Assembly (NCBI RefSeq): GCF_019219095.1
Contig: NZ_JAHUWH010000008.1
Coordinates: 1 to 64,000 of the forward strand
Length of the DNA: 64,000 nt
Source of the DNA: Acidovorax sp. sic0104
Lineage (GTDB): Bacteria; Pseudomonadota; Gammaproteobacteria; Burkholderiales; Burkholderiaceae_C
Direction: 5' to 3'
The notes under the pieces are model-generated. The model did no database searches. It was not told where the DNA came from and worked only from the letters and a program-made list of their open reading frames with translations. Below are positions 1-64,000 of the stretch, piece by piece. The position numbers and the translations under genes are program-made. The first letter of the stretch is position 1. Every line of letters begins with the position of its first letter.

Positions 1-358
1 CAGAACTCACTGCGCGCTGCGCGCTCCGTTCAGACAACTGCGGCAAGTCAGAGCACGAAGGCGTGTGTCCTTCGGCACACGCCCACCCCGCCCCCTGCGC
101 GCCCCAGGCGCATCCAGAAGGGATGGGGGAGCCGAATAGCCACACGGGCCATCGCTGCGCTCGGCCCGCCCGCGTCTTGGGGGCCGAGCAACGCGATGGC
201 CCGTGTGGCTGTTCGGCTGTTCGGCTGTCCACCCCCTGCTGGCTGCGCCTGCGGCGGGGCGGTTGCGGGGTGAGCATGCGCGCTAGTGCGCGCATGCCTC
301 GTGAACTGACTCGCCGCAGTTGTCTGAGCGGAGCGCCGCAGGCGCGCAGTGAGTTCTG
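1..358. repeat. Large nested imperfect palindrome, gene-free
   Basis: Bases 1-52 are the near-perfect reverse complement of 305-357. Inside this pair, 133-157 is nearly the reverse complement of 192-217. The block could fold into one long cruciform or hairpin. Reading frames on both strands are open only because of base composition and match no protein I recognise. The left arm begins at the window edge, so the element may extend further. Confidence 0.7.
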
Positions 359-365
359 CGGCGCA

Positions 366-580
366 CCCCGCAACCGCCCCGACGCAGGTTTGCCCCGCAG
401 CGCAGCGAAGGGGTCGCAGACTGGGGGTCGCCTTTCTTTTGGGTACTTTTCTTTGGCGAAGCAAAGAAGAAGTACCTCGCCCGCCGGGGCGAACTCCCGG
501 CTCCCGCCCTTGAACCAGGCACACCGCCAACCAGCGAGCCCGCGAGCAGCGCCCCGGTTTCGACAAGCTCAACCCGACCG
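366..580. repeat. Long direct repeat, copy 1, with extra hairpin
   Basis: This stretch is repeated almost base for base at 735-915. Copy 1 carries about 38 extra bases (about 444-481) that are absent from copy 2. These extra bases include a hairpin (443-475) whose arms are roughly GTACTTTTCTTTG and CAAAGAAGAAGTAC. The repeat ends in a motif of the form TTCGACAAGCTCAACCCGA, which recurs across the window in both orientations. No gene is visible. Confidence 0.75.
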
Positions 581-734
581 GGCGGGAGGCAAGACGCCTC
601 AACTTCGACAGGCCCAGCCCTAAGGGCCATTGCTGCGCTCACCCCCGCCTGCGCAGCGCGCGGCGCATGCGCCCGCGTCTTGGGCGCCGAGCAACGGGAT
701 GGCCCATAGGGCTGTACGGCTGCTCGGCTGTCTA

Positions 735-915
735 CCCCGCAACCGCCCCGACGCAGGTTGCCCCGCAGCGCAGCGAAGGGGCCGCAGACTGGGGGTCGTC
801 TTTCTTTTGGGCCCGCCGGGGCGAACTCCCGGCTCCCGCCCTTGAACCAGGCACACCACCCAATCAGCGAGCCCGCGAGCAGCGCCCCGGTTTCGACAAG
901 CTCAACCCGAACGGT
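735..915. repeat. Long direct repeat, copy 2
   Basis: Second copy of the 366-580 repeat, lacking the internal hairpin insertion. The bases just upstream (627-730) are a degenerate version of the 133-217 palindrome. The left 1 kb is therefore a tandem array of two related composite units. The rest, to 1076, holds further TTCGACAGGCCCAGCCCGA-type repeats and no recognisable gene. Confidence 0.75.
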
Positions 916-1076
916 TGGAGGTCACACGCCCCAACTTCGACAGGCCCAGCCCGAACGGGCGGAGGCTGCAGCAGGCTCACCCCTAACTGCCTGGGGTGCA
1001 ACAACAACCCCAAGGCTTTGAAAGGCCTGAACGGCCTGTGACGCATCCAGGGCGGCACTCACAAAGCGCCACCGCC

Positions 1077-1718
1077 TTACCAGCGCAGCCAGCGTGGCCC
1101 CGCAATGGCGCCCAGCGCGGTGGGGATGGCCATGCCCGCCAGGTACCACACGGCCAGGAAGGGCGTGGCCATCTCGGGGCAGTGCAGCGCATACACCAAC
1201 GCACCCAGCGCCCCTGCCAGCAGCCCCGCGCCCGCGCCGGCCCACGCCAACCGCGTGGGAGCCGCGCCCTTCAGCGCCCAGAACCCCGCGACAAACGCCG
1301 GAACCGACAGCACGGCGATGTTGAAGGGGCAGGTCCGCCAGGTGCTGCCCAGGATGAGCGGCAGGCGCTCGGCCGGCGCCGCCTGCGCCAGCGTGGCCAG
1401 CGCCAGCCCCCACAGCACCAGCGGCGGCAGTGCCAGCCACAGCGCGGTGCGCGCTGCGGGCATACCGGGGCGTGCCACCCGCTGCAGCACCATCAGCCCG
1501 CCCGCCGCCAGCGTGCCCGCAAAGGCCAGCTTGCCCCAGAACATGGGCATCGCCATCGTGGCCGCCAGGTCGCTGCGCAGGCCGAACAGGCCCAGCATGA
1601 GCACGGCCGCCCCGGCAATGCCCGCAAACGCAGCCATGGCGAGACGCCGCTCCACCGTGTGGCGCGCCACCGGGTGTGCATCGGAGGCCAGCAGCTCTAT
1701 CAATTCATCGGTTTTCAT
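1077..1718 (-). CDS. nrsF: NrsF-family (DUF1109) membrane anti-sigma factor
   Basis: This 213-residue protein has six predicted membrane segments and a short cytoplasmic N-terminus, the DUF1109 architecture. NrsF-type proteins hold a cognate SigF-like ECF sigma factor inactive at the inner membrane until metal stress is sensed. Two Cys residues (in a TCPF motif and an ALHCPE motif) lie in or near membrane segments, as expected for a redox- or metal-responsive anti-sigma. Its ATG overlaps the TGA of the upstream sigma-factor gene by one base, so the two are translationally coupled. A GTG one codon earlier is an alternative start. The sigma gene and the divergent buf operon strongly support the role. 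Confidence 0.88.
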   Translation of the reverse strand: MKTDELIELLASDAHPVARHTVERRLAMAAFAGIAGAAVLMLGLFGLRSDLAATMAMPMFWGKLAFAGTLAAGGLMVLQRVARPGMPAARTALWLALPPLVLWGLALATLAQAAPAERLPLILGSTWRTCPFNIAVLSVPAFVAGFWALKGAAPTRLAWAGAGAGLLAGALGALVYALHCPEMATPFLAVWYLAGMAIPTALGAIAGPRWLRW

Positions 1719-2257
1719 CACATTCCCCTGATCCTGGCGGCCAGGGCCTTGAGGCCCCGGTGCACGCCCACTTTGACGGCGGATTCCGACATGCCGGTGA
1801 GTTCTGCGGTCTCGACCACCGACAGGCCCTCGAGCTTCATGTGCACGATGGGCAGGCGCTGGCGCTCCGGCAGCAGCTGCAACAGCCGGCCCAGGTCGCG
1901 GCGCGCCTCGGCCGCGTCGCTGTCGGTGCTGGCGAACAGATCATCGGTGTCGTCCAGCGGCACATGCAGCGCTTCCTTGGCGGCGCGCGAGCGCAGCCAG
2001 TCGATGAGCTTGTAGCGCGCAATCGCATGCACCCAGGCCGTCACCGGCGAGTCGGCCCGGTAGGTGTGGCGCTGGTTGTGCACCGCCAGCAGGGTCTCCT
2101 GCACCAGGTCCTCTACCTCGTCGGGCCGCTGCGCCAGGCGGCGGCGCAGAAACGCACGCAGGTGCGCGCTCAGCTCCTTCAGAAATCGCTGGTACGCCGC
2201 TGCGTCGGCGTCCAGCCCCTGCAGCAGCAATCCACGCAGCCGCTCTTCAATGTCCAT
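1718..2257 (-). CDS. sigF: ECF RNA polymerase sigma factor, SigF-like
   Basis: A 179-residue ECF sigma factor. Region 2 contains [15 protein letters not shown] and a [17 protein letters not shown] stretch; region 4 ends with [20 protein letters not shown], the DNA-binding helix-turn-helix. I chose the ATG at 2257 because a GTAACC-N16-CGAA promoter lies immediately upstream (2302-2277) and a GGGAG ribosome site precedes this ATG. The longer reading frame from 2284 would begin upstream of the promoter. The gene is coupled to the nrsF-like anti-sigma. Homologous pairs in Caulobacter respond to heavy metals and drive bufferin genes, and the identical promoter ahead of bufA implies the same circuit plus autoregulation. 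Confidence 0.92.
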
Positions 2258-2276
2258 GGCGTCTCCCTGCAGGGTA

Positions 2277-2302
2277 TTCGTCACAGCGGGCCCTCCGGTT
2301 AC
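2277..2302 (-). promoter_or_regulatory. SigF-type promoter of sigF-nrsF
   Basis: Read on the minus strand this is GTAACC, exactly 16 bases, then CGAA. It matches the motif I recall for Caulobacter SigF. Transcription would start about 20 bases before the sigF ATG, so the sigma factor would activate its own gene. Confidence 0.75.
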
Positions 2303-2346
2303 AGCGGGTGCAAAAAATAAATAAGCGTGTGGAGTGGCAGCGCCGT

Positions 2347-2372
2347 GTAACCCGCGGCGACGCCAGCGCGAA
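2347..2372 (+). promoter_or_regulatory. SigF-type promoter of the buf operon
   Basis: GTAACC (2347-2352), 16 bases, then CGAA (2369-2372). It is identical in elements and spacing to the divergent sigF promoter 44 bp away. The predicted 5' untranslated region of bufA is about 120 bases. It contains a short AGTT-type tandem repeat at 2408-2426. Confidence 0.75.
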
Positions 2373-2502
2373 TTACAGCGCAGATCGGGTGCTGCAGGGT
2401 GCAGGCCGTTAGCTAGTTAGTTAGTTCTGCCCCGCACGTTGCCGCCACCGGTCCGCTTCGATCCCTTGTTTATCAAACCAAACTCTGTTGGAGAAACTTG
2501 CC

Positions 2503-2802
2503 ATGACCACTCGCACCCTCAGCCTCGGCGCCCTCGCACTCTCGGCCATTGCCTGCACCGCCGCCATGGCCCAGGCACAAACCCAGCCCATGGGCGACGC
2601 CGCCGCCAAGCCCGCCATGGAGAAATGCTACGGCGTGTCGATGGCCGGCAAGAACGACTGCGCGGCAGGTGCCGGCACCACCTGCGCGGGCACCTCGAAG
2701 ATGGACTACCAGGGCAATGCCTGGAAGTACGTGCCCGCCGGCACCTGCGCCACGCTCAAGACCCCCAAGGGCATGGGCTCGCTGATGCCGATCAAGTCCT
2801 GA
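2503..2802 (+). CDS. bufA: Bufferin precursor BufA1 (DUF2282 family)
   Basis: A 99-residue exported peptide. A Sec signal peptide (about residues 1-23, ending AMA) is followed by a small Cys-rich core with Cys42, 53, 61 and 82 in the contexts [21 protein letters not shown] and AGTCATL. This is the DUF2282/bufferin 1 pattern. Known family members are ribosomally made peptides whose core cysteines are modified by the MNIO enzyme, and which bind copper in the periplasm. The ATG at 2503 has a GGAG site nine bases upstream. The in-frame TTG at 2488 is rejected because it would put charged residues ahead of the signal peptide. First gene of bufABCD. Modification of this particular peptide is inferred. 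Confidence 0.93.
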
Positions 2803-2849
2803 GGTGAAGCCCCCCTGAGGCGCTGCGCGCCTTCCCCCGAAGGGGCACG

Positions 2850-2884
2850 CACCCGGTGGACCGGCGGAGCCGGCTCCACGGGTG
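2850..2884 (+). other. Strong intercistronic hairpin between bufA and bufB
   Basis: The arms CACCC/GGGTG, GTGGA/TCCAC and CCGGC/GCCGG nest around a three-base loop, giving about 15 bp of stem. No T-run follows, so it is unlikely to be a simple terminator. It may act as an attenuator or an RNA-stabilising element that keeps bufA mRNA above the enzyme genes. The rest of 2803-2981 is a GC-rich spacer without an ORF. Confidence 0.6.
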
Positions 2885-2981
2885 CCCTGGCTTGGCAGCG
2901 CCCGCTGCACAGGCCGCGGGCGGCGCGCAGCCCGATGGATACCGATGCGGCAAACCTTTCCTCACCCCTTAGCGATCTGCC

Positions 2982-3845
2982 ATGCCATCCCTGCTGACCG
3001 CCGGCCTGGGCCTCAAGCCCCAGCACTACGCCGAGGCGCTGCAATGCAGCGCCCCCGGCCTGTGGTGGGAGGTCCACCCGGAAAACTACCTGGCCGCCGG
3101 CGGCCCGCGGCTGGCGTGGCTCGAAGCCATCCGCGCGCGCCACCCGGTGGCGCTGCACGGCGTGTCGCTGTCGCTCGCGGCCGATGCACCACCCGATCCC
3201 GGCCGCCTGGCCCGGCTGGCCGCGCTGGTGCGGCGCATCGAACCCGCCATCGTGTCCGAACACCTGGCGTGGTCCGCCTGGCGCGGCCACTACCTGCCCG
3301 ACCTGCTGCCGTTTCCGCGCACCCACGCGGCGCTGGCCCGCATCACGGACAACATCGCGCGCACGCAGGAGGCCCTGCAGCGCCCCATCGCCATCGAGAA
3401 CCCCACGCACTACCTGCACATCGACGGGCACGACTGGTCCGAGACCGATTTCCTGGCCGAAATGGTTCGGCGCACGGGCTGCGCGCTGCTGCTGGACGTG
3501 AACAACGTGCACGTGAGCGCCCACAACCTGGGTACGGACGCGCAGGCCTACATCGAGGCCTTCCCGCTGCACGCCGTCGCAGAGATCCATCTGGCCGGCC
3601 ACCACGCCGATCCGGCGCTGGGCGAGGCGCTGCTCATCGACAGCCACGACGCGCCCATTTCGGCTGCCGTGTGGGCGCTGTACGAGCAGGTGCTGGCACG
3701 CACGGGCCCCGTGCCCACGCTCATCGAGCGGGACGGCAATGTGCCTGCGTTACCGGAGCTTCTGGCGGAACGCGAACAGGCGCACAAGGCCCAGGGAGCC
3801 CGCGCACAACACGCCCCTGACTGCGAGGTGGCGCCATGCACCTGA
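2982..3845 (+). CDS. bufB: MNIO (DUF692) bufferin-modifying oxidase
   Basis: A 287-residue TIM-barrel enzyme of the multinuclear non-heme iron-dependent oxidative (MNIO, DUF692) family. Conserved metal-ligand segments are visible in order: HPENY (32-36), LHGVSLS (His59), SEHL (His94), IENP (Glu139), [12 protein letters not shown] (Asp172, His177), EIHLAGH (Glu201, His203), DSHDA (220-224) and IERDGN. MNIO enzymes of buf clusters oxidise core Cys residues of the precursor, to 5-thiooxazole in characterised cases. It overlaps bufC by ten bases. The start is a plain ATG without a clear ribosome site. Confidence 0.93.
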
Positions 3846-4639
3846 GCGACTTTCAGGACGGACTGTCGGCAGCGCTGCTGCCGTCTCCAGACAAAGCGTT
3901 GCACATGCCCGCATGGCTCGCTGCCCTGGCCGCCCAGCCCGGCTTTGCGGTGTACCGCAACAACGTGCTCACTGCGTGCATCGACGCGCTGCAGGCCAAT
4001 TACCCCACGGTATGCAGTCTGGTGGGCACCGACTGGTTCCGCGCAGCGGCTGGCATGTTCGCCCACGCGCAGCCTCCCTCCGATGGGAGGCTCATGGACT
4101 ATGGCGCGGACTTTCCCGACTTTCTGCGGCAGTTCGGGCCGGCGTCCGAGCTGCCATACATGCCCGCCGTTGCACGCCTCGATCGGTGCTGGACGGAGAG
4201 CCACCTGGCGGCCGACGCCCGCGCGCTCGACGCGACCTGGCTGGCCCGCCAGCCGCCCGACGCGCTGGCACTGCGGCACCTGCGGCCCCACCCGGCGGCG
4301 CGCTGGACTTGGTGCGACGACCACCCGGCCTATACCCTGTGGCAGCGCCACCGCGACCAGTGGCCCATGGATGCGGACTTGGCCTGGGTGGGCGACGCAG
4401 GGCTGCTCACGCGTCCAACGGCTGCCGTGGCGTGGCGTGCCCTGCCGCGTGCGGGGATTGTTTTCATGGACGCCTGCGCCCAAGGCCTGCCGCTGGAGGC
4501 CGCCGCCACCCAGGCGCTGACGGCCGAGCCGAACACAGACTTCGGGGCGCTGCTGGTGCTGCTTCTGGACGCAGGCGCGCTCACCGAAGCAGATGACGAT
4601 GCCGACGCCCCGGCCCCCTGTTCAAAGGAAACACCATGA
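3836..4639 (+). CDS. bufC: MNIO partner protein (DUF2063 N-terminal domain)
   Basis: A 267-residue protein. Its N-terminus ([13 protein letters not shown], then [23 protein letters not shown]) is the signature of the DUF2063 'putative DNA-binding' domain. In buf and related RiPP clusters this domain is the partner that recruits the precursor to the MNIO; the DNA-binding label is historical. The gene overlaps bufB by ten bases and bufD by four (ATGA), showing a tightly coupled operon. The C-terminal half is less conserved and probably contributes to peptide recognition. Cytoplasmic, with no signal peptide. Confidence 0.88.
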
Positions 4640-5115
4640 CCGCCAACACATCGACACCCTTGTCCTCCCCGCCCGCAGACGGCCCCCGCGCATGGGGCAA
4701 CCGCCTGGCAGGCATCGCCACCTGCCTCACCCCCCACAGCCTGCTGGCGCTGATCAACCGCGTGGCTCTCGCAGGCATCTTCTGGCTGTCGGCGCGCACC
4801 AAGGTGGAGGGCTGGTTCACCATCTCCGACAGCGCCTATGCGCTGTTCCGCGACGAATACAGGCTGCCGCTGATTCCGCCGCACCTGGCCGCGCAGCTGG
4901 CTACGGTGGCCGAGCACCTGTTCGCCGTGCTGCTGGTGCTGGGCCTGTGCACGCGGCTGTCTGCCCTGGCACTGCTGGGGATGACGCTGGTGATCCAGGT
5001 GTTCGTCTACCCCGACGCGTGGCCCACTCACCTCTCGTGGGCGGGGCTGATGCTGTACCTGGTGGGGCGTGGCGGGGGTGCGGTGTCTCTGGACCGCGCT
5101 TTGGGCCTGCGCTGA
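4636..5115 (+). CDS. bufD: DoxX-family membrane protein of the buf operon
   Basis: A 159-residue inner-membrane protein with about four transmembrane helices, DoxX/DoxD-like. An ARTKVEGWFTI segment follows the first helix. DoxX-type proteins are regular fourth genes of bufferin operons. Their role there is not firmly established; a part in redox supply or export has been suggested. The start codon overlaps the bufC stop as ATGA. It ends 23 bases before the convergent trxC gene. Confidence 0.85.
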   Translation: MTANTSTPLSSPPADGPRAWGNRLAGIATCLTPHSLLALINRVALAGIFWLSARTKVEGWFTISDSAYALFRDEYRLPLIPPHLAAQLATVAEHLFAVLLVLGLCTRLSALALLGMTLVIQVFVYPDAWPTHLSWAGLMLYLVGRGGGAVSLDRALGLR

Positions 5116-5138
5116 AGCGGCCTTGATTCAGCCACAGC

Positions 5139-5585
5139 TCACGAGCTGGCGGGCGTGGCGGTGCGCACCCAGCGCGCGATGTCCGCCGCGCCCAGCGCGC
5201 CGGAGATGCGCGCCACCTCGCGCCCCTGCTGGAACAGCACCATGGTCGGAATGCTGCGGATCGCATGGCGCGCCGCCAGCGCCTGATGGTCTTCGGTGTT
5301 GAGCTTGGCCAGTCGCACCTGCGGCTCCAGCTCGCGCGCGGCCTGGGCGAACGCGGGGGCCATCTGGCGGCACGGGCCGCACCAGGGCGCCCAGAAGTCC
5401 ACCACCACGGGGATGTGGCTGCGCGCCACATGGCGCTCGAACGACGCGGCGTCGAGCTCGAGCGGCGCCCCTGCGAAGAGCGGCTGATGGCACTGGCCGC
5501 AGTCGGGCGCGCTGGCCAGCTGCGCGGTTTGCACGCGGTTGGTGGTGTGGCAGTGGGGGCAGACGATGTGCAGGGCTTCGGACAT
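5139..5585 (-). CDS. trxC: Thioredoxin 2 (TrxC)
   Basis: A 148-residue cytoplasmic thioredoxin. An N-terminal zinc-binding module has two CxxC pairs (CPHC at 9-12, CGQC at 29-32), followed by a thioredoxin fold with the active site WAPWCGPC. The N-terminal zinc finger is what separates TrxC from TrxA. TrxC reduces disulfides under oxidative stress and its zinc site is redox-sensitive. It is convergent with the bufferin operon; a functional tie through metal or redox stress is only suggested by proximity. The start ATG at 5585 gives the standard family length. Confidence 0.95.
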   Translation of the reverse strand: MSEALHIVCPHCHTTNRVQTAQLASAPDCGQCHQPLFAGAPLELDAASFERHVARSHIPVVVDFWAPWCGPCRQMAPAFAQAARELEPQVRLAKLNTEDHQALAARHAIRSIPTMVLFQQGREVARISGALGAADIARWVRTATPASS

Positions 5586-5768
5586 GGGGACGCGATGTTG
5601 ACAGTCTCAATGTGCGCAGATGGCGACCGGGCTGGACTTTTCAAGTCGGCGAGCCTGCCGCATCGATGTCGGCCAAATACCTGCTTGCAAAAATTTACGC
5701 GGGATTACAGGGTGTAGAACACCCCACGGGGCCGGTCGGCCCGGTGGCATCTGCTAAGGTCTCGGCCC

Positions 5769-6506
5769 ATGCAGCTGCTTCCGATACTGACAACTGCCCA
5801 CGCCCTTTTTCTCGATTTCGACGGCACGCTCACCGAGCTGGCGTCGCGCCCCGAAGCGGTGCGCATTGCGTCCGGGCTGATCCCCACTCTCTCGGCCTTG
5901 CACGCCCACCTGGGTGGTGCGCTGGCCATCGTGACGGGGCGGCCCGAAGCCGACATCGACGGATTCCTCGCGCCGCTGCACCTGCCGCTGGCCAGCGAGC
6001 ATGGCGCGCAATACCGGTTGCACGACACCTCCCACCCCGCTGTGCCCCCGCCAGACCTCGCACCGGTGCTGCACGCCGCGTACGACCTCGCATCGCGCCA
6101 TCCCGGCCTGCTGGTGGAGCCCAAGCGCGCCAGCGTCGCGCTGCACTACCGCCTGGCGCCCCACATGGAGGCTCGCTGCCTGGACACCCTGGAACGCGCC
6201 TTGCAAGGCGTGCAAGGCGTGGAGCTGATGCGCGGCAAGTTCGTCTTCGAGGTCAAGCCCCGTGGTGCACACAAGGGCCAGGCCATCGTCGATTTCATGA
6301 CCCAGCCGCCGTTTGAGGGCCGCATTCCCGTCTTCGTGGGGGACGACGTCACCGACGAATCGGGCTTTGCCGCCGTGCAGTCCCTGGGCGGTTGGGGCAT
6401 CAAGGTGGGCGAAGGCCCGACCATGGCGCAGCACCGCTGCATGACCCCCGCCGCGCTGCGCGGCTGGCTATCGAGTGCCAGGACCAATTGGGAACGCGAA
6501 CGATGA
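5769..6506 (+). CDS. otsB: Trehalose-6-phosphate phosphatase
   Basis: A 245-residue HAD-superfamily phosphatase. Motif I is LFLDFDGTLTELA (nucleophile Asp in DFDGT), there is a cap region in the middle, and motif IV is VGDDVTDE near residue 195. It removes phosphate from trehalose-6-phosphate, the second step of OtsAB trehalose synthesis. Its stop overlaps the ATG of the GH15 gene (ATGA), and otsA follows, so the three genes form one operon. The 180 bp upstream should hold the promoter, but I cannot assign it confidently. Confidence 0.95.
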   Translation: MQLLPILTTAHALFLDFDGTLTELASRPEAVRIASGLIPTLSALHAHLGGALAIVTGRPEADIDGFLAPLHLPLASEHGAQYRLHDTSHPAVPPPDLAPVLHAAYDLASRHPGLLVEPKRASVALHYRLAPHMEARCLDTLERALQGVQGVELMRGKFVFEVKPRGAHKGQAIVDFMTQPPFEGRIPVFVGDDVTDESGFAAVQSLGGWGIKVGEGPTMAQHRCMTPAALRGWLSSARTNWERER

Positions 6507-8308
6507 ACACTGCTGCCAACGCCCCTCAACAGGGCTCGCTCAACCTCGGCATGATCGGCAACTGCGCCATCAGCGCGCTGATCGACGACAGGGCACGCAT
6601 GGTCTGGTGCTGCCTGCCACGCTTCGATGGAGACCCGGTGTTCAACGCCCTGCTGCAGCCGGGCGACGAGGGAAGCCATTTCGCGATCGAGATCGAGGAC
6701 CTGGCCTCGGCCCACCAGTGGTACGAGCCCAACACCGCCATCCTGCGCACGCAGCTGTTCGACAAGGCCGGGCACGGCGTGGAGATCACCGACTTCGCAC
6801 CGCGCTTCAACAGCCGCTCGCGGTTCTTCCGGCCCATGACGCTGGTGCGCCGCGTGCGGCCCATCGAAGGCGCGCCGCGCATCCGCGTGGCGCTCAAGGT
6901 GCGCTACGACTGGGGCCGCAGCACGCCGCACATCACGCGCGGCAGCAACCACATCCGCTATGTGGGCGAGGACATGACGCTGCGCCTGTCCACCGACGCA
7001 CCGGTGTCGCACGTGCTGTCGGGGCAGTCGTTCGTGCTCACGCGCGAACACAACTTCATTCTCGGCGCGGACGAGACGCTGCACGAAGGCATCGCCGACA
7101 CGGCGCGCTACTTCGAGCAGGAAACCACCAGCTACTGGCGCAGCTGGAGCCGAGCGCTGGCACTGCCACTGGAATGGCAGGACGCGGTGATTCGCGCGGC
7201 CATCACGCTCAAGCTGTCGCTGTACGAAGACACAGGTGCCATCGTGGCCGCCATGACGACGAGCATCCCCGAGTCCGCGCACAGCGGCCGCAACTGGGAC
7301 TACCGCTACTGCTGGCTGCGCGACGCGTTCTTCGTGGTGCGCGCGCTCAACAGCATCTCGGAAGTCGGCACCATGGAGGACTACCTGCGCTGGCTGAGCA
7401 ATGTGGTGGTCGAGGGCGGCGACGGCCACATCCAGCCGCTGTACGGCATCGGCCTCGAAAAGGAACTGCCTGAGTCCGTCATGCCGCAGTTGGCCGGCTA
7501 CCGGGGCATGGGCCCCGTGCGCGTGGGCAACCAGGCGGCCGAGCATTTTCAGCACGATGTGTACGGCAACATCGTCCTCGGCGCTGCGCAGGCCTTCCAC
7601 GACCACCGGTTGCTGCACCGCGCGGGTCTGGCCGAGTTCACGCGCCTGGAACAGGTGGGCGCCAACGCGGTGCGCGTGTACGGCCAGCCCGACGCCGGCA
7701 TGTGGGAGCTGCGCACCCGTGCGCGCGTGCACACCTCGTCGGCCCTGATGAGCTGGGCGGCCTGCGACCGGCTGGCCAAGATCGCCATCACACTGCAGTT
7801 GCCTGACCGCGCCGCGTACTGGCGGGACCACGCCGACCGCATGCGCGACGAGATCATCGCCAAGTCCTGGAGCGAAAGCCGCCAGGCCTTTGCCGAAAGC
7901 TTCGGCGGCCACGAGCTCGATGCCAGCGTGCTGCTGATGGCCGAAGTCGGCATGATCGACCCCAAGGACCCACGCTTCGTGAGCACCGTGGAGGCCATGG
8001 AAAAGAGCCTGTGCGATGGCCCGTACATGCGCCGCTACGAGGCGGCCGACGACTTCGGCAAGCCCGAGACGGCGTTCAACATCTGCACCTTCTGGCGCAT
8101 CGACGCGCTCGCGCGCATCGGCCGCAAGGACGAGGCACGGGCCATCTTCGAGACCATGCTCGCGGCCCGCAACCCGCTGGGGCTGCTGTCCGAGGACACC
8201 CATGCCGAAACGCGCGAGATGTGGGGCAACTTCCCGCAGACCTACTCCATGGTGGGCGTCATCAATGCTGCGGTTCGCCTGTCCGCGCCGTGGGACAGCG
8301 TGATTTGA
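6503..8308 (+). CDS. Glycoside hydrolase family 15 protein (trehalase/glucoamylase-like)
   Basis: A 601-residue cytoplasmic (alpha/alpha)6-barrel enzyme. The N-terminal beta-domain opens with MIGNCAISALIDDRARMVWC. The catalytic barrel includes YRYCWLRDAFFVVRALN and ends with the HAETREMWGNFPQTYSMVG segment typical of GH15. GH15 includes glucoamylases and trehalases. Its place between otsB and otsA, with ATGA overlap, makes trehalose or a related alpha-glucoside the likely substrate. If it is a trehalase, the operon both makes and breaks down trehalose. Exact specificity cannot be read from the sequence. Confidence 0.88.
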   Translation: MNTAANAPQQGSLNLGMIGNCAISALIDDRARMVWCCLPRFDGDPVFNALLQPGDEGSHFAIEIEDLASAHQWYEPNTAILRTQLFDKAGHGVEITDFAPRFNSRSRFFRPMTLVRRVRPIEGAPRIRVALKVRYDWGRSTPHITRGSNHIRYVGEDMTLRLSTDAPVSHVLSGQSFVLTREHNFILGADETLHEGIADTARYFEQETTSYWRSWSRALALPLEWQDAVIRAAITLKLSLYEDTGAIVAAMTTSIPESAHSGRNWDYRYCWLRDAFFVVRALNSISEVGTMEDYLRWLSNVVVEGGDGHIQPLYGIGLEKELPESVMPQLAGYRGMGPVRVGNQAAEHFQHDVYGNIVLGAAQAFHDHRLLHRAGLAEFTRLEQVGANAVRVYGQPDAGMWELRTRARVHTSSALMSWAACDRLAKIAITLQLPDRAAYWRDHADRMRDEIIAKSWSESRQAFAESFGGHELDASVLLMAEVGMIDPKDPRFVSTVEAMEKSLCDGPYMRRYEAADDFGKPETAFNICTFWRIDALARIGRKDEARAIFETMLAARNPLGLLSEDTHAETREMWGNFPQTYSMVGVINAAVRLSAPWDSVI

Positions 8309-8356
8309 GGCGGTGTCCGACAGGCGGCAAGGCCCGCTGGCAACGATGATGGACGG

Positions 8357-9736
8357 ATGAGCAGACTCGTCGTTGTATCCAACCGCATCGCGGACCCCCG
8401 CAAGCCCGCCGCTGGCGGCCTGGCCGTCGCACTGGGCGACGCCCTGAACCAGACCGGCGGCCTGTGGTTCGGCTGGAGCGGCACCGTCACCGAAGACGGC
8501 ACCCCCGGCGAATGCGAGCTGCAGACACGCCACGCAGGTGCCGTGACGCTGGCCACCGTGGACCTGTGCCGTGAAGACCACGACAGCTACTACCACGGCT
8601 ACAGCAACAGCGTGCTGTGGCCCGTCTTTCACTACCGGCTGGACCTGGCGGACTTCAACACCCGCTACATCGCGGGCTACCGCCGGGTCAACCAGATGTT
8701 CGCGCGCAAGCTGCTGCCGCTGTTGCGCGACGACGACATCATCTGGGTACACGACTACCACCTGATCCCGCTGGCCGCCGAGCTGCGCGCCATGGGCTGC
8801 AAGCAGCGCATCGGCTTCTTCCTGCACATCCCCATGCCGCCGCCGCTCATCATGGCGGCGATTCCGCAGCACGAATGGCTGATGCGCTCGCTGTTCGCCT
8901 ACGACCTGGTGGGACTGCAGAGCGAAGCCGATGTCTCGCACTTCACCCGCTACGTGCGCAACGAAGCCAGCGCCGAGGAAGTCGGTGTGCAGCAGCTGCG
9001 CGCGTTCGGTGCCACGGTGCAGGTCAAGGCGTTTCCCATCGGCATCGACGTGGACGAGTTCACCCGCCTGGGCCAGGCGCCCGACGCGGTGGAAACCTAC
9101 GAGAACATGCGCGACGAGTATTCGCGAAGGCGGCTGCTGATGGGCATCGACCGACTCGACTACTCCAAGGGCATCCCGCACCGCGTGCGCGCGTTCCGCG
9201 AGCTGCTCGACCGCTACCCCGAAAACCGCGACAGCGCCACGATGATCATGATCGCCTCACCCTCGCGCGACGACGTGCACGCGTACACCGACCTGCGCCA
9301 TGAGCTCGAAGGCCTGTGCGGCGCCGTCAATGGCGACTACGGCGAGCTCGACTGGATGCCCGTGCGCTACATCCACCGCATGGTGGCGCGCAAGCGCGTG
9401 CCCGGCCTGTGCCGCGCGGCCGCCGTGGGCCTGGTCACGCCGCTGCGCGACGGCATGAACCTGGTGGCCAAGGAATACGTGGTGGCGCAGGACCCCGACA
9501 ACCCCGGCGTGCTGGTGCTCTCGCGCTTTGCGGGCGCGGCCGAGCAACTGAAGGAAGCGCTGCTGGTGAACCCCTACGACACCCAGGGCACGGCGGACAG
9601 CATCCAGCAGGCGCTGCAGATGCCGCTGGCCGAGCGGCAGTCCCGCCACCAGAAACTCATGGCGCGCATCCGCGAGCACGATGTGCATTGGTGGCGCAAG
9701 TCGTTTCTCAAGGCGCTGGAGAAGGCGGCCGACTGA
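8357..9736 (+). CDS. otsA: Trehalose-6-phosphate synthase (GT20)
   Basis: A 459-residue retaining glycosyltransferase with a GT-B fold. Visible motifs are the N-terminal loop [10 protein letters not shown] with [33 protein letters not shown], the sugar-nucleotide site [15 protein letters not shown] and [15 protein letters not shown]. It joins UDP-glucose (or another NDP-glucose) to glucose-6-phosphate. It lies 48 bp after the GH15 gene in the otsB-GH15-otsA operon. The intact length and motifs indicate a functional enzyme, probably for osmotic or desiccation protection. Confidence 0.96.
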
Positions 9737-9767
9737 TGCGGACTGGCATGTCAAATCATTCAACACT

Positions 9768-9822
9768 GTTCGGGCTGACCCTATCGAAGCCTTACGCGGC
9801 ACTTCGACTGCGCTCGGTGAAT
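9768..9822. repeat. REP-like inverted pair after otsA
   Basis: GTTCGGGCTGACCCTATCGAAGC is followed, after a short spacer, by ACTTCGACTGCGCTCGGTGAA. It is a degenerate copy of the TTCGACxxGCTCAGCCCGAAC repeat family found elsewhere in the window, placed here as an inverted pair. It sits between the convergent otsA and DUF2905 genes and may act as a transcript-end structure. Confidence 0.5.
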
Positions 9823-9870
9823 GGCTTGTCTTGTTGATGGACGTGGGCAAGAACGCCGCCACGCAGCGCT

Positions 9871-10065
9871 TTACAGCAGTTTTGCGAGCAGGCTCACCAC
9901 GAAGCTCAGCAGCAGCGTGGACGCCAGCGGCACATCCCAGTCGCGGCCCAGCCACCGAAAGCGCAGGTCGCCCGGCAGCCGGCCAAAGCCCATGCGCCGC
10001 AGCAAGGGCGATAGCCAGCTGAGCAGCATCAAGGCCAGGAAGATGACGAGAAGCCAGCGGATCAT
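9871..10065 (-). CDS. DUF2905 small membrane protein
   Basis: A 64-residue protein with a hydrophobic N-terminal helix (about 3-22), a central basic stretch that includes GRLPGDLRF, and a C-terminal helix. GRLPGDLRF is the hallmark of DUF2905. The function is unknown; family members are often near ruvAB or other housekeeping genes, and here ruvB is 14 kb away. It is convergent with otsA and divergent from eutB, ending 75 bp before the eutB start. Confidence 0.85.
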   Translation of the reverse strand: MIRWLLVIFLALMLLSWLSPLLRRMGFGRLPGDLRFRWLGRDWDVPLASTLLLSFVVSLLAKLL

Positions 10066-10140
10066 GGTGCTCCGAGTGTAGGCGCACCAGGTAGCCCCAG
10101 CGGCCGCGCCCCGCTACCATGGCCACCACCGAGCACACCC

Positions 10141-11559
10141 ATGCAGTCCACCCGCTACCACCACACCGCAGGCGGCCAGCGCTGGCAGTTCGGCAGCCTG
10201 CGCGATGTGCTGGCCAAGGCATCGCCCCAGCGCTCGGGCGACGTGCTGGCGGGCATTGCGGCCACCACGGCGGTGGAGCGCATGGCCGCGCGCATGTGCC
10301 TGGCAGACGTGCCGCTTGCGCGCTTCCTGGCCGAAGCCCTGGTTCCGTACGAATCCGACGAGGTCACGCGCCTCATCATCGAGACCCACGACGCTGCCGC
10401 ATTCGCTCCCATCGCCCACCTGACCGTGGGCGACTTCCGCAACTGGCTGCTGGCCCACGGCACCGACAGCGCCGCGCTGGCGGCCGTGGCCCCCGGCATC
10501 ACGCCCGAGATGGCGGCGGCCGTGAGCAAGCTCATGCGCAACCAGGACCTCATCGCCGTGGCGCGCAAGTGCCGCGTGGTCACGCGGTTTCGCAACACCA
10601 TCGGCCTGCCGGGCCGACTTTCGGTGCGGCTGCAGCCCAACCACCCGACGGACGACGTGCGCGGCATCGCGGCCTCGATGATCGACGGCTTGCTGTACGG
10701 CGCGGGCGACGCGGTGATCGGCATCAACCCCGCCACGGACAGCATCGCCGCCCTGACGGGCCTGGTGCACATGCTGGACGAGGTGATCGCCACGCTGCGG
10801 ATCCCCACGCAGTCGTGCGTGCTGACCCATGTGACCAACACGCTGCAGATGATCGAGCGCGGCGCGCCGGTGGACCTGGTGTTCCAGTCCATCGCGGGCA
10901 CCGAGAAGGCCAACGCGGGCTTCGGCATCAGCCTGGCCCTGCTGCGCGAGGCGCACGATGCGGCGCGGTCCCTGCAGCGCGGCACGGACTTTGGCGATGG
11001 CGTGGGCGACAACGTGATGTATTTCGAGACCGGCCAGGGCAGCGCCCTGTCGGCCAACGCGCACCACGGCGCGGACCAGCAGACCTGCGAGGCGCGCGCC
11101 TACGGCGTGGCACGGGCTTTCTCGCCGCTGCTCACCAACACCGTGGTCGGCTTCATCGGGCCCGAATACCTGTACGACGGCAAGCAGATCATCCGCGCGG
11201 GCCTGGAAGACCACTTCTGCGGCAAGCTGCTGGGCGTTCCGCTGGGCTGCGACGTCTGCTACACCAACCATGCCGAGGCCGATTCGGACGACATGGACGC
11301 GCTGATGACGCTGCTGGGCGCGGCCGGCCTGACCTTCATCATGGGCGTGCCGGGGGCGGACGACATCATGCTCAACTACCAGAGCACCTCGTTCCACGAC
11401 GCGCTGTACCTGCGCGAGGTGCTGGGCCTGCGGCGCGCGCCGGAGTTCGAGGACTGGCTTGCGAGCATGCACCTGGCCGACGGCGCGGGGCGGCTGCTGC
11501 CCGCAGCGCAGCAGCAGGCGGCCATCGCGCGGCTGCGGCAGATCGGAATGAACACATGA
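10141..11559 (+). CDS. eutB: Ethanolamine ammonia-lyase large subunit
   Basis: A 472-residue TIM-barrel subunit of the adenosylcobalamin-dependent enzyme that converts ethanolamine to acetaldehyde and ammonia. Characteristic segments include TIGLPGRLSVRLQPNHPTDD, VIGINPATDSIAAL, VFQSIAGTEKAN, NVMYFETGQGSALSANAH and CDVCYTNHAEAD. Its stop overlaps the eutC start (ATGA). No other eut genes (microcompartment shell, eutA reactivase, eutR) are next to it, so this is a minimal EutBC module. I see no cobalamin riboswitch in the 75 bp upstream. Confidence 0.96.
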   Translation: MQSTRYHHTAGGQRWQFGSLRDVLAKASPQRSGDVLAGIAATTAVERMAARMCLADVPLARFLAEALVPYESDEVTRLIIETHDAAAFAPIAHLTVGDFRNWLLAHGTDSAALAAVAPGITPEMAAAVSKLMRNQDLIAVARKCRVVTRFRNTIGLPGRLSVRLQPNHPTDDVRGIAASMIDGLLYGAGDAVIGINPATDSIAALTGLVHMLDEVIATLRIPTQSCVLTHVTNTLQMIERGAPVDLVFQSIAGTEKANAGFGISLALLREAHDAARSLQRGTDFGDGVGDNVMYFETGQGSALSANAHHGADQQTCEARAYGVARAFSPLLTNTVVGFIGPEYLYDGKQIIRAGLEDHFCGKLLGVPLGCDVCYTNHAEADSDDMDALMTLLGAAGLTFIMGVPGADDIMLNYQSTSFHDALYLREVLGLRRAPEFEDWLASMHLADGAGRLLPAAQQQAAIARLRQIGMNT

Positions 11560-12395
11560 CGCAGCCCGCGCCCGACCCCTGGGCCGATCTGCGCGCCCAC
11601 ACCGCCGCCCGCCTGGCGCTGGGCCGCGCGGGCACTGCCATCCCCACACGCGAGCTGCTCGACTTCGGCCTGGCCCACGCGCAGGCGCGCGACGCGGTGC
11701 ACCTGCCGCTCGATGCGGATGCGCTGGCCGCACGGCTTGGCGGGCTGTGCGGCACTCCGCTGCAGGTGGCCAGCGCCGCACCCGAGCGCGCCACATACCT
11801 GCTGCGCCCTGACCTTGGCCGGCGCCTGTGCGACCGCGATGTGCAGCGCCTGCAGGCGTTGGGGAACGGCGGCCATGCCGGCCACGACCTGCTGCTGGTG
11901 GTGGCCGACGGCCTCTCGGCCCTGGCCGTGGAGCGCCACGCCGAGCCCCTGCTCCGGGCCATCGTGGGCAGCGCGCCACAGGGCTGGCGCATCGGCCCCG
12001 TGGTCATCGCCACACAGGCGCGCGTGGCGCTGGGCGACGAGGTGGGCGCACTGCTGGGGGCCCGCATGGTGGCGTTGCTGATCGGCGAACGACCGGGCCT
12101 GAGCTCGCCGGACAGCCTGGGCATCTACCTCACCTGGCACCCGCGGGTGGGGTGCAGCGATGCGGAACGCAACTGCATCTCCAACGTGCGGCCCGAGGGC
12201 CTGGACCCGGCTGCTGCGGCGGCGCGGATGTGGTGGCTGTGCACCGAGGCGAGGCGCCTGGGGCTGACGGGGGTGCGGCTGAAGGACCGCAGTGATGGCG
12301 TGACGCTGGCCGCGGGCGGGCGGCAGGGGCCTCAGGACGAGCCCCCTCTCCCCCACCCTCCACCCCGCCCGCTCCCGCGAGGGGAGAGGGAGTAA
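11556..12395 (+). CDS. eutC: Ethanolamine ammonia-lyase small subunit, repeat-extended tail
   Basis: A 279-residue EutC. Typical parts are DPWADLRAHTAARLALGRAG at the start, HDLLLVVADGLSALAVE, and LIGERPGLSSPDSLGIYL plus ERNCISNVRPEGL near the end. The small subunit completes the cobalamin site with EutB. The last 25 or so residues are Pro- and Arg-rich (GPQDEPPLPHPPPRPLPRG) and do not look like EutC. They are encoded by one arm of a perfect 21-bp inverted repeat, with the TAA directly after it. The natural C-terminus probably lies near LAAGG. Confidence 0.93.
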   Translation: MTQPAPDPWADLRAHTAARLALGRAGTAIPTRELLDFGLAHAQARDAVHLPLDADALAARLGGLCGTPLQVASAAPERATYLLRPDLGRRLCDRDVQRLQALGNGGHAGHDLLLVVADGLSALAVERHAEPLLRAIVGSAPQGWRIGPVVIATQARVALGDEVGALLGARMVALLIGERPGLSSPDSLGIYLTWHPRVGCSDAERNCISNVRPEGLDPAAAAARMWWLCTEARRLGLTGVRLKDRSDGVTLAAGGRQGPQDEPPLPHPPPRPLPRGERE

Positions 12396-12534
12396 GACCG
12401 GCGCTCGGTTCCGTGCATGGCGCTGGTGCCAGTCAGACGTTGGCTAATATCTTTCACATCGCATCCAGAGGCGAGGCGCCCCTCACCAGCCGGCGCACCC
12501 AGCGCCCCGAAAACTCCCTCTCCCCTCGCGGGAG
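12372..12534. repeat. Perfect 21-bp inverted repeat overlapping the eutC 3' end
   Basis: The left arm 12372-12392 is the exact reverse complement of 12514-12534. Flanking CT-rich and GA-rich stretches extend the pairing imperfectly to about 12345 and 12560. The left arm is inside the last codons of eutC and the right arm is intergenic. The spacer shows no gene. The arms (CTCCCGCGAGGGGAGAGGG) resemble a proteobacterial intergenic repeat type. Confidence 0.8.
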
Positions 12535-12594
12535 AGGGCTGGGGAGAGGGGGGGAGTCAGCAGCAGAGCCTGTCAACCAAGGCCCCCCTGCCCC

Positions 12595-13713
12595 CTACAA
12601 CCGGTGCGACCGATCCCCTTGCACAAACCCCATGGGCTCCCACGCACTCCCCGCGCCCAGGGCCAGCACCTTGAACAGCTCGCCCATCTCGTGCTCCATG
12701 ATCAATTTGGCCGCTGTCGCCCGTTCCGCCTGCGGCAGTTGCTCCATTTTTGGTAGCAAACCGCAGTTGATGAGGAAGTGCGCCTGCGTGGTGTAGCCCA
12801 GCACCTCCATCCCTGCTTCCTGCGCGGCCAGTGCCATGGCGGTGAAGTTGACGTGCGCGGTGATGTCCTTGCGCCCCACCGCCACCAGCGGGTCGCCATC
12901 GGCCAGGTGCCCCTGGTGGCACATCACGGTGCCCATGTGGCGCTGCGGGTGGTAGTACTCGCTTTCGCCAAAGCCGTAGTCCAGCAGAAAGGCCGCGCCG
13001 CGCGTGAGCCGGTCGGCCAGCATGCGGATGAAGCCTTCGCCCTGCGCGTGGATTTCGGTCAGGTAGTCCTGCGGGCCTTCGATGTCGACAGGCGGGCGCA
13101 GTGCGGTGGGGCGGTCGGCCCAGGCAAAGCTGCCGTCTTCCTGCGCCACCACGCCGCGCTCGTGCCACACGCCCTGTGCCTGGCCGCCGTGGCGGGCCAG
13201 CAGTTGCACGGGCATGGCGTCCAGCACTTCGTTGCCCACCACCACGCCTTCGATGCGCTCGGGCAGCGTGTCCACCCAGCGCAGCTTGTGCGCGTGCTGC
13301 GCCAGCCGTGCCTGCTGGCGCGCGCGCAGGCTGCCCGACAGGTCGACGATGGTGTAGCGCGCCACCCGGTCGCCCAGCGCATCCAGCAACTGCAGGGCCA
13401 GCGCCCCCGAGCCCGCGCCGAACTCCCACACCTCGGAGGTGCCGGTCTCGGTCAGCGCCTGCTCGACCTGGCGCGCCAGCGTCTGGCCGAACAGGGGGGT
13501 GAGCTCGGGCGCGGTCACGAAGTCGCTGCCCGATTCGGGCATGGCACCGAATTTGGCGCTGTCGTTGGCGTAGTAGCCCAGGCCCGGCGTGTACAGAGCC
13601 AGCGCCATGAAACGGTCAAAGCCGATCCAGCCGCCCTCGGCGGCGATGGTCTGGCGGATATGGGCCGCCAGGGCGGTCGTTAAACTGTCGGGTTGTTGGG
13701 TCACGGCCCGCAT
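12595..13713 (-). CDS. MidA/NDUFAF7-like SAM-dependent methyltransferase
   Basis: A 372-residue protein of the MidA (DUF185, NDUFAF7-like) family. The N-terminal GWIGFDRFMALALYTPGLGY and GSDFVTAPELTPLFGQTLA precede the SAM-binding glycine loop WEFGAGSGALALQLLDAL (about residue 100). The eukaryotic homologue methylates an arginine in complex I; the bacterial substrate is unknown. I chose the ATG at 13713 because the longer frame would run into the divergent SDR gene, leaving only 19 bp between the two start codons. The shared intergenic region is thus unusually short, and a downstream start is possible. Confidence 0.88.
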   Translation of the reverse strand: MRAVTQQPDSLTTALAAHIRQTIAAEGGWIGFDRFMALALYTPGLGYYANDSAKFGAMPESGSDFVTAPELTPLFGQTLARQVEQALTETGTSEVWEFGAGSGALALQLLDALGDRVARYTIVDLSGSLRARQQARLAQHAHKLRWVDTLPERIEGVVVGNEVLDAMPVQLLARHGGQAQGVWHERGVVAQEDGSFAWADRPTALRPPVDIEGPQDYLTEIHAQGEGFIRMLADRLTRGAAFLLDYGFGESEYYHPQRHMGTVMCHQGHLADGDPLVAVGRKDITAHVNFTAMALAAQEAGMEVLGYTTQAHFLINCGLLPKMEQLPQAERATAAKLIMEHEMGELFKVLALGAGSAWEPMGFVQGDRSHRL

Positions 13714-13732
13714 TGTCCCCCACCCCGCCACC

Positions 13733-14518
13733 ATGCCCCAGCCCACCCGCCCCCACACCGTGCTCGTGACCGGCGCCGCCAAGCGCCTGGGGCGCGCCAT
13801 TGCGCTCGCGCTGGCAGAGGGCGGCTGGCACGTGGCGGTGCACTACCGCACCTCCGAGCAGGACGCTATCGAGACCGTAGCTGCTTGCGCACGCCTGTCG
13901 GGCACCAGCGCCCATTTTGATGCCGATTTTGACGACGAGGCCGCCGTGCGCGGCCTGCTGCCGCGCGTGGTGGCGCACTTCGGCCATGTGGATGCGGTCG
14001 TCAACAGCGCCTCGCTGTTCGAGCACGACAACGCACAGACCTTCGGCTTTGCCGCGCTGGAAAAGCACCTGCGCAGCAACACCGCCGCGCCCGTGCTGCT
14101 GGCCCAGGCGCTGCACCAGCACCTGGCAGAGCGCGCCGCTGCGGGCGACGCCGACGCCCAGGGCGCCGTGGTGAACCTGCTGGACCAGAAGCTCTGGAAC
14201 CAGAACCCCGACTTCGTGAGCTACACGCTGTCCAAGGCGGCTCTCGAGGCCGCCGGCACCATGCTGGCGCTGGCCCTGGCGCCGCGCGTGCGCGTGGTGG
14301 GCGTGGCGCCGGGCCTCACGCTCACCAGCCACATGCTGCAGGACGAGAAGTTCCAGCAACTGCACGCGCTGAGCCCGCTGGGCCGCTCGTCCACGGCCGA
14401 GGACGTGGCGAGCACCGTGAAGTTTGCGCTGGAGAACCGTTCCATCACCGGCACCACGCTGCTGGTGGACGGTGGCCAGCATTTGATGAAGTTCGAGCGC
14501 GATTTTTCAATGATGTGA
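13733..14518 (+). CDS. SDR-family dihydromonapterin/pteridine reductase-like oxidoreductase
   Basis: A 261-residue short-chain dehydrogenase. The cofactor loop is VTGAAKRLGRAIA. The Arg right after the TGxxK segment, typical of pteridine reductases and FolM, suggests NADPH use. Further motifs are a VNSAS stretch, the catalytic YTLSK, and a C-terminal GTTLLVDGGQHL. It sits 36 bp upstream of folB, so a role in reducing dihydropterins or folate intermediates is likely. It is divergent from the MidA-like gene. Confidence 0.85.
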   Translation: MPQPTRPHTVLVTGAAKRLGRAIALALAEGGWHVAVHYRTSEQDAIETVAACARLSGTSAHFDADFDDEAAVRGLLPRVVAHFGHVDAVVNSASLFEHDNAQTFGFAALEKHLRSNTAAPVLLAQALHQHLAERAAAGDADAQGAVVNLLDQKLWNQNPDFVSYTLSKAALEAAGTMLALALAPRVRVVGVAPGLTLTSHMLQDEKFQQLHALSPLGRSSTAEDVASTVKFALENRSITGTTLLVDGGQHLMKFERDFSMM

Positions 14519-14554
14519 GCGGGCGCCGGCCCACGCAGAAAGAAGCTATCTCCC

Positions 14555-14929
14555 ATGGACCACACCGCCGTCGGCACACAGATCCTCACCCTGACCGGCC
14601 TGCGCTTTGACGCCAACCTGGGCATCCTCTCGCACGAGAAGACCGACCCCCAGCCCATCCAGGTCGATGCCGAACTGAGCCTGGGCGTGCAGCCGCTCAC
14701 CCCGCGCGACGACGACATCCTGCACGTGCTGGACTACCGCAAGGTGCGCCAGATCATCATCGACGAGTGCCGCGCCGAGCATGTGAACCTGCTCGAGAGC
14801 CTGATCGGCAAGCTCGCCAACCGGCTGATGCAGCTGCCCGGCGTGCTGGGCGTGCGCGTGAAGATCGCCAAGCTGGAGATCTTCGACGACTGCGAGGTGG
14901 CGATCCGCATCGAGACCGGCCAGTGGTGA
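14555..14929 (+). CDS. folB: Dihydroneopterin aldolase
   Basis: A 124-residue small homo-oligomeric enzyme of tetrahydrofolate synthesis that cleaves 7,8-dihydroneopterin to 6-hydroxymethyl-dihydropterin and glycolaldehyde. The start is ILTLTGLRFDANLGILSHEK, followed by the DYRKVRQIIIDE and VNLLESLIGKLANRLM regions of the family. It follows the pteridine-reductase-like SDR in the same direction. Length is normal and the ATG at 14555 fits. Confidence 0.93.
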   Translation: MDHTAVGTQILTLTGLRFDANLGILSHEKTDPQPIQVDAELSLGVQPLTPRDDDILHVLDYRKVRQIIIDECRAEHVNLLESLIGKLANRLMQLPGVLGVRVKIAKLEIFDDCEVAIRIETGQW

Positions 14930-14953
14930 GCCCAGGCCGCGCATTGTCGGCAT

Positions 14954-14988
14954 AAAAAAAGGGCCACGGTCACACAACCACGGCCCTT
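14954..14988 (-). terminator. Rho-independent terminator of the HNH gene
   Basis: On the minus strand an 11-bp stem (14988-14978 with 14969-14959, two G-U pairs) and an eight-base loop are followed by seven T (14960-14954). It sits 36 bases past the stop of the HNH nuclease gene, which it should terminate. Confidence 0.85.
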
Positions 14989-15023
14989 GTCTCTGGCAGC
15001 TCTCATCCTGAACTCTCGCCCCC

Positions 15024-15641
15024 TCAATGGAGGCGAGATCCCTTGGGCAGCCTTCTGGCCAGCCACTCGTGCACGTCGGCCCGCACGTTGCGGCCGTCCA
15101 GCAAGAACGACTCATAGCGGCTGGGCACGTACGGCAGGAACAACAGGCGCATGCCCGCCTCTTCGGGCAGGCGGGCGGCCTTGTAGCCGTTGCACGCGGC
15201 GCAGGCGGCCACCAGGTTGGTCCACGACGTGGCGCCGCCGCGCGACTGCGGCACGATGTGTTCGCACTGCAGGATCTCTTCGCTGAAGACACCGCCGCAG
15301 TAGGCGCAGGTGTGGCGGTCGCGGCGCAGCAGCCGGCGCTTGGTGAGGCCCGGCACCACGTCAAAGAGATTGATCCGGGCGACACCGCGCAGGGCGATGA
15401 TGGGCGCGACATCCAGAACCGACTGCCGGCCCGTCGCCGCGTTGTGCCCGCCACGCAATGTGGCCAGGGGCGCAAGGCCGGCATCCCACGCCACGGCGCC
15501 GCTGGCGTAGTGCACGGCGGCCTGTTCCAGCGGCATCCAGGACTGCGGCGTGCCGTGCAGGTCCAGCTGGAGCACGCGGGGCGCGGGGGTGCGGGGTTTT
15601 CGGGACGAGGTTTCGGTGGGGGTGGTGATGGTGCGGGGCAT
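15024..15641 (-). CDS. HNH endonuclease
   Basis: A 205-residue protein. The C-terminal half holds a canonical HNH domain: RDRHTCAYCGG, then CEHIVPQSRGG (catalytic His), TNLVAACAACN and a final NxxK. Zinc is bound by two CxxC pairs (CAYC, CAAC). Such stand-alone HNH proteins are widespread; their physiological role is unclear and they are not necessarily restriction or intron enzymes. The start ATG at 15641 has a GGAGAG site. A clear terminator follows the gene. The N-terminal 80 residues are family-specific. Confidence 0.88.
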   Translation of the reverse strand: MPRTITTPTETSSRKPRTPAPRVLQLDLHGTPQSWMPLEQAAVHYASGAVAWDAGLAPLATLRGGHNAATGRQSVLDVAPIIALRGVARINLFDVVPGLTKRRLLRRDRHTCAYCGGVFSEEILQCEHIVPQSRGGATSWTNLVAACAACNGYKAARLPEEAGMRLLFLPYVPSRYESFLLDGRNVRADVHEWLARRLPKGSRLH

Positions 15642-15868
15642 GAGGCTCTCCTTTCTGGGGATGAAGGGCGCAGCCGCCCAGCCCAGCGCACGCCCCGGTT
15701 AATACATGGTCATCGACGACTGCGACAACGAAGACAAAGCGACAAACAAAAGCACAAGCAAAAGCGACAGCTGCCGCCCACCGTCAATCGGTGGGCGCCG
15801 GTGTGGATGCATGCCCAAGGCACGCAGGGACTGCGAATGCGAAAGCGGACGCGCGCAGGGGCGTGGCG

Positions 15869-16054
15869 TTACCACTCGCCGACCTCGCGCACCCGCTGGT
15901 CGGGGTCGAGCTGGTCAAGGCGGCGCGCTGCGGCTGCGCGGCCTGGAGCCGTGCGTTGCAGGCGCGCGCGCACGGATGCCAGGCGGGCCAGCCAGCCCGC
16001 AAGGGCGACGCGGCGCCGCTGGGCGCCCAAGGGGAAGGAATGCTGGATGGCCAT
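15869..16054 (-). CDS. Small basic protein, DUF1127-like
   Basis: A 61-residue arginine-rich protein beginning MAIQHSFPLGAQRRR. It is preceded by a very good ribosome site (AGGAG, seven bases before the ATG), which is why I call it despite its size. The C-terminal RRLDQLDPDQRVREVGEW loosely resembles the DUF1127 pattern of small proteins that act in phosphate or RNA metabolism, but the match is weak. A truncated tRNA-like element lies 77 bases upstream on the same strand, so it may be part of this gene's leader RNA. Confidence 0.5.
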   Translation of the reverse strand: MAIQHSFPLGAQRRRVALAGWLARLASVRARLQRTAPGRAAAARRLDQLDPDQRVREVGEW

Positions 16055-16131
16055 GGGGGATCTCCTGGAACGTGAATGCGGTGAATGGAAAAGAAGTGGG
16101 TGGGTTGATGGAAGAAATGGGAACGCGGGAA

Positions 16132-16189
16132 GGGGCGCCACAGACAGGAGTCGAACCTGCAATCCCCGGTTGAAACAACCAGGCGCCCC
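16132..16189 (-). ncRNA. Truncated tRNA-like element lacking a D arm
   Basis: Read on the minus strand, GGGGCGCC and GGCGCCCC form a perfect eight-bp acceptor-like stem. Between them are a GGTTG/CAACC hairpin in anticodon-arm position, a GGGGATT linker and a T arm, GCAGG-TTCGACT-CCTGT, with the classic TTCGA loop. The whole is only 58 bases; no D arm or normal anticodon loop fits and no CCA is encoded. It is either a tRNA relic or a tRNA-mimicking leader of the small gene downstream. Confidence 0.5.
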
Positions 16190-16655
16190 ATCCGACAGGG
16201 CTGCTGCGGCATGCCTGCCAGGCCCGCGCAATGCGGGTCATGGACAGGAAGGAAATTGGCGTGAGCTCCACGCGCAAAGGAGCCTGAATGGGCGTTTCTC
16301 GCCCAATGCATATCCATTTCGGCTGTGCCTTCACGCGACCGCGGCCCGCCAGGGGCTGCGCATGCACGTCGCTGCACTGGGCGATCAACCCCAGCACATC
16401 CCGCCGGGCCGCGCATGCGGCCGGGTCCGGCGGTGTGAGCAAAGGCACACCCGAAATGGAGAGGGGGTGGGGCGGCTGAGCACTCGGCGCCGCTCGCTCC
16501 CTCTGCTTTCGATGCAGGTCGGCCATCGCTCCGAGGGAGAACGGCCGCCTGCGGCACACTGTTAAAGAACCTGCTCCCCGGCGGGTCGATGCCTGCGGGG
16601 GCAGCGGCGGGCGCTGCAAAAATGAGGTGGTGACAAAAAACGAGGGACAAAGAAA
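16190..16655. other. Gene-free stretch with boxA-like sequence
   Basis: No convincing gene is visible. On the minus strand, 16571-16560 reads GGTTCTTTAACA, close to the boxA antitermination signal of rRNA leaders. A GGGCG-TTTCT-CGCCC hairpin lies near 16287-16302. Together with the tRNA-like element downstream this looks like a non-coding leader transcribed leftward. No rRNA sequence is present. Confidence 0.35.
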
Positions 16656-16686
16656 AAGGCCCGGAACCACCTGGTTGCCGGGCCTC
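16651..16686 (-). terminator. Rho-independent terminator of the 80-residue gene
   Basis: On the minus strand AGGCCCGG and CCGGGCCT form the stem around an inner CAACCAGGTGGTT stretch, followed by TTTTTCTTT. It lies just past the stop of the small gene at 16725-16967. Confidence 0.8.
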
Positions 16687-16724
16687 TTGTCGATCAAGAG
16701 ATCGGGAGGGAGAACGCTCTGGGA

Positions 16725-16967
16725 CTACTGCCCTGCGTTGCAACCTCCGCCCGGGAGCGGCGCGGTATCCTCGAAACCATTGCCCAGCCACTGCGGCTGG
16801 TCCATGCTGGCACTGCTGCCCATGCGGTCGTGGCCCTGCAAATAGGACGCGGCATGCAAGGGCAGCCGTTTGGAGCACGTGGACGACGCCTGCGCAATGA
16901 AGGCCCCGCGCACGGCCACGGCGCCCTGGCGGGTGCGGTGGTGGATGGCGTTGTGGCGGGCGTTCAT
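16725..16967 (-). CDS. Small conserved-looking protein of unknown function
   Basis: An 80-residue product starting MNARHNAIHHRTRQGAVAV, with a GAGAG ribosome site and a strong terminator right behind, so a real short transcription unit is likely. There is no membrane segment; the middle holds SSTCSKRLPLHAASYLQGHDRM. I recognise no family. It is divergent from a helix-turn-helix gene, and a TGTAAA-N5-TTTACA palindrome lies between the two, suggesting shared regulation. Confidence 0.55.
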   Translation of the reverse strand: MNARHNAIHHRTRQGAVAVRGAFIAQASSTCSKRLPLHAASYLQGHDRMGSSASMDQPQWLGNGFEDTAPLPGGGCNAGQ

Positions 16968-17043
16968 GGCGGTCTCTCGGAAGTGGGCGGCGTGTGTTCT
17001 GTGTGAGTAAGGATGAGGACTCGGAGTCCTGATGAGCGTGGAC

Positions 17044-17060
17044 TGTAAATAGTCTTTACA
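17044..17060. promoter_or_regulatory. Palindromic operator-like site TGTAAA-N5-TTTACA
   Basis: A perfect six-base inverted repeat with a five-base spacer in the AT-rich gap between the divergent genes at 16967 and 17114. The half-sites also resemble -35/-10 parts, so it may overlap promoters. The HTH protein encoded to the right is the obvious candidate to bind it. Confidence 0.5.
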
Positions 17061-17113
17061 CACCGGTCAACGCCCTGCACAATCTTTTTTCGCGTTTGTT
17101 GTTTTTTCTCGTT

Positions 17114-17581
17114 GTGACCCCGCCGCCCACCACCGTGACCCGCCGCACCAACGTGCTGGCCCTGCACCGCCTTTTTCTCGAACAACAGATCGCCGCCGGC
17201 AAGCCCGCCAAGGGGCTGGACCAGGCGTTTGCCGCGTCGCTGGAGATATCGCCCAGCATGTGGAGCCAGATCAAGAGCGCCCGCCCCATCGGCGACACGC
17301 TCGCACGGCAGATCGAGCGGCATGCGCGCGTGGACATCGGCTGGCTGGACGCCCAGCACGCCACCGAGCACCCCGACCCGGCCGAAGAACGCTTTGTGGC
17401 GCTGGCGCGCGAGGCCTGGCGCGCAGCCAATGCCAGGGGCAAGCGGGAGCTCAGGCTGTGGCTCACGCAGCGGGCCAGCCCCGCCCGGCCCCAGGAGGCG
17501 AGCGGCGCAGGGCCCGACGCCCAGGCAGCGGCCACCGCCGCGCAGCGCCCTGGCGGCGGGCCGCGGAAAGCCGGAAAATAG
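17114..17581 (+). CDS. Helix-turn-helix-like protein, conserved in Comamonadaceae
   Basis: A 155-residue protein (from GTG at 17114; a GTG at 17135, giving [14 protein letters not shown], is an equal alternative). The central region [29 protein letters not shown] reads as a lambda-repressor-like helix-turn-helix. It is followed by [10 protein letters not shown] and a charged helix, with a low-complexity Ala/Gly/Pro tail. It is probably a DNA-binding regulator, though no target is known. It stands divergent from the 80-residue gene with a palindrome between them. No ATG start is available in this frame. Confidence 0.65.
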
Positions 17582-17703
17582 CGCCACAGCCCCCTGGCAA
17601 CGCGGTTTCACCGACAATGGAGGGCTGTTTCCCGCCGCCCCGCCCCTTGTCGTGCGGCCCGGCGGACATCGCTTTCCCCCGAACCCAGAGCCCTTCCCCT
17701 CCC

Positions 17704-18675
17704 ATGAGCGCAGTGATGAACGAACCCACCCAGGCCGGCTGGGCTGCCGAGCCCCTCGATGCAAACGCCGCGCCCGCCGCAGCCTCCGCGCGCCTGAAGA
17801 TCGAGCGAGAGACCCACAAGCTCGAAAAGCGCCTGTGCCGCGAGGTGGGCAAGGCCATCGTCGACTTCAACATGATCGAAGAAGGCGACAAGGTCATGGT
17901 GTGCATGTCCGGCGGCAAGGACAGCTACACCCTGCTGGACATCCTGCTCAAGCTCAAGGCCCGCGCGCCCATTCACTTCGACCTGGTGGCCGTCAACCTC
18001 GACCAGAAGCAGCCCGGCTTTCCCGAGCACGTGCTGCCCGAGTACCTCAAGAGCACCGGCGTACCCTTTCACATCGAGAACGAGGACACCTACAGCATCG
18101 TCAAGAAGCTGGTGCCCGAGGGCAAGACCACCTGCAGCCTGTGCAGCCGCCTGCGCCGGGGCATCCTGTACCGCGTGGCCGACGAGCTGGGCTGCACCAA
18201 GATCGCGCTGGGCCACCACCGCGACGACATCCTGCAGACGCTGCTGCTCAACATGTTCTTCGGCGGCAAGATGAAGAGCATGCCGCCCAAGCTCGTGAGC
18301 GACGACGGCAGGCATGTGGTGATCCGCCCCCTGGCCTACGTGGCCGAGAAGGACACCGCACGCTGGTCCGCGCACCGCGACTTCCCCATCATTCCGTGCA
18401 ACCTGTGCGGCAGCCAGGAGAACCTGCAGCGCAAGCAGGTGGGCGAGATGCTGCGCGAGTGGGACAGGAAATTCCCCGGGCGCGTGGAGAACATGTTCAA
18501 CGCGCTGCAGAACGTGGTGCCCTCGCACCTGCTCGACGGCGGACTGTTCGACTTCAAGAACGCCCGGGCCACGGGCGTGGCCAGCGAAGACGGCGACAAG
18601 GCCTTCGACAAGGAAGAGTTTTCGGCGCCATCGCTGCCCGGCATGGGCGGCGTACAGGTGGTGACACTGTCGTGA
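17704..18675 (+). CDS. ttcA: tRNA 2-thiocytidine(32) synthetase TtcA
   Basis: A 323-residue ATP-pyrophosphatase that thiolates C32 of certain tRNAs using a [4Fe-4S] cluster. The PP-loop is [12 protein letters not shown] (about residue 75). The cluster-binding CxxC pairs are CSLC (with [14 protein letters not shown]) and [25 protein letters not shown] is also typical. Two adjacent ATG codons (17704, 17716) could serve as start; either gives an extra N-terminal stretch rich in Ala before the [13 protein letters not shown] core. Intact and presumably functional. Confidence 0.95.
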
Positions 18676-18737
18676 ACCTCCGGGCGCGGGTGCACTCACA
18701 CCGGGATCGTCTTGTCGCAGCCCAGGAGACCCTCACC

Positions 18738-19373
18738 ATGATGCGCCGCCCCCTCTCCATCGCCCTGCTGTGCGCCACGGCAGTGGCCGTACTCGCCGGC
18801 TGCAGCACCGGCCCCCGCCTGGTCGAAGGCCAGGTGCAGAGCTTCTCCACCCTGCAGGCCATCCCCTCGCCCGCCACCTATCGCATCGAGCGCCTGCCGT
18901 CGCAGCAGATGCCCTCGTTCGAGCCCATCGTGGCCCTGGCCGAGCAGGCGCTGGGCCGCGCAGGCCTGCGCCGCGACGACGCCGCGCCCAGGCTGCTGGC
19001 ACAGGTCGGCGTGCAGGCCGACACCGTGCCGCGTTACGACCCGTTCCGGCCCTACGGCGCCTACGGACCCTACCCGTGGGGCATGGGCGGCTGGTACGGC
19101 CGGGGCTGGGGCTTTCATGGCGGCTGGGGCTTCAACGAGCCCACGCCGCTGCACCGCCGCGCCGTGAGCATCGTGCTGCGCGATGCCGCCACGCAGGCGG
19201 TGGTGTACGAGACATCTGCCGTGCATGAAGACGTGTGGGTGAGCGACCCTGCCGTCTACGGCGTGCTGTTCGACGCCGCCTTGACCGGTTTCCCCCAGCC
19301 CCCGCAAGGCCCCCGGGTCGTGCGGCAGCCCCTGGCGCCCATCCCGCCCGCCGCGCCGGGCACCGTGCGCTGA
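18738..19373 (+). CDS. DUF4136-type lipoprotein
   Basis: A 211-residue outer-membrane or periplasmic lipoprotein. The signal peptide ends in the lipobox VLAGC (Cys22). A DUF4136-like beta domain follows, with a Gly/Tyr/Trp-rich insert (PYGAYGPYPWGMGGWYGRGW) in the middle. The function of the family is unknown. An AGGAGA ribosome site precedes the ATG at 18738. It stands 62 bp after ttcA and 41 bp before the histidine phosphatase gene. Confidence 0.85.
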   Translation: MMRRPLSIALLCATAVAVLAGCSTGPRLVEGQVQSFSTLQAIPSPATYRIERLPSQQMPSFEPIVALAEQALGRAGLRRDDAAPRLLAQVGVQADTVPRYDPFRPYGAYGPYPWGMGGWYGRGWGFHGGWGFNEPTPLHRRAVSIVLRDAATQAVVYETSAVHEDVWVSDPAVYGVLFDAALTGFPQPPQGPRVVRQPLAPIPPAAPGTVR

Positions 19374-19414
19374 CAGCGCTTCCCATCCAACCACGTCCCC
19401 GCCCACCACCCCGC

Positions 19415-20056
19415 ATGCACGCCACCCGCATCGTTGCCGTCCGCCACGGAGAAACAGCCTGGAACGTGGACACCCGCATCCAGGGCCACCTGGACATTCC
19501 GCTCAACGACACCGGCCTGTGGCAGGCCGAACAGTTGGGCCAGGCGCTGGCCGGCGAGAGCTTTGCCGCGATCTACACCAGCGACCTGCAGCGCGCCCAC
19601 GCCACGGCGCAGGCGGTGCAGCGCACCACCGGCGCGCCGCTGACCACCGTGCCCGGCTTGCGCGAGCGCAGCTTCGGCCACTTCCAGGGCCGCACCTTCG
19701 CCGAGATCGAGGCGGAGCTGCCCGACGATGCCCGCCGCTGGCGCAAGCGCGACCCGCACTACACGCCCGAAGGCGGCGAATCGCTGGTCACCCTGCGCGA
19801 GCGCATCGAGCGCACGGTGATGGCGCTGTCCGCCCCGCACGCGGGCGAGCAGATCCTGCTGGTGGCGCACGGCGGCGTGCTCGACGTTCTGTACCGCCTG
19901 GCCACCCGCCAGGAGACCCAGGCGCCGCGCACCTGGCAGCTGTCGAACGCCGCCATCAACCGTCTGCTGTGGACCCCGGACGGCCTCACCCTGATCGGCT
20001 GGGCCGACACCCAACACCTGGACGACAACGCGGTGCGCGATGAAACCTCTGCCTGA
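19415..20056 (+). CDS. Histidine phosphatase (phosphoglycerate mutase-like)
   Basis: A 213-residue member of the histidine phosphatase superfamily. The catalytic motif is AVRHGETAWN (nucleophile His in RHG). Other parts are SDLQRAHATAQAV (second Arg), LRERSFGHFQG (Glu proton donor region) and LLVAHGGVLDVL (second His). Enzymes of this GpmB/CobC-like branch act on small phosphoesters; it is probably not a glycolytic mutase. The 3' end overlaps the next gene by 17 bases. Confidence 0.9.
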   Translation: MHATRIVAVRHGETAWNVDTRIQGHLDIPLNDTGLWQAEQLGQALAGESFAAIYTSDLQRAHATAQAVQRTTGAPLTTVPGLRERSFGHFQGRTFAEIEAELPDDARRWRKRDPHYTPEGGESLVTLRERIERTVMALSAPHAGEQILLVAHGGVLDVLYRLATRQETQAPRTWQLSNAAINRLLWTPDGLTLIGWADTQHLDDNAVRDETSA

Positions 20057-21245
20057 TGTGCTGAAGACCGCCATCGGCCAGCGCGTGGATCTGATCGACA
20101 CGCCCTCGCTGGTCATCGACCTGGACGCCATGGACCGCAACATCCAGCGCATGGCCGACTTCGCGCGCAAGCACCAGGTGCGCTGGCGCCCGCACGCCAA
20201 GATGCACAAGAGCGCCGAGCTGGCCCTGCAGATGCAGCGTGCCGGCGCGCAGGGCGTGTGCGTGCAGAAAGTCTCCGAAGCCGAGGCCCTGGCCGCAGGC
20301 GGCGTGAACGACATCTACATCAGCAACGAAGTGGTGGCCATGCCCAAGCTGCAACGCGTGGCGCGCCTGGCCGCGCTGCTGGCGGCGCGCGGCGGCCGCC
20401 TGGCCATCGCGGTGGACCACCCCGAAGGCATCGAGCGGCTGGCCGAGACCATCGCCCAGGTCGGTACACCCCAGCCGCGCGAGGGCCACTGGGCGGCGGG
20501 CGACAGCACCTTGATCGACGTGTTCGTGGAGATCGACGTGGGCCAGGGCCGCTGCGGCGTGCCGCCCGGCGAGGCCGCCGTCCCCCTGGCGCTGGCCGTG
20601 GCGCGCAGCCGGGGGCTGCGCTTCGCGGGCCTGCAGGCCTACCACGGCCGTGCCCAGCACCTGGCTGGCGCCGCCGAACGGCGCGAGGCCATCTCCGCCG
20701 TGGTGCGCGCCGCCAGCCACACGCGCGACCTGATCGAGGCCACCGGGCTGCCCGTGCCGCTCATCACCGGCTCGGGCACCGGCACCCTGGTGCACGAGGC
20801 GGCCAGCGGCGTGTACGGCGAGCTGCAGGCGGGCTCGTTCCTCTTCATGGACGCCGACTACGCCCGCAACGAACGCGAGCCGGCGCAACCCACGTTCGAG
20901 CACGCGCTGTTCGTCAAGACCCAGGTGGTGTCGGTGCGAGACACCCACGCCGTCTGTGACGCGGGCCACAAGAGCCACGCCATCGACTCCGGCCTGCCCA
21001 CCGTGGCCCTGCTGCCGCCCGACCGCAGCCTGCGCTACGCCAATGGCGGCGACGAGCACGGCATCCTTCACGCGGACGGCCCCAAGTCCCGCCTGCCGGC
21101 CCTGGGCCGCATGCTGTGGCTCATCCCCGGCCACTGCGACCCCACGGTCAACCTGCACGACGTCATGATCGGCGTGCGCGGCGGCCTCACGATGGGGGTG
21201 GTGGAGCGCATCATCCGGGTTGATGCCAGGGGCGCGCTGACCTGA
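20040..21245 (+). CDS. D-threonine aldolase-like (DSD1 family) PLP enzyme
   Basis: A 401-residue fold-type III PLP enzyme. The alanine-racemase-like N-terminal barrel carries the PLP Lys in WRPHAKMHKSAELA. TGSGTGTLVHEA binds the phosphate. The C-terminal DSD1 domain ends with the metal-ligand pair in PGHCDPTVNLHD. Relatives are D-threonine aldolases or D-serine dehydratases needing Mn or Zn; the substrate here is not certain. It overlaps the histidine phosphatase gene, so the two are co-transcribed. Confidence 0.88.
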   Translation: MKPLPDVLKTAIGQRVDLIDTPSLVIDLDAMDRNIQRMADFARKHQVRWRPHAKMHKSAELALQMQRAGAQGVCVQKVSEAEALAAGGVNDIYISNEVVAMPKLQRVARLAALLAARGGRLAIAVDHPEGIERLAETIAQVGTPQPREGHWAAGDSTLIDVFVEIDVGQGRCGVPPGEAAVPLALAVARSRGLRFAGLQAYHGRAQHLAGAAERREAISAVVRAASHTRDLIEATGLPVPLITGSGTGTLVHEAASGVYGELQAGSFLFMDADYARNEREPAQPTFEHALFVKTQVVSVRDTHAVCDAGHKSHAIDSGLPTVALLPPDRSLRYANGGDEHGILHADGPKSRLPALGRMLWLIPGHCDPTVNLHDVMIGVRGGLTMGVVERIIRVDARGALT

Positions 21246-21281
21246 TCGGGGCAAGAATCGGCGGACATTTTGGTGTCCCCC

Positions 21282-23147
21282 ATGAGCCCCAGCCAGATCA
21301 TCGTCCTTGCCACGCCCGTCTTCTTCCTGCTGATCGCCATCGAGCTGGCGGTCGGCTACAAAAGGCAGCGCAACACCTACCGCCTGGCCGATGCGGTCAG
21401 CAGCATCAGCCTGGGCATGCTGAGCCAGACCAGCGCGGTGTTCACGCGGCTGTTGCGCATCGGCATCTACACCGCGCTGTTCGAGCACATGGCCCTGTGG
21501 CGCAACGACGCGTTCTGGACCAGCCTGCCGGGCTGGGTGCTGGCGCTGGTGTTCTACGATTTTTGCTACTACTGGCTGCACCGCATGGGGCACGAGTCGG
21601 CGGTGCTGTGGGCGGCGCATGCGGTGCACCACCAGAGCCAGGACTACAACCTGTCCACCGCGCTTCGCCAGACCAGCTCGGGCGCGCTGCTGGGCTGGGT
21701 GTTCTACGTGCCCATGGCGCTGGCGGGCGTGCCGCCGCTGGTGTTCGCCGTGGTGGCGCTCATCGACCTGCTCTACCAGTTCTGGGTGCACACCGAGCAG
21801 GTGGGCCGCCTCGGCTGGTTCGACCGCTGGTTCTGCAGCCCCAGCAACCACCGCGTGCACCACGCGGTGAACGACGCCTATCTGGACAAGAACTATGGCG
21901 GCGTCCTCATCGTATGGGACCGGCTGTTCGGCACCTTCAAGGACGAGGACGACCAGGACCGCTGCGTGTACGGCACGCGCGGCCTGCTCAACAGCTGGGA
22001 CCCTCTGTGGGCCAACGCCCAGGTGTATGCAGGCCTGGCGCACGACAGCTGGCATGCGCGCAGCTGGGCTGACAAGGTACGCGTGTGGATCAAGCCCCCG
22101 GGCTGGCGGCCGGCCGATGTGGCCGAGCGTTTTCCCAAGCCCGCGTTCAGCATGTCGCAGATGCAGCTGTACCACCCGCCGATGTCGCGCACGCTGCAGT
22201 GGTTTGCGCTGGTGCAGTTCGCGCTGATGCTCGGCGGCGTGGCGGCCTTCCTGTGGCAGGCCGACAGCGCGCCGCTGGCCGAGAACGCGGTGTGGTTCGC
22301 CACGCTGCTGGTCGCGCAGTGGGCGCTGGGTGCGGCGATGCAGGGGCGCATCGGCATGCTGATGGCGCTGGTGCTGCAAAGCGGCGCGCTGGCCACGGCC
22401 ACCAGCGCGCTGGGGTTCGTGCAGTGGCACTGGGTGTTCAAGCCGTTGACGATGGTTATTGCTATATTTTTGGTAGCTGCCAGCGCTTACCAGTCGGCGC
22501 GAAGAGGCCGATTTCATCCAAAAACATGGTTGCTACTGGGTGCCGCGCTGGCGGGGTCGCTGGCGGGCGATGTGTTCCTGATGTTCGAGGGCTTCTTCAT
22601 CCCCGGGCTGGTGAGCTTTCTGGTGGCCCACCTGTTTTACGTGGCGCTGTTCAAGCAGGGGCAGCGGTGGTTTGCGCACCGGGGGGCGCTGGCGGCCACG
22701 CTGGGTGTGGGCATGGCGATGTACGCCTTCCTGTGGGCGGGCGGGCTGCCGGCCGCGCTGCGGGGGCCTGTGGCCGCGTATGTGCTGGTGATTGCGCTGA
22801 TGGCGGCGCAGGCCATCGGGCGGGCCAGCGTGCTGCGCGACGGGGCAGCGGTGCTGGTGGCGGTGGGGGCCGCGTTCTTCATGCTCAGCGACTCGCTCTT
22901 GGCCACGCACCGCTTCGTCTCGCCCCTGCCGTGGTCGCAGGTGTGGGTGCTGGCCACCTACTACGCGGCGCAGGCGTGCATCGTGGCGGGGGTGTTGAAG
23001 GCAGCGACTGCGACTGCAGCTTCGGTGCCTGTGCCGGAGGCCGGGGCAGCGGGCGGCCTGCCGGTCGCGGTGCCTGCTTGCGCCGGGGCTAGTGCGACCA
23101 CGTGCGGGCCAGGGCTGCGGACGGAACATACACCGCACCCGCAATGA
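21282..23147 (+). CDS. Sterol desaturase/AGMO-like and YhhN (lysoplasmalogenase-like) fusion
   Basis: A 621-residue polytopic membrane protein with two parts. Residues 1 to about 290 form a fatty-acid hydroxylase/sterol desaturase domain with the di-iron histidine clusters HRMGH, HAVHH and HRVHH. Residues from about 300 to 595 form a YhhN/TMEM86 domain of about eight helices. Relatives of the two halves act on ether lipids in animals: alkylglycerol monooxygenase and lysoplasmalogenase. The junction between the first and second helices of the YhhN part (about 390-415) is encoded by a palindromic mini-element (22455-22525). The 3' end overlaps the convergent membrane-protein gene by 59 bases. 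Confidence 0.88.
   Translation: MSPSQIIVLATPVFFLLIAIELAVGYKRQRNTYRLADAVSSISLGMLSQTSAVFTRLLRIGIYTALFEHMALWRNDAFWTSLPGWVLALVFYDFCYYWLHRMGHESAVLWAAHAVHHQSQDYNLSTALRQTSSGALLGWVFYVPMALAGVPPLVFAVVALIDLLYQFWVHTEQVGRLGWFDRWFCSPSNHRVHHAVNDAYLDKNYGGVLIVWDRLFGTFKDEDDQDRCVYGTRGLLNSWDPLWANAQVYAGLAHDSWHARSWADKVRVWIKPPGWRPADVAERFPKPAFSMSQMQLYHPPMSRTLQWFALVQFALMLGGVAAFLWQADSAPLAENAVWFATLLVAQWALGAAMQGRIGMLMALVLQSGALATATSALGFVQWHWVFKPLTMVIAIFLVAASAYQSARRGRFHPKTWLLLGAALAGSLAGDVFLMFEGFFIPGLVSFLVAHLFYVALFKQGQRWFAHRGALAATLGVGMAMYAFLWAGGLPAALRGPVAAYVLVIALMAAQAIGRASVLRDGAAVLVAVGAAFFMLSDSLLATHRFVSPLPWSQVWVLATYYAAQACIVAGVLKAATATAASVPVPEAGAAGGLPVAVPACAGASATTCGPGLRTEHTPHPQ
22455..22525 (+). repeat. Palindromic mini-element copy inside the desaturase-YhhN gene
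   Basis: It contains TAGCTGCCAGCGCTTACCAG and then GCGCGAAGAGGCCGATTT, flanked by T-rich and A-rich ends (TATTTTTGG and CCAAAAA). It matches the copies at 28320 and 61555. It is read in-frame as part of a membrane helix and the following loop. Confidence 0.7.
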
Positions 23148-24000
23148 ACAGTGCGCCTGCCAGGGTGAAAACGCCCCCACTGAGCAGCCACAGCAGCGTG
23201 TCGGCGTTGTACCAGCCGGGCCGCGCCTGCAGCAGGGCGACCATGACGGGCTCCTGCACCGCGATCAAGCCCCGCCCTGCGGTGTAGTGGTAGACGGCGC
23301 CGCCCAGCGCCCAGAACCCTGTCAGCACACACGCCAGGCCATAGAACGCATACCCGGTGCGCCATCGCTTGGTGGTGCCTGCCGTGCACCACACACCCAG
23401 GCAACCCGCCAACAGGGCGCCGACCACCGACAAGCCCTGAAAGCGGTCGCTCGCCACCGGCAGCAGCCAATGCCAGGCCCAGGGCAAGGGAGCGAGCAGC
23501 CATTCCGATTGCGGCCCCAGCCCCGGCCAGCGCTGGAGGGGCAGGTCCATCGAAATGCGCGGCTTGTCCACCATCGCCAGCACGAATGTCACGGGCACCA
23601 GCACGGCGGACAGGACGTATGCGCTGGCGCGCCCGACCAGCATGCGGTGTGACCACTCGGCAGTCGTCCTGCCCAGCCGTTGCCGGTCGATGAGGTGCAG
23701 CATCAGGCCGGCGGCCAGGGCGGCTTCGGCGATCGCGCCGCACACGGCCACGCGGCCGCGCAGGTCGGCAAAGCCCTCCAGCATGAACACCGAGAGCTGC
23801 CCGTACACGAGCGCGCCCAGCGCATGCAGCGCCACCGTGCCCGCCAGCAAGGCCCATGCGCAGGACCTCAGGAAGTGTTGCTCGGGCGACCGCTCCGGCC
23901 CGTCAGAGCCGACCCCGCCCCGCGCGGCGCGCGCCCGGGCTTCGGCACGGAGCTGGCTGCGGCGGTCGTTCTTCTTGTTGGGCTTGCGCGGTGGTGCCAT
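23089..24000 (-). CDS. Polytopic membrane protein of unknown function
   Basis: A 303-residue protein. A basic, Arg/Lys-rich N-terminus (PPRKPNKKNDRRSQLRAEAR) is followed by about seven hydrophobic segments between residues 45 and 300. I recognise no family and no catalytic motif. Its last 59 bases overlap the 3' end of the convergent desaturase-YhhN gene. It starts 64 bases downstream of the ruvB stop, so it may be transcribed as the last gene of the ruvA-protease-ruvB unit. Confidence 0.65.
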   Translation of the reverse strand: MAPPRKPNKKNDRRSQLRAEARARAARGGVGSDGPERSPEQHFLRSCAWALLAGTVALHALGALVYGQLSVFMLEGFADLRGRVAVCGAIAEAALAAGLMLHLIDRQRLGRTTAEWSHRMLVGRASAYVLSAVLVPVTFVLAMVDKPRISMDLPLQRWPGLGPQSEWLLAPLPWAWHWLLPVASDRFQGLSVVGALLAGCLGVWCTAGTTKRWRTGYAFYGLACVLTGFWALGGAVYHYTAGRGLIAVQEPVMVALLQARPGWYNADTLLWLLSGGVFTLAGALFIAGAVYVPSAALARTWSH

Positions 24001-24063
24001 GACAGGGCGTGCCGCCTGGGCGGCCGTGGGGAGAGGGATGAGACGTCACGGAACGGAGGCGGC

Positions 24064-25125
<1,062 letters not shown>

Positions 25126-25147
25126 GCGAGATCTGCGCTCCGCTCCC

Positions 25148-26668
25148 TCAAGGCGTCAGCCACTGCTTGAGCGCGCTGCGGTAGGCCACGTCCAGGCGGC
25201 CGTACTGGTCGTGCCCCCCCGGGACCTGGCAGCTGGAAGCGCCGCCGTACAACTGCCCCACCACATAGCGCTTGTCGCCCAGGGCGTGGAACACGGCAGA
25301 GCCGCTGCTGCCGCCTTCGGTCACGCCCTCTTTCCACGACATCGTCAGGAAGGTGCCTTCCGCCGCGTCGCTCGGATAGCACAGCTCGCTCGAGCAGGTG
25401 GCGAACTGGACCATGGTGCCCGAGCTGAATTTCTGCAGGTCGCCCTTGGGGTGGTGCACGCCCACCAGGGTGCGGCCCGTCTCCAGCGCGCCGAAGTAGG
25501 AGCCGGCGTAGACCACCCCTTCCGGCGGCGCTTCGTTCATCCGCATGAAGGAGGTGTCGGTGGCGGCGGCGGAATGCAGCAGGGTTGCGCCGCCAATTCG
25601 CCGCTGCGCGCTCGCGCTGGTCACGCCCGAGTTGCAGGCCGACGAGCGGTAGAACCAGTCGGTCATCAGCGAGGAAGCCTCGGCCTGGCTGGAGATGCAG
25701 TGGTTGGCGCTCAGCAGGTACGGCGTCTGGCTGGACTTGGCATCGTTGAGCAGCGTGCCGGAACACAGGTAGCTGTTGCCGTCCCGCACGAAGAGCATCC
25801 GCACCACGGAGCGGCTCTGGCTCAGGACCTCGGGCTTGCACATCGCATCCACTTCGCAGCTGCCGGCCTCGCCCACCTTGGCCATGCTCCGGACCTCGGC
25901 CTCCTCGGGCGAGACCACGTAGTGCGACAGCCGGGGGACGGCCAGTTTCACGCTCGACGTGGCAGCGGCAGCGGGAATCTCGACCTCCACGGTGGTCTCC
26001 GCGCCGCCGAATTCGGGGCTCCAGTAGGTGTGCGCGGCCTCGTCGGGCGTGCCGGCCTGCAGGTTGCGCTCGATGGCGGCCATCACCTGCTCGGCGGTGA
26101 CCTGCAGGGCGTCACCGCCGGCCTGCGCATAAAAGCGCAGCACGGCGCCGCTGGGCAGCCCGCGCACCAGAATGCCCAGCCGCACGCCCTTGGCGCCTTC
26201 CGACGAAACGCTGAATGCGGCCGCGCGCGTGCCACGCCCGGTGTCTGTCCAGCGGAGCTGGGCCGACAGGTCGGACTCCCTGGCCAGCGCCGGGAGGTTG
26301 CGCGCCACGCCGATCTGCGGCTCGGAGGCGCCCAGCGCCGTCACCTTCTTGGGCAGGGCGCCACTGGCCACCGGGCCCAGAGACACACGGGCAAAGTCCC
26401 GGCCGGCAGGCACCGCACGCTGCACGGCCACGGCGCTCTTGATGGCAGCGCCTCCGGTGTCGAAAGGCTCGACCCGGTCAATCGCGGGCGGAGCGGGCAC
26501 GGGGGCGGGGGGCGGCGCAGGGGTGGGTGCTGGCGCGGGAGCCGGCGTGGGCTCAGGCGCAGGAGTCGCAGCGGTGTCGTTCCCGCCGCCGCCGCAACCC
26601 GCCATCACCACAGCAGCAGCCGTGGCGGCCAACAACCTCGTCAAGCGTGCGCTCTGATTCATGTCCAT
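25148..26668 (-). CDS. Trypsin-like serine protease lipoprotein (lysyl endopeptidase-like)
   Basis: A 506-residue secreted lipoprotein. The signal peptide ends in the lipobox VVMAGC (Cys25). A Pro/Ala/Thr linker (about 34-62) and a beta-rich N-terminal domain come before the S1 peptidase domain. The catalytic triad is visible as His in LLSANHCIS, Asp in ATDTSFMRM and Ser in GGSSGSAVF. The many Cys pairs resemble Achromobacter/Lysobacter lysyl endopeptidases. It is anchored at the cell surface or in the periplasm. It stands 35 bp after ruvA and 22 bp before ruvB, an unusual insertion in a DNA-repair operon. Confidence 0.88.
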
Positions 26669-26703
26669 CGCCGTACCTCACCCTTAGAAAATATGGTTTA
26701 TGG

Positions 26704-27279
26704 TTATTTGGCCAGCGCCTTGAGCGCCAGCTTGATCCCGTCACTCACTCCCACATCCGCGGGCAGCGCCTTGAGCGCCGCAGCAGCTTCCTTGTCGTTA
26801 TAGCCCAAGGCCAGCAAGGCCTGCAGGATATCCGCCTGGTTGTCGCTCGCCGCCGCGCCATGTGTTGCGCCGATGTCAGCGCCCAGCTTGCCCTTGAGCT
26901 CCAGCAGCAGGCGCTCGGCCGTCTTCTTGCCGATGCCCGGCACCTTGACCAGCCGCCCCGCCTCCTGCAGCGAGATCGCCTGCGCCAGGTCTGCCACACC
27001 CATGCCCGACAGGATGGACAGCGCCGTGCGCGGCCCCACGCCCGAGATCTTGATGAGCTCGCGAAACGCCTGGCGCTCGGGCGCCGTGGCAAAGCCGTAG
27101 AGCAGCTGGGCATCTTCGCGGACGATGAACTGGGTGAGCAGGCTCACGCGCTCGCCCACGGCGGGCAGGTTGTAGAAGGTGCTCATGGGCACGTTCACCT
27201 CGTAGCCCACGCCGTGGCAGTCCAGCAGCACCTCGGGGGGGTTCTTCTCCAGCAGGGTGCCGGTCAATTTGCCTATCAT
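26704..27279 (-). CDS. ruvA: Holliday junction DNA-binding protein RuvA
   Basis: A 191-residue protein. An N-terminal OB-fold domain ([20 protein letters not shown]) is followed by tandem helix-hairpin-helix motifs ([20 protein letters not shown] and [20 protein letters not shown]) and a C-terminal domain III that contacts RuvB ([19 protein letters not shown]). The tetramer holds the four-way junction for RuvB. The ATG at 27279 gives the full family length. First gene of the ruvA-protease-ruvB unit, divergent from phoH. Confidence 0.97.
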
Positions 27280-27357
27280 TGATGTCCTTTGCCGGCGCAC
27301 GGCCCTGCCGCCACGCCGTCTTCCCATGTTTTTGGTTGACTGACGGGAATTATCCGC

Positions 27358-28314
27358 GTGATCTTGCGCCACACATTCACCCCCCACAACAACCTGCGGC
27401 TCACCCACTTGTGCGGGCCGGCAGATGTCCATTTGCGCACCATCGAGGAGGCGCTCGGGGTCAGCATCGCGCACCGCCATGAGCAGTTCAAGATCGACGG
27501 CCCCAAGGCCAAGGCCACGCAGGCCATGGAGCTTTTGCAGGCGCTGTACGAAATGGCCGACCGGCCCGTGACCGAGGACTACCTGCAGCTGATGCTCGCG
27601 GGCGACACGGCGCTGGTGGAGGCGCCCGAGGGCGCCATCGTGCTCAACACCCGGCGCGCCGACCTGCGCGGCCGCACGCCCACGCAGAGCCTGTACCTCG
27701 AGAACATCGCCAGCCACGACATCACCTTCGGCATCGGCCCGGCCGGTACCGGCAAGACGTATCTCGCGGTGGCCAGTGCCGTCGATGCGCTGGAGCGCAG
27801 CGCGGTGCAGCGCATCGTGCTGACCCGCCCGGCCGTGGAGGCCGGCGAGCGCCTGGGTTTTCTGCCCGGCGACCTGGCCCAGAAGGTGGACCCGTACCTG
27901 CGCCCCCTGTACGACGCGCTGTACGAGCTGATGGGCTACGACAAGGTCATGAAGGCTTTCGAGCGCAATGCGCTGGAGATCGCGCCGCTGGCCTTCATGC
28001 GCGGGCGCACGCTGAACAATGCCTTCGTGATCCTGGACGAAGCGCAGAACACCACGCCCGAGCAGATGAAGATGTTCCTCACCCGCATCGGATTCGGCGC
28101 CAAGGCCGTGGTCACGGGCGACGTGAGCCAGATCGACCTGCCCAAGGGCGCGATGAGCGGACTGATCGACGCCGAGCGCGTGCTCAAGCGCGTCAAGGGC
28201 ATCTCGGTGACGCGCTTCACCACCGCCGACGTGGTGCGCCACCCGCTGGTCGCGCGCATCGTGGACGCGTACGACGCGCCCCGGCGCGCACCCGCACCCC
28301 GCAGCCGCGACTGA
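27358..28314 (+). CDS. ybeZ: PhoH-family ATPase (YbeZ)
   Basis: A 318-residue P-loop ATPase. The KH-like N-terminus is followed by Walker [12 protein letters not shown] (about residue 128) and Walker [14 protein letters not shown], with [10 protein letters not shown] behind. PhoH/YbeZ works with YbeY in rRNA maturation and ribosome quality control, and ybeY follows 63 bp downstream. The start is a GTG at 27358; no ATG lies suitably upstream. It is divergent from ruvA. Confidence 0.93.
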
Positions 28315-28319
28315 CGCTC

Positions 28320-28376
28320 ATTTTTTGATAGCATTCCGCGCTTACTGTTAAAGCGCTGGCGGCCAAAAACGATACA
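28320..28376 (+). repeat. Palindromic mini-element copy between ybeZ and ybeY
   Basis: It reads TTTTTTGATAGC, then GCGCTTACTGTTAAAGCGCT, then GGCGGCCAAAAA. It is a clear member of the same family as 22455, 47690, 53464 and 61555, here intergenic. It fills almost the whole gap, and its 3' end runs directly into the ybeY start. Confidence 0.8.
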
Positions 28377-28377
28377 A

Positions 28378-28839
28378 ATGCCCCTGAATCAACTGTCCCT
28401 GTCGCTCCAGTTCGGCCGCTTCGATGAACTGGCCGCCCACCGCGCCGTGCTGCCCCGGCACAAGGTCGCCCGCTGGATCCGCCATGCCCTCGCCACCGAC
28501 GCCGAGATCACCGTGCGCATCGTGGGCACCGAAGAAGGCCGGCAGCTCAACCACGAATTCCGCAAGAAGGACTACGCCACCAATGTGCTGACCTTCGACT
28601 ACACGCAGGAGCCGTTGGTGACGGCCGACCTGGTGCTGTGCGCGCCGGTGATCGAGCGCGAGGCGATAGAGCAGAACAAAAGCCTGGAGGAGCACTATGC
28701 CCACATGCTGGTGCACGGCACACTGCATGCCCAGGGCTGGGACCACGAGACCAGCGAGGCCGACGCCGACGAGATGGAGTCGTACGAGACCGCCATCCTG
28801 CAGGAGATGGGGTTCGCCGACCCCTATGGCGACCAGTGA
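28378..28839 (+). CDS. ybeY: Endoribonuclease YbeY (rRNA maturation)
   Basis: A 153-residue zinc endoribonuclease for 16S rRNA 3' processing and ribosome quality control. The metal site HGTLHAQGWDHE has the three His ligands of the family HGxLHxxGxDH. ATNVLTFDY precedes it. It is paired with the PhoH-type ATPase upstream, the usual bacterial arrangement. The ribosome-binding region is supplied by a palindromic mini-element. Confidence 0.96.
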   Translation: MPLNQLSLSLQFGRFDELAAHRAVLPRHKVARWIRHALATDAEITVRIVGTEEGRQLNHEFRKKDYATNVLTFDYTQEPLVTADLVLCAPVIEREAIEQNKSLEEHYAHMLVHGTLHAQGWDHETSEADADEMESYETAILQEMGFADPYGDQ

Positions 28840-29122
28840 AAATGCGCCGCCAAAACCCCTGACTCACGCCAGAAGAAGCAAGCAACTCGTATCTTTGGTT
28901 TTTTTACCGAATGGTGTAAAAACTTCAGGGAAAGCAGGGAGCGGGATTCTGGAAAGAGAGCGACCGCAGCGCTGGCAGAGGCCGCATGACAAGGCCTGCA
29001 GCACTCCAGGTTTTTTTTGAGTGTCCATGTGCAAGGCGGGCGGCCCCGGTCGATGGGGCGGCTCGGCACGCGGCACGCCGCTACCCTTGCAGGCGTTGAC
29101 ACCAGCACATCGAAAGGAACCC
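28840..29122. other. Intergenic region, no gene seen
   Basis: It contains an AT-rich imperfect hairpin (GTTTTTTTAC ... GTAAAAAC, about 28897-28922) and an eight-T run near 29011-29018. These could end ybeY transcripts or form part of the promoter for the FG-GAP lipoprotein. No coding region is convincing. Confidence 0.4.
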
Positions 29123-31117
29123 ATGGCCCCGTCCCGTCCATACCGCAGCGCGCTGCTGCTTGCCTTGCCCCTGGCACTGGCCGCCTGCGGTGGCGGCTCG
29201 GGCAGTCCCGAGGCGTCCGGCCCGCCAGCTCCGGCGGGCTTTGAAGCGAGCCCCGGCACAAGGACCAAGGGCTATCTTTTCACCTGGAATGCCAGCGCAA
29301 GCGCCACGCGCTACGAGCTTTTCGAAGACCCCGACGGCGCCAGCGGGCCCTTGCCCGAAGCGCAGATCGCCCAGACGCCGAGCACTTCATATGCGGTTGA
29401 TTTGCAGAACAAGCTGCTGCACGAGCGTGTGAACGCCACCTACCGCGTGCGCGCTTGCGACGCCAGCGGATGCGGCCCCTTCACGGCCGCGCTCACCCCC
29501 GACATCGCCCAGGCGATCGGCTACTTCAAGGCGAGCAACAGCGGCAAGGGGGACGCATTCGGCAGCGCCGTGGCGCTGTCCTCCAATGGACTGACCATGG
29601 CCGTGGGCGCGCCCGGCGAGCGCAGCAATGCCACCTGCATCGCGGCCGTCACCACGGACTCTGGCTGCGACTTCGCCAACGACTCGATCGTCAACGCAGG
29701 CGCCGTCTACGTGTTCAGCCGCGCCACCCGGGCGCCCGTCTGGGTACAGACTGGCTACCTCAAGGCCAGCAACAACCGCGCCTATGACGTCCAGGGCTAT
29801 CTCGACAACGGCCCCCGCTTCGGCACCAGCCTCGCCCTGTCGGCCGACGGCACCGTGCTGGTGGTGGGCGCCCCCGGCGAGACCAGCAGCGCGCGGGGGG
29901 TGAACGGCAACTCCGCCAACACCCAGACCCAGGGAGCAGGCGCCGTGTATGTGTTCAAGAGCTTCCAGAGTCCGTTCAACCGGATATGGCGGCAAGAGGC
30001 CTACATCAAGGCCAGCAACACCCTCGCCCAAGCCGTGTACAACACCGACATCATGGGCCGCTACGTGCGCGCGCCACAGGCGTTCGGCACCAGCGTGGCC
30101 CTGTCGGCCGATGGTGCCTTGCTGGCCGTGGGCGCACCGGGCGACCGCAGCAATGCAACCGGCGTCAACGGCGACCAGCAGGACAGCTCGCTGGAGCTGG
30201 CAGGCGCCGTGTACACCTACGCGCGCAGTATCCCGAGCACCGACAGCGGCGACACCCCGGAAGCCACCTGGACCCACCGCGCCTACCTGAAAGCCAGCAA
30301 TACGCGGGGCCCTTTCGGGCTGCGCTTTGGCGCATCCGTCGCGCTGGCTGGCGACGGCCTGACCCTGGCGGTCGGCGCTCCGTTCGAAAACGGGGGCTCA
30401 CCGGGCGTCAACGGCAATCAGGATGACACGTCCGCCAACTACGCGGGGGCGGTCTACATGTTCACGCAGCGCAGCGGCGAATGGAGCCAGCAGGCCTACG
30501 TCAAGGCGTCCAACCCGGGGTCCGGCGATGCCTTCGGCGGCAAGGTGGCGCTGTCGGCCAACGGGGATACCCTGGCGGTGGGTGCCCAGGAGGAGACGGC
30601 GTCGGGCACGGGCGTCAACAAGCCGCAGGGTGAACGCACCCTGGCGCGCGCCGGCGCCGCCTACCTGTTCACGCGCAGTGCGGGGGCGTGGAGCCAGCAG
30701 GCCTATCTCAAGTCCAGCAATACCGGCATGGGCCAATGGTACGGTTCGAGCCTGGCGCTTTCCGCCGACGGCAACACGCTGGCCGTCGGCGCGATGGGAG
30801 AAGCCAGCAGCGCCAGGGGCATCAACGGCAAGCAGGCTGACAACACCGCAGACGGCGCGGGCGCAGCCTACGTCTACCAGCGAAGCGGCGACACCTGGAC
30901 CCAGCGCTCCTACCTCAAGGCCAGCAACACCGATGCAGGCGATCTCTTCGGCGCCAGCGTTGCCCTGTCTGGTGACGGAACCACCCTGGCAGTGGGCGCC
31001 ACCAGCGAGGACAGCACCGCCAGCACGGTCCAGGGCGACCAGGCAGACAACTCGGGGGCGCCTGTCCTGCCCACGCTCGGCCCGACCCCCAGCGTTGGCG
31101 CGGTCTACATGTACTGA
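29123..31117 (+). CDS. FG-GAP repeat lipoprotein, predicted seven-bladed propeller
   Basis: A 664-residue exported lipoprotein (lipobox LALAAC followed by a GGGSGS spacer). After a fibronectin-III-like segment there are seven repeats of the form FGxSVALSADGxTLAVGAPGE, each followed by a segment like AGAVYVF ... W ... YLKASN. This matches seven blades of an integrin-alpha-type beta-propeller. Asp/Asn-rich loops (NGNQDD, NGDQQD) may bind calcium. It is likely a surface adhesion or binding protein; the partner is unknown. I chose the ATG at 29123, with GAAAGGA upstream, because it gives a clean signal peptide. Confidence 0.82.
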   Translation: MAPSRPYRSALLLALPLALAACGGGSGSPEASGPPAPAGFEASPGTRTKGYLFTWNASASATRYELFEDPDGASGPLPEAQIAQTPSTSYAVDLQNKLLHERVNATYRVRACDASGCGPFTAALTPDIAQAIGYFKASNSGKGDAFGSAVALSSNGLTMAVGAPGERSNATCIAAVTTDSGCDFANDSIVNAGAVYVFSRATRAPVWVQTGYLKASNNRAYDVQGYLDNGPRFGTSLALSADGTVLVVGAPGETSSARGVNGNSANTQTQGAGAVYVFKSFQSPFNRIWRQEAYIKASNTLAQAVYNTDIMGRYVRAPQAFGTSVALSADGALLAVGAPGDRSNATGVNGDQQDSSLELAGAVYTYARSIPSTDSGDTPEATWTHRAYLKASNTRGPFGLRFGASVALAGDGLTLAVGAPFENGGSPGVNGNQDDTSANYAGAVYMFTQRSGEWSQQAYVKASNPGSGDAFGGKVALSANGDTLAVGAQEETASGTGVNKPQGERTLARAGAAYLFTRSAGAWSQQAYLKSSNTGMGQWYGSSLALSADGNTLAVGAMGEASSARGINGKQADNTADGAGAAYVYQRSGDTWTQRSYLKASNTDAGDLFGASVALSGDGTTLAVGATSEDSTASTVQGDQADNSGAPVLPTLGPTPSVGAVYMY

Positions 31118-31209
31118 TTGCAGGCCGGAATCGCCACCGGCGTGCGGCCTCGAAGCCCATCGACATCTGCACGCCGGCGGAGCACCGTGCCGGGGTGGCC
31201 TGCACATCA

Positions 31210-31257
31210 GTTCATACTTTTTTGAACATAATCAAGCGCAAAATGTTCGAATTGCGC
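31210..31257. promoter_or_regulatory. AT-rich promoter region with two inverted repeats
   Basis: GTTCA-N8-TGAAC at 31210-31227 and GCGCAA-N10-TTGCGC at 31236-31257 lie ahead of the TSUP permease gene. The local base composition is much more AT-rich than the surroundings. They look like regulator sites, but the regulator is unknown. Confidence 0.4.
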
Positions 31258-31314
31258 ACATAAGATCGAGGTTTCAAACGCCCCGTGGCGCCTGCGCCCG
31301 ACCGCAGAGAAACC

Positions 31315-32055
31315 ATGCTCGAAACCGCACTGCTGCTCACCGCCGCTTTCATGGCCGGCGCCCTCAATGCCGTGGCCGGAGGCGGCAGTTTCCTCACCCT
31401 GCCCGCGCTGGTCTTCACCGGCGTGCCGCCTGTGGTGGCCAATGCCACGGGTACAGTGGCGCTGCTGCCGGGCTACATCGCCGGGGCCTGGGGCTTTCGG
31501 GAGGACACCGCACCGCCGCCGGGGCTGTCGATGCGGCTGCTGGTGGTGCTCTCGCTCATCGGCGGCGCGGCGGGGGCGGCGCTGCTGCTCGTCACGCCCG
31601 ACGCCACCTTCCGCCGCGTGGTGCCCTGGCTGCTGCTGGCCGCCACCGCGCTGTTTGCCTTCGGACCCTGGCTGCGCAGCAAGCTCGCAGGCGGTACGCC
31701 GTCGGCTGCCAAGGCCACCGTGGGCCTGCTGGCCGTGGCGGCGTACGGCGGCTACTTCAACGGCGGCCTGGGCATCCTGCTGCTGGCGCTGTTCGGCCTG
31801 CTGGGGCAAACCCGCCTGAACGCCATGAACGGGCTCAAGAACTGGGTCTCCGCGCTGCTCACCGCCATTGCGGTGGCCATCTACGCAGCGGGCGGGGTGG
31901 TGCTGTGGCCCCAGGCGCTGATGATGATGGTCGCCGCCACCCTCGGCGGCTACGGTGGCGCGCGCGTGGCGCGGCGACTGCCCGCGCCGGTGCTGCGCTG
32001 GGGCATCGTCGCCACGGGCCTCGTGATGGCGGGTTTGTTCTTCTGGCGGCAATAG
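31315..32055 (+). CDS. TSUP-family permease (TauE/SafE)
   Basis: A 246-residue inner-membrane protein with seven or eight helices. The family half-motifs are AGALNAVAGGGSFLTLPAL near the N-terminus and YGGYFNGGLGILLLALFGL in the second half. TSUP proteins export or import small sulfur-containing or organic anions such as sulfite or sulfonates; the substrate here cannot be told. Single gene, preceded by an AT-rich region with two inverted repeats. Confidence 0.88.
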   Translation: MLETALLLTAAFMAGALNAVAGGGSFLTLPALVFTGVPPVVANATGTVALLPGYIAGAWGFREDTAPPPGLSMRLLVVLSLIGGAAGAALLLVTPDATFRRVVPWLLLAATALFAFGPWLRSKLAGGTPSAAKATVGLLAVAAYGGYFNGGLGILLLALFGLLGQTRLNAMNGLKNWVSALLTAIAVAIYAAGGVVLWPQALMMMVAATLGGYGGARVARRLPAPVLRWGIVATGLVMAGLFFWRQ

Positions 32056-32115
32056 CAGGAGGCCAGGCGCGGATGATCGCGCCCCCCGGAAGGGTTGCCC
32101 GCGAAGAAGCGCCAG

Positions 32116-32565
32116 TTAGGCGCGCGACCTGCCGCCAGGCGGCTTGCTCGGCCCGCCTTCCGAGGCGGGAGGCTCCGCTGGATAGACCTTGGCGAAGGTC
32201 AGGATGATCTCGCGTACCAGCTTGCGCTGGGGTGCGGGCAGTTGCAGGAAAGCGTCGAAAGTCTCGCGCTCCAGGTAGCCCACGCCCACCTGCCAGCGCT
32301 CGCGGTGCTCCTGCACGGCATGGCGCACGCTGGTGCCAAAGCGCAGCACTTCGGGCTCGACCTTCAACAGCTCGGCCAACACCACCAGCTTGTCCTGCGC
32401 GGGGATCGCCTCGCCCTTGAGCCAGCGCGACACCGCCTGGAAGGTGACCGAGCGGCCCCAGTATCTGCCATTGAACAGGCCCAGCAGCACCCCAGGGCGC
32501 GGCTCCAGCCCTGCCTGCGTCATCGCGGCACGCAATCGGTCGGCAAACTCCAGCTTGTTGTCCAT
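32116..32565 (-). CDS. Helix-turn-helix regulator of the type III R-M system
   Basis: A 149-residue protein. Residues about 5-75 form a Cro/C1-type DNA-binding domain in which VTFQAVSRWLKGEAIPAQDK is the helix-turn-helix. The C-terminal part is helical and ends in a Pro/Gly-rich tail. It is divergent from mod, with nested inverted repeats in the 100 bp gap. It is therefore a probable controller of restriction-modification expression, although C proteins are usually described for type II systems. The assignment rests on position and fold. Confidence 0.72.
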   Translation of the reverse strand: MDNKLEFADRLRAAMTQAGLEPRPGVLLGLFNGRYWGRSVTFQAVSRWLKGEAIPAQDKLVVLAELLKVEPEVLRFGTSVRHAVQEHRERWQVGVGYLERETFDAFLQLPAPQRKLVREIILTFAKVYPAEPPASEGGPSKPPGGRSRA

Positions 32566-32586
32566 GGTGCGACCGTAAAGCTGCAG

Positions 32587-32643
32587 TTGAATTGGCCATC
32601 AACTTCTTGTTGCACAATCAATTCAATCATTTGTTGATTGAAT
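32587..32643. promoter_or_regulatory. Nested inverted repeats between regulator and mod
   Basis: ATTCAATCA-N5-TGATTGAAT (32621-32643) is a perfect nine-base palindrome. TTGAATTG (32587-32594) and CAATTCAA (32619-32626) form a second, wider one. All share the ATTCAA/TTGAAT half-site. They are likely binding sites of the adjacent HTH protein and overlap the divergent promoters. Confidence 0.65.
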
Positions 32644-32665
32644 AACCCAACCGGCCGCCGCCGAC

Positions 32666-34690
32666 ATGCACGGCCGCCAACGCCGTATGCCCAAATCGCT
32701 GCTTGAACAACTCCCCGAGATCGTGGCCCAGGGCCGCAAGGAAGCCGAAAAGATTCTGGAAGGACTGGAGGGTCGCTTTCGCGTCAGCCTCCAGACACGT
32801 GAGGTGGTACTGCCCGCCAGGGCCAGTGCCACCACGGACTGGGTTCAACACCAGGCCCGGCAGGAACAGCACGCCGGCAGCGGCGCCGCATGGACCAACC
32901 GCCTGGTCTACGGCGACAACCTGCTGGCCATGGCCGCGCTGCTGGCAGGCGATGCGCATTCGCCCAGCCTGCGCGGCAAGGTGGACCTGATCTACATCGA
33001 CCCGCCTTTTGACAGCAAGGCCGACTACCGCACCAAGGTGGCGCTACCCGGCCTGGAGCTGGAACAGCGGCCGACCGTGATCGAGCAGTTCGCGTATTCC
33101 GACACCTGGAGCGATGGTACGGCGTCCTATCTGGCCATGATCACGCCGCGGCTTATCCTGATGCGGGAACTGCTGGCTGACACAGGCTCCATCTACGTGC
33201 ACCTGGATTGGCACGTGGGGCACTACGTGAAGCTCGTGATGGACGAGGTGTTCGGCAAGGACAACTTCGTGAACGAAATCTGCTGGTGGTACAAGCGCTG
33301 GTCGGCTGCGGCCAGCACCTTCCAGCGCATGCACGACACGATCTACTTCTACCGCAAGTCCGACAAGTACAAGTTCAACCAGCTCTTCCAGCCACTGGCC
33401 GCCTCGACCGCTGCCGTGCACGGCAACACCCGGCGCGTGAACCTGCCGGACGACAGCGGAAGGCTGGTCACCGTGCGCACCGAAGAGCCCAGCCGGGGCG
33501 TGCAGATGCACGACGTGTGGGAAGTGCCGTTCGTCGTCGCGCACTCTCAGGAGCAGGTGGGCTACGGCACGCAAAAGCCTATAGAACTGGTGGCACGCAT
33601 CCTGGAAGCGTCGTCCGACCCGGGCGACCTGGTGGCGGATTTCTTCGGCGGCAGTGGCAGCTTTGCCGCCGCGGCCGAGGGCCGGCGCGTTGCCAAGGAC
33701 GGCAACAAGAGCGTCTACTCCACGGCAGCCGCGCGCCGCTGGATCACCACCGACCTGGGCAAGCCCGCCTGCATGATCATGCGCAAGCGCCTGATCGACC
33801 AGGACGCCCAGCCGTTTCTTTACCAGGCCATCGGCGACTACCAGCTCGAAGCCGCCAAGGCCACGCTGGGGCGCGACTTCCGCATGGGCGACCTGTCGCA
33901 GATCGTGCTGTCTCTGTATGGCGCCATGCCCCTGCCAGCCGAGGTGAACCCTCAGCGCAATCTGGGCCAGATCGCGGGCTTCGAGTTCGGCGGCCGACGG
34001 GGCAGCAAGACACTGGTGCTGGCCGATTCTCCCAACAAGCTCACCGGCATGGCCACGCTGAAAAAAGCGATTGCGCAGCGTGACAACCTGCTGGGCGGCT
34101 GGGACCGGGTGGTGGTGCTGGGCTGGAACTTCGAGCCCAGCATCGGCGAAACCATCACCGCGCTGAACGACTCGCGCCTGGAAGTCCTGGTCATCCCGCC
34201 CGACCTGATGGACCGGCTCAAGAAGAAGGGCGGCATCGACAAGTTGCGCGGCCAGGTGCGCTTCTCGTCGCTGCAGTACCTCACGATCCACCCCGTTGTC
34301 CGCCAGGCCTCGCCAAGCCCGGCCGGGGCGGACGGAGCGGGAGAGGAAACACTGACGGTGCAGCTCAAGAACTATGTGCTGCTCTCGCCCGAAGCCATCA
34401 ACCTGGACGATGCCAACCGCACCAGGCTGCAGCAGATTGCCAATGCCCAGCCGCTGGCACTCATCGAATACTGGGCTGTGGACCCCGACTACGACGGCAA
34501 GGTGTTCCGCTCGGTGTGGCAAGACTACCGGGGCAACACGGCCAGCGACGGCGATGCCTTGCATGTGGTCACCGCAGCCGTGGTGACGACCCCGGCCAAG
34601 GCCGGCCCCCGCAAGGTGTGTGTCCGCGTGGTCGACGTGTTTGGCTTCGAGGCCGAAGTGGTTGCTACGGTGGGGGCTGCAGCACCATGA
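32666..34690 (+). CDS. mod: Type III restriction-modification methyltransferase (Mod)
   Basis: A 674-residue beta-class adenine N6 methyltransferase. The catalytic motif DPPF (112-115, in LIYIDPPFDSKADY) comes before the SAM motif ADFFGGSGSFAAAA (about 328), the order seen in type III Mod. The region between them and the long C-terminal part carry target recognition. An ATG at 32666 and another seven codons in (MPKSLL) are possible starts. The stop overlaps the res start (ATGA). The unusual MPKSLLEQLPEIVAQGRKEA opening is shared by a distinct Mod subgroup in proteobacteria. Confidence 0.92.
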   Translation: MHGRQRRMPKSLLEQLPEIVAQGRKEAEKILEGLEGRFRVSLQTREVVLPARASATTDWVQHQARQEQHAGSGAAWTNRLVYGDNLLAMAALLAGDAHSPSLRGKVDLIYIDPPFDSKADYRTKVALPGLELEQRPTVIEQFAYSDTWSDGTASYLAMITPRLILMRELLADTGSIYVHLDWHVGHYVKLVMDEVFGKDNFVNEICWWYKRWSAAASTFQRMHDTIYFYRKSDKYKFNQLFQPLAASTAAVHGNTRRVNLPDDSGRLVTVRTEEPSRGVQMHDVWEVPFVVAHSQEQVGYGTQKPIELVARILEASSDPGDLVADFFGGSGSFAAAAEGRRVAKDGNKSVYSTAAARRWITTDLGKPACMIMRKRLIDQDAQPFLYQAIGDYQLEAAKATLGRDFRMGDLSQIVLSLYGAMPLPAEVNPQRNLGQIAGFEFGGRRGSKTLVLADSPNKLTGMATLKKAIAQRDNLLGGWDRVVVLGWNFEPSIGETITALNDSRLEVLVIPPDLMDRLKKKGGIDKLRGQVRFSSLQYLTIHPVVRQASPSPAGADGAGEETLTVQLKNYVLLSPEAINLDDANRTRLQQIANAQPLALIEYWAVDPDYDGKVFRSVWQDYRGNTASDGDALHVVTAAVVTTPAKAGPRKVCVRVVDVFGFEAEVVATVGAAAP

Positions 34691-37662
34691 GCGCCCACAC
34701 CGACGAGCGACTCGCCCTGGCCACCGGCCTGACCACCAGGACCCGGCAGCTGTGCCGGGGTCTGGAATCCGGCACAGCGGACATCCTGGAGTGGGTGACG
34801 CCCACCACCGCCGACTTGCTGCTGTGGTGGTTTGGCGAAGACATGGTGCTGGCGCGGGGTGGCGGCACCACCGGGAGCGGGGGGCTGAACTTCCATGCCG
34901 GGCAAAAGCAGGCGATCCTGAACGCCATCGTGGCGCACGAAGTACTGGGACGGGAGCACGAGAACTGGACGCTGCTGGATCTGTACCAGGCCTGCGCGCC
35001 GGATGCGCTTCGGACCGGCATGGGCGTGAACGAAGTGGCCTCCGGCAAACACGCGCATCCCAAGTACTGCTTCAAGATGGCCACGGGCACCGGCAAGACC
35101 TGGGTGATGCAGGCGTTGATGGTGTGGCAGCTGCTGAACAAGACGGCGGCGCTGGAATCGGGGCTGAACGATGCGCGGTTTACCCGCCAGTTCATGGTGG
35201 TGGCGCCGGGGCTGATCGTGTACGAACGGCTTCTGGACGCTTTCTGCGGCAAGCCGGCTGCGGGTGATGCGGGGCGTGACTTCACCACGTCGGACATATT
35301 CAGCTTTGCAGACCTGTTCGTGCCCGAGGCGCACCGCGAGGCGGTGTTTGCCTTCGTGCGCGGCAATGTGTGCAGCAAGGCGGACATCGGCCTCAAAACC
35401 ACCGGCAACGGCATGATCGCCATCACCAACTGGCACCTGCTGGCCGAGGAGGATATGGCCCCGGATATCGACGAGGCGCAGCGCCCCGGGGCGCCGATGG
35501 AGCCGCATGCAGTGGTAGGCGCCTTGCTGCCGCTCACCCCGGGCCGCGCCACGGGCAACAGCCTGGACGTTCTGGACCGCCGCTACGCGCGCGGCAACGT
35601 GCTGGAGTTTCTGGCGGGCTTGCCCGAACTGATGGTCTTCAACGACGAGGCCCACCACATTCACGAATTCAAGCGCGAGGGCGAAACCACCGAGGTGGAA
35701 TGGCAAAAGAGCCTGACTCGCATTGCCGCCACCAAGGGGCGGCGCTTTGTGCAGATGGACTTCTCGGCCACGCCCTACAACGACGTGGGCAGCGGCAAAA
35801 ACAAGCGCAAGCTGTACTTCCCGCACATCGTGGTGGACTTCGACCTGAAAAGCGCGATGCGCGCGGGGCTGGTGAAGTCGCTGGTGCTGGACCGGCGCAA
35901 GGAGGTTGGCGCGCTGCCGCTGGATTTCAAGGCCACGCGCGATGAATCGGGCAACCCCACACTGAGCGAAGGCCAGCGCGTGATGCTGCGCGCCGGCCTG
36001 AAGAAGCTGCGCAAGCTGGAAGCAGACTTTGCCAGGACGGACCCGGACCGCCACCCCAAGATGCTGGTGGTGTGCGAGGACACCACCGTGTCGCCCCTGG
36101 TGGCAGACTTTCTGCAGAACCAGGAGGGCCTGAGCGACGATGAAGTGATGACCATCGACTCCGGCAAGAAGGCCGAGTTGGGCGAAAAGGACTGGGCGCC
36201 CGTGCGCGAGCGCCTTTTCAGCGTGGACAGCCACGCCACGCCGCGTGTGATCGTCAGCGTGCTGATGCTGCGCGAGGGCTTCGATGTGAACAACATCTGC
36301 GTCATCGTGCCGCTGCGCTCCAGCCAGGCGCAAATCCTTTTGGAGCAGACCATTGGGCGCGGCCTGCGACTGATGTGGCGCGATGCGGAATACGCCGACC
36401 TCAAGCGCGAGAACCGCGAACGCATCAATGCAGGGCAGGAGCCAGGCAGCCTGATCGACGTGCTGTCCATCGTGGAGCACCCGGCGTTCCAGACCTTCTA
36501 CGACGACCTGCTCAACGAGGGCCTGGCGGGCACAACGGGCGACGACACCGACGTTACCCCCAGCACGGGCGATGTGACGGCGGCAGAGCTGCGCGATGGC
36601 TTCGAGTTGTTTGATTTCGGCATTCCCTTCATCCTGCAGGAAACGGAAGAACTCCATGCTCATGAGGGCTTGGACGTCACTGCACTGCCGCCCTTCACCA
36701 CCTTGGACGGGGAGCAGCTCGCCCGCTTGCTCGGCAAGGGTGACACGTTCATCTCGCAAGACCTGCAAAGCGCTACCTTGTTTGGCGACTACCGGGTGGA
36801 TGGTGCAGTGATGAACGTGGGCGGCTACAACGAATACCTGTCGCGCCTGACCCGGCGCGTCAGCCAGGCGCTGAGCGACCCCATGCCAAAAAACAACAGG
36901 ATCGCCACGCACCTGGCCAGACCGTACCTGCAAGTGAACACATCGCAGCTGACAGGCTGGCTGGATGACTACATCTGGACAACCCTGTTCGCGGGCGCGT
37001 TCAATCCCCTGGAGGGCGAGAGCTGGCGCGTGTTGCTGCTGCAACCCGTGGTGGACCACATCACCAAGGTCTTTGCGATGGCCTTGCGCGAGTCCGAGCA
37101 CGCGCACACGACAGGGCACACCGAAGTGCACCTGCGCCTGCTCAGCGAAGTGCCCCGGCTGATGGTGCGCGAGAGCCAATCGGTGGCGGTGAGCAAATGC
37201 ATCTATACGCGCCTTGGCTGGCCAGCGCACAGCGGCGGCCTGGAGCGCGCCTTCATCCACTGGGCGCAGGCCGACTCGCACGTGCTGGCCTTTTGCCGCA
37301 TCAGCGAAAACAGGCACACCTTCGCCCGGCTGCGCTACGTGAAGGAAGACGGGCTGCCCGCCTTCTACTCCCCCGACTTCATCGTGCGCACTGCGGACGC
37401 CGTCTATCTGGCCGAAACAAAGGCGCAGGAGCAAACCGTCCACCCCAACGTACAGCGCAAACTGAAGGCCGCCGTGGCCTGGTGCGAGCGCATCAACGCA
37501 CTCCCCCCCGCACTGCGCGGCAGCCCGCCCTGGCACTACGTTCTGCTGGCACAGGACACCGTGACCGAGTGGCAGGCCCAGGGCGCCAGGCTGGCCGACC
37601 TGCTGCACTTCGCACGGCTGCGGCCGCCGGCCAGTGCATCGCAGCAGACACGCCTGCTCTGA
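34687..37662 (+). CDS. res: Type III restriction enzyme, helicase-nuclease subunit (Res)
   Basis: A 991-residue SF2 ATPase. The Walker A motif is FKMATGTGKTWVM (131-138) and motif II is DEAH (about 320-323, in VFNDEAHHIHEF). Helicase domain 2 holds REGFDVNNIC and QTIGRGLRLM. The C-terminal PD-(D/E)xK nuclease is visible as YSPDFIVRTADAVYLAETKA (about 892-912). With Mod it forms the complex that cuts unmethylated DNA after ATP-driven communication between two sites. The start overlaps the mod stop. The gene is intact, so the system is probably active in phage defence. Confidence 0.93.
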   Translation: MSAHTDERLALATGLTTRTRQLCRGLESGTADILEWVTPTTADLLLWWFGEDMVLARGGGTTGSGGLNFHAGQKQAILNAIVAHEVLGREHENWTLLDLYQACAPDALRTGMGVNEVASGKHAHPKYCFKMATGTGKTWVMQALMVWQLLNKTAALESGLNDARFTRQFMVVAPGLIVYERLLDAFCGKPAAGDAGRDFTTSDIFSFADLFVPEAHREAVFAFVRGNVCSKADIGLKTTGNGMIAITNWHLLAEEDMAPDIDEAQRPGAPMEPHAVVGALLPLTPGRATGNSLDVLDRRYARGNVLEFLAGLPELMVFNDEAHHIHEFKREGETTEVEWQKSLTRIAATKGRRFVQMDFSATPYNDVGSGKNKRKLYFPHIVVDFDLKSAMRAGLVKSLVLDRRKEVGALPLDFKATRDESGNPTLSEGQRVMLRAGLKKLRKLEADFARTDPDRHPKMLVVCEDTTVSPLVADFLQNQEGLSDDEVMTIDSGKKAELGEKDWAPVRERLFSVDSHATPRVIVSVLMLREGFDVNNICVIVPLRSSQAQILLEQTIGRGLRLMWRDAEYADLKRENRERINAGQEPGSLIDVLSIVEHPAFQTFYDDLLNEGLAGTTGDDTDVTPSTGDVTAAELRDGFELFDFGIPFILQETEELHAHEGLDVTALPPFTTLDGEQLARLLGKGDTFISQDLQSATLFGDYRVDGAVMNVGGYNEYLSRLTRRVSQALSDPMPKNNRIATHLARPYLQVNTSQLTGWLDDYIWTTLFAGAFNPLEGESWRVLLLQPVVDHITKVFAMALRESEHAHTTGHTEVHLRLLSEVPRLMVRESQSVAVSKCIYTRLGWPAHSGGLERAFIHWAQADSHVLAFCRISENRHTFARLRYVKEDGLPAFYSPDFIVRTADAVYLAETKAQEQTVHPNVQRKLKAAVAWCERINALPPALRGSPPWHYVLLAQDTVTEWQAQGARLADLLHFARLRPPASASQQTRLL

Positions 37663-37699
37663 CCTGCACCGGCCCGGCAGCCCAGTCGACCCTGCGGAA

Positions 37700-38992
37700 T
37701 CACCCGCCGCTGCGCGCCAGCAGCGGTGAGCGCGGCAGGAAGCGAAACGCCGTCGATGCGGCCGCGAGCATGCAGGCGATGCAGATCATCACCGTCTGGT
37801 AGGGCTCGTGGCCCTGGCGCTGCGCCCACGCGGCCAGCAGACCCGTGAGCCATTGCATCAACGCGATGCCCATGAACATGGACATGGTGTACAGCGACAG
37901 CGCACGCCCCGTCATCTCGGCCGGGTAGGACGAGCGCACATCCGCGTACTGCAACACGCCGTAGCCGGACAGCAGGCCCATGAGGAAGATCAAGACCACG
38001 TTCGCCACCGCATGGTGCAAGAAGGCCATCAGCAGAAACAGGCCGCCCATGAGCAGCGAGAAGTTGGTGATCCAGCGCCGCCGGCGCGCAGGCCCCGGGT
38101 CCACGCGGCCGAACAGCGCGGGCACGAACAGCGAGATCACCGACAGCACCAGCGCCACGTTGCCGCTTTGCACCAGCGTGAACCCATAGCGCCCCATGAG
38201 CAGCGGCCCCAGCCACAGGCCGCGCAAGGTCAGGAAGGCCGCATAGCAGCACATGCCCAGGATCACGATGCCCCAGGTGTGCCGCACCTTGAACAGCGCG
38301 CCGAAGCGGCCGGCCGCCTGCCCCCACGACTCGCGCGGGCGCTCCAGTGCCTGCGCCAGCGCGGGCTCGCGCACGCGCAGGAAGATCAGCAGCCACGCCA
38401 GCAGCGACAGCACCGCCAGCACGGCAAAGCCCGTGCGCCAGCCCCAGTACTGCACCATGAAGGCAAGCGGCGTGCCCGTGAAGATGAGCCCCAGCCCACC
38501 GATGCCCATGCCCAGCCCGGAGAAGAAGGCAAACCGCTGGGCGGGAAAGTGGCGCGCAATGAACACCGTGCTGGCCAGGAAGGCCGGCGAGCAGCCCACG
38601 CCGATGAGCAGTTGCCCCAGCATCAGCCAGCCATAGCTGGGTGCGGCGGCCGACAGGGCTGCGCCCGCCGCCGCCAGCGGAAATGCCGTGAGCACCGTGC
38701 GGCGCAGGCCGTACAAATCCATGCCGATGCCCATGAGCAGTTGCGCGACACCGAACGACAGGCCGAACAGGCCCGCAAAGGCACCCAGCGAATCCGGCGA
38801 AATGCCGAAGTCGGCCTGCAGGCCGGCGGCGATGATGCTGGTCACGGTGCGAAAAGCCTGGCTCAGCGCAAAGGCCGAAAGCAGGCAAAGGTACATGACC
38901 CAGAGGGCGCGCGGTGGCGGCGGCAGTTCGGCGGGTGGAGTCTCGGCGGCGGCTTCGGTCACGGGGTCGGTGCCTGCAACGGTGTGCAGCAA
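37700..38992 (-). CDS. Major facilitator superfamily transporter
   Basis: A 430-residue inner-membrane transporter with 12 predicted helices. A GMDLYGLRRTVL loop between helices 2 and 3 matches the MFS signature. The N-terminal 25 residues are acidic and Pro-rich. The only start that keeps the full frame is a TTG at 38992; a GTG ten codons later is an alternative. Substrate unknown. It runs against the res gene (38 bp apart) and follows dtd on the same strand. Confidence 0.85.
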   Translation of the reverse strand: MLHTVAGTDPVTEAAAETPPAELPPPPRALWVMYLCLLSAFALSQAFRTVTSIIAAGLQADFGISPDSLGAFAGLFGLSFGVAQLLMGIGMDLYGLRRTVLTAFPLAAAGAALSAAAPSYGWLMLGQLLIGVGCSPAFLASTVFIARHFPAQRFAFFSGLGMGIGGLGLIFTGTPLAFMVQYWGWRTGFAVLAVLSLLAWLLIFLRVREPALAQALERPRESWGQAAGRFGALFKVRHTWGIVILGMCCYAAFLTLRGLWLGPLLMGRYGFTLVQSGNVALVLSVISLFVPALFGRVDPGPARRRRWITNFSLLMGGLFLLMAFLHHAVANVVLIFLMGLLSGYGVLQYADVRSSYPAEMTGRALSLYTMSMFMGIALMQWLTGLLAAWAQRQGHEPYQTVMICIACMLAAASTAFRFLPRSPLLARSGG

Positions 38993-39086
38993 TGGGAGGG
39001 CAAGCGCCCGAGCCTACAGGCATTGCGCAGCTCCTGCCGTCGCGGCGCGGACAAGCTCGCTGGCACCACCCGCCAACGGACGGCAC

Positions 39087-39542
39087 TCAAACAGCAGCCC
39101 GAGGCGCGATGCGCAGCGGAATGGTCACCGGCCCGTCATTGACCAGGTGCACCTGCATGTCCGCCGCGAACTGGCCCGTGGCCACCTGCGGGTGCGCGGC
39201 GCGGGCCCGGGCCACCACGTAGTCGTACAGGCGCCGCCCTTCGTCGGGGGCCGCAGCCTGGGTGAAGCTGGGCCGGTTGCCACCCGTGGTGTCCGCCGCC
39301 AGCGTGAACTGGCTGACCAGCAGCAGGCCGCCGCCCGTGTCCTGAACGCTCTGGTTCATCTTGCCCGCCGCGTCGGAAAAGATGCGCAGCTTCAGGATCT
39401 TGGCCAGCAGCTTGTCGGCCTCGGCCTCGGTATCGCCACGCTCGGCGCACACCAGCACCAGCAGGCCCGGGCCGATGGCTCCCACGGTCTGCCCCTGCAC
39501 ATCCACCCGCGCTTCGCGCACACGCTGCAAGACACTGATCAC
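39087..39542 (-). CDS. dtd: D-aminoacyl-tRNA deacylase
   Basis: A 151-residue homodimeric editing enzyme that removes D-amino acids from tRNA. Both signature segments are present: [21 protein letters not shown] (partially) and the cross-subunit Gly-cisPro motif in [12 protein letters not shown]. It starts with GTG, and that start overlaps the stop of the upstream CDF transporter gene (GTGA), so translation is coupled. Confidence 0.95.
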
Positions 39543-40504
39543 TTCATTTCATCCTTGGGGTCGTCAAAATGCGCTTCCACATCGGTGGGCAGCAGCTCGA
39601 TGGTGGCTCGCAGGCCAGGCACGGCGGCCATCAGGGCACGCTCCACCTGGCCCCGCAGTTCGGCGGCATGGCGCAGCGTCCAATGCGCGGGCATGTGCAG
39701 GTGCATGTCCACAAACTGTCGCTGGCCCGCACGCCGGGTGGAGACATGGTCGAAGCGCACCGCGCCCGGCGGCTGGGCCTGCACGAATTGCTGCAGGGTG
39801 GCGTCGATGGTGGCCTGCACCTCGGGCTCCACCGCCGAGTCCATCAGGCCCTGGGACGATCGCCACACCAGCTCCACGCCTTCTTTCAGGATGTTCAGCG
39901 CCACGGCAATCGCCGCCAGCGCATCCAGCCACAGCCAGCCCGTGAGGGCCGCGCCCGCAATGCCCACCAGCACACCGGCCGATGTCCATACATCGGTGAC
40001 CAGATGGCGGGCATCGGCCTCCAGGGCGATGGAGCGGTGCTCGCGCGCCGAGCGGAACATCACCCAGGCCAGCAGCCCGTTGAGGGCCGAGCTGAGCACG
40101 GACAGCCCCAGGCCCCAACCCACCCGCTCGATGGGCTGCGGGTCGAACAGGCGGTGCCCCGCCGCCCACAGGATGCCCGCCGCCACGCCCACGATGAGGA
40201 TGCCCTCGAACCCTGACGAGAAATACTCGGCCTTGTGGTGGCCGTAGGGGTGGTCGTCATCGGCCGGCCGCGCAGCCACGGTCACCATGGCCAGCGCGAA
40301 CATGGCGCTGGCCAGGTTCACGAACGACTCCATCGCATCGGACAGCAACCCGACCGAGCCCGTGACCACCCAGGCCAGGGTCTTGAGGGCGATGGTGACC
40401 ACCGCGACACCCACCGATGCCCAGAGCAGGTTGCGCGGCGTGAGCCAGGCGCTCGATGCGGGCGCGGAAGGCGGCACGGAAGATGGAGGCGATGAAGAGG
40501 TCAT
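39539..40504 (-). CDS. Cation diffusion facilitator metal exporter
   Basis: A 321-residue inner-membrane CDF protein with six helices and a cytoplasmic C-terminal domain. Metal-site motifs are [12 protein letters not shown] in helix 2 and [15 protein letters not shown] (HxxxD) in helix 5. [12 protein letters not shown] is the usual loop after helix 2. It exports Zn, Fe, Mn or Co in exchange for protons; the exact metal is unclear. The C-terminus ends in an acidic tail. Coupled to dtd by a four-base overlap. The ATG at 40504 lacks an obvious ribosome site. Confidence 0.9.
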
Positions 40505-40655
40505 GGACAGGGGCACCAGGGCAAGTTCCACACAGGCTGTGGGCATGGCATTGCACCAGCGCCATCTTAGAACGGCCTGAAGGCTGCGCAGAGAGCCCGG
40601 CGTTTCGCGATGCCCGCCCCCTCCGGGCGATGTGCGCCATGCCAGAATCGACGGC

Positions 40656-42224
40656 ATGACCAAGGCATGGCGCCGCCACTTCGCAGGACTGCATCTCGCC
40701 GCGCTGGTGCTGTGGGCGCTGGTGGCCTGCGCGGGGTCTGCCTGGCTCGCATCGGCACGGCTTGCGCAGCTGCACGCGGCCTTCGAGACGGATGCCCGCA
40801 TCGTGCACCGCCTGCTGAGCCAGCGGGTGGTGCAGCACGATGCTGTCATGTCCACCCTTGCCCTGCTGCAGCCCCCGGCCGCAATGGGCGGCGACGCCGC
40901 TGCGCAAGCCGCCCCCCTTCCCCGCCTGCCGTCGGTGTACCCGCAGATCCTGTCGGTGCTGCAGAGGCCCGCCGACGGCGCCTGGCCTGCGGCGCTGCAA
41001 ACCCCTCTGGCAGCGGCGGAGGCTGCATCGCGCCGCTCAGGCCACCCGGAGATGGCGCTGCCGGACCTGCCCGCCGGCCGCTTCTACCTCGTGCTGGGCA
41101 GCACGCCCGCCAGCCATGCGCTGCAGATCGACCTGCGCACCACCGTCCCGCAGGATGAGTGGCCGATGGACATGGCGGCGAGCCCCGTGCGCGTCACGCT
41201 GGAGCACGGCGGCGCGGTCTTCGTCGTACAGCCCGGGCGTCTGGCCGACGGCCTGGGCTGGTCCTACGAATTCCACAAGCTGCTGGCGGCGGCCAGCCAG
41301 CCGCTGGACGTGGTGGCGCGGCGCAAGGTGGGCCTGGCCGAATTGCCCTGGCTGGCCATGCTGGGCTGGTGCGCGCTCACCGCGGCGCTGTGGGCCGGCG
41401 CCGTGGCGTGGTGGCGCCAGCGCGTTGCGCGCCAGCGGGCCGAGGAACTGCTGCGTCTGGGCCAGGTGGCGCGGCTGAACACGCTGGGCGAGCTGGCGGC
41501 CGGCATGGCGCATGAACTGAACCAGCCGCTCACCGCGCTGTTGTCCAGCACGCAGGCCGCCCAGCGCCTGCTGGCCGACGAACCGCCGGACCTCGCCACC
41601 GCGCAGACGGCCATGTCCCGCGCGGTGGAGCAGGCACGCCGCGCCACCGCCGTGGTCGGCCGCCTGCGCAGGCTGGTCGAGCGCCCGGACCTCGCGGGCC
41701 AGGCCCAGTCGCTGCCCCCCGCGGTAGCCGTGCAGGACGTGTTGCACCTGCTGGAGCCCGAGATGGCGCAGCGCGGCGTGGCCCCCACGGTGGCCGTCGC
41801 ACCCGACCTGCCCGCCGTGCTGGCCGAGCCCGTGGCCCTGCAGCAGATCGTGCACAACCTGCTGATGAACGCGCTGCAGGCGCTCGACCAGGTGCCGCAG
41901 CCAGAGCGCCGGTTGGCACTGCGCCTGTGGATGCCGGACGCCGCGCACGTGGCGCTGTCGGTGCGCGACCACGGCCCGGGCGTCCCGCCCGAGGCGCGTG
42001 CGCACCTGTTCGAACCGTTCTACACCACGCGCACCGGCGGCCTGGGGCTGGGCCTCACGCTGTGCGAGAGCCTGGCGCAGGCCATGGGCGCGAGCCTGGT
42101 GCTGGCGCCACAGCCGTCGTCGGCCAGCGAACGCGGAGCGGAGTTCGTGCTGACCCTGCCCGCGGCGCCGACCACAGCCAACCCGCAGCCTGCGCCGGTG
42201 CAACCACCGCCGTCAATGCCATGA
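40656..42224 (+). CDS. Sensor histidine kinase
   Basis: A 522-residue membrane sensor. Two transmembrane helices (about 15-35 and 232-252) bracket a periplasmic sensor domain of about 190 residues. The cytoplasmic part has the H-box GMAHELNQPLTALLSS, N-box NLLMNALQAL, G1 DHGPGVPPEA and G2 GGLGLGLTLC. The HELNQPLTA form is typical of the FixL/DctB-like HPK4 class. It is paired by ATGA overlap with a FixJ-type regulator. The signal is unknown. Confidence 0.92.
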   Translation: MTKAWRRHFAGLHLAALVLWALVACAGSAWLASARLAQLHAAFETDARIVHRLLSQRVVQHDAVMSTLALLQPPAAMGGDAAAQAAPLPRLPSVYPQILSVLQRPADGAWPAALQTPLAAAEAASRRSGHPEMALPDLPAGRFYLVLGSTPASHALQIDLRTTVPQDEWPMDMAASPVRVTLEHGGAVFVVQPGRLADGLGWSYEFHKLLAAASQPLDVVARRKVGLAELPWLAMLGWCALTAALWAGAVAWWRQRVARQRAEELLRLGQVARLNTLGELAAGMAHELNQPLTALLSSTQAAQRLLADEPPDLATAQTAMSRAVEQARRATAVVGRLRRLVERPDLAGQAQSLPPAVAVQDVLHLLEPEMAQRGVAPTVAVAPDLPAVLAEPVALQQIVHNLLMNALQALDQVPQPERRLALRLWMPDAAHVALSVRDHGPGVPPEARAHLFEPFYTTRTGGLGLGLTLCESLAQAMGASLVLAPQPSSASERGAEFVLTLPAAPTTANPQPAPVQPPPSMP

Positions 42225-42856
42225 TCATCAGCACCAACGACAACGCCACTTCGCTGTCCCCCCTGATCCACCTGGTGGACGACGACGCCGCCGTGCGCGA
42301 AGGCCTTGCCCTGCTCATCAGCACCGTGGGCCTGCGCGTGCAAGCCTGGGCCGACCCGCAGTCGTTCATGGCGGGCTTCGACCGCGCCAGCATCGGCGCC
42401 ATCGTGCTCGATGTGCGCATGCCGGGCATGAGCGGTCTCACGGTGCTCGAGCAGCTACTGGCCCAAGGCGTGGACCAGCCGATGATTTTGCTCACCGGCC
42501 ACGGCACCGTGGAGATGTGCCGCCGCGCCTTCAAGGCCGGTGCGGCGGAGTTTCTGGAAAAACCCGTCGATGACGAAGTGCTGATAGAGGCCCTGCAGAA
42601 CGCCGTGCGCCAGCACGTGCGATCGCGCGAACGCCACCATGCCGACCAGCAGGCGCGCGAGCGTTTTGCACAGTTGTCGGCGCGCGAGCACGAGGTGCTG
42701 GGCCTTATTGTCGAGGGCCTGACCAACAAGGAGATCGGCAAGGCGCTGGCCCTGTCGCCGCGCACGGTGGAGACGCACCGGGCCAACCTGTTTGCAAAAT
42801 TGGGGGCGGAGTCGCTGGCGCAGTTGATACGGCGGTATGCGGCGCTGGTGGAGTGA
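42221..42856 (+). CDS. FixJ/NarL-type response regulator
   Basis: A 211-residue regulator. The receiver domain has the acidic pocket LVDDDAAVRE, phosphoacceptor Asp in VLDVRMPGMSG, Thr in LLTGHG and Lys in LEKPV. The C-terminal LuxR-type helix-turn-helix is REHEVLGLIVEGLTNKEIGK and SPRTVETHRANLFAKLG. It is the partner of the overlapping sensor kinase and an expected transcription activator. The nearest possible targets in the window are not obvious. Confidence 0.94.
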   Translation: MIISTNDNATSLSPLIHLVDDDAAVREGLALLISTVGLRVQAWADPQSFMAGFDRASIGAIVLDVRMPGMSGLTVLEQLLAQGVDQPMILLTGHGTVEMCRRAFKAGAAEFLEKPVDDEVLIEALQNAVRQHVRSRERHHADQQARERFAQLSAREHEVLGLIVEGLTNKEIGKALALSPRTVETHRANLFAKLGAESLAQLIRRYAALVE

Positions 42857-42900
42857 AGCGTTCGCGGCTCGCTGCACAGGGCCCGTGACCTCTATCCGTC

Positions 42901-42970
42901 CGGGTTGAGCCTGTCGAAACCTGGGCGCCTCACCCCACCTGTTCGGGTTGAGCCTGTCGAAACCTGGGCG
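42901..42970 (+). repeat. Direct repeat pair of REP-like unit
   Basis: CGGGTTGAGCCTGTCGAAAC plus CTGGGCG occurs twice (42901-42927 and 42944-42970). It is the same family as the left-edge and 53598 repeats. The rest of the gap 42857-43105 has no gene. Confidence 0.65.
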
Positions 42971-43105
42971 GCTCGCGGATGGGCTGCACGCCTGGCTCCA
43001 GGGCGGTGGCTGCACCCGGGCTTCGAAAGGCTCTGCCCACACGGTATGGGGGAGGCACCCTTTCACAACAAGCAGAGCCCGACGGTTTGAGCCCCCGCGC
43101 ACCAG

Positions 43106-44062
43106 CTACCCCGCGCGCACTCGCCACCAAGAAGCCTTTCGCCCCGCCCACCAGGCCTGCAGCGATTTCCCGTAAAGGATCAACACCAGCGCCGCGCCAA
43201 TCAGCGGCAACGCCGCAAACACCCAACCCGTGAGCAACTCGCCCCCCAGCACCACCCCCACCAGCAACGCCACCGCCGGGTTCACGAACGAATAGCTCCC
43301 TGCCAGCGCCGCCGACGTGTTCTGCAGCAGCCACAGATACGCATTGAGCGCCACCAGCGTGCCGAACACCAGCAAGTAAACCCACGCCGCCCACGACCGC
43401 GCACTGACCTGCCCCAGCGCGCTCAATGGCTCGAAGAACAGCGCCGCCACCAGTCCCATCGCCCCTCCCGCCAGCCACTGCGCGGCTGCCGCCATGGCCG
43501 GCGCAGGCAGCGACAGCTTGCGCGAGGCATACGAGCCCACGCTCCAGCACAGCGGGGCGCCGAAGGCCAGCAAGGCACCCAGCCAGGTGGTCGAGAAATC
43601 GCCTTCGAGAGCCAGCAACAGCGCGCCGACCACACCCAGCGCCAGGCCAGCCCAACTGGTGACAGGCACGCGCTCGCCACCCCAGTGAGTCCACAGTGCC
43701 AGCCACATCGGCATGGTGGTCACCACCGTCGCCATGAGGCCCGAGCCGATGCCCAGCTTCTGCGCAAAGCCCACCAGGTTCATCGCCAGGAACACCATCA
43801 AGGCGCCAACGATGGCCGAGTTGCGCCACTGCACCGCCGTGGGCAGCGCGTGCCCCTGCCACAACGCCACCAGCAACATCACGCCACCCGCGCACAGAAA
43901 GCGGATGGCGCTCATGAACAACGGCGGCATCGTCTGCAATGCAATGCCGATGGCGAAGTACGTCGTGCCCCAGACCACATACACGAGCAACAGAGCCACA
44001 ACCAAAGCCCAGGGTGCGCCATGGCGGGCTTGCGTGTTGATATTTGCCGGCATATTCTCCAC
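43106..44062 (-). CDS. EamA/DMT-family exporter
   Basis: A 318-residue inner-membrane protein with ten helices in two EamA repeats (the first includes VWGTTYFAIGIAL, the second LLCWSVGSYASR-like sequence). Such drug/metabolite transporters (RhtA/YdcZ/YedA types) export amino acids or other metabolites. A second ATG three codons in (MPANIN) may be the true start. It is divergent from an Lrp-type regulator, which suggests amino-acid-responsive control of export. Confidence 0.9.
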   Translation of the reverse strand: MENMPANINTQARHGAPWALVVALLLVYVVWGTTYFAIGIALQTMPPLFMSAIRFLCAGGVMLLVALWQGHALPTAVQWRNSAIVGALMVFLAMNLVGFAQKLGIGSGLMATVVTTMPMWLALWTHWGGERVPVTSWAGLALGVVGALLLALEGDFSTTWLGALLAFGAPLCWSVGSYASRKLSLPAPAMAAAAQWLAGGAMGLVAALFFEPLSALGQVSARSWAAWVYLLVFGTLVALNAYLWLLQNTSAALAGSYSFVNPAVALLVGVVLGGELLTGWVFAALPLIGAALVLILYGKSLQAWWAGRKASWWRVRAG

Positions 44063-44123
44063 CTGACCGAATAATTTATGGAATTCGCAAGAATTTCGGA
44101 ATTTTTACCAAATCCAGGCGACT
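44063..44123. promoter_or_regulatory. AT-rich divergent control region of exporter and Lrp-type gene
   Basis: This 61-bp gap is strikingly AT-rich and repeats GGAATT/AATTCC-type half-sites (GGAATTCGCAAGAATTTCGG). Lrp-family proteins bind such A/T-rich degenerate palindromes. It should hold both promoters and the regulator's own site. Confidence 0.5.
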
Positions 44124-44612
44124 ATGCAAGCAAATATTCAGACAGATGACATGGACGCCAGAATTATTTCGGCACTGAGCACGGATGGCCGACGTTCCTA
44201 CGCCGAGGTGGGGGCTGAGGTGGGCCTGTCCACCGCCGCCGTGCACGAGCGGGTGAAAAAGCTGCTGGACAAGGGTGTGATCCGCCGGTTCTCCATCAGC
44301 GTGGAACCCGAGCGCGTGGGGCTGTCATTCACGGCCTTCGTGGCCATCCGCAACGACGGCGGCGCGCACTGCCGAGACATCGCACCGCGCCTGCAAGCCA
44401 TGCCCGAAATCGAAGAGCTGCACAGCGTGGCCGGCGAATACGACTTCCTGGCCAAGGTGCGCACCACGCACGCACGGGCACTGGAAGACGTGCTCTACCA
44501 GATCAAGGCCATCGAGGGCGTGGCCCGCACCACCAGCACGGTGGTGCTCAACACCGAGTTCGAGGACCGCCCGCTGGACCTCGGATGGATGGCGGCGGAC
44601 AAGGCGGCCTGA
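44124..44612 (+). CDS. Lrp/AsnC-family transcriptional regulator
   Basis: A 162-residue regulator. The N-terminal winged helix-turn-helix (DARIISALSTDGRRSYAEVG with LSTAAVHERVKKLLDKGVI) is followed by a RAM ligand domain (FTAFVAIRNDGG ... VAGEYDFLAKVRT). Lrp-type proteins sense amino acids and often control a divergently encoded exporter, here the EamA protein. Start at ATG 44124. Confidence 0.93.
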   Translation: MQANIQTDDMDARIISALSTDGRRSYAEVGAEVGLSTAAVHERVKKLLDKGVIRRFSISVEPERVGLSFTAFVAIRNDGGAHCRDIAPRLQAMPEIEELHSVAGEYDFLAKVRTTHARALEDVLYQIKAIEGVARTTSTVVLNTEFEDRPLDLGWMAADKAA

Positions 44613-44862
44613 GCAGCGCGGGCACGGTGACAACACCGGTCCCCCGGGGAAGGCGGCGTCGACAGCAGCCATGTCGCGCTCCACGGTACCTCCATTGCGG
44701 ACTCGACGCCTCACGCGTGGTGCTGAGCTCGCCCCGGGGTGGCACCGAGGCCGACGCCCACACGGACTCCAGCACACGGCAGGGGGGCCTGAAGCACGCG
44801 GAATGTCAAGGACAATGCCGAGTGACCGGCATGACCCTTGCGCGGCCCCCCACTCCATCCCG

Positions 44863-45600
44863 ATGAACGAAGCCACACCGCCCCCCGGCACCGCATACCG
44901 CTACGCGATCTACTTCGCCCCCAGCCCTGGCACCCTGGGCTGGCTTGCCGGCAGTCATTGGCTGGGGCGGTGCGCTGCGCTGCTGCAGCCCCTGCAGCAG
45001 CTCGACATCGAAGGCGTGCACCCCGACGACCTGCACCGGCTCACGGCCGCCCCGCGCCGCTATGGCTGGCACGCCACGCTGAAAGCCCCCTTCGCGCTGG
45101 CACCCGGCGTGGAATGGCTGCAACTGCACCATGCCGTCCAGACGGTGGCCAGCCGCCTGCGGCCCTTCGACATCCCCCCGCTGCAGGTGGAGCGCCGGGG
45201 CGACTATCTGGCCCTGGTGCCGCTGGCCGGCCCGACAACCGCCGCCGCCCAGGCCGCCCTGCACGACGTGGCCCAAGCCTGCGTGACCGCGCTGCAGCCG
45301 CTCGCCGCACCGTTGACCGATGCTGAACTGGCGCGCCGCCGGGCCGCCGGGCTGTCGCCAGAACAGGATGCGCTGCTGCAGCGCTGGGGCTACCCTTTCG
45401 TGATGGATGAATTCCGCTTCCACATGACGCTGGCAGGCCCGATGCACCAGCTGGACGCCGGCGCCCAGGCACTGGTGCACGCCGCGGCGCAGGACTACTT
45501 CTCGGACCTGCCCACGCTGCGCTTCAACAGCCTGGCGCTGTTTGCCGAACCCACGCCGGGCGCGGACTTCGTGCTGCTCGACCACATCGAGGTCGGCTGA
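44863..45600 (+). CDS. 2H phosphoesterase-like protein (DUF1045)
   Basis: A 245-residue protein. Two HxT motifs (GWHATLKAPF near residue 67 and FHMTLAGP near 187) make it a 2H phosphoesterase-superfamily member of the DUF1045 type. DUF1045 genes usually sit in phosphonate (phn) operons, but none is visible here. The ATG at 44863 gives a normal N-terminus (YRYAIYFAP). The 250 bp upstream has no gene. Substrate unknown. Confidence 0.82.
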   Translation: MNEATPPPGTAYRYAIYFAPSPGTLGWLAGSHWLGRCAALLQPLQQLDIEGVHPDDLHRLTAAPRRYGWHATLKAPFALAPGVEWLQLHHAVQTVASRLRPFDIPPLQVERRGDYLALVPLAGPTTAAAQAALHDVAQACVTALQPLAAPLTDAELARRRAAGLSPEQDALLQRWGYPFVMDEFRFHMTLAGPMHQLDAGAQALVHAAAQDYFSDLPTLRFNSLALFAEPTPGADFVLLDHIEVG

Positions 45601-45644
45601 GCCAGCGCCCCAACCCTCCTTTTTCGCCGGCAATCCACGAGACC

Positions 45645-46070
45645 ATGACCGACATCGTCATCATCTACCACAACCCCCGCTGCGGCACCTCGCGCAACAC
45701 GCTGGCCATGATCCGCAACAGCGGCATCGAGCCCGAGGTCATCGAGTACCTGAACACTCCGCCGGACCGCGCCACGCTGGTGGCGCTGATCGCGGCCACG
45801 GGCGCCCCGGTGATCGATGCCGTGCGTGCCAAGGAGGCGCTGTTCTCCGAGCTTCGGCTGGACGCCCCCGGCGTGACGGACGCGCAGCTCATCGACGCCA
45901 TGCTGGCCCACCCCATCCTCATCAACAGGCCCCTGGTGGCCACGCCGCTGGGCACCCGCCTGTGCCGGCCGTCGGAGCTGGTGCTCGACATCCTGCCCGC
46001 GCCGCAGCGGGGTGCGTTCAGCAAGGAAGACGCAGAGGTGGTGGTGAACGCCCGGGGCGAGCGGGTCTGA
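45645..46070 (+). CDS. arsC: ArsC-type arsenate reductase (glutaredoxin-dependent)
   Basis: A 141-residue thioredoxin-fold protein. The catalytic Cys lies in HNPRCGTSRNTL, and the arsenate-binding Arg in HPILINRPLV and TRLCRPSE. It matches the glutaredoxin-dependent ArsC family (not the low-molecular-weight phosphatase type). No arsenic operon (arsR, arsB) is present nearby, so a different ArsC-family role is possible. It follows the 2H phosphoesterase by 44 bp. Confidence 0.9.
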   Translation: MTDIVIIYHNPRCGTSRNTLAMIRNSGIEPEVIEYLNTPPDRATLVALIAATGAPVIDAVRAKEALFSELRLDAPGVTDAQLIDAMLAHPILINRPLVATPLGTRLCRPSELVLDILPAPQRGAFSKEDAEVVVNARGERV

Positions 46071-46160
46071 GCCCTGCGGCAGACAGCCACGCGGCATGGT
46101 CCAGCCGTGGCGCCGCCACAGTGGTTTTCTTCGGCCTGGCAAGCACCAGGCCGTTGATGG

Positions 46161-46808
46161 TCAAGGAACCATGAACTGCGTCCGCGCCTGCAGCGCCTGC
46201 GCGCGCGAATGGCAGCCTTCGAGATGGTCGTTCACCAGCCCCATCGCCTGCATGAAGGCATACACGGTGGTGGGGCCCACAAACGTCCAGCCGCGCTTCT
46301 TGAGGTCCTTGGACATGGCCACCGAGGCGGGCGATGTGGACAGCGCGCGCGCCGCCTCGCGCGTGAGGCGCTCGGGCCGGTCGGCGGCCGTGGGCTCGTA
46401 GCGCCACGCGTAGCGGGCCAGCGAGCCGAACTCGCTGCGCAGCTCCAGCACGCGCCGCGCGTTGTTGATGGTGGAGACGATCTTGCCCCGGTGCCGCACG
46501 ATGGCCGCATCCTGCACCAGCCGCTCGATGTCGGCCTCGCCGTAGGCCGCGACCTTCTCGGCGTCGAAGTGGTCGAACGCGGCGCGAAAGCCCTCGCGCT
46601 TGTTCAAGATGGTGAGCCAGCTCAGGCCGGACTGGAAGCCCTCCAGGCACAGCTTCTCGAACAGGCGCCGGTCGTCATCCACCGGAAAGCCCCATTCGGT
46701 GTCGTGGTAGTGGCGGTACAGCGGCGTGGCCTGGCACCAGGTGCAGCGCGGGCAGCCGGCGTCGTCGGCAAACAGTCCTTCGGGCAGGGTGGGGGTGGCG
46801 GCGTTCAT
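46161..46808 (-). CDS. tag: DNA-3-methyladenine glycosylase I
   Basis: A 215-residue base-excision repair enzyme that removes 3-methyladenine. The zinc-binding ligands are visible in GCPRCTWCQ (N-terminal Cys), YHDTEWGFPV (His) and DHLEGCHSR (HxxxC at the C-terminus). EGFQSGLSWLTIL holds the catalytic Glu region. I chose the ATG at 46808 because the longer frame upstream runs into the promoter zone shared with the divergent aminopeptidase gene. Confidence 0.95.
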   Translation of the reverse strand: MNAATPTLPEGLFADDAGCPRCTWCQATPLYRHYHDTEWGFPVDDDRRLFEKLCLEGFQSGLSWLTILNKREGFRAAFDHFDAEKVAAYGEADIERLVQDAAIVRHRGKIVSTINNARRVLELRSEFGSLARYAWRYEPTAADRPERLTREAARALSTSPASVAMSKDLKKRGWTFVGPTTVYAFMQAMGLVNDHLEGCHSRAQALQARTQFMVP

Positions 46809-46921
46809 CGCGCAGGATTCTAGGGGGACTCTCGCGAAAACCCGGGGCGCGCCGCGCCTATAAACTGCCTCTGGAATCCATTCGCCCCACCAATCATCTA
46901 CCACCCACCGCCCGGCCACGC

Positions 46922-48079
46922 ATGCGCCTGCCCTTTCCACGACCCCTGCCATGGCTGGCCCTGGCCTGCGCCGCGCTGCTGTGCGGCTGCGCCAGCACCA
47001 CCAATTCGCTCGGCTACTACTGGCAATCGGTGCGCGGCCACATGCAGCTGATGCAGGCCGCCGAACCCATCGACCGCTGGATCGAGCGCACGGACATCAG
47101 CCCCGCGCTGCGCGAACGCCTGCAGCTGGCGCAGCGGGCGCGCGCCTTTGCGGTGGCCGAGCTGGGCCTGCCCGACAACGCGAGCTACCGCGACTACGCG
47201 GACCTCAAGCGCCCTGCCGCCGTGTGGAACGTGGTGGCAGCGCCGCCAGACGAGCTCAAGCTGCACACCTGGTGCTTCCCCTTCACGGGCTGCATCGGCT
47301 ACCGGGGCTACTTTGCACAGGCCGATGCACAGGCCGAGGCCGACCAGTTGGCGGCCCAGGGGCTGGAGGTGGAGGTGTATGGCGTGCCCGCGTACTCCAC
47401 GCTGGGCTACCTGAACTGGGCGGGTGGCGACCCACTGCTCAACACCTTCATCGGCTGGCCTGAAGGCGACTTCGTGCGGCTGCTGTTCCACGAGCTGGCG
47501 CACCAGGTGGTCTACGCCGAGGGCGACACGCTGTTCAACGAATCGTTTGCCACTGCGGTGGAGCGCATCGGCGTGGCGCAGTGGCTGGCCGCCCATTCCA
47601 CCCCCGAGGCGCGCGTGGCCTACGCCACCAGCGAGGCGCGGCGCGGCGCCTTCCGAGCGCTGACCCGCGCCACGCGTGCACGGTTGGCCGATATTTATAT
47701 GCAAAAAGAGGCACCAGCGCATGACAGACAAGCGCTGATTGCTATGAAAAAAGAAGCGATGCAGGACTTTCGTACCCGCTACGCAGCGCTGCGCGCGCAG
47801 TGGCTGGGCACGGCGCCGGGCGCCACCGCCCAGGTCACCACAGCGCAGGTCGCGGGTTACGACCGCTGGGTCGAGAAGGCCAACAACGCAAGCTTTGCAG
47901 CACAGGCCGCCTACGACGAACTGGTGCCCGCGTTCGAGGCCCTGTTCGAGCAGCAGGGCCGCGACTGGAGCCGGTTCTATGATGCCGTACGACAACTGAC
48001 CCGCCAGCCGCTGCAGGAGCGCCAAGACGCCCTGCGCGCATTGGCGCCCACGACCCCCAAGGAGACACCCGGTGCCTGA
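46922..48079 (+). CDS. Zinc aminopeptidase lipoprotein (PF10023-like)
   Basis: A 385-residue lipoprotein. The signal peptide ends in the lipobox LLCGC (Cys22), followed by the family opening NSLGYYWQSVRGHM. The zinc motif is FHELAHQVVY (HExxH) with FNESFATAVE supplying the further Glu. It belongs to a family of predicted periplasmic aminopeptidases. Residues about 257-277 (YMQKEAPAHDRQALIAMKKE) are encoded by a palindromic mini-element with local base composition unlike the rest of the gene. The 3' end overlaps the next gene by eight bases. Confidence 0.87.
   Translation: MRLPFPRPLPWLALACAALLCGCASTTNSLGYYWQSVRGHMQLMQAAEPIDRWIERTDISPALRERLQLAQRARAFAVAELGLPDNASYRDYADLKRPAAVWNVVAAPPDELKLHTWCFPFTGCIGYRGYFAQADAQAEADQLAAQGLEVEVYGVPAYSTLGYLNWAGGDPLLNTFIGWPEGDFVRLLFHELAHQVVYAEGDTLFNESFATAVERIGVAQWLAAHSTPEARVAYATSEARRGAFRALTRATRARLADIYMQKEAPAHDRQALIAMKKEAMQDFRTRYAALRAQWLGTAPGATAQVTTAQVAGYDRWVEKANNASFAAQAAYDELVPAFEALFEQQGRDWSRFYDAVRQLTRQPLQERQDALRALAPTTPKETPGA
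47690..47752 (-). repeat. Palindromic mini-element copy inside the aminopeptidase gene
   Basis: On the minus strand it reads TTTTTTCATAGCAATCAGCG, then CTTGTCTGTCATGCGCTGG, then TGCCTCTTTTTGCATAT, the same layout as the other copies. It is inserted without disturbing the reading frame and makes an AT-rich island in a GC-rich gene. Confidence 0.75.
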
Positions 48080-48491
48080 CATCCACATCCATCGCGAACA
48101 CCACCTGGGCCTGCCTGCGGCCCGCAAGATCGCCTTCTCCTGGGCCGAAAAGGCCGAGGAAAATTTCGACATGGAATGTGTCTACGAAGAAGGCGACACC
48201 GAAGACATGCTCACCTTCACCCGCTCGGGCGTGAAGGGCACGCTGCTCGTGGACGCCCGCCAGTTCGAGATGAAGGCCCAGCTCGGCTTTCTGTTCGGCG
48301 CATTCAAGGACCGCATCGAGTCCGAGATCGGCGAGCAGCTCGACGCGCTGCTGAACGGCAAGCCGGCCAAGGCGGCGGGCAAAAAGGCCGCAGTCGATGC
48401 CGACGAGCCCGCGAAGGAAAAGACGGCCAGCGCCAAGGCCACGGCCCCCAAAGCGGCCGCCAAGACGGCCGCCAAGCCCAAGAAGGCCTGA
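48072..48491 (+). CDS. Polyhydroxyalkanoate system (PHA_gran_rgn) protein
   Basis: A 139-residue protein. The N-terminal 90 residues (PDIHIHREHHLGLPAARKIA, then FKDRIESEIGEQLDALL) match the PHA_gran_rgn family annotated as a polyhydroxyalkanoate granule-associated or regulatory protein. The tail is a Lys/Ala-rich repeat (KATAPKAAAKTAAKPKKA) like those of DNA- or granule-binding proteins. The GTG start overlaps the stop of the aminopeptidase gene. Confidence 0.8.
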   Translation: MPDIHIHREHHLGLPAARKIAFSWAEKAEENFDMECVYEEGDTEDMLTFTRSGVKGTLLVDARQFEMKAQLGFLFGAFKDRIESEIGEQLDALLNGKPAKAAGKKAAVDADEPAKEKTASAKATAPKAAAKTAAKPKKA

Positions 48492-48506
48492 CGCCGGCTG
48501 CCGACC

Positions 48507-49238
48507 ATGGCTTCTTCATCCCTGCCATCCACCGCGCCAGCCCCATCCGCCCCGCCGCCTGGGGGTGCGACAGCGTTCGACACGCTGTCGTCCCTGCTGC
48601 ATAGCCGCTACAGCTGCCGCGCCTACCAGCCCGAGCCCCTGCAGCGCGCCACCATCGAGCAGATACTGGCGACTGCGCAGCGCACCGCATCCTGGTGCAA
48701 CGCGCAGCCCTGGCAGGTGCACGTTGCCAGCGGCGCCACGCTCGCACGGCTGCGTGAGGCGTTTACCCAGGCGTTGCCCGCCGCCCCACCCACGCCCGAC
48801 CTGCCCTGGCCGCGCGAGTACCGCGGCGTGTACCAGGAGCGCCGCCGCGAGTGCGGCTGGGGCTTGTACGAGGCCCTGGGCATCGCCAAGGGCGACCGCG
48901 AAGCCTCGGCCCGCCAGGCAGCGCAGAACTTCACGATGTTCGGCGCGCCGCACGTGGCCATCGTCACCAGCGACGAGGCGCTGGGCACCTACGGCGCGGT
49001 CGACTGCGGCGCGTACGTGGCCCACTTCATGCTGGCCGCCCACAGCCTGGGCGTGGGCTCCATCGCGCAGGCCGCGCTGGCGTCGTACCCCGCCGTGCTG
49101 CGCGAGGTGCTGGGCATCGGCGAAGACCGCACCATCGTCTGCGGCATCTCGTTCGGGATGGCGGACCTGGCGCACCCCGCCAACCACTTTCGCACCACGC
49201 GGGCCGATGTGGCCGACAGCGTGGTGTGGCGCGACTGA
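48507..49238 (+). CDS. Nitroreductase-family FMN oxidoreductase
   Basis: A 243-residue flavoprotein of the nitroreductase superfamily. The FMN-binding motif RYSCRAYQPEPL sits near residue 33 and ASWCNAQPWQVHV behind it. The C-terminal GEDRTIVCGISFGMAD is also typical. It reduces nitroaromatics or quinones with NAD(P)H; the native substrate is unknown. The first 25 residues are Pro/Ser/Ala-rich and absent from most relatives. It starts 15 bp after the PHA protein gene. Confidence 0.9.
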   Translation: MASSSLPSTAPAPSAPPPGGATAFDTLSSLLHSRYSCRAYQPEPLQRATIEQILATAQRTASWCNAQPWQVHVASGATLARLREAFTQALPAAPPTPDLPWPREYRGVYQERRRECGWGLYEALGIAKGDREASARQAAQNFTMFGAPHVAIVTSDEALGTYGAVDCGAYVAHFMLAAHSLGVGSIAQAALASYPAVLREVLGIGEDRTIVCGISFGMADLAHPANHFRTTRADVADSVVWRD

Positions 49239-49250
49239 CGGGGCCTTCGG

Positions 49251-50330
49251 TCAGGCCGCTGCGCGCAGCAAGGGGCTGCTGCGCGCCTGCAGGACGCCGA
49301 ACAGATTCTTGGGGTCGGCCAGCGCGGGGATCAGCTCGATGCGCTCTCCCACACCCAGCGCCTGCGCCGCATCGCGCAGAAAGCGCAGGGCCGAGAAGTC
49401 CTCCAGCGCAAAGCCCACGGAATCAAAGACGGTGACCGCGGCATCGCCGCTGCGGCCTGGGCGCCGGCCGGCCAGCACCTCCCACATCTCGGTCACCGCA
49501 AAGTCGGCGGGCAGTTGCTGGATGTCGCCTTCGATGCGCGTCTGGGGCGCGTATTCCACAAACACCTGCGCCGCACGCAGCACGTCGGCATGCAGCTCGG
49601 TCTTGCCGGGACAGTCGCCGCCCACCGCGTTGATGTGCATGCCGGGGGCCAGCATGTCGGGCGTGAGTATGGTGGCGTAGGCCTTGTCGGCCGTCACCGT
49701 GGTCACGATGTCGGCCCCGCGCACCGCGTCGGCCGTGCTGGCGCAGGCGATGGTGGCGATGCCCGTGCCCTGCAGGTTGGCCTGCAGCTTGGCGGTGGCG
49801 GCCGGGTCGGTGTCGAACAGGCGCAGCGTGGTGATGCCCAACAGGTGGTGAAACGCCAGCGCCTGGAACTCGCTTTGCGCACCGTTGCCGATGATCGCCA
49901 TGGTGCGGCTGCCGGGCCGTGCCAGTGCCCGCGCGGCCACGGCCGACATGGCGGCGGTGCGCAGCGCGGTGGTGAGCGTGAGCTCGCTCAGCAGCACGGG
50001 CGCACCCGTGGCCACATCGGCCAGCACGCCGAACGCCATCACCGTCGACAGGCCGTGGCGCGTGTTGCGCGGGTGGCCGTTGACGTACTTGAAGGCGTAG
50101 GTTTCATCGTCGGCAATCGGCATCAGCTCGATCACGCCGTCCTGCGAATGGCTGGCCACGCGCGCCGATTTGTCGAACGACTCCCAGCGCAGGAAATCGG
50201 CCTCGATGTTGTCGGCGATGCCGCGCAGGCAGGCTTTCACGCCCATGCGCCGCACGAGGGTGATGACGTCGGGGGCGCTGAGGTACAGGGTGGCGTGCGA
50301 TGCGGTGGGTGTCAGGTTCTGCGTGACCAT
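49251..50330 (-). CDS. Ornithine cyclodeaminase
   Basis: A 359-residue NAD-dependent enzyme of the ornithine cyclodeaminase/mu-crystallin family. It contains the dinucleotide site AIIGNGAQSEFQALAF, the substrate-binding FKYVNGHPRNTRHGLSTVMA, and the late FDSVGFALEDFSALR. The length and close fit to the canonical enzyme favour true ornithine-to-proline conversion over an alanine dehydrogenase. A GGAGA ribosome site precedes the ATG. It follows the IclR gene on the same strand, with a 130-bp gap. Confidence 0.9.
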   Translation of the reverse strand: MVTQNLTPTASHATLYLSAPDVITLVRRMGVKACLRGIADNIEADFLRWESFDKSARVASHSQDGVIELMPIADDETYAFKYVNGHPRNTRHGLSTVMAFGVLADVATGAPVLLSELTLTTALRTAAMSAVAARALARPGSRTMAIIGNGAQSEFQALAFHHLLGITTLRLFDTDPAATAKLQANLQGTGIATIACASTADAVRGADIVTTVTADKAYATILTPDMLAPGMHINAVGGDCPGKTELHADVLRAAQVFVEYAPQTRIEGDIQQLPADFAVTEMWEVLAGRRPGRSGDAAVTVFDSVGFALEDFSALRFLRDAAQALGVGERIELIPALADPKNLFGVLQARSSPLLRAAA

Positions 50331-50460
50331 GGTCTTGTCTCCAAAGGTTTGAAGACAAGTTTCCGCCGGGCAGATGGCAATGGGAATCGCCAGAACTGCC
50401 GCATATTGCGCACCGCCTTGGCGAACTGGCAGCCGAAACTGGCCTTTTGCCCAGCCGGCC

Positions 50461-51201
50461 TCAGACCTGCCCGCTCAACCGGCGCGCGGCCTCCAGCACG
50501 GCCTTGACGTACCGCTCTTCATAGCGGTGCGCCGGCATGGTCAGCGTGACGGCAGAGGCCAGGCTGCCGTCGGCATGGAACACGGGCGCCGAGATGCCCG
50601 CCACCTCGTGCAGCCGGTCGCCCGCACCAGCCATATAGCCATCGGCGCGGATGCGGGCGTAGAGCGCACGGTCCTTCTGGCCGAGCGTGCGGCTGAGCTC
50701 CGGGTCGAACGCCACCAGCACCCGCCCGCCAGTGCCGCGCCCGAGCGGCAGCACATCGCCCGCACGGATGTGGTCGCGCACGGGGTGCGGCGAATCCACG
50801 CGGAACTGGCACAGCCGCACCGCGTCAGCGCCCTGGCCCTGGCGCACGTGGTACGCCGCGCTCTCGCCCGTGGCGGCCACCAGGTCGTGCAGCACGGGCA
50901 GCACCACCCGGTCGAGTGAGAACGATGCCGCGTACAGCGCATGCAGCCGCGCCACTTCAGCGCCCAGGGCGTAGCGGCCGTCCGCGAGGCGCTGCACCCA
51001 GCGCGCATGCTCCAGCGACGCCAGCAGGCGCAGCGCGGTGCTCTTGTGCAGTTGTGTGCGGGCGGCCAGCTCGGCCAGTGTGAGGGCGCCTTCCCCCGCG
51101 CGAAAGGCGGCCACCAGCGTGAGGGCGCGGTCCACGGCCGCCACACCGCCGGGCGCTGCGTGGGCGTCGGCCAGGGATTCGTGCGCGGATTTGCGGGGCA
51201 T
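50461..51201 (-). CDS. IclR-family transcriptional regulator
   Basis: A 246-residue regulator. The N-terminal winged helix (GVAAVDRALTLVAAF with TLAELAARTQLHKSTALRLL) is followed by an IclR effector domain. It is divergent from the HMG-CoA lyase/CoA-transferase pair, and overlapping palindromes sit between, so it probably represses or activates them. I chose the ATG at 51201 (MPRKSAHESL) rather than the longer frame. Confidence 0.92.
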   Translation of the reverse strand: MPRKSAHESLADAHAAPGGVAAVDRALTLVAAFRAGEGALTLAELAARTQLHKSTALRLLASLEHARWVQRLADGRYALGAEVARLHALYAASFSLDRVVLPVLHDLVAATGESAAYHVRQGQGADAVRLCQFRVDSPHPVRDHIRAGDVLPLGRGTGGRVLVAFDPELSRTLGQKDRALYARIRADGYMAGAGDRLHEVAGISAPVFHADGSLASAVTLTMPAHRYEERYVKAVLEAARRLSGQV

Positions 51202-51281
51202 GGCGAGGGACCGTTGGCGAACGAAGGGCTTGGCTGCAGGGGTTGACGTAACCGCGCAAAAAGCCAATCATTCCATAAGAA

Positions 51282-51306
51282 AGAACACTGTTCTATCTAT
51301 TAGAAC
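51282..51306. promoter_or_regulatory. Overlapping palindromes, candidate IclR operator
   Basis: AGAACA-C-TGTTCT (51282-51294) and GTTCTA-N5-TAGAAC (51290-51306) share the TGTTCT half. They lie between the IclR gene and the divergent HMG-CoA lyase gene in an AT-rich stretch. Confidence 0.6.
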
Positions 51307-51363
51307 AACGCACCGCGGCAGCGTCAAGCTCTTGCAGCCGCCCCGCACTGCACAAAGGACCCC

Positions 51364-52296
51364 ATGGCAACCCCCGATATCCTCATCAGCGAAGTGGGCC
51401 CGCGCGACGGCCTGCAGTCCGTGCAGGCCACCATGCCCACGGACCACAAGCTGCGCTGGATCGACGCGCTCGTCGCCGCAGGCCTGCGTGAGATCGAAGT
51501 CGGCTCGTTCGTGCCCGCACGCCTGCTGCCCCAGATGGCCGACGTGGCCCAGGTGGTGCGCCACGCGCTCACCCACCCCGGCATCACCGTGATGGCCCTG
51601 GTGCCCAACCTGCGCGGCGCCGAGGCCGCACTGGCCAGTGGCGTGCACAAGATCACGCTGCCCGTGTCGGCCAGCGCGGCGCATTCACAGGCCAATGTGC
51701 GCAAGACCCCGGACGCCATGGTGGACGAGTTGCGCGCCATCACCCGCCTGCGCGCCGAGACTGCGCCCCAGGTGCTGGTGGAAGTCGGCATCTCCACCGC
51801 CTTCGGCTGCACGCTGCAGGGTGAGGTTCCCGAGGACGACGTGATCCGCCTGGCCACCAGTTGCGTGGCGGCGGGCGTGGACGAGGTGGGCCTGTCGGAC
51901 ACCACCGGCATGGCCAACCCCGCGCAGGTGCGCCGCCTGTTCACGCGGCTGCGCAGCGAGATCGGCCCGCACGCCGGCGCGGCCCACATGCACAACACGC
52001 GCGGGCTGGGCCTGGCCAACTGCCTGGCCGCGTACGACGTGGGCGTGCGCACCTTCGACGCATCGCTGGGCGGCCTGGGCGGCTGCCCCTACGCGCCGGG
52101 CGCCTCGGGCAATGTGGTCACCGAGGATCTGGTGTTCATGTTCGAGGCCATGGGCCTCTCCACCGGAGTCGATCTGCACAAGCTCTTCGCGGCCCGCGCG
52201 CCGCTGCAGGCGGGACTGCCCGGCGAGCCGGTGTACGGCATGACGCCCGAGGCGGGGCTGCCCAAGGGATGGATACAGGAGGCAACGCATGCTTGA
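51364..52296 (+). CDS. Hydroxymethylglutaryl-CoA lyase family enzyme
   Basis: A 310-residue TIM-barrel lyase. The catalytic Arg lies in SEVGPRDGLQSV. The metal site HMHNTRGLGLAN and the active-site Cys loop GGLGGCPYAPGASGNV are both intact. These make it a competent HMG-CoA lyase (to acetoacetate and acetyl-CoA), or a relative acting on a similar hydroxyacyl-CoA. It overlaps the CoA-transferase gene by eight bases, so the pair likely activates and then cleaves a C5/C6 dicarboxylate. Confidence 0.93.
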   Translation: MATPDILISEVGPRDGLQSVQATMPTDHKLRWIDALVAAGLREIEVGSFVPARLLPQMADVAQVVRHALTHPGITVMALVPNLRGAEAALASGVHKITLPVSASAAHSQANVRKTPDAMVDELRAITRLRAETAPQVLVEVGISTAFGCTLQGEVPEDDVIRLATSCVAAGVDEVGLSDTTGMANPAQVRRLFTRLRSEIGPHAGAAHMHNTRGLGLANCLAAYDVGVRTFDASLGGLGGCPYAPGASGNVVTEDLVFMFEAMGLSTGVDLHKLFAARAPLQAGLPGEPVYGMTPEAGLPKGWIQEATHA

Positions 52297-53518
52297 GAAC
52301 AACGACGGTGCCCCGAGCCAGGGCCCCAGCGACCTGCCCTACGCCGGCATCCGCGTGGTGGAGTTCACCCACATGGTGATGGGCCCGAGCTGCGGCCTGG
52401 TGCTGGCCGACCTGGGGGCCGAGGTCATCAAGGTCGAGCCCATCGGCCACGGCCGCGAGGGCGACGCCACGCGCAAGCTGCGCGGGTCGGGGGCGGGATT
52501 CTTCCCGCTGTTCAACCGCAACAAGAAGAGCCTGGCGCTGGATCTGGAAACCCCCGAGGGCAAGGAGGCCGCGCTGCGCCTGATCGCCACGGCCGACATC
52601 GTGTGCGAGAACTTCAAGCCCGGCACCATGAAGAAGCTGGGCCTGGACTACGCGAGCCTGAAGACCCTGAACCCGCGCCTCATCTACGTGAGCCACAAGG
52701 GCTTCCTGCCCGGCCCGTACGACCATCGCACGGCGCTCGACGAGGTGGTGCAGATGATGGGCGGCCTGGCGTACATGACAGGCCGCCCCGGCGACCCGCT
52801 GCGCGCGGGCACCAGCGTGAACGACATCATGGGCGGCATGTTCGGCGCCATCGGTGCCATGGCCGCGCTGGCCCAGCGCGAGAAGACGGGGCGCGGGCAA
52901 GAGGTGCAGAGCGCACTGTTCGAGAACAACGTGTTCCTCGTCGCGCAGCACATCATGCAGTTCGCCGTCACCGGCCAGCCAGCCGCCCCCATGCCTGCGC
53001 GCATCTCGGCCTGGGCGATCTACGACGTGTTCCAGGTGAAAGACGGCGAGCAGATCTTCTTGGCGGTGGTGAGCGATGGCGCGTGGGCCACGTTCTGCGA
53101 TGCCTTCGGCTTTGCCGACCTGAAGGCCGACCCGCGCCTGGCCAGCAACAACGACCGCGTGCGCGAACGCGCCTGGATGATGCCGCTGCTGCGCGAGCGG
53201 CTCGCGGCCTTCAGCGCCGCGCACCTGGCCGAAGTGTTCGAGCGCCACGCCCTGCCCTTTGCCCCCATCACCCGGCCGCAAGACTTGCTTGACGACCCGC
53301 ACCTGAACGCCACCGGCGCCCTCGCCCCCATGACCCTGCCCGACGGCCGCGCCAGCCAGACGGTGCTGCTGCCCCTGTCCATGGACGGCCAGCGCCCGGG
53401 CGTGCGGCTGTCGCCGCCCAGCGTGGGCGAGCACAATGCAGAGCTCCTGGCCGAGCTGGGTTACGATGCTATAAAAATTGAAGCGCTTGGCGCTTATCCA
53501 GCAAGCGGTAGGGCCTGA
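52289..53518 (+). CDS. CaiB/BaiF family (type III) CoA-transferase
   Basis: A 409-residue family III CoA-transferase. The N-terminus is VVEFTHMVMGPSCGLVLADL. The catalytic Asp is in the SVNDIMGG segment. The final residues, from about KIEALGAYPASGRA, are encoded by a palindromic mini-element (53464-53525) that also supplies the stop codon, so the natural C-terminus has been replaced or extended. It probably transfers CoA to the acid that the adjoining lyase cleaves. Confidence 0.92.
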   Translation: MLENNDGAPSQGPSDLPYAGIRVVEFTHMVMGPSCGLVLADLGAEVIKVEPIGHGREGDATRKLRGSGAGFFPLFNRNKKSLALDLETPEGKEAALRLIATADIVCENFKPGTMKKLGLDYASLKTLNPRLIYVSHKGFLPGPYDHRTALDEVVQMMGGLAYMTGRPGDPLRAGTSVNDIMGGMFGAIGAMAALAQREKTGRGQEVQSALFENNVFLVAQHIMQFAVTGQPAAPMPARISAWAIYDVFQVKDGEQIFLAVVSDGAWATFCDAFGFADLKADPRLASNNDRVRERAWMMPLLRERLAAFSAAHLAEVFERHALPFAPITRPQDLLDDPHLNATGALAPMTLPDGRASQTVLLPLSMDGQRPGVRLSPPSVGEHNAELLAELGYDAIKIEALGAYPASGRA

Positions 53519-53525
53519 TTTTTCT
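53464..53525 (+). repeat. Palindromic mini-element copy at the CoA-transferase 3' end
   Basis: It reads GATGCTATAAAAATTGAAGC, then GCGCTTATCCAGCAAGCGGT, then AGGGCCTGATTTTT. The middle part matches the 61555 copy at 24 of 26 positions. The TGA stop of the CoA-transferase lies inside the element. Confidence 0.8.
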
Positions 53526-53597
53526 CAGATGGTGCTTGATGGGCCAATGACCTCGGTCTTCACATGCCCTCATCTCCACCTCTCCAGCCCTCCACCA

Positions 53598-53671
53598 CCG
53601 TTCGGGCTGAGCCCGTCGAAGCCGGGGCGTGCCCCGCGCGTGCAAGGCTTCGACAAGCTCAGCCCGAACGG
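53598..53671. repeat. REP-like inverted pair
   Basis: CCGTTCGGGCTGAGCCCGTC (arm 53598-53622) pairs with the reverse complement at 53647-53671, giving a 24-25 bp imperfect stem. Same family as 60279 and the left-edge repeats. No gene lies in 53519-53712. Confidence 0.75.
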
Positions 53672-53712
53672 ATGGAGGATCGGATTGGGGTCTCCGAGGC
53701 AAGTGCCCCCCA

Positions 53713-53744
53713 GAAAAAGCAAAAGCGGCCTGGGCCGCTTTTGC
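53713..53744 (-). terminator. Rho-independent terminator of the ACBP gene
   Basis: A perfect 12-bp stem GCAAAAGCGGCC/GGCCGCTTTTGC (53719-53730 with 53733-53744) is followed on the minus strand by TTTTTC. It lies 18 bases past the acyl-CoA-binding protein stop. Confidence 0.88.
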
Positions 53745-53761
53745 TGTGGGGGACCAGCTGC

Positions 53762-54016
53762 TTACTGCAGCGACGTGATCAGGTCGACATATTGTTGCTT
53801 GGCGGCATCGGCTTCGGTGCCCTTGAGCTTTTCCCACGCGTCCCACTTGGCGCGGCCCACCATGTCGGAGAAGCTGGGCTTCTTCTCGGCGTTGTCGCCG
53901 GCGGTGGCCTGCTTGTACAGCGCGTAGATCTTGAGCAGCGTGGCGTTGTCGGGGCGCTCGCTGAGGTTCTTGGAATTGGCGACGGCGGCTTCGAAGGTGG
54001 CGTTCAGATCGGCCAT
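53762..54016 (-). CDS. Acyl-CoA-binding protein
   Basis: An 84-residue four-helix ACBP that binds long-chain acyl-CoA in the cytoplasm. The family core KIYALYKQATAGDN and the following GRAKWDAWEKLKG with its Tyr/Lys ligands are clear. An AGGAG site precedes the ATG and a strong terminator follows. ACBPs are less common in bacteria than in eukaryotes. It lies divergent from a wax ester synthase/DGAT gene, suggesting supply of acyl-CoA for storage lipid. Confidence 0.94.
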   Translation of the reverse strand: MADLNATFEAAVANSKNLSERPDNATLLKIYALYKQATAGDNAEKKPSFSDMVGRAKWDAWEKLKGTEADAAKQQYVDLITSLQ

Positions 54017-54164
54017 GGGTTTGCTCCTGCGTGGATTCGTATGGGGGAGGGAAAGAACGGTGTCGGCAAGGGTTTGCTGCGTTGTATCTTACGGGCTGCA
54101 CGCTGCGGCCAGCGGTGCATCCATAGAGGCAAGCCCCCAAAAACGAACAACAGGTGTACATCTG

Positions 54165-55805
54165 ATGGTGACCCGCATTCCCTCCCCCAGCACCACGGCC
54201 CCGCAACACGCTGCCGCCAGCCCTTTGAGCAAGGTACGCGCCCAGGCCCCCGACGTGGCCCTCCGCGCAGCCCAGGCCCTGCCCCCGGCGGCCCGCAAGG
54301 CTGCCACTGTGGTGCAAAAGAACATGCGCCGCGCCGCCACCGGCATGCTGGGCCTGTCGGGCGAACGCATGAGCAAGGTCGACACCGCCTGGCTGCGCAT
54401 GGATTCGGCCAGCAACCTGATGATGATCAACGGCGTCTGGACGCTGTCGCCCGGCATCGGCTGGGAAGCCCTGTGCGAACGCGTGCAACAGCGCCTTTTG
54501 CAGTACCCGCGCTTTCGCCAGCGGGTCGTGGAAGACGCGGCGGGCGCCACCTGGGTGGAAGACCGCAACTTCGACATCGCAGCCCATGTGCTGCGCGAGA
54601 AGCTCACCATCAAGAAGGGGGAGAAGAGCATGCAGCGCGCGCTGCAGGACCGCGTGGGCGAACTCGCCATGCAGCCGCTGGACCCGCGCCGCCCGCTGTG
54701 GCAGATGCACCTGATCGAGGACTTCACGGGCGACGACGGCCAACCAGGCAGCGCGCTCATCGTGCGCATCCACCACTGCATCGCGGACGGCATCGCGCTG
54801 ATCTCGGTCACGATGTCCATCGTGGACGGCGGCGCCGAGCCGCCCAGGCGCACCCGCAAACAGCGCGAACAGGCCGCCACGGCCGAGGACTGGATCGCCG
54901 AGACGCTCATCAAGCCCTTCACCGGCATGACCGTGAAGGCGCTGGACCTGGCGGGCGACAGCGCCGCCAAGTCGCTGCAGATGCTGGGCGACCCCGAGAA
55001 GACCATGCAAAGCGGCCTGTCGGGCACGATGGACATGGCGCGCGTGGCCTACCAGCTGGTCAGCGATGCGGCGGCCCTGGCGCTGATGCCCGACGACTCG
55101 CCCACGCGCCTGAAGGGCCAGCCCGGCCAGGCCAAGCGCGTGGCCTGGTGCCCGCCGATACCGCTCGAGGAGGTCAAGGCCATCGGCAAGGCGCTCAACT
55201 GCTCCATCAACGACGTGCTGCTGTCGTGCGTGGCCGGCGCCATCGGCGGCTACCTGCGCAGCCAGGGCGACGACCCCACAGGCCAAGAGATTCGCGCCAT
55301 GATCCCCGTCAACCTGCGCCCCATGGAGGAGGCCTGGAAACTGGGCAACCGCTTCGGCCTGGTGCCGCTGGTGCTGCCCATCGGCATGGCCAACCCGGTG
55401 GAGCGGGTGTACGAGGTGCGTCGGCGCATGAATGCCTTGAAGGGCAGCACCCAGCCCATCCTGGCGTTTGCGATGCTGGCTGTTGCGGGCCTGATGATCA
55501 AGCCCGCGCAGGACGCGCTGCTCAACCTCTTCGGCCGCAAGACCACCGCCGTGATGACCAACGTGCCGGGCCCCAAGGAACAACTCACGCTGTGCGGCGC
55601 GCGCGTCACGCAGTGCATGTTCTGGGTGCCGCAGTCGGGCGACATTGGCCTGGGGGTCTCCATCCTGAGCTACGGGGGCGGCGTGCAGTTCGGCGTGATC
55701 ACCGACACCGCGCTGTGCCCCGAGCCGCAGCGCATCATCGATGCGTTCACGCCCGAATTCGCGCAGCTGTCGCTGCTCACGCTGATGCTGCCCTGGGGCG
55801 AATGA
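54165..55805 (+). CDS. Wax ester synthase/diacylglycerol acyltransferase (WS/DGAT)
   Basis: A 546-residue bifunctional acyltransferase. The catalytic HHxxxDG motif is IHHCIADGIAL. LSKVDTAWLRMD-type sequence lies upstream and the late TNVPGPKEQLTLCGA and GLGVSILSYGGGVQFG are characteristic. It uses acyl-CoA to make wax esters or triacylglycerol as storage lipid at the membrane. I chose the ATG at 54165; the residues before the core form an Ala-rich N-terminal extension. The stop overlaps the DUF922 gene (ATGA). Confidence 0.92.
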   Translation: MVTRIPSPSTTAPQHAAASPLSKVRAQAPDVALRAAQALPPAARKAATVVQKNMRRAATGMLGLSGERMSKVDTAWLRMDSASNLMMINGVWTLSPGIGWEALCERVQQRLLQYPRFRQRVVEDAAGATWVEDRNFDIAAHVLREKLTIKKGEKSMQRALQDRVGELAMQPLDPRRPLWQMHLIEDFTGDDGQPGSALIVRIHHCIADGIALISVTMSIVDGGAEPPRRTRKQREQAATAEDWIAETLIKPFTGMTVKALDLAGDSAAKSLQMLGDPEKTMQSGLSGTMDMARVAYQLVSDAAALALMPDDSPTRLKGQPGQAKRVAWCPPIPLEEVKAIGKALNCSINDVLLSCVAGAIGGYLRSQGDDPTGQEIRAMIPVNLRPMEEAWKLGNRFGLVPLVLPIGMANPVERVYEVRRRMNALKGSTQPILAFAMLAVAGLMIKPAQDALLNLFGRKTTAVMTNVPGPKEQLTLCGARVTQCMFWVPQSGDIGLGVSILSYGGGVQFGVITDTALCPEPQRIIDAFTPEFAQLSLLTLMLPWGE

Positions 55806-56389
55806 ACGCGACGGCGGCCACGGCCGCAAAGCCCGCCGCCCTGCTCCTGGCGCTGTACACCGCAGCGGCCGGCGCGCAGGCTGCAGTGGCCCAGGAGCAC
55901 GTCGAGCGCCCCTACCCGGTGTACGCCCAGCCTTCCGACACGCTGCGCCAGGCGCTCAACGCAGCCACGCCCATCAGCGTGGATGGCAAGCGGTTCCATG
56001 GCTACACGCGCTGGAATGTGCGCTGGACCTTCCGCTGGCAGTCCGATGCCTCGGACCGTTGCCGCATCACGGAAGTCACCACCCGCCTGCGCACCGAGGT
56101 GCAACTGCCCGAGTTGCGCCGCGCAACCCCGCAGCAACGCGCGCTGTTCGACCGCTACCTGCCCGCCCTGTCGCGGCACGAGCAAGGCCACGTGCAGTTC
56201 GGCCGCGACGCGGCCCACGCCATCGACCAGGGCATTGCGCAGCTGCCTACCGCGCCCGATTGCGCCACGCTGGAGCGGCAGGCCAACGCGCTGGGCCACC
56301 GCCTTCTGCGCGAGCGTGCCGAGCGCGAAAAGCAGTACGACCGCGAAACACGCCACGGCGCATCGCAGGGCGCCCGACTGGGTGATTGA
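55802..56389 (+). CDS. DUF922 predicted secreted zinc protease
   Basis: A 195-residue protein with an N-terminal signal peptide (cleavage near AGAQA). The DUF922 domain carries the HExxH-like zinc motif SRHEQGHVQFG. ISVDGKRFHGYTRW starts the domain. The family is predicted to be periplasmic zinc peptidases with unknown substrates. It is translationally coupled to the WS/DGAT gene, but a functional link between the two is not obvious. Confidence 0.82.
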   Translation: MNATAATAAKPAALLLALYTAAAGAQAAVAQEHVERPYPVYAQPSDTLRQALNAATPISVDGKRFHGYTRWNVRWTFRWQSDASDRCRITEVTTRLRTEVQLPELRRATPQQRALFDRYLPALSRHEQGHVQFGRDAAHAIDQGIAQLPTAPDCATLERQANALGHRLLRERAEREKQYDRETRHGASQGARLGD

Positions 56390-56412
56390 TTGATTCGGCA
56401 TCCATCCCCTTG

Positions 56413-56454
56413 ACCGTTCTGGCTGAGACTGGCGAAGGGCTCAGCCCGAACGGT
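56413..56454. repeat. REP-like hairpin after the DUF922 gene
   Basis: ACCGTTCTGGCTGAGACTGG and its approximate reverse complement, ending CCCGAACGGT, form a degenerate hairpin between two convergent genes. Same family as 53598 and 60279. Confidence 0.6.
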
Positions 56455-56489
56455 TTGGTTCTGGCGCCGTGGAGGCACGGAGCGCGTGC

Positions 56490-57440
56490 CTAGCTCGCCG
56501 CCAGCGACGCGGACAGCTCCCACACCGCCTCGGCCATCGGCGACATCTCGGCGCGCTGGCGGTACAGGCGGATCTGCACCGGCAGGCTCCAGTCGCTGCC
56601 GCCCGCAGCGACCAGAGTGCCGGCCTTGAGCTCGTCGGCAATCAGGCTTTCGGGTAGCCAGGCTACGCCACGGCCTTCGAGCGCCATGGTCTTGAGCAGC
56701 ACCGCATGGTGGGCTGTGAACACCACCGCCACCCCTTGCGGCATGGCCGCGTCCGGCCCTTCGCTGAACAGGTGGCGCATGCGCGAGCGCATGATGCGGC
56801 CCAGCCCCGAGGCCTCGCTGTAGGCCAGCACGGGCACCGGGTCCTGCTGCACGATGGCGTGCAGCGGCTGGCCCGGCGACGCGGGTGCGGGCGCGCTCAC
56901 CGGCAGCAGCACATCGTCCGACAGGCGCAGTACGGGGTACTGCGCCTCGTCCAGCCGGCCCGGCACGTCCGGGTGGCCATGGCACAGCACGAACTGCACG
57001 CGGCGCTGCAGCATCAGGTCTTCGCAGGCGTGCGAGCTGTCGGACATGGTCTGGATGGGGCCCATCTGCAGCCGCGCCTCCACCCCCACCAGCCAGCGCG
57101 GAAAGAAGGTGAGCGACAGCACATGCGTGGCCGCAAAGCGCAGGCTGGCGGCGGCCACATCGTGCGCGGCGCGCGCCTTGATGCGGGCGGCCTCCAGGTT
57201 GGCCAGGATGGTCTCCAGCAGCGGCAGGAACCGCTGGCCGGCCGGCGTGAGCGCCGCGGGGTGGGCGCTGCGGTCGAACAGCTCCACGCCCACCCACTCC
57301 TCCAGGGCGCGGATGTGGCGGCTGAAAGCGGGCTGGGCGATGGAACGCGCCTCGGCCGCGCGCGAGAAATTGCCGGTCTCGGCCAGGGCCAGAAAGTCCT
57401 CCAGCCACTCCAGATCCAGCGGTCGGTTGCCAGGGCCCAT
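56490..57440 (-). CDS. LysR-family regulator of the tartrate-type operon
   Basis: A 316-residue LysR regulator. The N-terminal helix-turn-helix is LEDFLALAETGNFSRAAEAR and IAQPAFSRHIRALEEW. The C-terminal two-lobed effector domain binds a small inducer. It is divergent from the dihydrodipicolinate synthase-like/TTT/SDR/tartrate dehydratase operon, so it is very probably its activator. The AT-rich gap (57441-57555) contains ATAGTTGTATGCAATTGAAG, a plausible LysR site. Confidence 0.93.
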   Translation of the reverse strand: MGPGNRPLDLEWLEDFLALAETGNFSRAAEARSIAQPAFSRHIRALEEWVGVELFDRSAHPAALTPAGQRFLPLLETILANLEAARIKARAAHDVAAASLRFAATHVLSLTFFPRWLVGVEARLQMGPIQTMSDSSHACEDLMLQRRVQFVLCHGHPDVPGRLDEAQYPVLRLSDDVLLPVSAPAPASPGQPLHAIVQQDPVPVLAYSEASGLGRIMRSRMRHLFSEGPDAAMPQGVAVVFTAHHAVLLKTMALEGRGVAWLPESLIADELKAGTLVAAGGSDWSLPVQIRLYRQRAEMSPMAEAVWELSASLAAS

Positions 57441-57555
57441 GGGTGCGTTCCTGCCTTGCGATAGTTGTATGCAATTGAAGTATTGGACCGCGGGCAGCGG
57501 GCGGGAAATGATCCACCCCGTCGTTCACAGCCTTCCAACACGGAGACAAGAAAAC

Positions 57556-58494
57556 ATGCCTGCCATCTCGAATTATCGCGGGATCATCCCCGCCATCTCG
57601 TGCCCCTTCACGCCGGACCACCGCATCGACGAACCCGCACTGCGCAAGCTCGCGTGCTGGCTGGCGGGCCACGACGGCGTGGTCGCCATCATGACCAACG
57701 GCCACACGGGCGAGGTCTTCTCGCTGACGCCGGCCGAGCGCGCCGAGGTCACCCGCATCGTGGCGGACGAGCTCAAGGGCCGCATGCCCGTCATCTCCTC
57801 CATCGTGTGCGAAGGTTTGGCCGATGCGGCCGAGCACGCCCGCGCCGCCGTCGAAGCCGGCGCCGTGGCGCTGGACGTGATGCCCCCGCACCACTGGCTG
57901 CGCTTTGGCTTCACACCCGGCCACGCGCTGCAGTATTTCGAGGCCATCCACAAGGCGGCTCCCAGCGCCGACCTGGTCTGCCACGTCTACCCTGCCTGGA
58001 CACGCGCCTCGTACTCGTCGCAGCTGCTGGCGGACCTGGCCCGGCTGCCCTATCTGCAGGCTTTCAAGGTGGGCCAGCGCGACATGAACAAGTACGCCCG
58101 CGACATCCAGGCGATCCGCGAGGCCGATGCGTCCAAGGCCATCCTGACCTGCCACGACGAGTACCTGCTGGCCTCGATGGTGCAGGGCGTGGACGGCGCT
58201 TTGGTGGGCTTTGCCACCTTCATTCCGCAGCTCATCATCGATTTGTGGAACGCCGTGAAGGCCGGTGATTTGAAGAAGGCCATGGCCGTGCAGGCTGTCA
58301 TCACGCCGCTGAAAGACGCTGTGTACGGCGGCGGCGAACCCACGGGCGAGGCCCACGCCCGCATGAAGGGCGGCATGTACCTGGCCGGTGTTCTGGACGA
58401 CGCCACGGTGCGCCCACCGACCGAGGCGCCCAACGCGAAGGAAGTCGAGGCCCTGCGCGCTGCGGTGAAGCAGGCCGGTCTGCTCAAGCGCTGA
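57556..58494 (+). CDS. Dihydrodipicolinate synthase-family aldolase
   Basis: A 312-residue class I aldolase of the DapA superfamily. The Schiff-base Lys is in LQAFKVGQRD (about 173), the Tyr in CHVYPAW, and MTNGHTGE replaces the usual GTTGE loop. It is not DapA itself, since it lacks the lysine-synthesis context. It is likely a hydroxy-keto-acid aldolase or dehydratase in the catabolic operon. First gene after the divergent LysR. Confidence 0.87.
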   Translation: MPAISNYRGIIPAISCPFTPDHRIDEPALRKLACWLAGHDGVVAIMTNGHTGEVFSLTPAERAEVTRIVADELKGRMPVISSIVCEGLADAAEHARAAVEAGAVALDVMPPHHWLRFGFTPGHALQYFEAIHKAAPSADLVCHVYPAWTRASYSSQLLADLARLPYLQAFKVGQRDMNKYARDIQAIREADASKAILTCHDEYLLASMVQGVDGALVGFATFIPQLIIDLWNAVKAGDLKKAMAVQAVITPLKDAVYGGGEPTGEAHARMKGGMYLAGVLDDATVRPPTEAPNAKEVEALRAAVKQAGLLKR

Positions 58495-58570
58495 GTGATG
58501 GATGTGGGCGGGGGATTTTGAGTCCCCCGCGTTGGTAGTTCTCGAACAAAAAGACCGGAGACAAGACACC

Positions 58571-59545
58571 ATGCGACGCAATCAATTTCTCAGCATCACC
58601 CTGCGCACGGCCCTGGGCACCGCCACGCTCGCCATGGCAGCCGGCAGCTTTGCACAGGCCTACCCCACCAAGCCGGTGCGGGTGGTCATCCCCTTTCCGC
58701 CGGGCGGCACGCTGGACACCGTGGGCCGTCAACTCGCGCAGAAGCTGGGCGAACAGATGGGCCAGAACTTCATCGTCGAGAACAAGCCCGGCGGCAACGG
58801 CGTGATCGGCGGCGACGTGGTGGCCAAGGCGCAGGCCGATGGCTACACGCTGCTGTTCAACGCATCCACCTTCACCACCGCACCCATGACCATGAAGTCC
58901 GTGCCCTACGGCGTGGTCAAGGACTTCACGCCCGTGGCGCTGGTGGCCAAGGCACCGCTGTCGGTGGCCATCAACAAGAACCTGCCGGTCACCGACATCA
59001 AGTCGCTGATGGCCTATGCCAAGGCCAACCCCGGCAAGATGACGTTTGCGGTGGGCTCCATCGGATCGGCCGGGCACCTGTCGACCGAATTGCTCAAGCG
59101 CGCCGGCCAACTCGACTACCTGATCGTGCCGTACAAGGGCACGGCGCCCGCGTTCCAGGACCTGATCGGCGGGCAGATCGACGGCTTCATCGACCCCATC
59201 CTCGGCTCGCTGCAGTACCACAAGAGCGGCATGCTGCGCGTGGTGGCCGTCACCTCCGCGCAGCGCGCAGCCAGCCTGCCCGACGTGCCCACGGTGGGCG
59301 AGACGATTCCGGGCTACGAGTTCTACAGCTGGTATGGCCTGTGGGGTCCGGCCAAGCTGCCGGCCGACATCACCCAGCGGCTGAACACCGAGGTGAACAA
59401 GGCCCTGGCCGAGATGACACCCAAGCTGCGCGAGCAGGGTTTGCTAACCACGCCGGGCAGCGTGGAGGACTTCGCCAAGTTCCAGCGCAGCGACATGGAG
59501 CGGTCGCAAAAAATCGTGACCGAAGGGAACATCCGTGTCGAGTAA
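58571..59545 (+). CDS. Tripartite tricarboxylate transporter substrate-binding protein (Bug family)
   Basis: A 324-residue periplasmic binding protein. The signal peptide ends near SFAQA; YPTKPVRVVIPFPPGGTLDT and KPGGNGVIGG are the Bug ligand-binding loops. Binding proteins of this family capture dicarboxylates such as tartrate, malate or itaconate. No membrane subunits (TctA/TctB) are encoded nearby, so it must use ones from elsewhere. Its 3' end overlaps the SDR gene by 11 bases. Confidence 0.93.
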   Translation: MRRNQFLSITLRTALGTATLAMAAGSFAQAYPTKPVRVVIPFPPGGTLDTVGRQLAQKLGEQMGQNFIVENKPGGNGVIGGDVVAKAQADGYTLLFNASTFTTAPMTMKSVPYGVVKDFTPVALVAKAPLSVAINKNLPVTDIKSLMAYAKANPGKMTFAVGSIGSAGHLSTELLKRAGQLDYLIVPYKGTAPAFQDLIGGQIDGFIDPILGSLQYHKSGMLRVVAVTSAQRAASLPDVPTVGETIPGYEFYSWYGLWGPAKLPADITQRLNTEVNKALAEMTPKLREQGLLTTPGSVEDFAKFQRSDMERSQKIVTEGNIRVE

Positions 59546-60233
59546 TGCCCGCCACGCCGTAGTCACTGGCGCCAGCAGCGGCATAGGCCGCAGCATCGCC
59601 GAATCGCTGCTGGCAGACGGCTGGCGTGTGAGCGGTCTGGACGTTGCGCAGCCGTCGATCGTCGATCCATCGTTCACCCACATCGCCGTCAACCTGGTCG
59701 ATGGCGCAGACATCGCCCGCGTGGCCGCAACGTTGCCCGGCGTGGACGCGCTGGTCCATGCGGCCGGCGTGCTGCGTGTGGGGCCGCTGGGCCAGCTCGA
59801 CCATGCGGGCGGCGAACTGATGTGGCGCCTGCACGTGGACGCCGCCACCCGCCTTGCCGACGCCATCGTGCCCGGCATGGCGCAACGCGGCCAGGGGCGC
59901 GTGGTGTTCATTGGCAGCCGCGTGGCGCAGGGCATGGCCGGGCGCGGTCAGTACGCCGCGACCAAGGCCGCGCTGATTGCGCTGGCGCGCAGCTGGGCGG
60001 CCGAGGTGGCCGCCCAGGGCGTGACGTTGAACGTGGTCTCGCCTGCGGCCACCGCCACCGGCATGCTGAGCGACCCCGCGCGCCAGGGCAGCGCGCCGCG
60101 CCTGCCGCCCATCGGCCGCCTGATCAAGCCGGCCGAGATCGCCGCGCTGGTGGGCTTTCTTCTTTCCGCCCCTGCTGCCGCCATCACGGGGCAGGACATC
60201 GCGATTTGCGGGGGCTCGTCGCTCGCCCGCTGA
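59535..60233 (+). CDS. SDR-family oxidoreductase of the tartrate-type operon
   Basis: A 232-residue short-chain dehydrogenase. The cofactor loop is VTGASSGIGRSIA, and the catalytic YAATK lies in GQYAATKAALIALARSW. The C-terminus GQDIAICGGSSL is a modified GG motif. The GTG start overlaps the Bug gene. It probably oxidises a hydroxy acid from the pathway, though the substrate is not determined. Confidence 0.88.
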   Translation: MSSNARHAVVTGASSGIGRSIAESLLADGWRVSGLDVAQPSIVDPSFTHIAVNLVDGADIARVAATLPGVDALVHAAGVLRVGPLGQLDHAGGELMWRLHVDAATRLADAIVPGMAQRGQGRVVFIGSRVAQGMAGRGQYAATKAALIALARSWAAEVAAQGVTLNVVSPAATATGMLSDPARQGSAPRLPPIGRLIKPAEIAALVGFLLSAPAAAITGQDIAICGGSSLAR

Positions 60234-60278
60234 GTCGCTTTCTTGTCATCTATTCCTCTATGAATTCATCCACTTGAA

Positions 60279-60338
60279 CCGTTCACGCTGAGCTTGTCGA
60301 AGCGCCGCGCAAGGCTTCGACGGGCTCAGCCCGAACGG
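60279..60338. repeat. REP-like inverted pair
   Basis: Arms 60279-60303 and 60314-60338 pair through TTCGA/TCGAA and CTGAGC/GCTCAG cores around a ten-base loop. The element lies between the SDR and the tartrate dehydratase genes of one apparent operon. Confidence 0.75.
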
Positions 60339-60386
60339 TGGGTTCAGTTCAAAGATTTCGTTTCAACCGCCAACCACTACGACACC

Positions 60387-61553
60387 ATGAAGATCGTCAA
60401 CATCCTCGAATCGACACGCCCGATCAAATCGGACATCCGCAACGCCTACATCGACTTCTCGAAGATGACGCTCAGCCTCGTGGCCGTGGTCACCGACGTG
60501 ATCCGCGACGGCAAGCCGGTGATCGGCTACGGCTTCAACTCCAACGGCCGCTACGGCCAGGGCGCGCTGATGCGTGACCGCTTCATCCCGCGCGTGCTGG
60601 AGGCCGAGCCCGCCAGCCTGCTCGACGCCACTGGCGAAAACATCGACCCGCACAAGGTCTGGGCCCGCATGATGATCAACGAGAAGCCCGGCGGCCACGG
60701 CGAGCGCTCGGTGGCCGTGGGCACCATCGACATGGCGGTGTGGGACGCCACGGCAAAAATAGCGGGCAAGCCGCTGTTCCAGCTGCTGGCCGAGCGCTAC
60801 GGCAACGGCACGCCCAACCCGCGTGTGTTCGTCTACGCGGCAGGCGGCTACTACTACCCCGGCAAGGGACTCGAGGCGCTGCAGCGCGAAATGGAAAGCT
60901 ACCTGGCGCGCGGCTACTCGGTGGTCAAGATGAAGATCGGCGGCGCCACGCTGGCCGAAGACTGCGAACGCATCGAGTCGGTGCTCAAGATCCTGGGCCC
61001 GGGCCAGCAACTGGCGGTGGACGCCAATGGCCGCTTCGATCTGAAGACGGCCATCGAGTACGGCAAGGCCCTGTCGCAGTACCCGCTGTTCTGGTACGAG
61101 GAAGCCGGCGACCCGCTGGACTACGAGCTGCAGGCGAAGCTGGGCGAGGTCTACCAAGGCCCCATGGCCACGGGCGAGAATCTGTTCTCGATGCAGGACG
61201 CGCGCAACCTGATCCGCCACGGCGGCATGCACAAGGACCGCGACTGGCTGCAGTTTGACTGCGCACTGAGCTACGGCCTGGTGGAGTACCTGCGCACGCT
61301 CGACATGCTCAAGGAACACGGCTGGTCCCCCAGCCGCTGCATCCCGCACGGCGGCCACCAGATGTCGCTGGCCATTGCCGCGGGCCTGGGCCTGGGCGGC
61401 AACGAGAGCTACCCGGACCTGTTCCAGCCCTACGGCGGCTTCCCGGACGGCGTGAAGGTGGACAACGGCTATGTCACGCTGCCGCCGCTGCCGGGCATCG
61501 GCTTCGAGGGCAAGTCGGACCTGATCGCGGAGATGCGCGCACTGGCATCTTGA
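60387..61553 (+). CDS. tarD: D(-)-tartrate dehydratase (enolase superfamily)
   Basis: A 388-residue mandelate-racemase-type enzyme. It starts MKIVNILESTRPIKSDIRNA and includes GFNSNGRYGQG. The catalytic Lys is in VVKMKIGGATL (KxK), the Mg ligands follow in VDANGRFD and WYEEAGDP, and the catalytic His lies in CIPHGGHQMS. This closely matches the D-tartrate dehydratase characterised from Bradyrhizobium. It converts D-tartrate to oxaloacetate. An ATG at 60387 is used; longer frames run through a REP-like repeat. It ends the LysR-controlled operon. Confidence 0.88.
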   Translation: MKIVNILESTRPIKSDIRNAYIDFSKMTLSLVAVVTDVIRDGKPVIGYGFNSNGRYGQGALMRDRFIPRVLEAEPASLLDATGENIDPHKVWARMMINEKPGGHGERSVAVGTIDMAVWDATAKIAGKPLFQLLAERYGNGTPNPRVFVYAAGGYYYPGKGLEALQREMESYLARGYSVVKMKIGGATLAEDCERIESVLKILGPGQQLAVDANGRFDLKTAIEYGKALSQYPLFWYEEAGDPLDYELQAKLGEVYQGPMATGENLFSMQDARNLIRHGGMHKDRDWLQFDCALSYGLVEYLRTLDMLKEHGWSPSRCIPHGGHQMSLAIAAGLGLGGNESYPDLFQPYGGFPDGVKVDNGYVTLPPLPGIGFEGKSDLIAEMRALAS

Positions 61554-61554
61554 G

Positions 61555-61606
61555 CGTTAAATTGGGCTCTACCGCTTAGTGGATAAGCGCTAGCAGCTAT
61601 TAAATT
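61555..61606 (-). repeat. Palindromic mini-element copy after tarD
   Basis: On the minus strand it reads AATTTAATAGCTGCTAGCGC, then TTATCCACTAAGCGGTAGAG, then CCCAATTTAA. It is the most regular copy in the window, directly after the tarD stop and beside a terminator. Confidence 0.85.
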
Positions 61607-61640
61607 TGAAGTGGCCGCATGTGCGGCCACTTCAGTTTCC
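61604..61640. terminator. Bidirectional terminator between tarD and mesD
   Basis: A perfect 12-bp stem GAAGTGGCCGCA/TGCGGCCACTTC (61608-61619 with 61622-61633) is flanked by AAATTT on the left and AGTTT on the right. It sits between two convergent genes, so it may end transcription from both sides. Confidence 0.75.
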
Positions 61641-61740
61641 GACAGTTCCCGGAGTTACCCAGCAAGTGCACTGGGCGCCATGCACACCGGGGGGTCAATC
61701 GGGATGGCGGGGCACCACCACCACAACCACCGGGCAGGCG

Positions 61741-62766
61741 TTACGCTGCGACGAGTCGCTCCTTGGCAAGCTTCGTGCCGTCTGCCAGCGCTTTCAGCTT
61801 GCGCCACGCCACGTCCCGCCCCATGGGCGCCAGTCCACAATTCGTGCAAGGGAACAGCCGCTCCTTGGGCACGAACTCCAGCGCCCGGGCGATGGTGTCC
61901 GCTACTTCCTCTGGGGTCTCGACCACGTCGCTCGCCACATCGATCACGCCGACCATCACGTCCTTGCCGGCCAGCAGTTTCATCAGGTCGGGCGGCACGT
62001 GGGAATGGATGCATTCCAGGCTCACCTGGTCAATGCTGCTCTTGGCCAGCGCGGGGAACACGGCTTCGTACTGGCGCCATTCGGCGCCCAGGGTGCTCTT
62101 CCAGTCGGTGTTGGCCTTGATGCCGTAGCCGTAGCAGATGTGCACTGCCGTCTTGCAGGTCAGGCCCTGCGCCGCGCGTTCGAGCGCCTGCACACCCCAG
62201 TCGGCCGCGTCCTTCATGTAGACGTTGAAGGCGGGCTCGTCGAACTGGATGATGTCCACGCCATCGGCCTGCAGCGCGAGCGCTTCCTGGTTGAGCAGCT
62301 CCGCAAATGCGAAGGCCATCTTGACCTTGTCGCCATAGAAGCGGTCTGCCACGGTGTCGACGATGGTCATCGGGCCCGGCAGGGTGAACTTGAGTTTCTT
62401 TTTGGTGTGCGCGCGTGCCAGTTGGGCCTCGACGGCGTGCACGCGGCCCTTCAGGCGCAGGGCTGAGACCACCTGCGGCACCATCGCGTCGTAGCGGTTG
62501 TCGCGGATGCCCATCTTCACCTTGTGCTCGAAGTCGATGCCTTCGACCTGTTCTAGGAAGCCGTGCACGAAGTGCTGGCGCGATTGCTCGCCGTCGCCCA
62601 CGATGTCCAGGCCCGCATCCTCCTGGGCCTTGATCCACAGCAGCGTGGCGTCGGCCTTGGCCTGGGCCAGCGCATCACCCTCGACCACCCACTGGGGCCA
62701 GAGCTTATGGGTTTCTGCCAGCCAGGCGGGTTTGGGCAGGCTGCCGGCGATGGAGGTTTCAAACAT
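61741..62766 (-). CDS. mesD: Folate-independent methionine synthase MesD (core-MetE)
   Basis: A 341-residue protein equal to the catalytic C-terminal half of MetE. The start is MFETSIAGSLPKP; zinc ligands are in HICYGYG (His, Cys) and the late FPCTNCGLAPM (Cys). It lacks the N-terminal folate-binding half of MetE. Core-MetE proteins of the MesD family need oxygen and the DUF1852 protein MesX, and that gene lies immediately upstream. The methyl donor is not established. It is convergent with the tartrate operon. Confidence 0.9.
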   Translation of the reverse strand: MFETSIAGSLPKPAWLAETHKLWPQWVVEGDALAQAKADATLLWIKAQEDAGLDIVGDGEQSRQHFVHGFLEQVEGIDFEHKVKMGIRDNRYDAMVPQVVSALRLKGRVHAVEAQLARAHTKKKLKFTLPGPMTIVDTVADRFYGDKVKMAFAFAELLNQEALALQADGVDIIQFDEPAFNVYMKDAADWGVQALERAAQGLTCKTAVHICYGYGIKANTDWKSTLGAEWRQYEAVFPALAKSSIDQVSLECIHSHVPPDLMKLLAGKDVMVGVIDVASDVVETPEEVADTIARALEFVPKERLFPCTNCGLAPMGRDVAWRKLKALADGTKLAKERLVAA

Positions 62767-62846
62767 CTGACGATTCCTTAAAAGCAACGAAGGGGTGGGT
62801 GAGCATATTCCGGGACTTGGGCCCGGTGGTGGTGAAAGCCGAGTGG

Positions 62847-63845
62847 TCAGTGGGCGTGGGCAGCAGCAGTAGATGCAGCAGCCCATTGCTCCAAGACGTT
62901 CTTGTACGGCTTGATGAAGTGCTCCTCTGCAAACTTCCCCTGCTTGACCGCCAGTTGGCTGCGCTCCTCCCGGTCATACACGATCTGCGTCAACGAGTAG
63001 TCCTGGTTCTTCAGGCTCGGCTGGTAGAGCTTTCCTGCCGCTGAATTGGCGTTGTATATCTCGGGACGGTAGATTTTTTGAAAGGTTTCCATCGTGCTGA
63101 TGGTGCCGATCAGCTCCAGGCTCGTGTAGTCGCCCAGCAGGTCGCCGTGACAGTAGAAAGCCAGGGGCGCGACGGCATTCGCGGGCATGAAAAATCGGAC
63201 CTGCATCCCCATTTTTGCGAAGTAGTGGTCGGTGGAAGACGGCTCACTCTGTTGGTATTCGATGCCCAGCACCGGGTGCTGGTTGCCGGTGCGTCGGTAG
63301 GTCTTGCTGGTCGATGCACTGATGCAGATGACCGGCGGCTTGGCGAAACGCTCCTTGTAGAGGCGTGAGTGGGCGAACTGCTGGAACAGCCTGCCGTGCA
63401 GCTCGCCAAAATCAGGGGGCGTGCCGAATTCTGCGCGGTGGGCGTTGTACTGCGGCAGCAGCACGCTGAAGTCGTAGTCGCGCACGTAGGACGAGAAATT
63501 GTTGCCCGCGATGCCCTGAATGCGTTGGTTCGCTGACTTGTCGAGGATGCAGGTCTTCAGTATCTCGATCAGCGGAAATGCCGCAGTGCCCGCATCGGCA
63601 TTCAGGCTCATCTCGACCGAGATGATCTCCAGCTCGACGCTGTAGCGGTCCCCCGTGGGATTGTCCCAATGCGCCAGGTCGTTGAAGCGGTTGTCAATCA
63701 TCTTGAGCGTGTTGCGCAGGTTCTGTTGCCGGCGGGCGCCGCGCGCCAGGTTGGCAAAGTTGGTGGTGATGCGCGTGCTGTCCGATGGCTCATAGTTTTC
63801 ATCGAAACGAAGGCTTTTGAGGGTGAAGCTGAATTCGTCGTTCAT
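62847..63845 (-). CDS. mesX: MesX (DUF1852), partner of MesD
   Basis: A 332-residue DUF1852 protein. It opens NDEFSFTLKSLRFDENYEPS and contains ANLARGARRQQNLRNTLKMI and the late RSQLAVKQGKFAEEHFIKP. MesX is required together with MesD for methionine synthesis under oxygen in characterised bacteria; its chemistry is thought to be oxidative. It is 80 bp upstream of mesD and shows no signal peptide. Full length. Confidence 0.9.
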   Translation of the reverse strand: MNDEFSFTLKSLRFDENYEPSDSTRITTNFANLARGARRQQNLRNTLKMIDNRFNDLAHWDNPTGDRYSVELEIISVEMSLNADAGTAAFPLIEILKTCILDKSANQRIQGIAGNNFSSYVRDYDFSVLLPQYNAHRAEFGTPPDFGELHGRLFQQFAHSRLYKERFAKPPVICISASTSKTYRRTGNQHPVLGIEYQQSEPSSTDHYFAKMGMQVRFFMPANAVAPLAFYCHGDLLGDYTSLELIGTISTMETFQKIYRPEIYNANSAAGKLYQPSLKNQDYSLTQIVYDREERSQLAVKQGKFAEEHFIKPYKNVLEQWAAASTAAAHAH

Positions 63846-63893
63846 GGCGGTCCAGTGGCTTGAATATTCGGAAATGAAGAGCCGGTTCCTGCG

Positions 63894-64000
63894 TCAGGCC
63901 AGAGCCACAACACCCGCCCGCGAGGCTTGGGCGTGGCGTGCCCACGGCAGGAGCGGCAAGGCGCGTTGGACGGCCAGGCTGGCCCGGTTGATCAGGGCAT
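63894..64000 (-). CDS. Truncated 3' end of a gene upstream of mesX
   Basis: On the minus strand an open frame enters at the window edge and encodes ALINRASLAVQRALPLLPWA and a further 14 residues before a TGA at 63896-63894, 48 bp before the mesX start. The last 34 residues are too few to identify. Position suggests a possible third gene of the mes operon (a flavin reductase in some relatives) or a regulator, but this is a guess. Confidence 0.5.
   Translation of the reverse strand, partial: ALINRASLAVQRALPLLPWARHAQASRAGVVALA

Follow-up and report, generated by a model that had tools for sequence, protein, structure and literature searches.

The fusion described here is real, old and conserved, and it joins two known enzyme families in one membrane protein. 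In the window analysed (64,000 nucleotides of Acidovorax sp. sic0104, a bacterium of a kind common in soil and water), an uninterrupted open reading frame at 21282-23147 of the forward strand, starting with ATG at 21282, encodes 621 residues, of which the N-terminal half resembles alkylglycerol monooxygenase (AGMO) and the C-terminal half is of the YhhN, or lysoplasmalogenase-like, type (Table 1). We consider it fairly probable, at about 60%, that this protein is a bifunctional enzyme cleaving the sn-1 ether bond of lyso-ether lipids, with both halves active. The coordinates given for the fusion in an earlier note on this DNA were right, and both domains were found far above the Pfam cut-off: FA_hydroxylase (PF04116) at residues 85-218 (E 2.8e-31) and YhhN (PF07947) at residues 382-571 (E 1.9e-43, a full-length match covering profile positions 1-182 of 182). 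The same architecture is clearly present in 34 of 200 Comamonadaceae genomes and in the best 80 named loci, which rules out a chance or assembly join. No earlier paper on an AGMO-YhhN fusion was found in the literature searched, and public records annotate bacterial AGMO-like proteins only as "sterol desaturase family protein".

Table 1. Position of the fused gene, its parts and its conserved neighbours in the window
Feature	Position	Strand	Basis or remark
Alanine-racemase-N / D-serine-dehydratase-like PLP enzyme (D-threonine aldolase type)	20040..21245	+	Conserved upstream neighbour
Fused AGMO-like / YhhN membrane protein, 621 aa	21282..23147	+	ORF, Pfam, relatives, AlphaFold2 model
AGMO-like half, residues 1-358	21282..22355	+	N-terminal hydrophobic helices, di-iron core, helices 303-326 and 332-353
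Pfam FA_hydroxylase core, residues 85-218	21534..21935	+	Pfam match and 15 AGMO-type residues
YhhN (lysoplasmalogenase-like) half, residues ~359-580, eight helices	22356..23021	+	Pfam, residues, model
C-terminal tail, residues 581-621	23022..23144	+	Low model confidence; not conserved
ruvB, locus landmark outside the system	24064..25125	-	Conserved downstream marker

The junction between the two halves is sharp. Most unfused AGMO relatives from Comamonadaceae resemble the fused protein only up to about residues 352-361, and several free-standing YhhN relatives begin to do so at residues 351-367. AlphaFold2 modelled the whole fused chain with a mean pLDDT of 90.6 and a pTM of 0.87 (47 aligned relatives as input), the last 31 residues being disordered. 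Sequence searches of the PDB, with the single protein and with a profile of the AGMO half, returned no solved relative, and Foldseek searches with models of both halves gave nothing below E 0.001.

The distribution of the fusion was followed in Pseudomonadota genome samples and in the best 80 genome matches. Fused relatives are roughly 60-90% identical over nearly their full length; among the best 80 matches they belong to Acidovorax, Diaphorobacter, Hydrogenophaga, Polaromonas, Comamonas, Delftia, Curvibacter, Caenimonas, Ramlibacter, Hylemonella and Variovorax, the window protein being nearest to those of Acidovorax. All fusions seen in 369 class-level and 398 phylum-level genomes fall within Comamonadaceae. 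An open frame of 625 aa (L189) taken for a fusion outside the family was rejected, being an unfused AGMO-like protein, and two loci considered as carriers of a different N-terminal domain (L056 and L201) most likely hold a truncated fusion preceded by a non-coding frame that happens to be open. Plasmid records contain AGMO-like proteins and no full-length fused ones. More distant AGMO-like genes, about 44-46% identical, were also noted (L052 at G113:C8:4100-7300, and plasmid matches H3-H5); these distant genes are carried by plasmids of Delftia sp. KV29 and Pseudomonas aeruginosa and by a small contig of G113, a fusion-bearing genome. Three genomes of 0.9-1.3 Mb, at least 96% complete (L079, L083 and L084), have kept long AGMO-like genes and have no YhhN, which suggests that, where the genome is reduced, the AGMO half is important even without its partner.

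With its PF04116 match and the nine histidines of the di-iron site, the N-terminal half is a member of the FA_hydroxylase / sterol desaturase superfamily. Human AGMO (TMEM195, EC 1.14.16.5) needs these nine histidines together with Q162, D233, N235, Y236, W243 and D244 (PMC7911779). All 15 essential residues are present in the fused protein, as H100, H104, H113, H116, H117, Q130, H170, H190, H193, H194, D202, N204, Y205, W212 and D213, in the same order and with near-identical spacing, the numbering being shifted by minus 32 for the first six and by minus 31 for the last nine. Among 112 fused proteins, these 15 residues and the eight TMEM86 residues considered below (23 in all) are 98-100% conserved. 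Two control sets were considered: in 14 shorter FA_hydroxylase proteins the histidines are fully conserved and the other AGMO residues are present in 71-100% of cases, and five distant paralogues keep the non-histidine residues only partly. Since the AGMO residues are largely common to the shorter relatives, the residue test is better evidence of a working di-iron enzyme than of any one substrate. Behind the core, helices 303-326 and 332-353 occupy the places of AGMO TM6-7. The topology of human AGMO includes a further C-terminal pair, TM8-9 (PMC7911779), and several gammaproteobacterial AGMO relatives outside Comamonadaceae have similar additional C-terminal hydrophobic stretches; unlike these, the fused protein lacks the last two helices, and their positions are taken by YhhN helices. 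Most unfused AGMO-like proteins read in Comamonadaceae stop soon after TM7, the point where YhhN starts in the fused form. Residues 213-383 taken alone match no Pfam family. In structure comparison of the AGMO half, the only solved chain aligned over most of the di-iron core was the fatty-acid hydroxylase Scs7p, in a weak alignment (Z 5.8, rmsd 5.2, 167 residues) that stood alongside many partial helix-pair matches.

The superfamily also contains enzymes acting on other lipids. Among NCBIfam models, the di-iron half matches the ornithine-lipid hydroxylase OlsE best (NF052566, E 2e-18), which is in favour of another reading: the di-iron half would hydroxylate a lipid of the bacterium itself (ornithine or another amino lipid, or a fatty acyl chain), the YhhN half would act on a different lysolipid, and the fusion would serve to remodel or renew the envelope of the cell itself. 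The match, however, scores 66.8 bits, far under the cut-off of 475 bits, and YhhN enzymes studied to date cleave vinyl ethers; we regard this reading as unlikely. In structure comparison of the AGMO half, the only solved chain aligned over most of the di-iron core was the fatty-acid hydroxylase Scs7p, in a weak alignment (Z 5.8, rmsd 5.2, 167 residues) that stood alongside many partial helix-pair matches.

Eight catalytic residues have been proposed for TMEM86A/B, and mutating all but the first glycine reduced activity (PMC11994398). All eight are found in the fused protein with similar spacing (K387, G429, D430, H450, G529, S536, D537 and Y560). In structure comparison the YhhN half aligns to rhodopsin/GPCR-like bundles with Z up to 12.5, a value that helical bundles may reach by arrangement alone. 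The full-length Pfam match, the eight residues and the helical bundle are features shared with the YhhN/TMEM86 lysoplasmalogenases (EC 3.3.2.2), of which the YhhN proteins of Legionella and M. tuberculosis (Rv1401) have been demonstrated biochemically (PMC11994398, PMC9052158); unlike those free-standing enzymes, this half is joined behind an AGMO-like one. That the residues reported as essential in the two animal enzymes are all present upholds the domain identities of the earlier note and its ether-lipid theme, to which the co-occurrence of the separate genes also lends weight.

A non-lipid function has a bacterial precedent, as the single characterised bacterial relative encountered in the papers searched, an AGMO-like enzyme of Pseudoalteromonas rubra, cyclises prodigiosin to cycloprodigiosin (PMC7911779). 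We compared this enzyme by description only: it is likewise a bacterial AGMO-like member, and differs in having a pigment as substrate. By analogy, the fusion could have drifted to the oxidation of a special metabolite, with the YhhN half as a membrane anchor or carrier. This is very improbable, as 99-100% of the 112 fused proteins retain the catalytic residues proposed for YhhN, the YhhN half is retained alone after loss of the di-iron half (see below), and no biosynthetic cluster lies near the fusion.

The association of the two families extends to genomes where the genes are separate. Raw counts of non-independent genomes of any size, with a count by taxonomic families limiting the concern about kinship, gave the following picture: of the Comamonadaceae genomes, 41 carry an unfused AGMO-like gene, and a separate YhhN gene accompanies it in 31 of these, vs 12 of the 120 genomes without one (Fisher p 5e-15); in other Gammaproteobacteria YhhN is present in 5 of 12 genomes with a shorter AGMO relative, and in 9 of 13 with a long-type AGMO-like gene vs 2 of 341 with neither (p 2e-13, or about 4e-9 when taxonomic families are counted). 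These unfused genes are unlinked, and lie far apart in sister genera. The conserved fusion and the strong co-occurrence of the separate genes are good evidence that the AGMO-like and YhhN proteins, as judged from gene content, belong to one process, most simply the breakdown of ether lipids. A general acyl hydroxylase would hardly be expected to show such co-occurrence across many families, which again argues against action on the bacterium's own lipids. It bears also on the idea that the join was accidental and had no joint function, two independent lipid enzymes each being kept as useful. Later independent loss of either half agrees with that idea; against it, unlinked co-occurrence across many families indicates a shared setting, and the distance between the genes in sister genera means that the fusion required relocating one gene and not a short deletion. 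We hold an accidental join to be quite improbable.

The earlier note had proposed a phylogeny of each half. By their AGMO halves the fused proteins fall into a single group, with a few unfused rows nested inside; by their YhhN halves they likewise fall into a single group, with full support, which includes six free-standing rows and lies far from the YhhN of sister genera. The pattern looks like that of a single fusion event. The unfused AGMO genes of sister genera occupy the same ruvB locus as the fusion, and the simplest and probable history, as read from the trees and gene order, is that one event attached a YhhN gene to the AGMO gene lying there. The losses that followed affect both halves: YhhN is kept without the di-iron domain in six lineages (L054, L055, L056, L057, L058 and L059), and the YhhN half appears to have been lost in L034 and possibly also in L047, L051 and L191, on branch supports that are modest and given by SH-aLRT only.

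How the two halves would work together depends on the substrates of their animal relatives. Mammalian AGMO takes alkylglycerols and lyso-alkylglycerophospholipids, provided that the sn-2 hydroxyl is free, and does not act on vinyl ethers, i.e. plasmalogens and lysoplasmalogens (PMC3617469); the substrates of lysoplasmalogenase are vinyl-ether lysolipids (PMC9052158). In the proposed mechanism, the N-terminal di-iron half would work like AGMO and oxidise the carbon adjacent to the saturated (alkyl) ether bond; the resulting hemiacetal would decay into a fatty aldehyde and the glycerol moiety. The C-terminal YhhN half would hydrolyse the vinyl (alkenyl) ether bond of lysoplasmalogens to the same kind of product. 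Both ether types would be handled in one place, the fatty aldehyde being fed to oxidation, and the halves would work in parallel, one on the alkyl and the other on the alkenyl form of lyso-ether lipids, not in series.

Gene fusions often join successive steps, and the earlier note had suggested consecutive steps for this one. The halves would then act in turn on one ether lipid, the product of one passing to the other. The confident model of the whole chain (pTM 0.87) can be counted in favour of this. Even so, this part of the note found no support and is probably wrong: mammalian AGMO refuses plasmalogens and lysoplasmalogens and both enzymes end in an aldehyde (PMC3617469), so that neither half makes the substrate of the other, and several lineages have lost one half while keeping the other, which speaks against a two-step channel that needs both. 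Sequential action is thus highly improbable; parallel cleavage fits better, and the halves are more likely complementary tools for the same class of lysolipid.

The substrates of such a dual de-etherase would most likely be foreign lipids, from animals, protists, myxobacteria or anaerobes, which the cell would use as food or get rid of on account of the toxicity of lysolipids. CarF/PEDS1 (TMEM189), the plasmanylethanolamine desaturase, is like the fused protein a membrane enzyme of ether-lipid metabolism; unlike it, CarF/PEDS1 makes plasmalogens, where the fusion would degrade ether lipids. No homologue was found in the genome of the strain, and it is absent from 198 of the 200 Comamonadaceae genomes, in agreement with the earlier note that these are not typical Comamonadaceae lipids. 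The aerobic plasmalogen route is therefore missing, which makes foreign lipids the likelier substrates and counts against a role in the cell's own envelope. One of the only two CarF/PEDS1-type lipid desaturase genes in the 200 genomes lies in the fusion-bearing G113 (G113:C3:291919-292407). M. tuberculosis is also devoid of plasmalogens; the presence of YhhN in bacteria that make none has been stated as a puzzle for this species, and a protective or catabolic role was proposed for its YhhN (PMC9052158).

The electron donor of the di-iron half may be a reduced pterin. A pterin source is plausible, since phenylalanine hydroxylase and pterin-carbinolamine dehydratase are encoded in the genome of the strain. 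In Comamonadaceae, phenylalanine hydroxylase shows no enrichment with AGMO (37/75 vs 68/125, p 0.56), so that pterin dependence is unsupported by gene content. More generally, aerobic Gammaproteobacteria may possess a dedicated ether-lipid degradation pathway consisting of AGMO and lysoplasmalogenase, fused in Comamonadaceae into a dual de-etherase whose cofactor is a bacterial tetrahydropterin and which clears lyso-ether lipids of both the alkyl and the alkenyl type, a proposal that we put at somewhat less than even odds. No bacterial AGMO-like protein active on ether lipids was found in the literature searched. The fusion protein gives a testable handle on the role of bacterial AGMO-like and YhhN proteins; if the reading is true, it would extend AGMO activity to bacteria and could provide, from a bacterium, an enzyme that has been refractory to purification from animal sources (PMC7911779).

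At the locus itself, the upstream aldolase-like gene ends 36 bases before the fusion on the same strand. Among the best 80 loci it is conserved in 55, with a gap under 150 bases in 36, and a transcript shared with the fusion is possible; either this gene or the downstream ruvB is kept in 71. Such a fixed chromosomal place across Comamonadaceae might be expected of a core envelope function, and to that extent favours action of the di-iron half on the bacterium's own lipids. As a functional partner the aldolase-like gene was set aside: it also adjoins unfused AGMO genes at the ruvB locus, and so looks like inherited gene order. The conserved neighbours are not lipid genes, which, like the separate loss of either half, counts against the ether-lipid reading. 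An ORF of 303 aa on the reverse strand (23089-24000), with no Pfam match, overlaps the tail of the fusion and is present in 6 of the best 80 related loci. Further downstream, a large ORF of 698 aa (29021-31117, forward strand) contains FG-GAP repeats.
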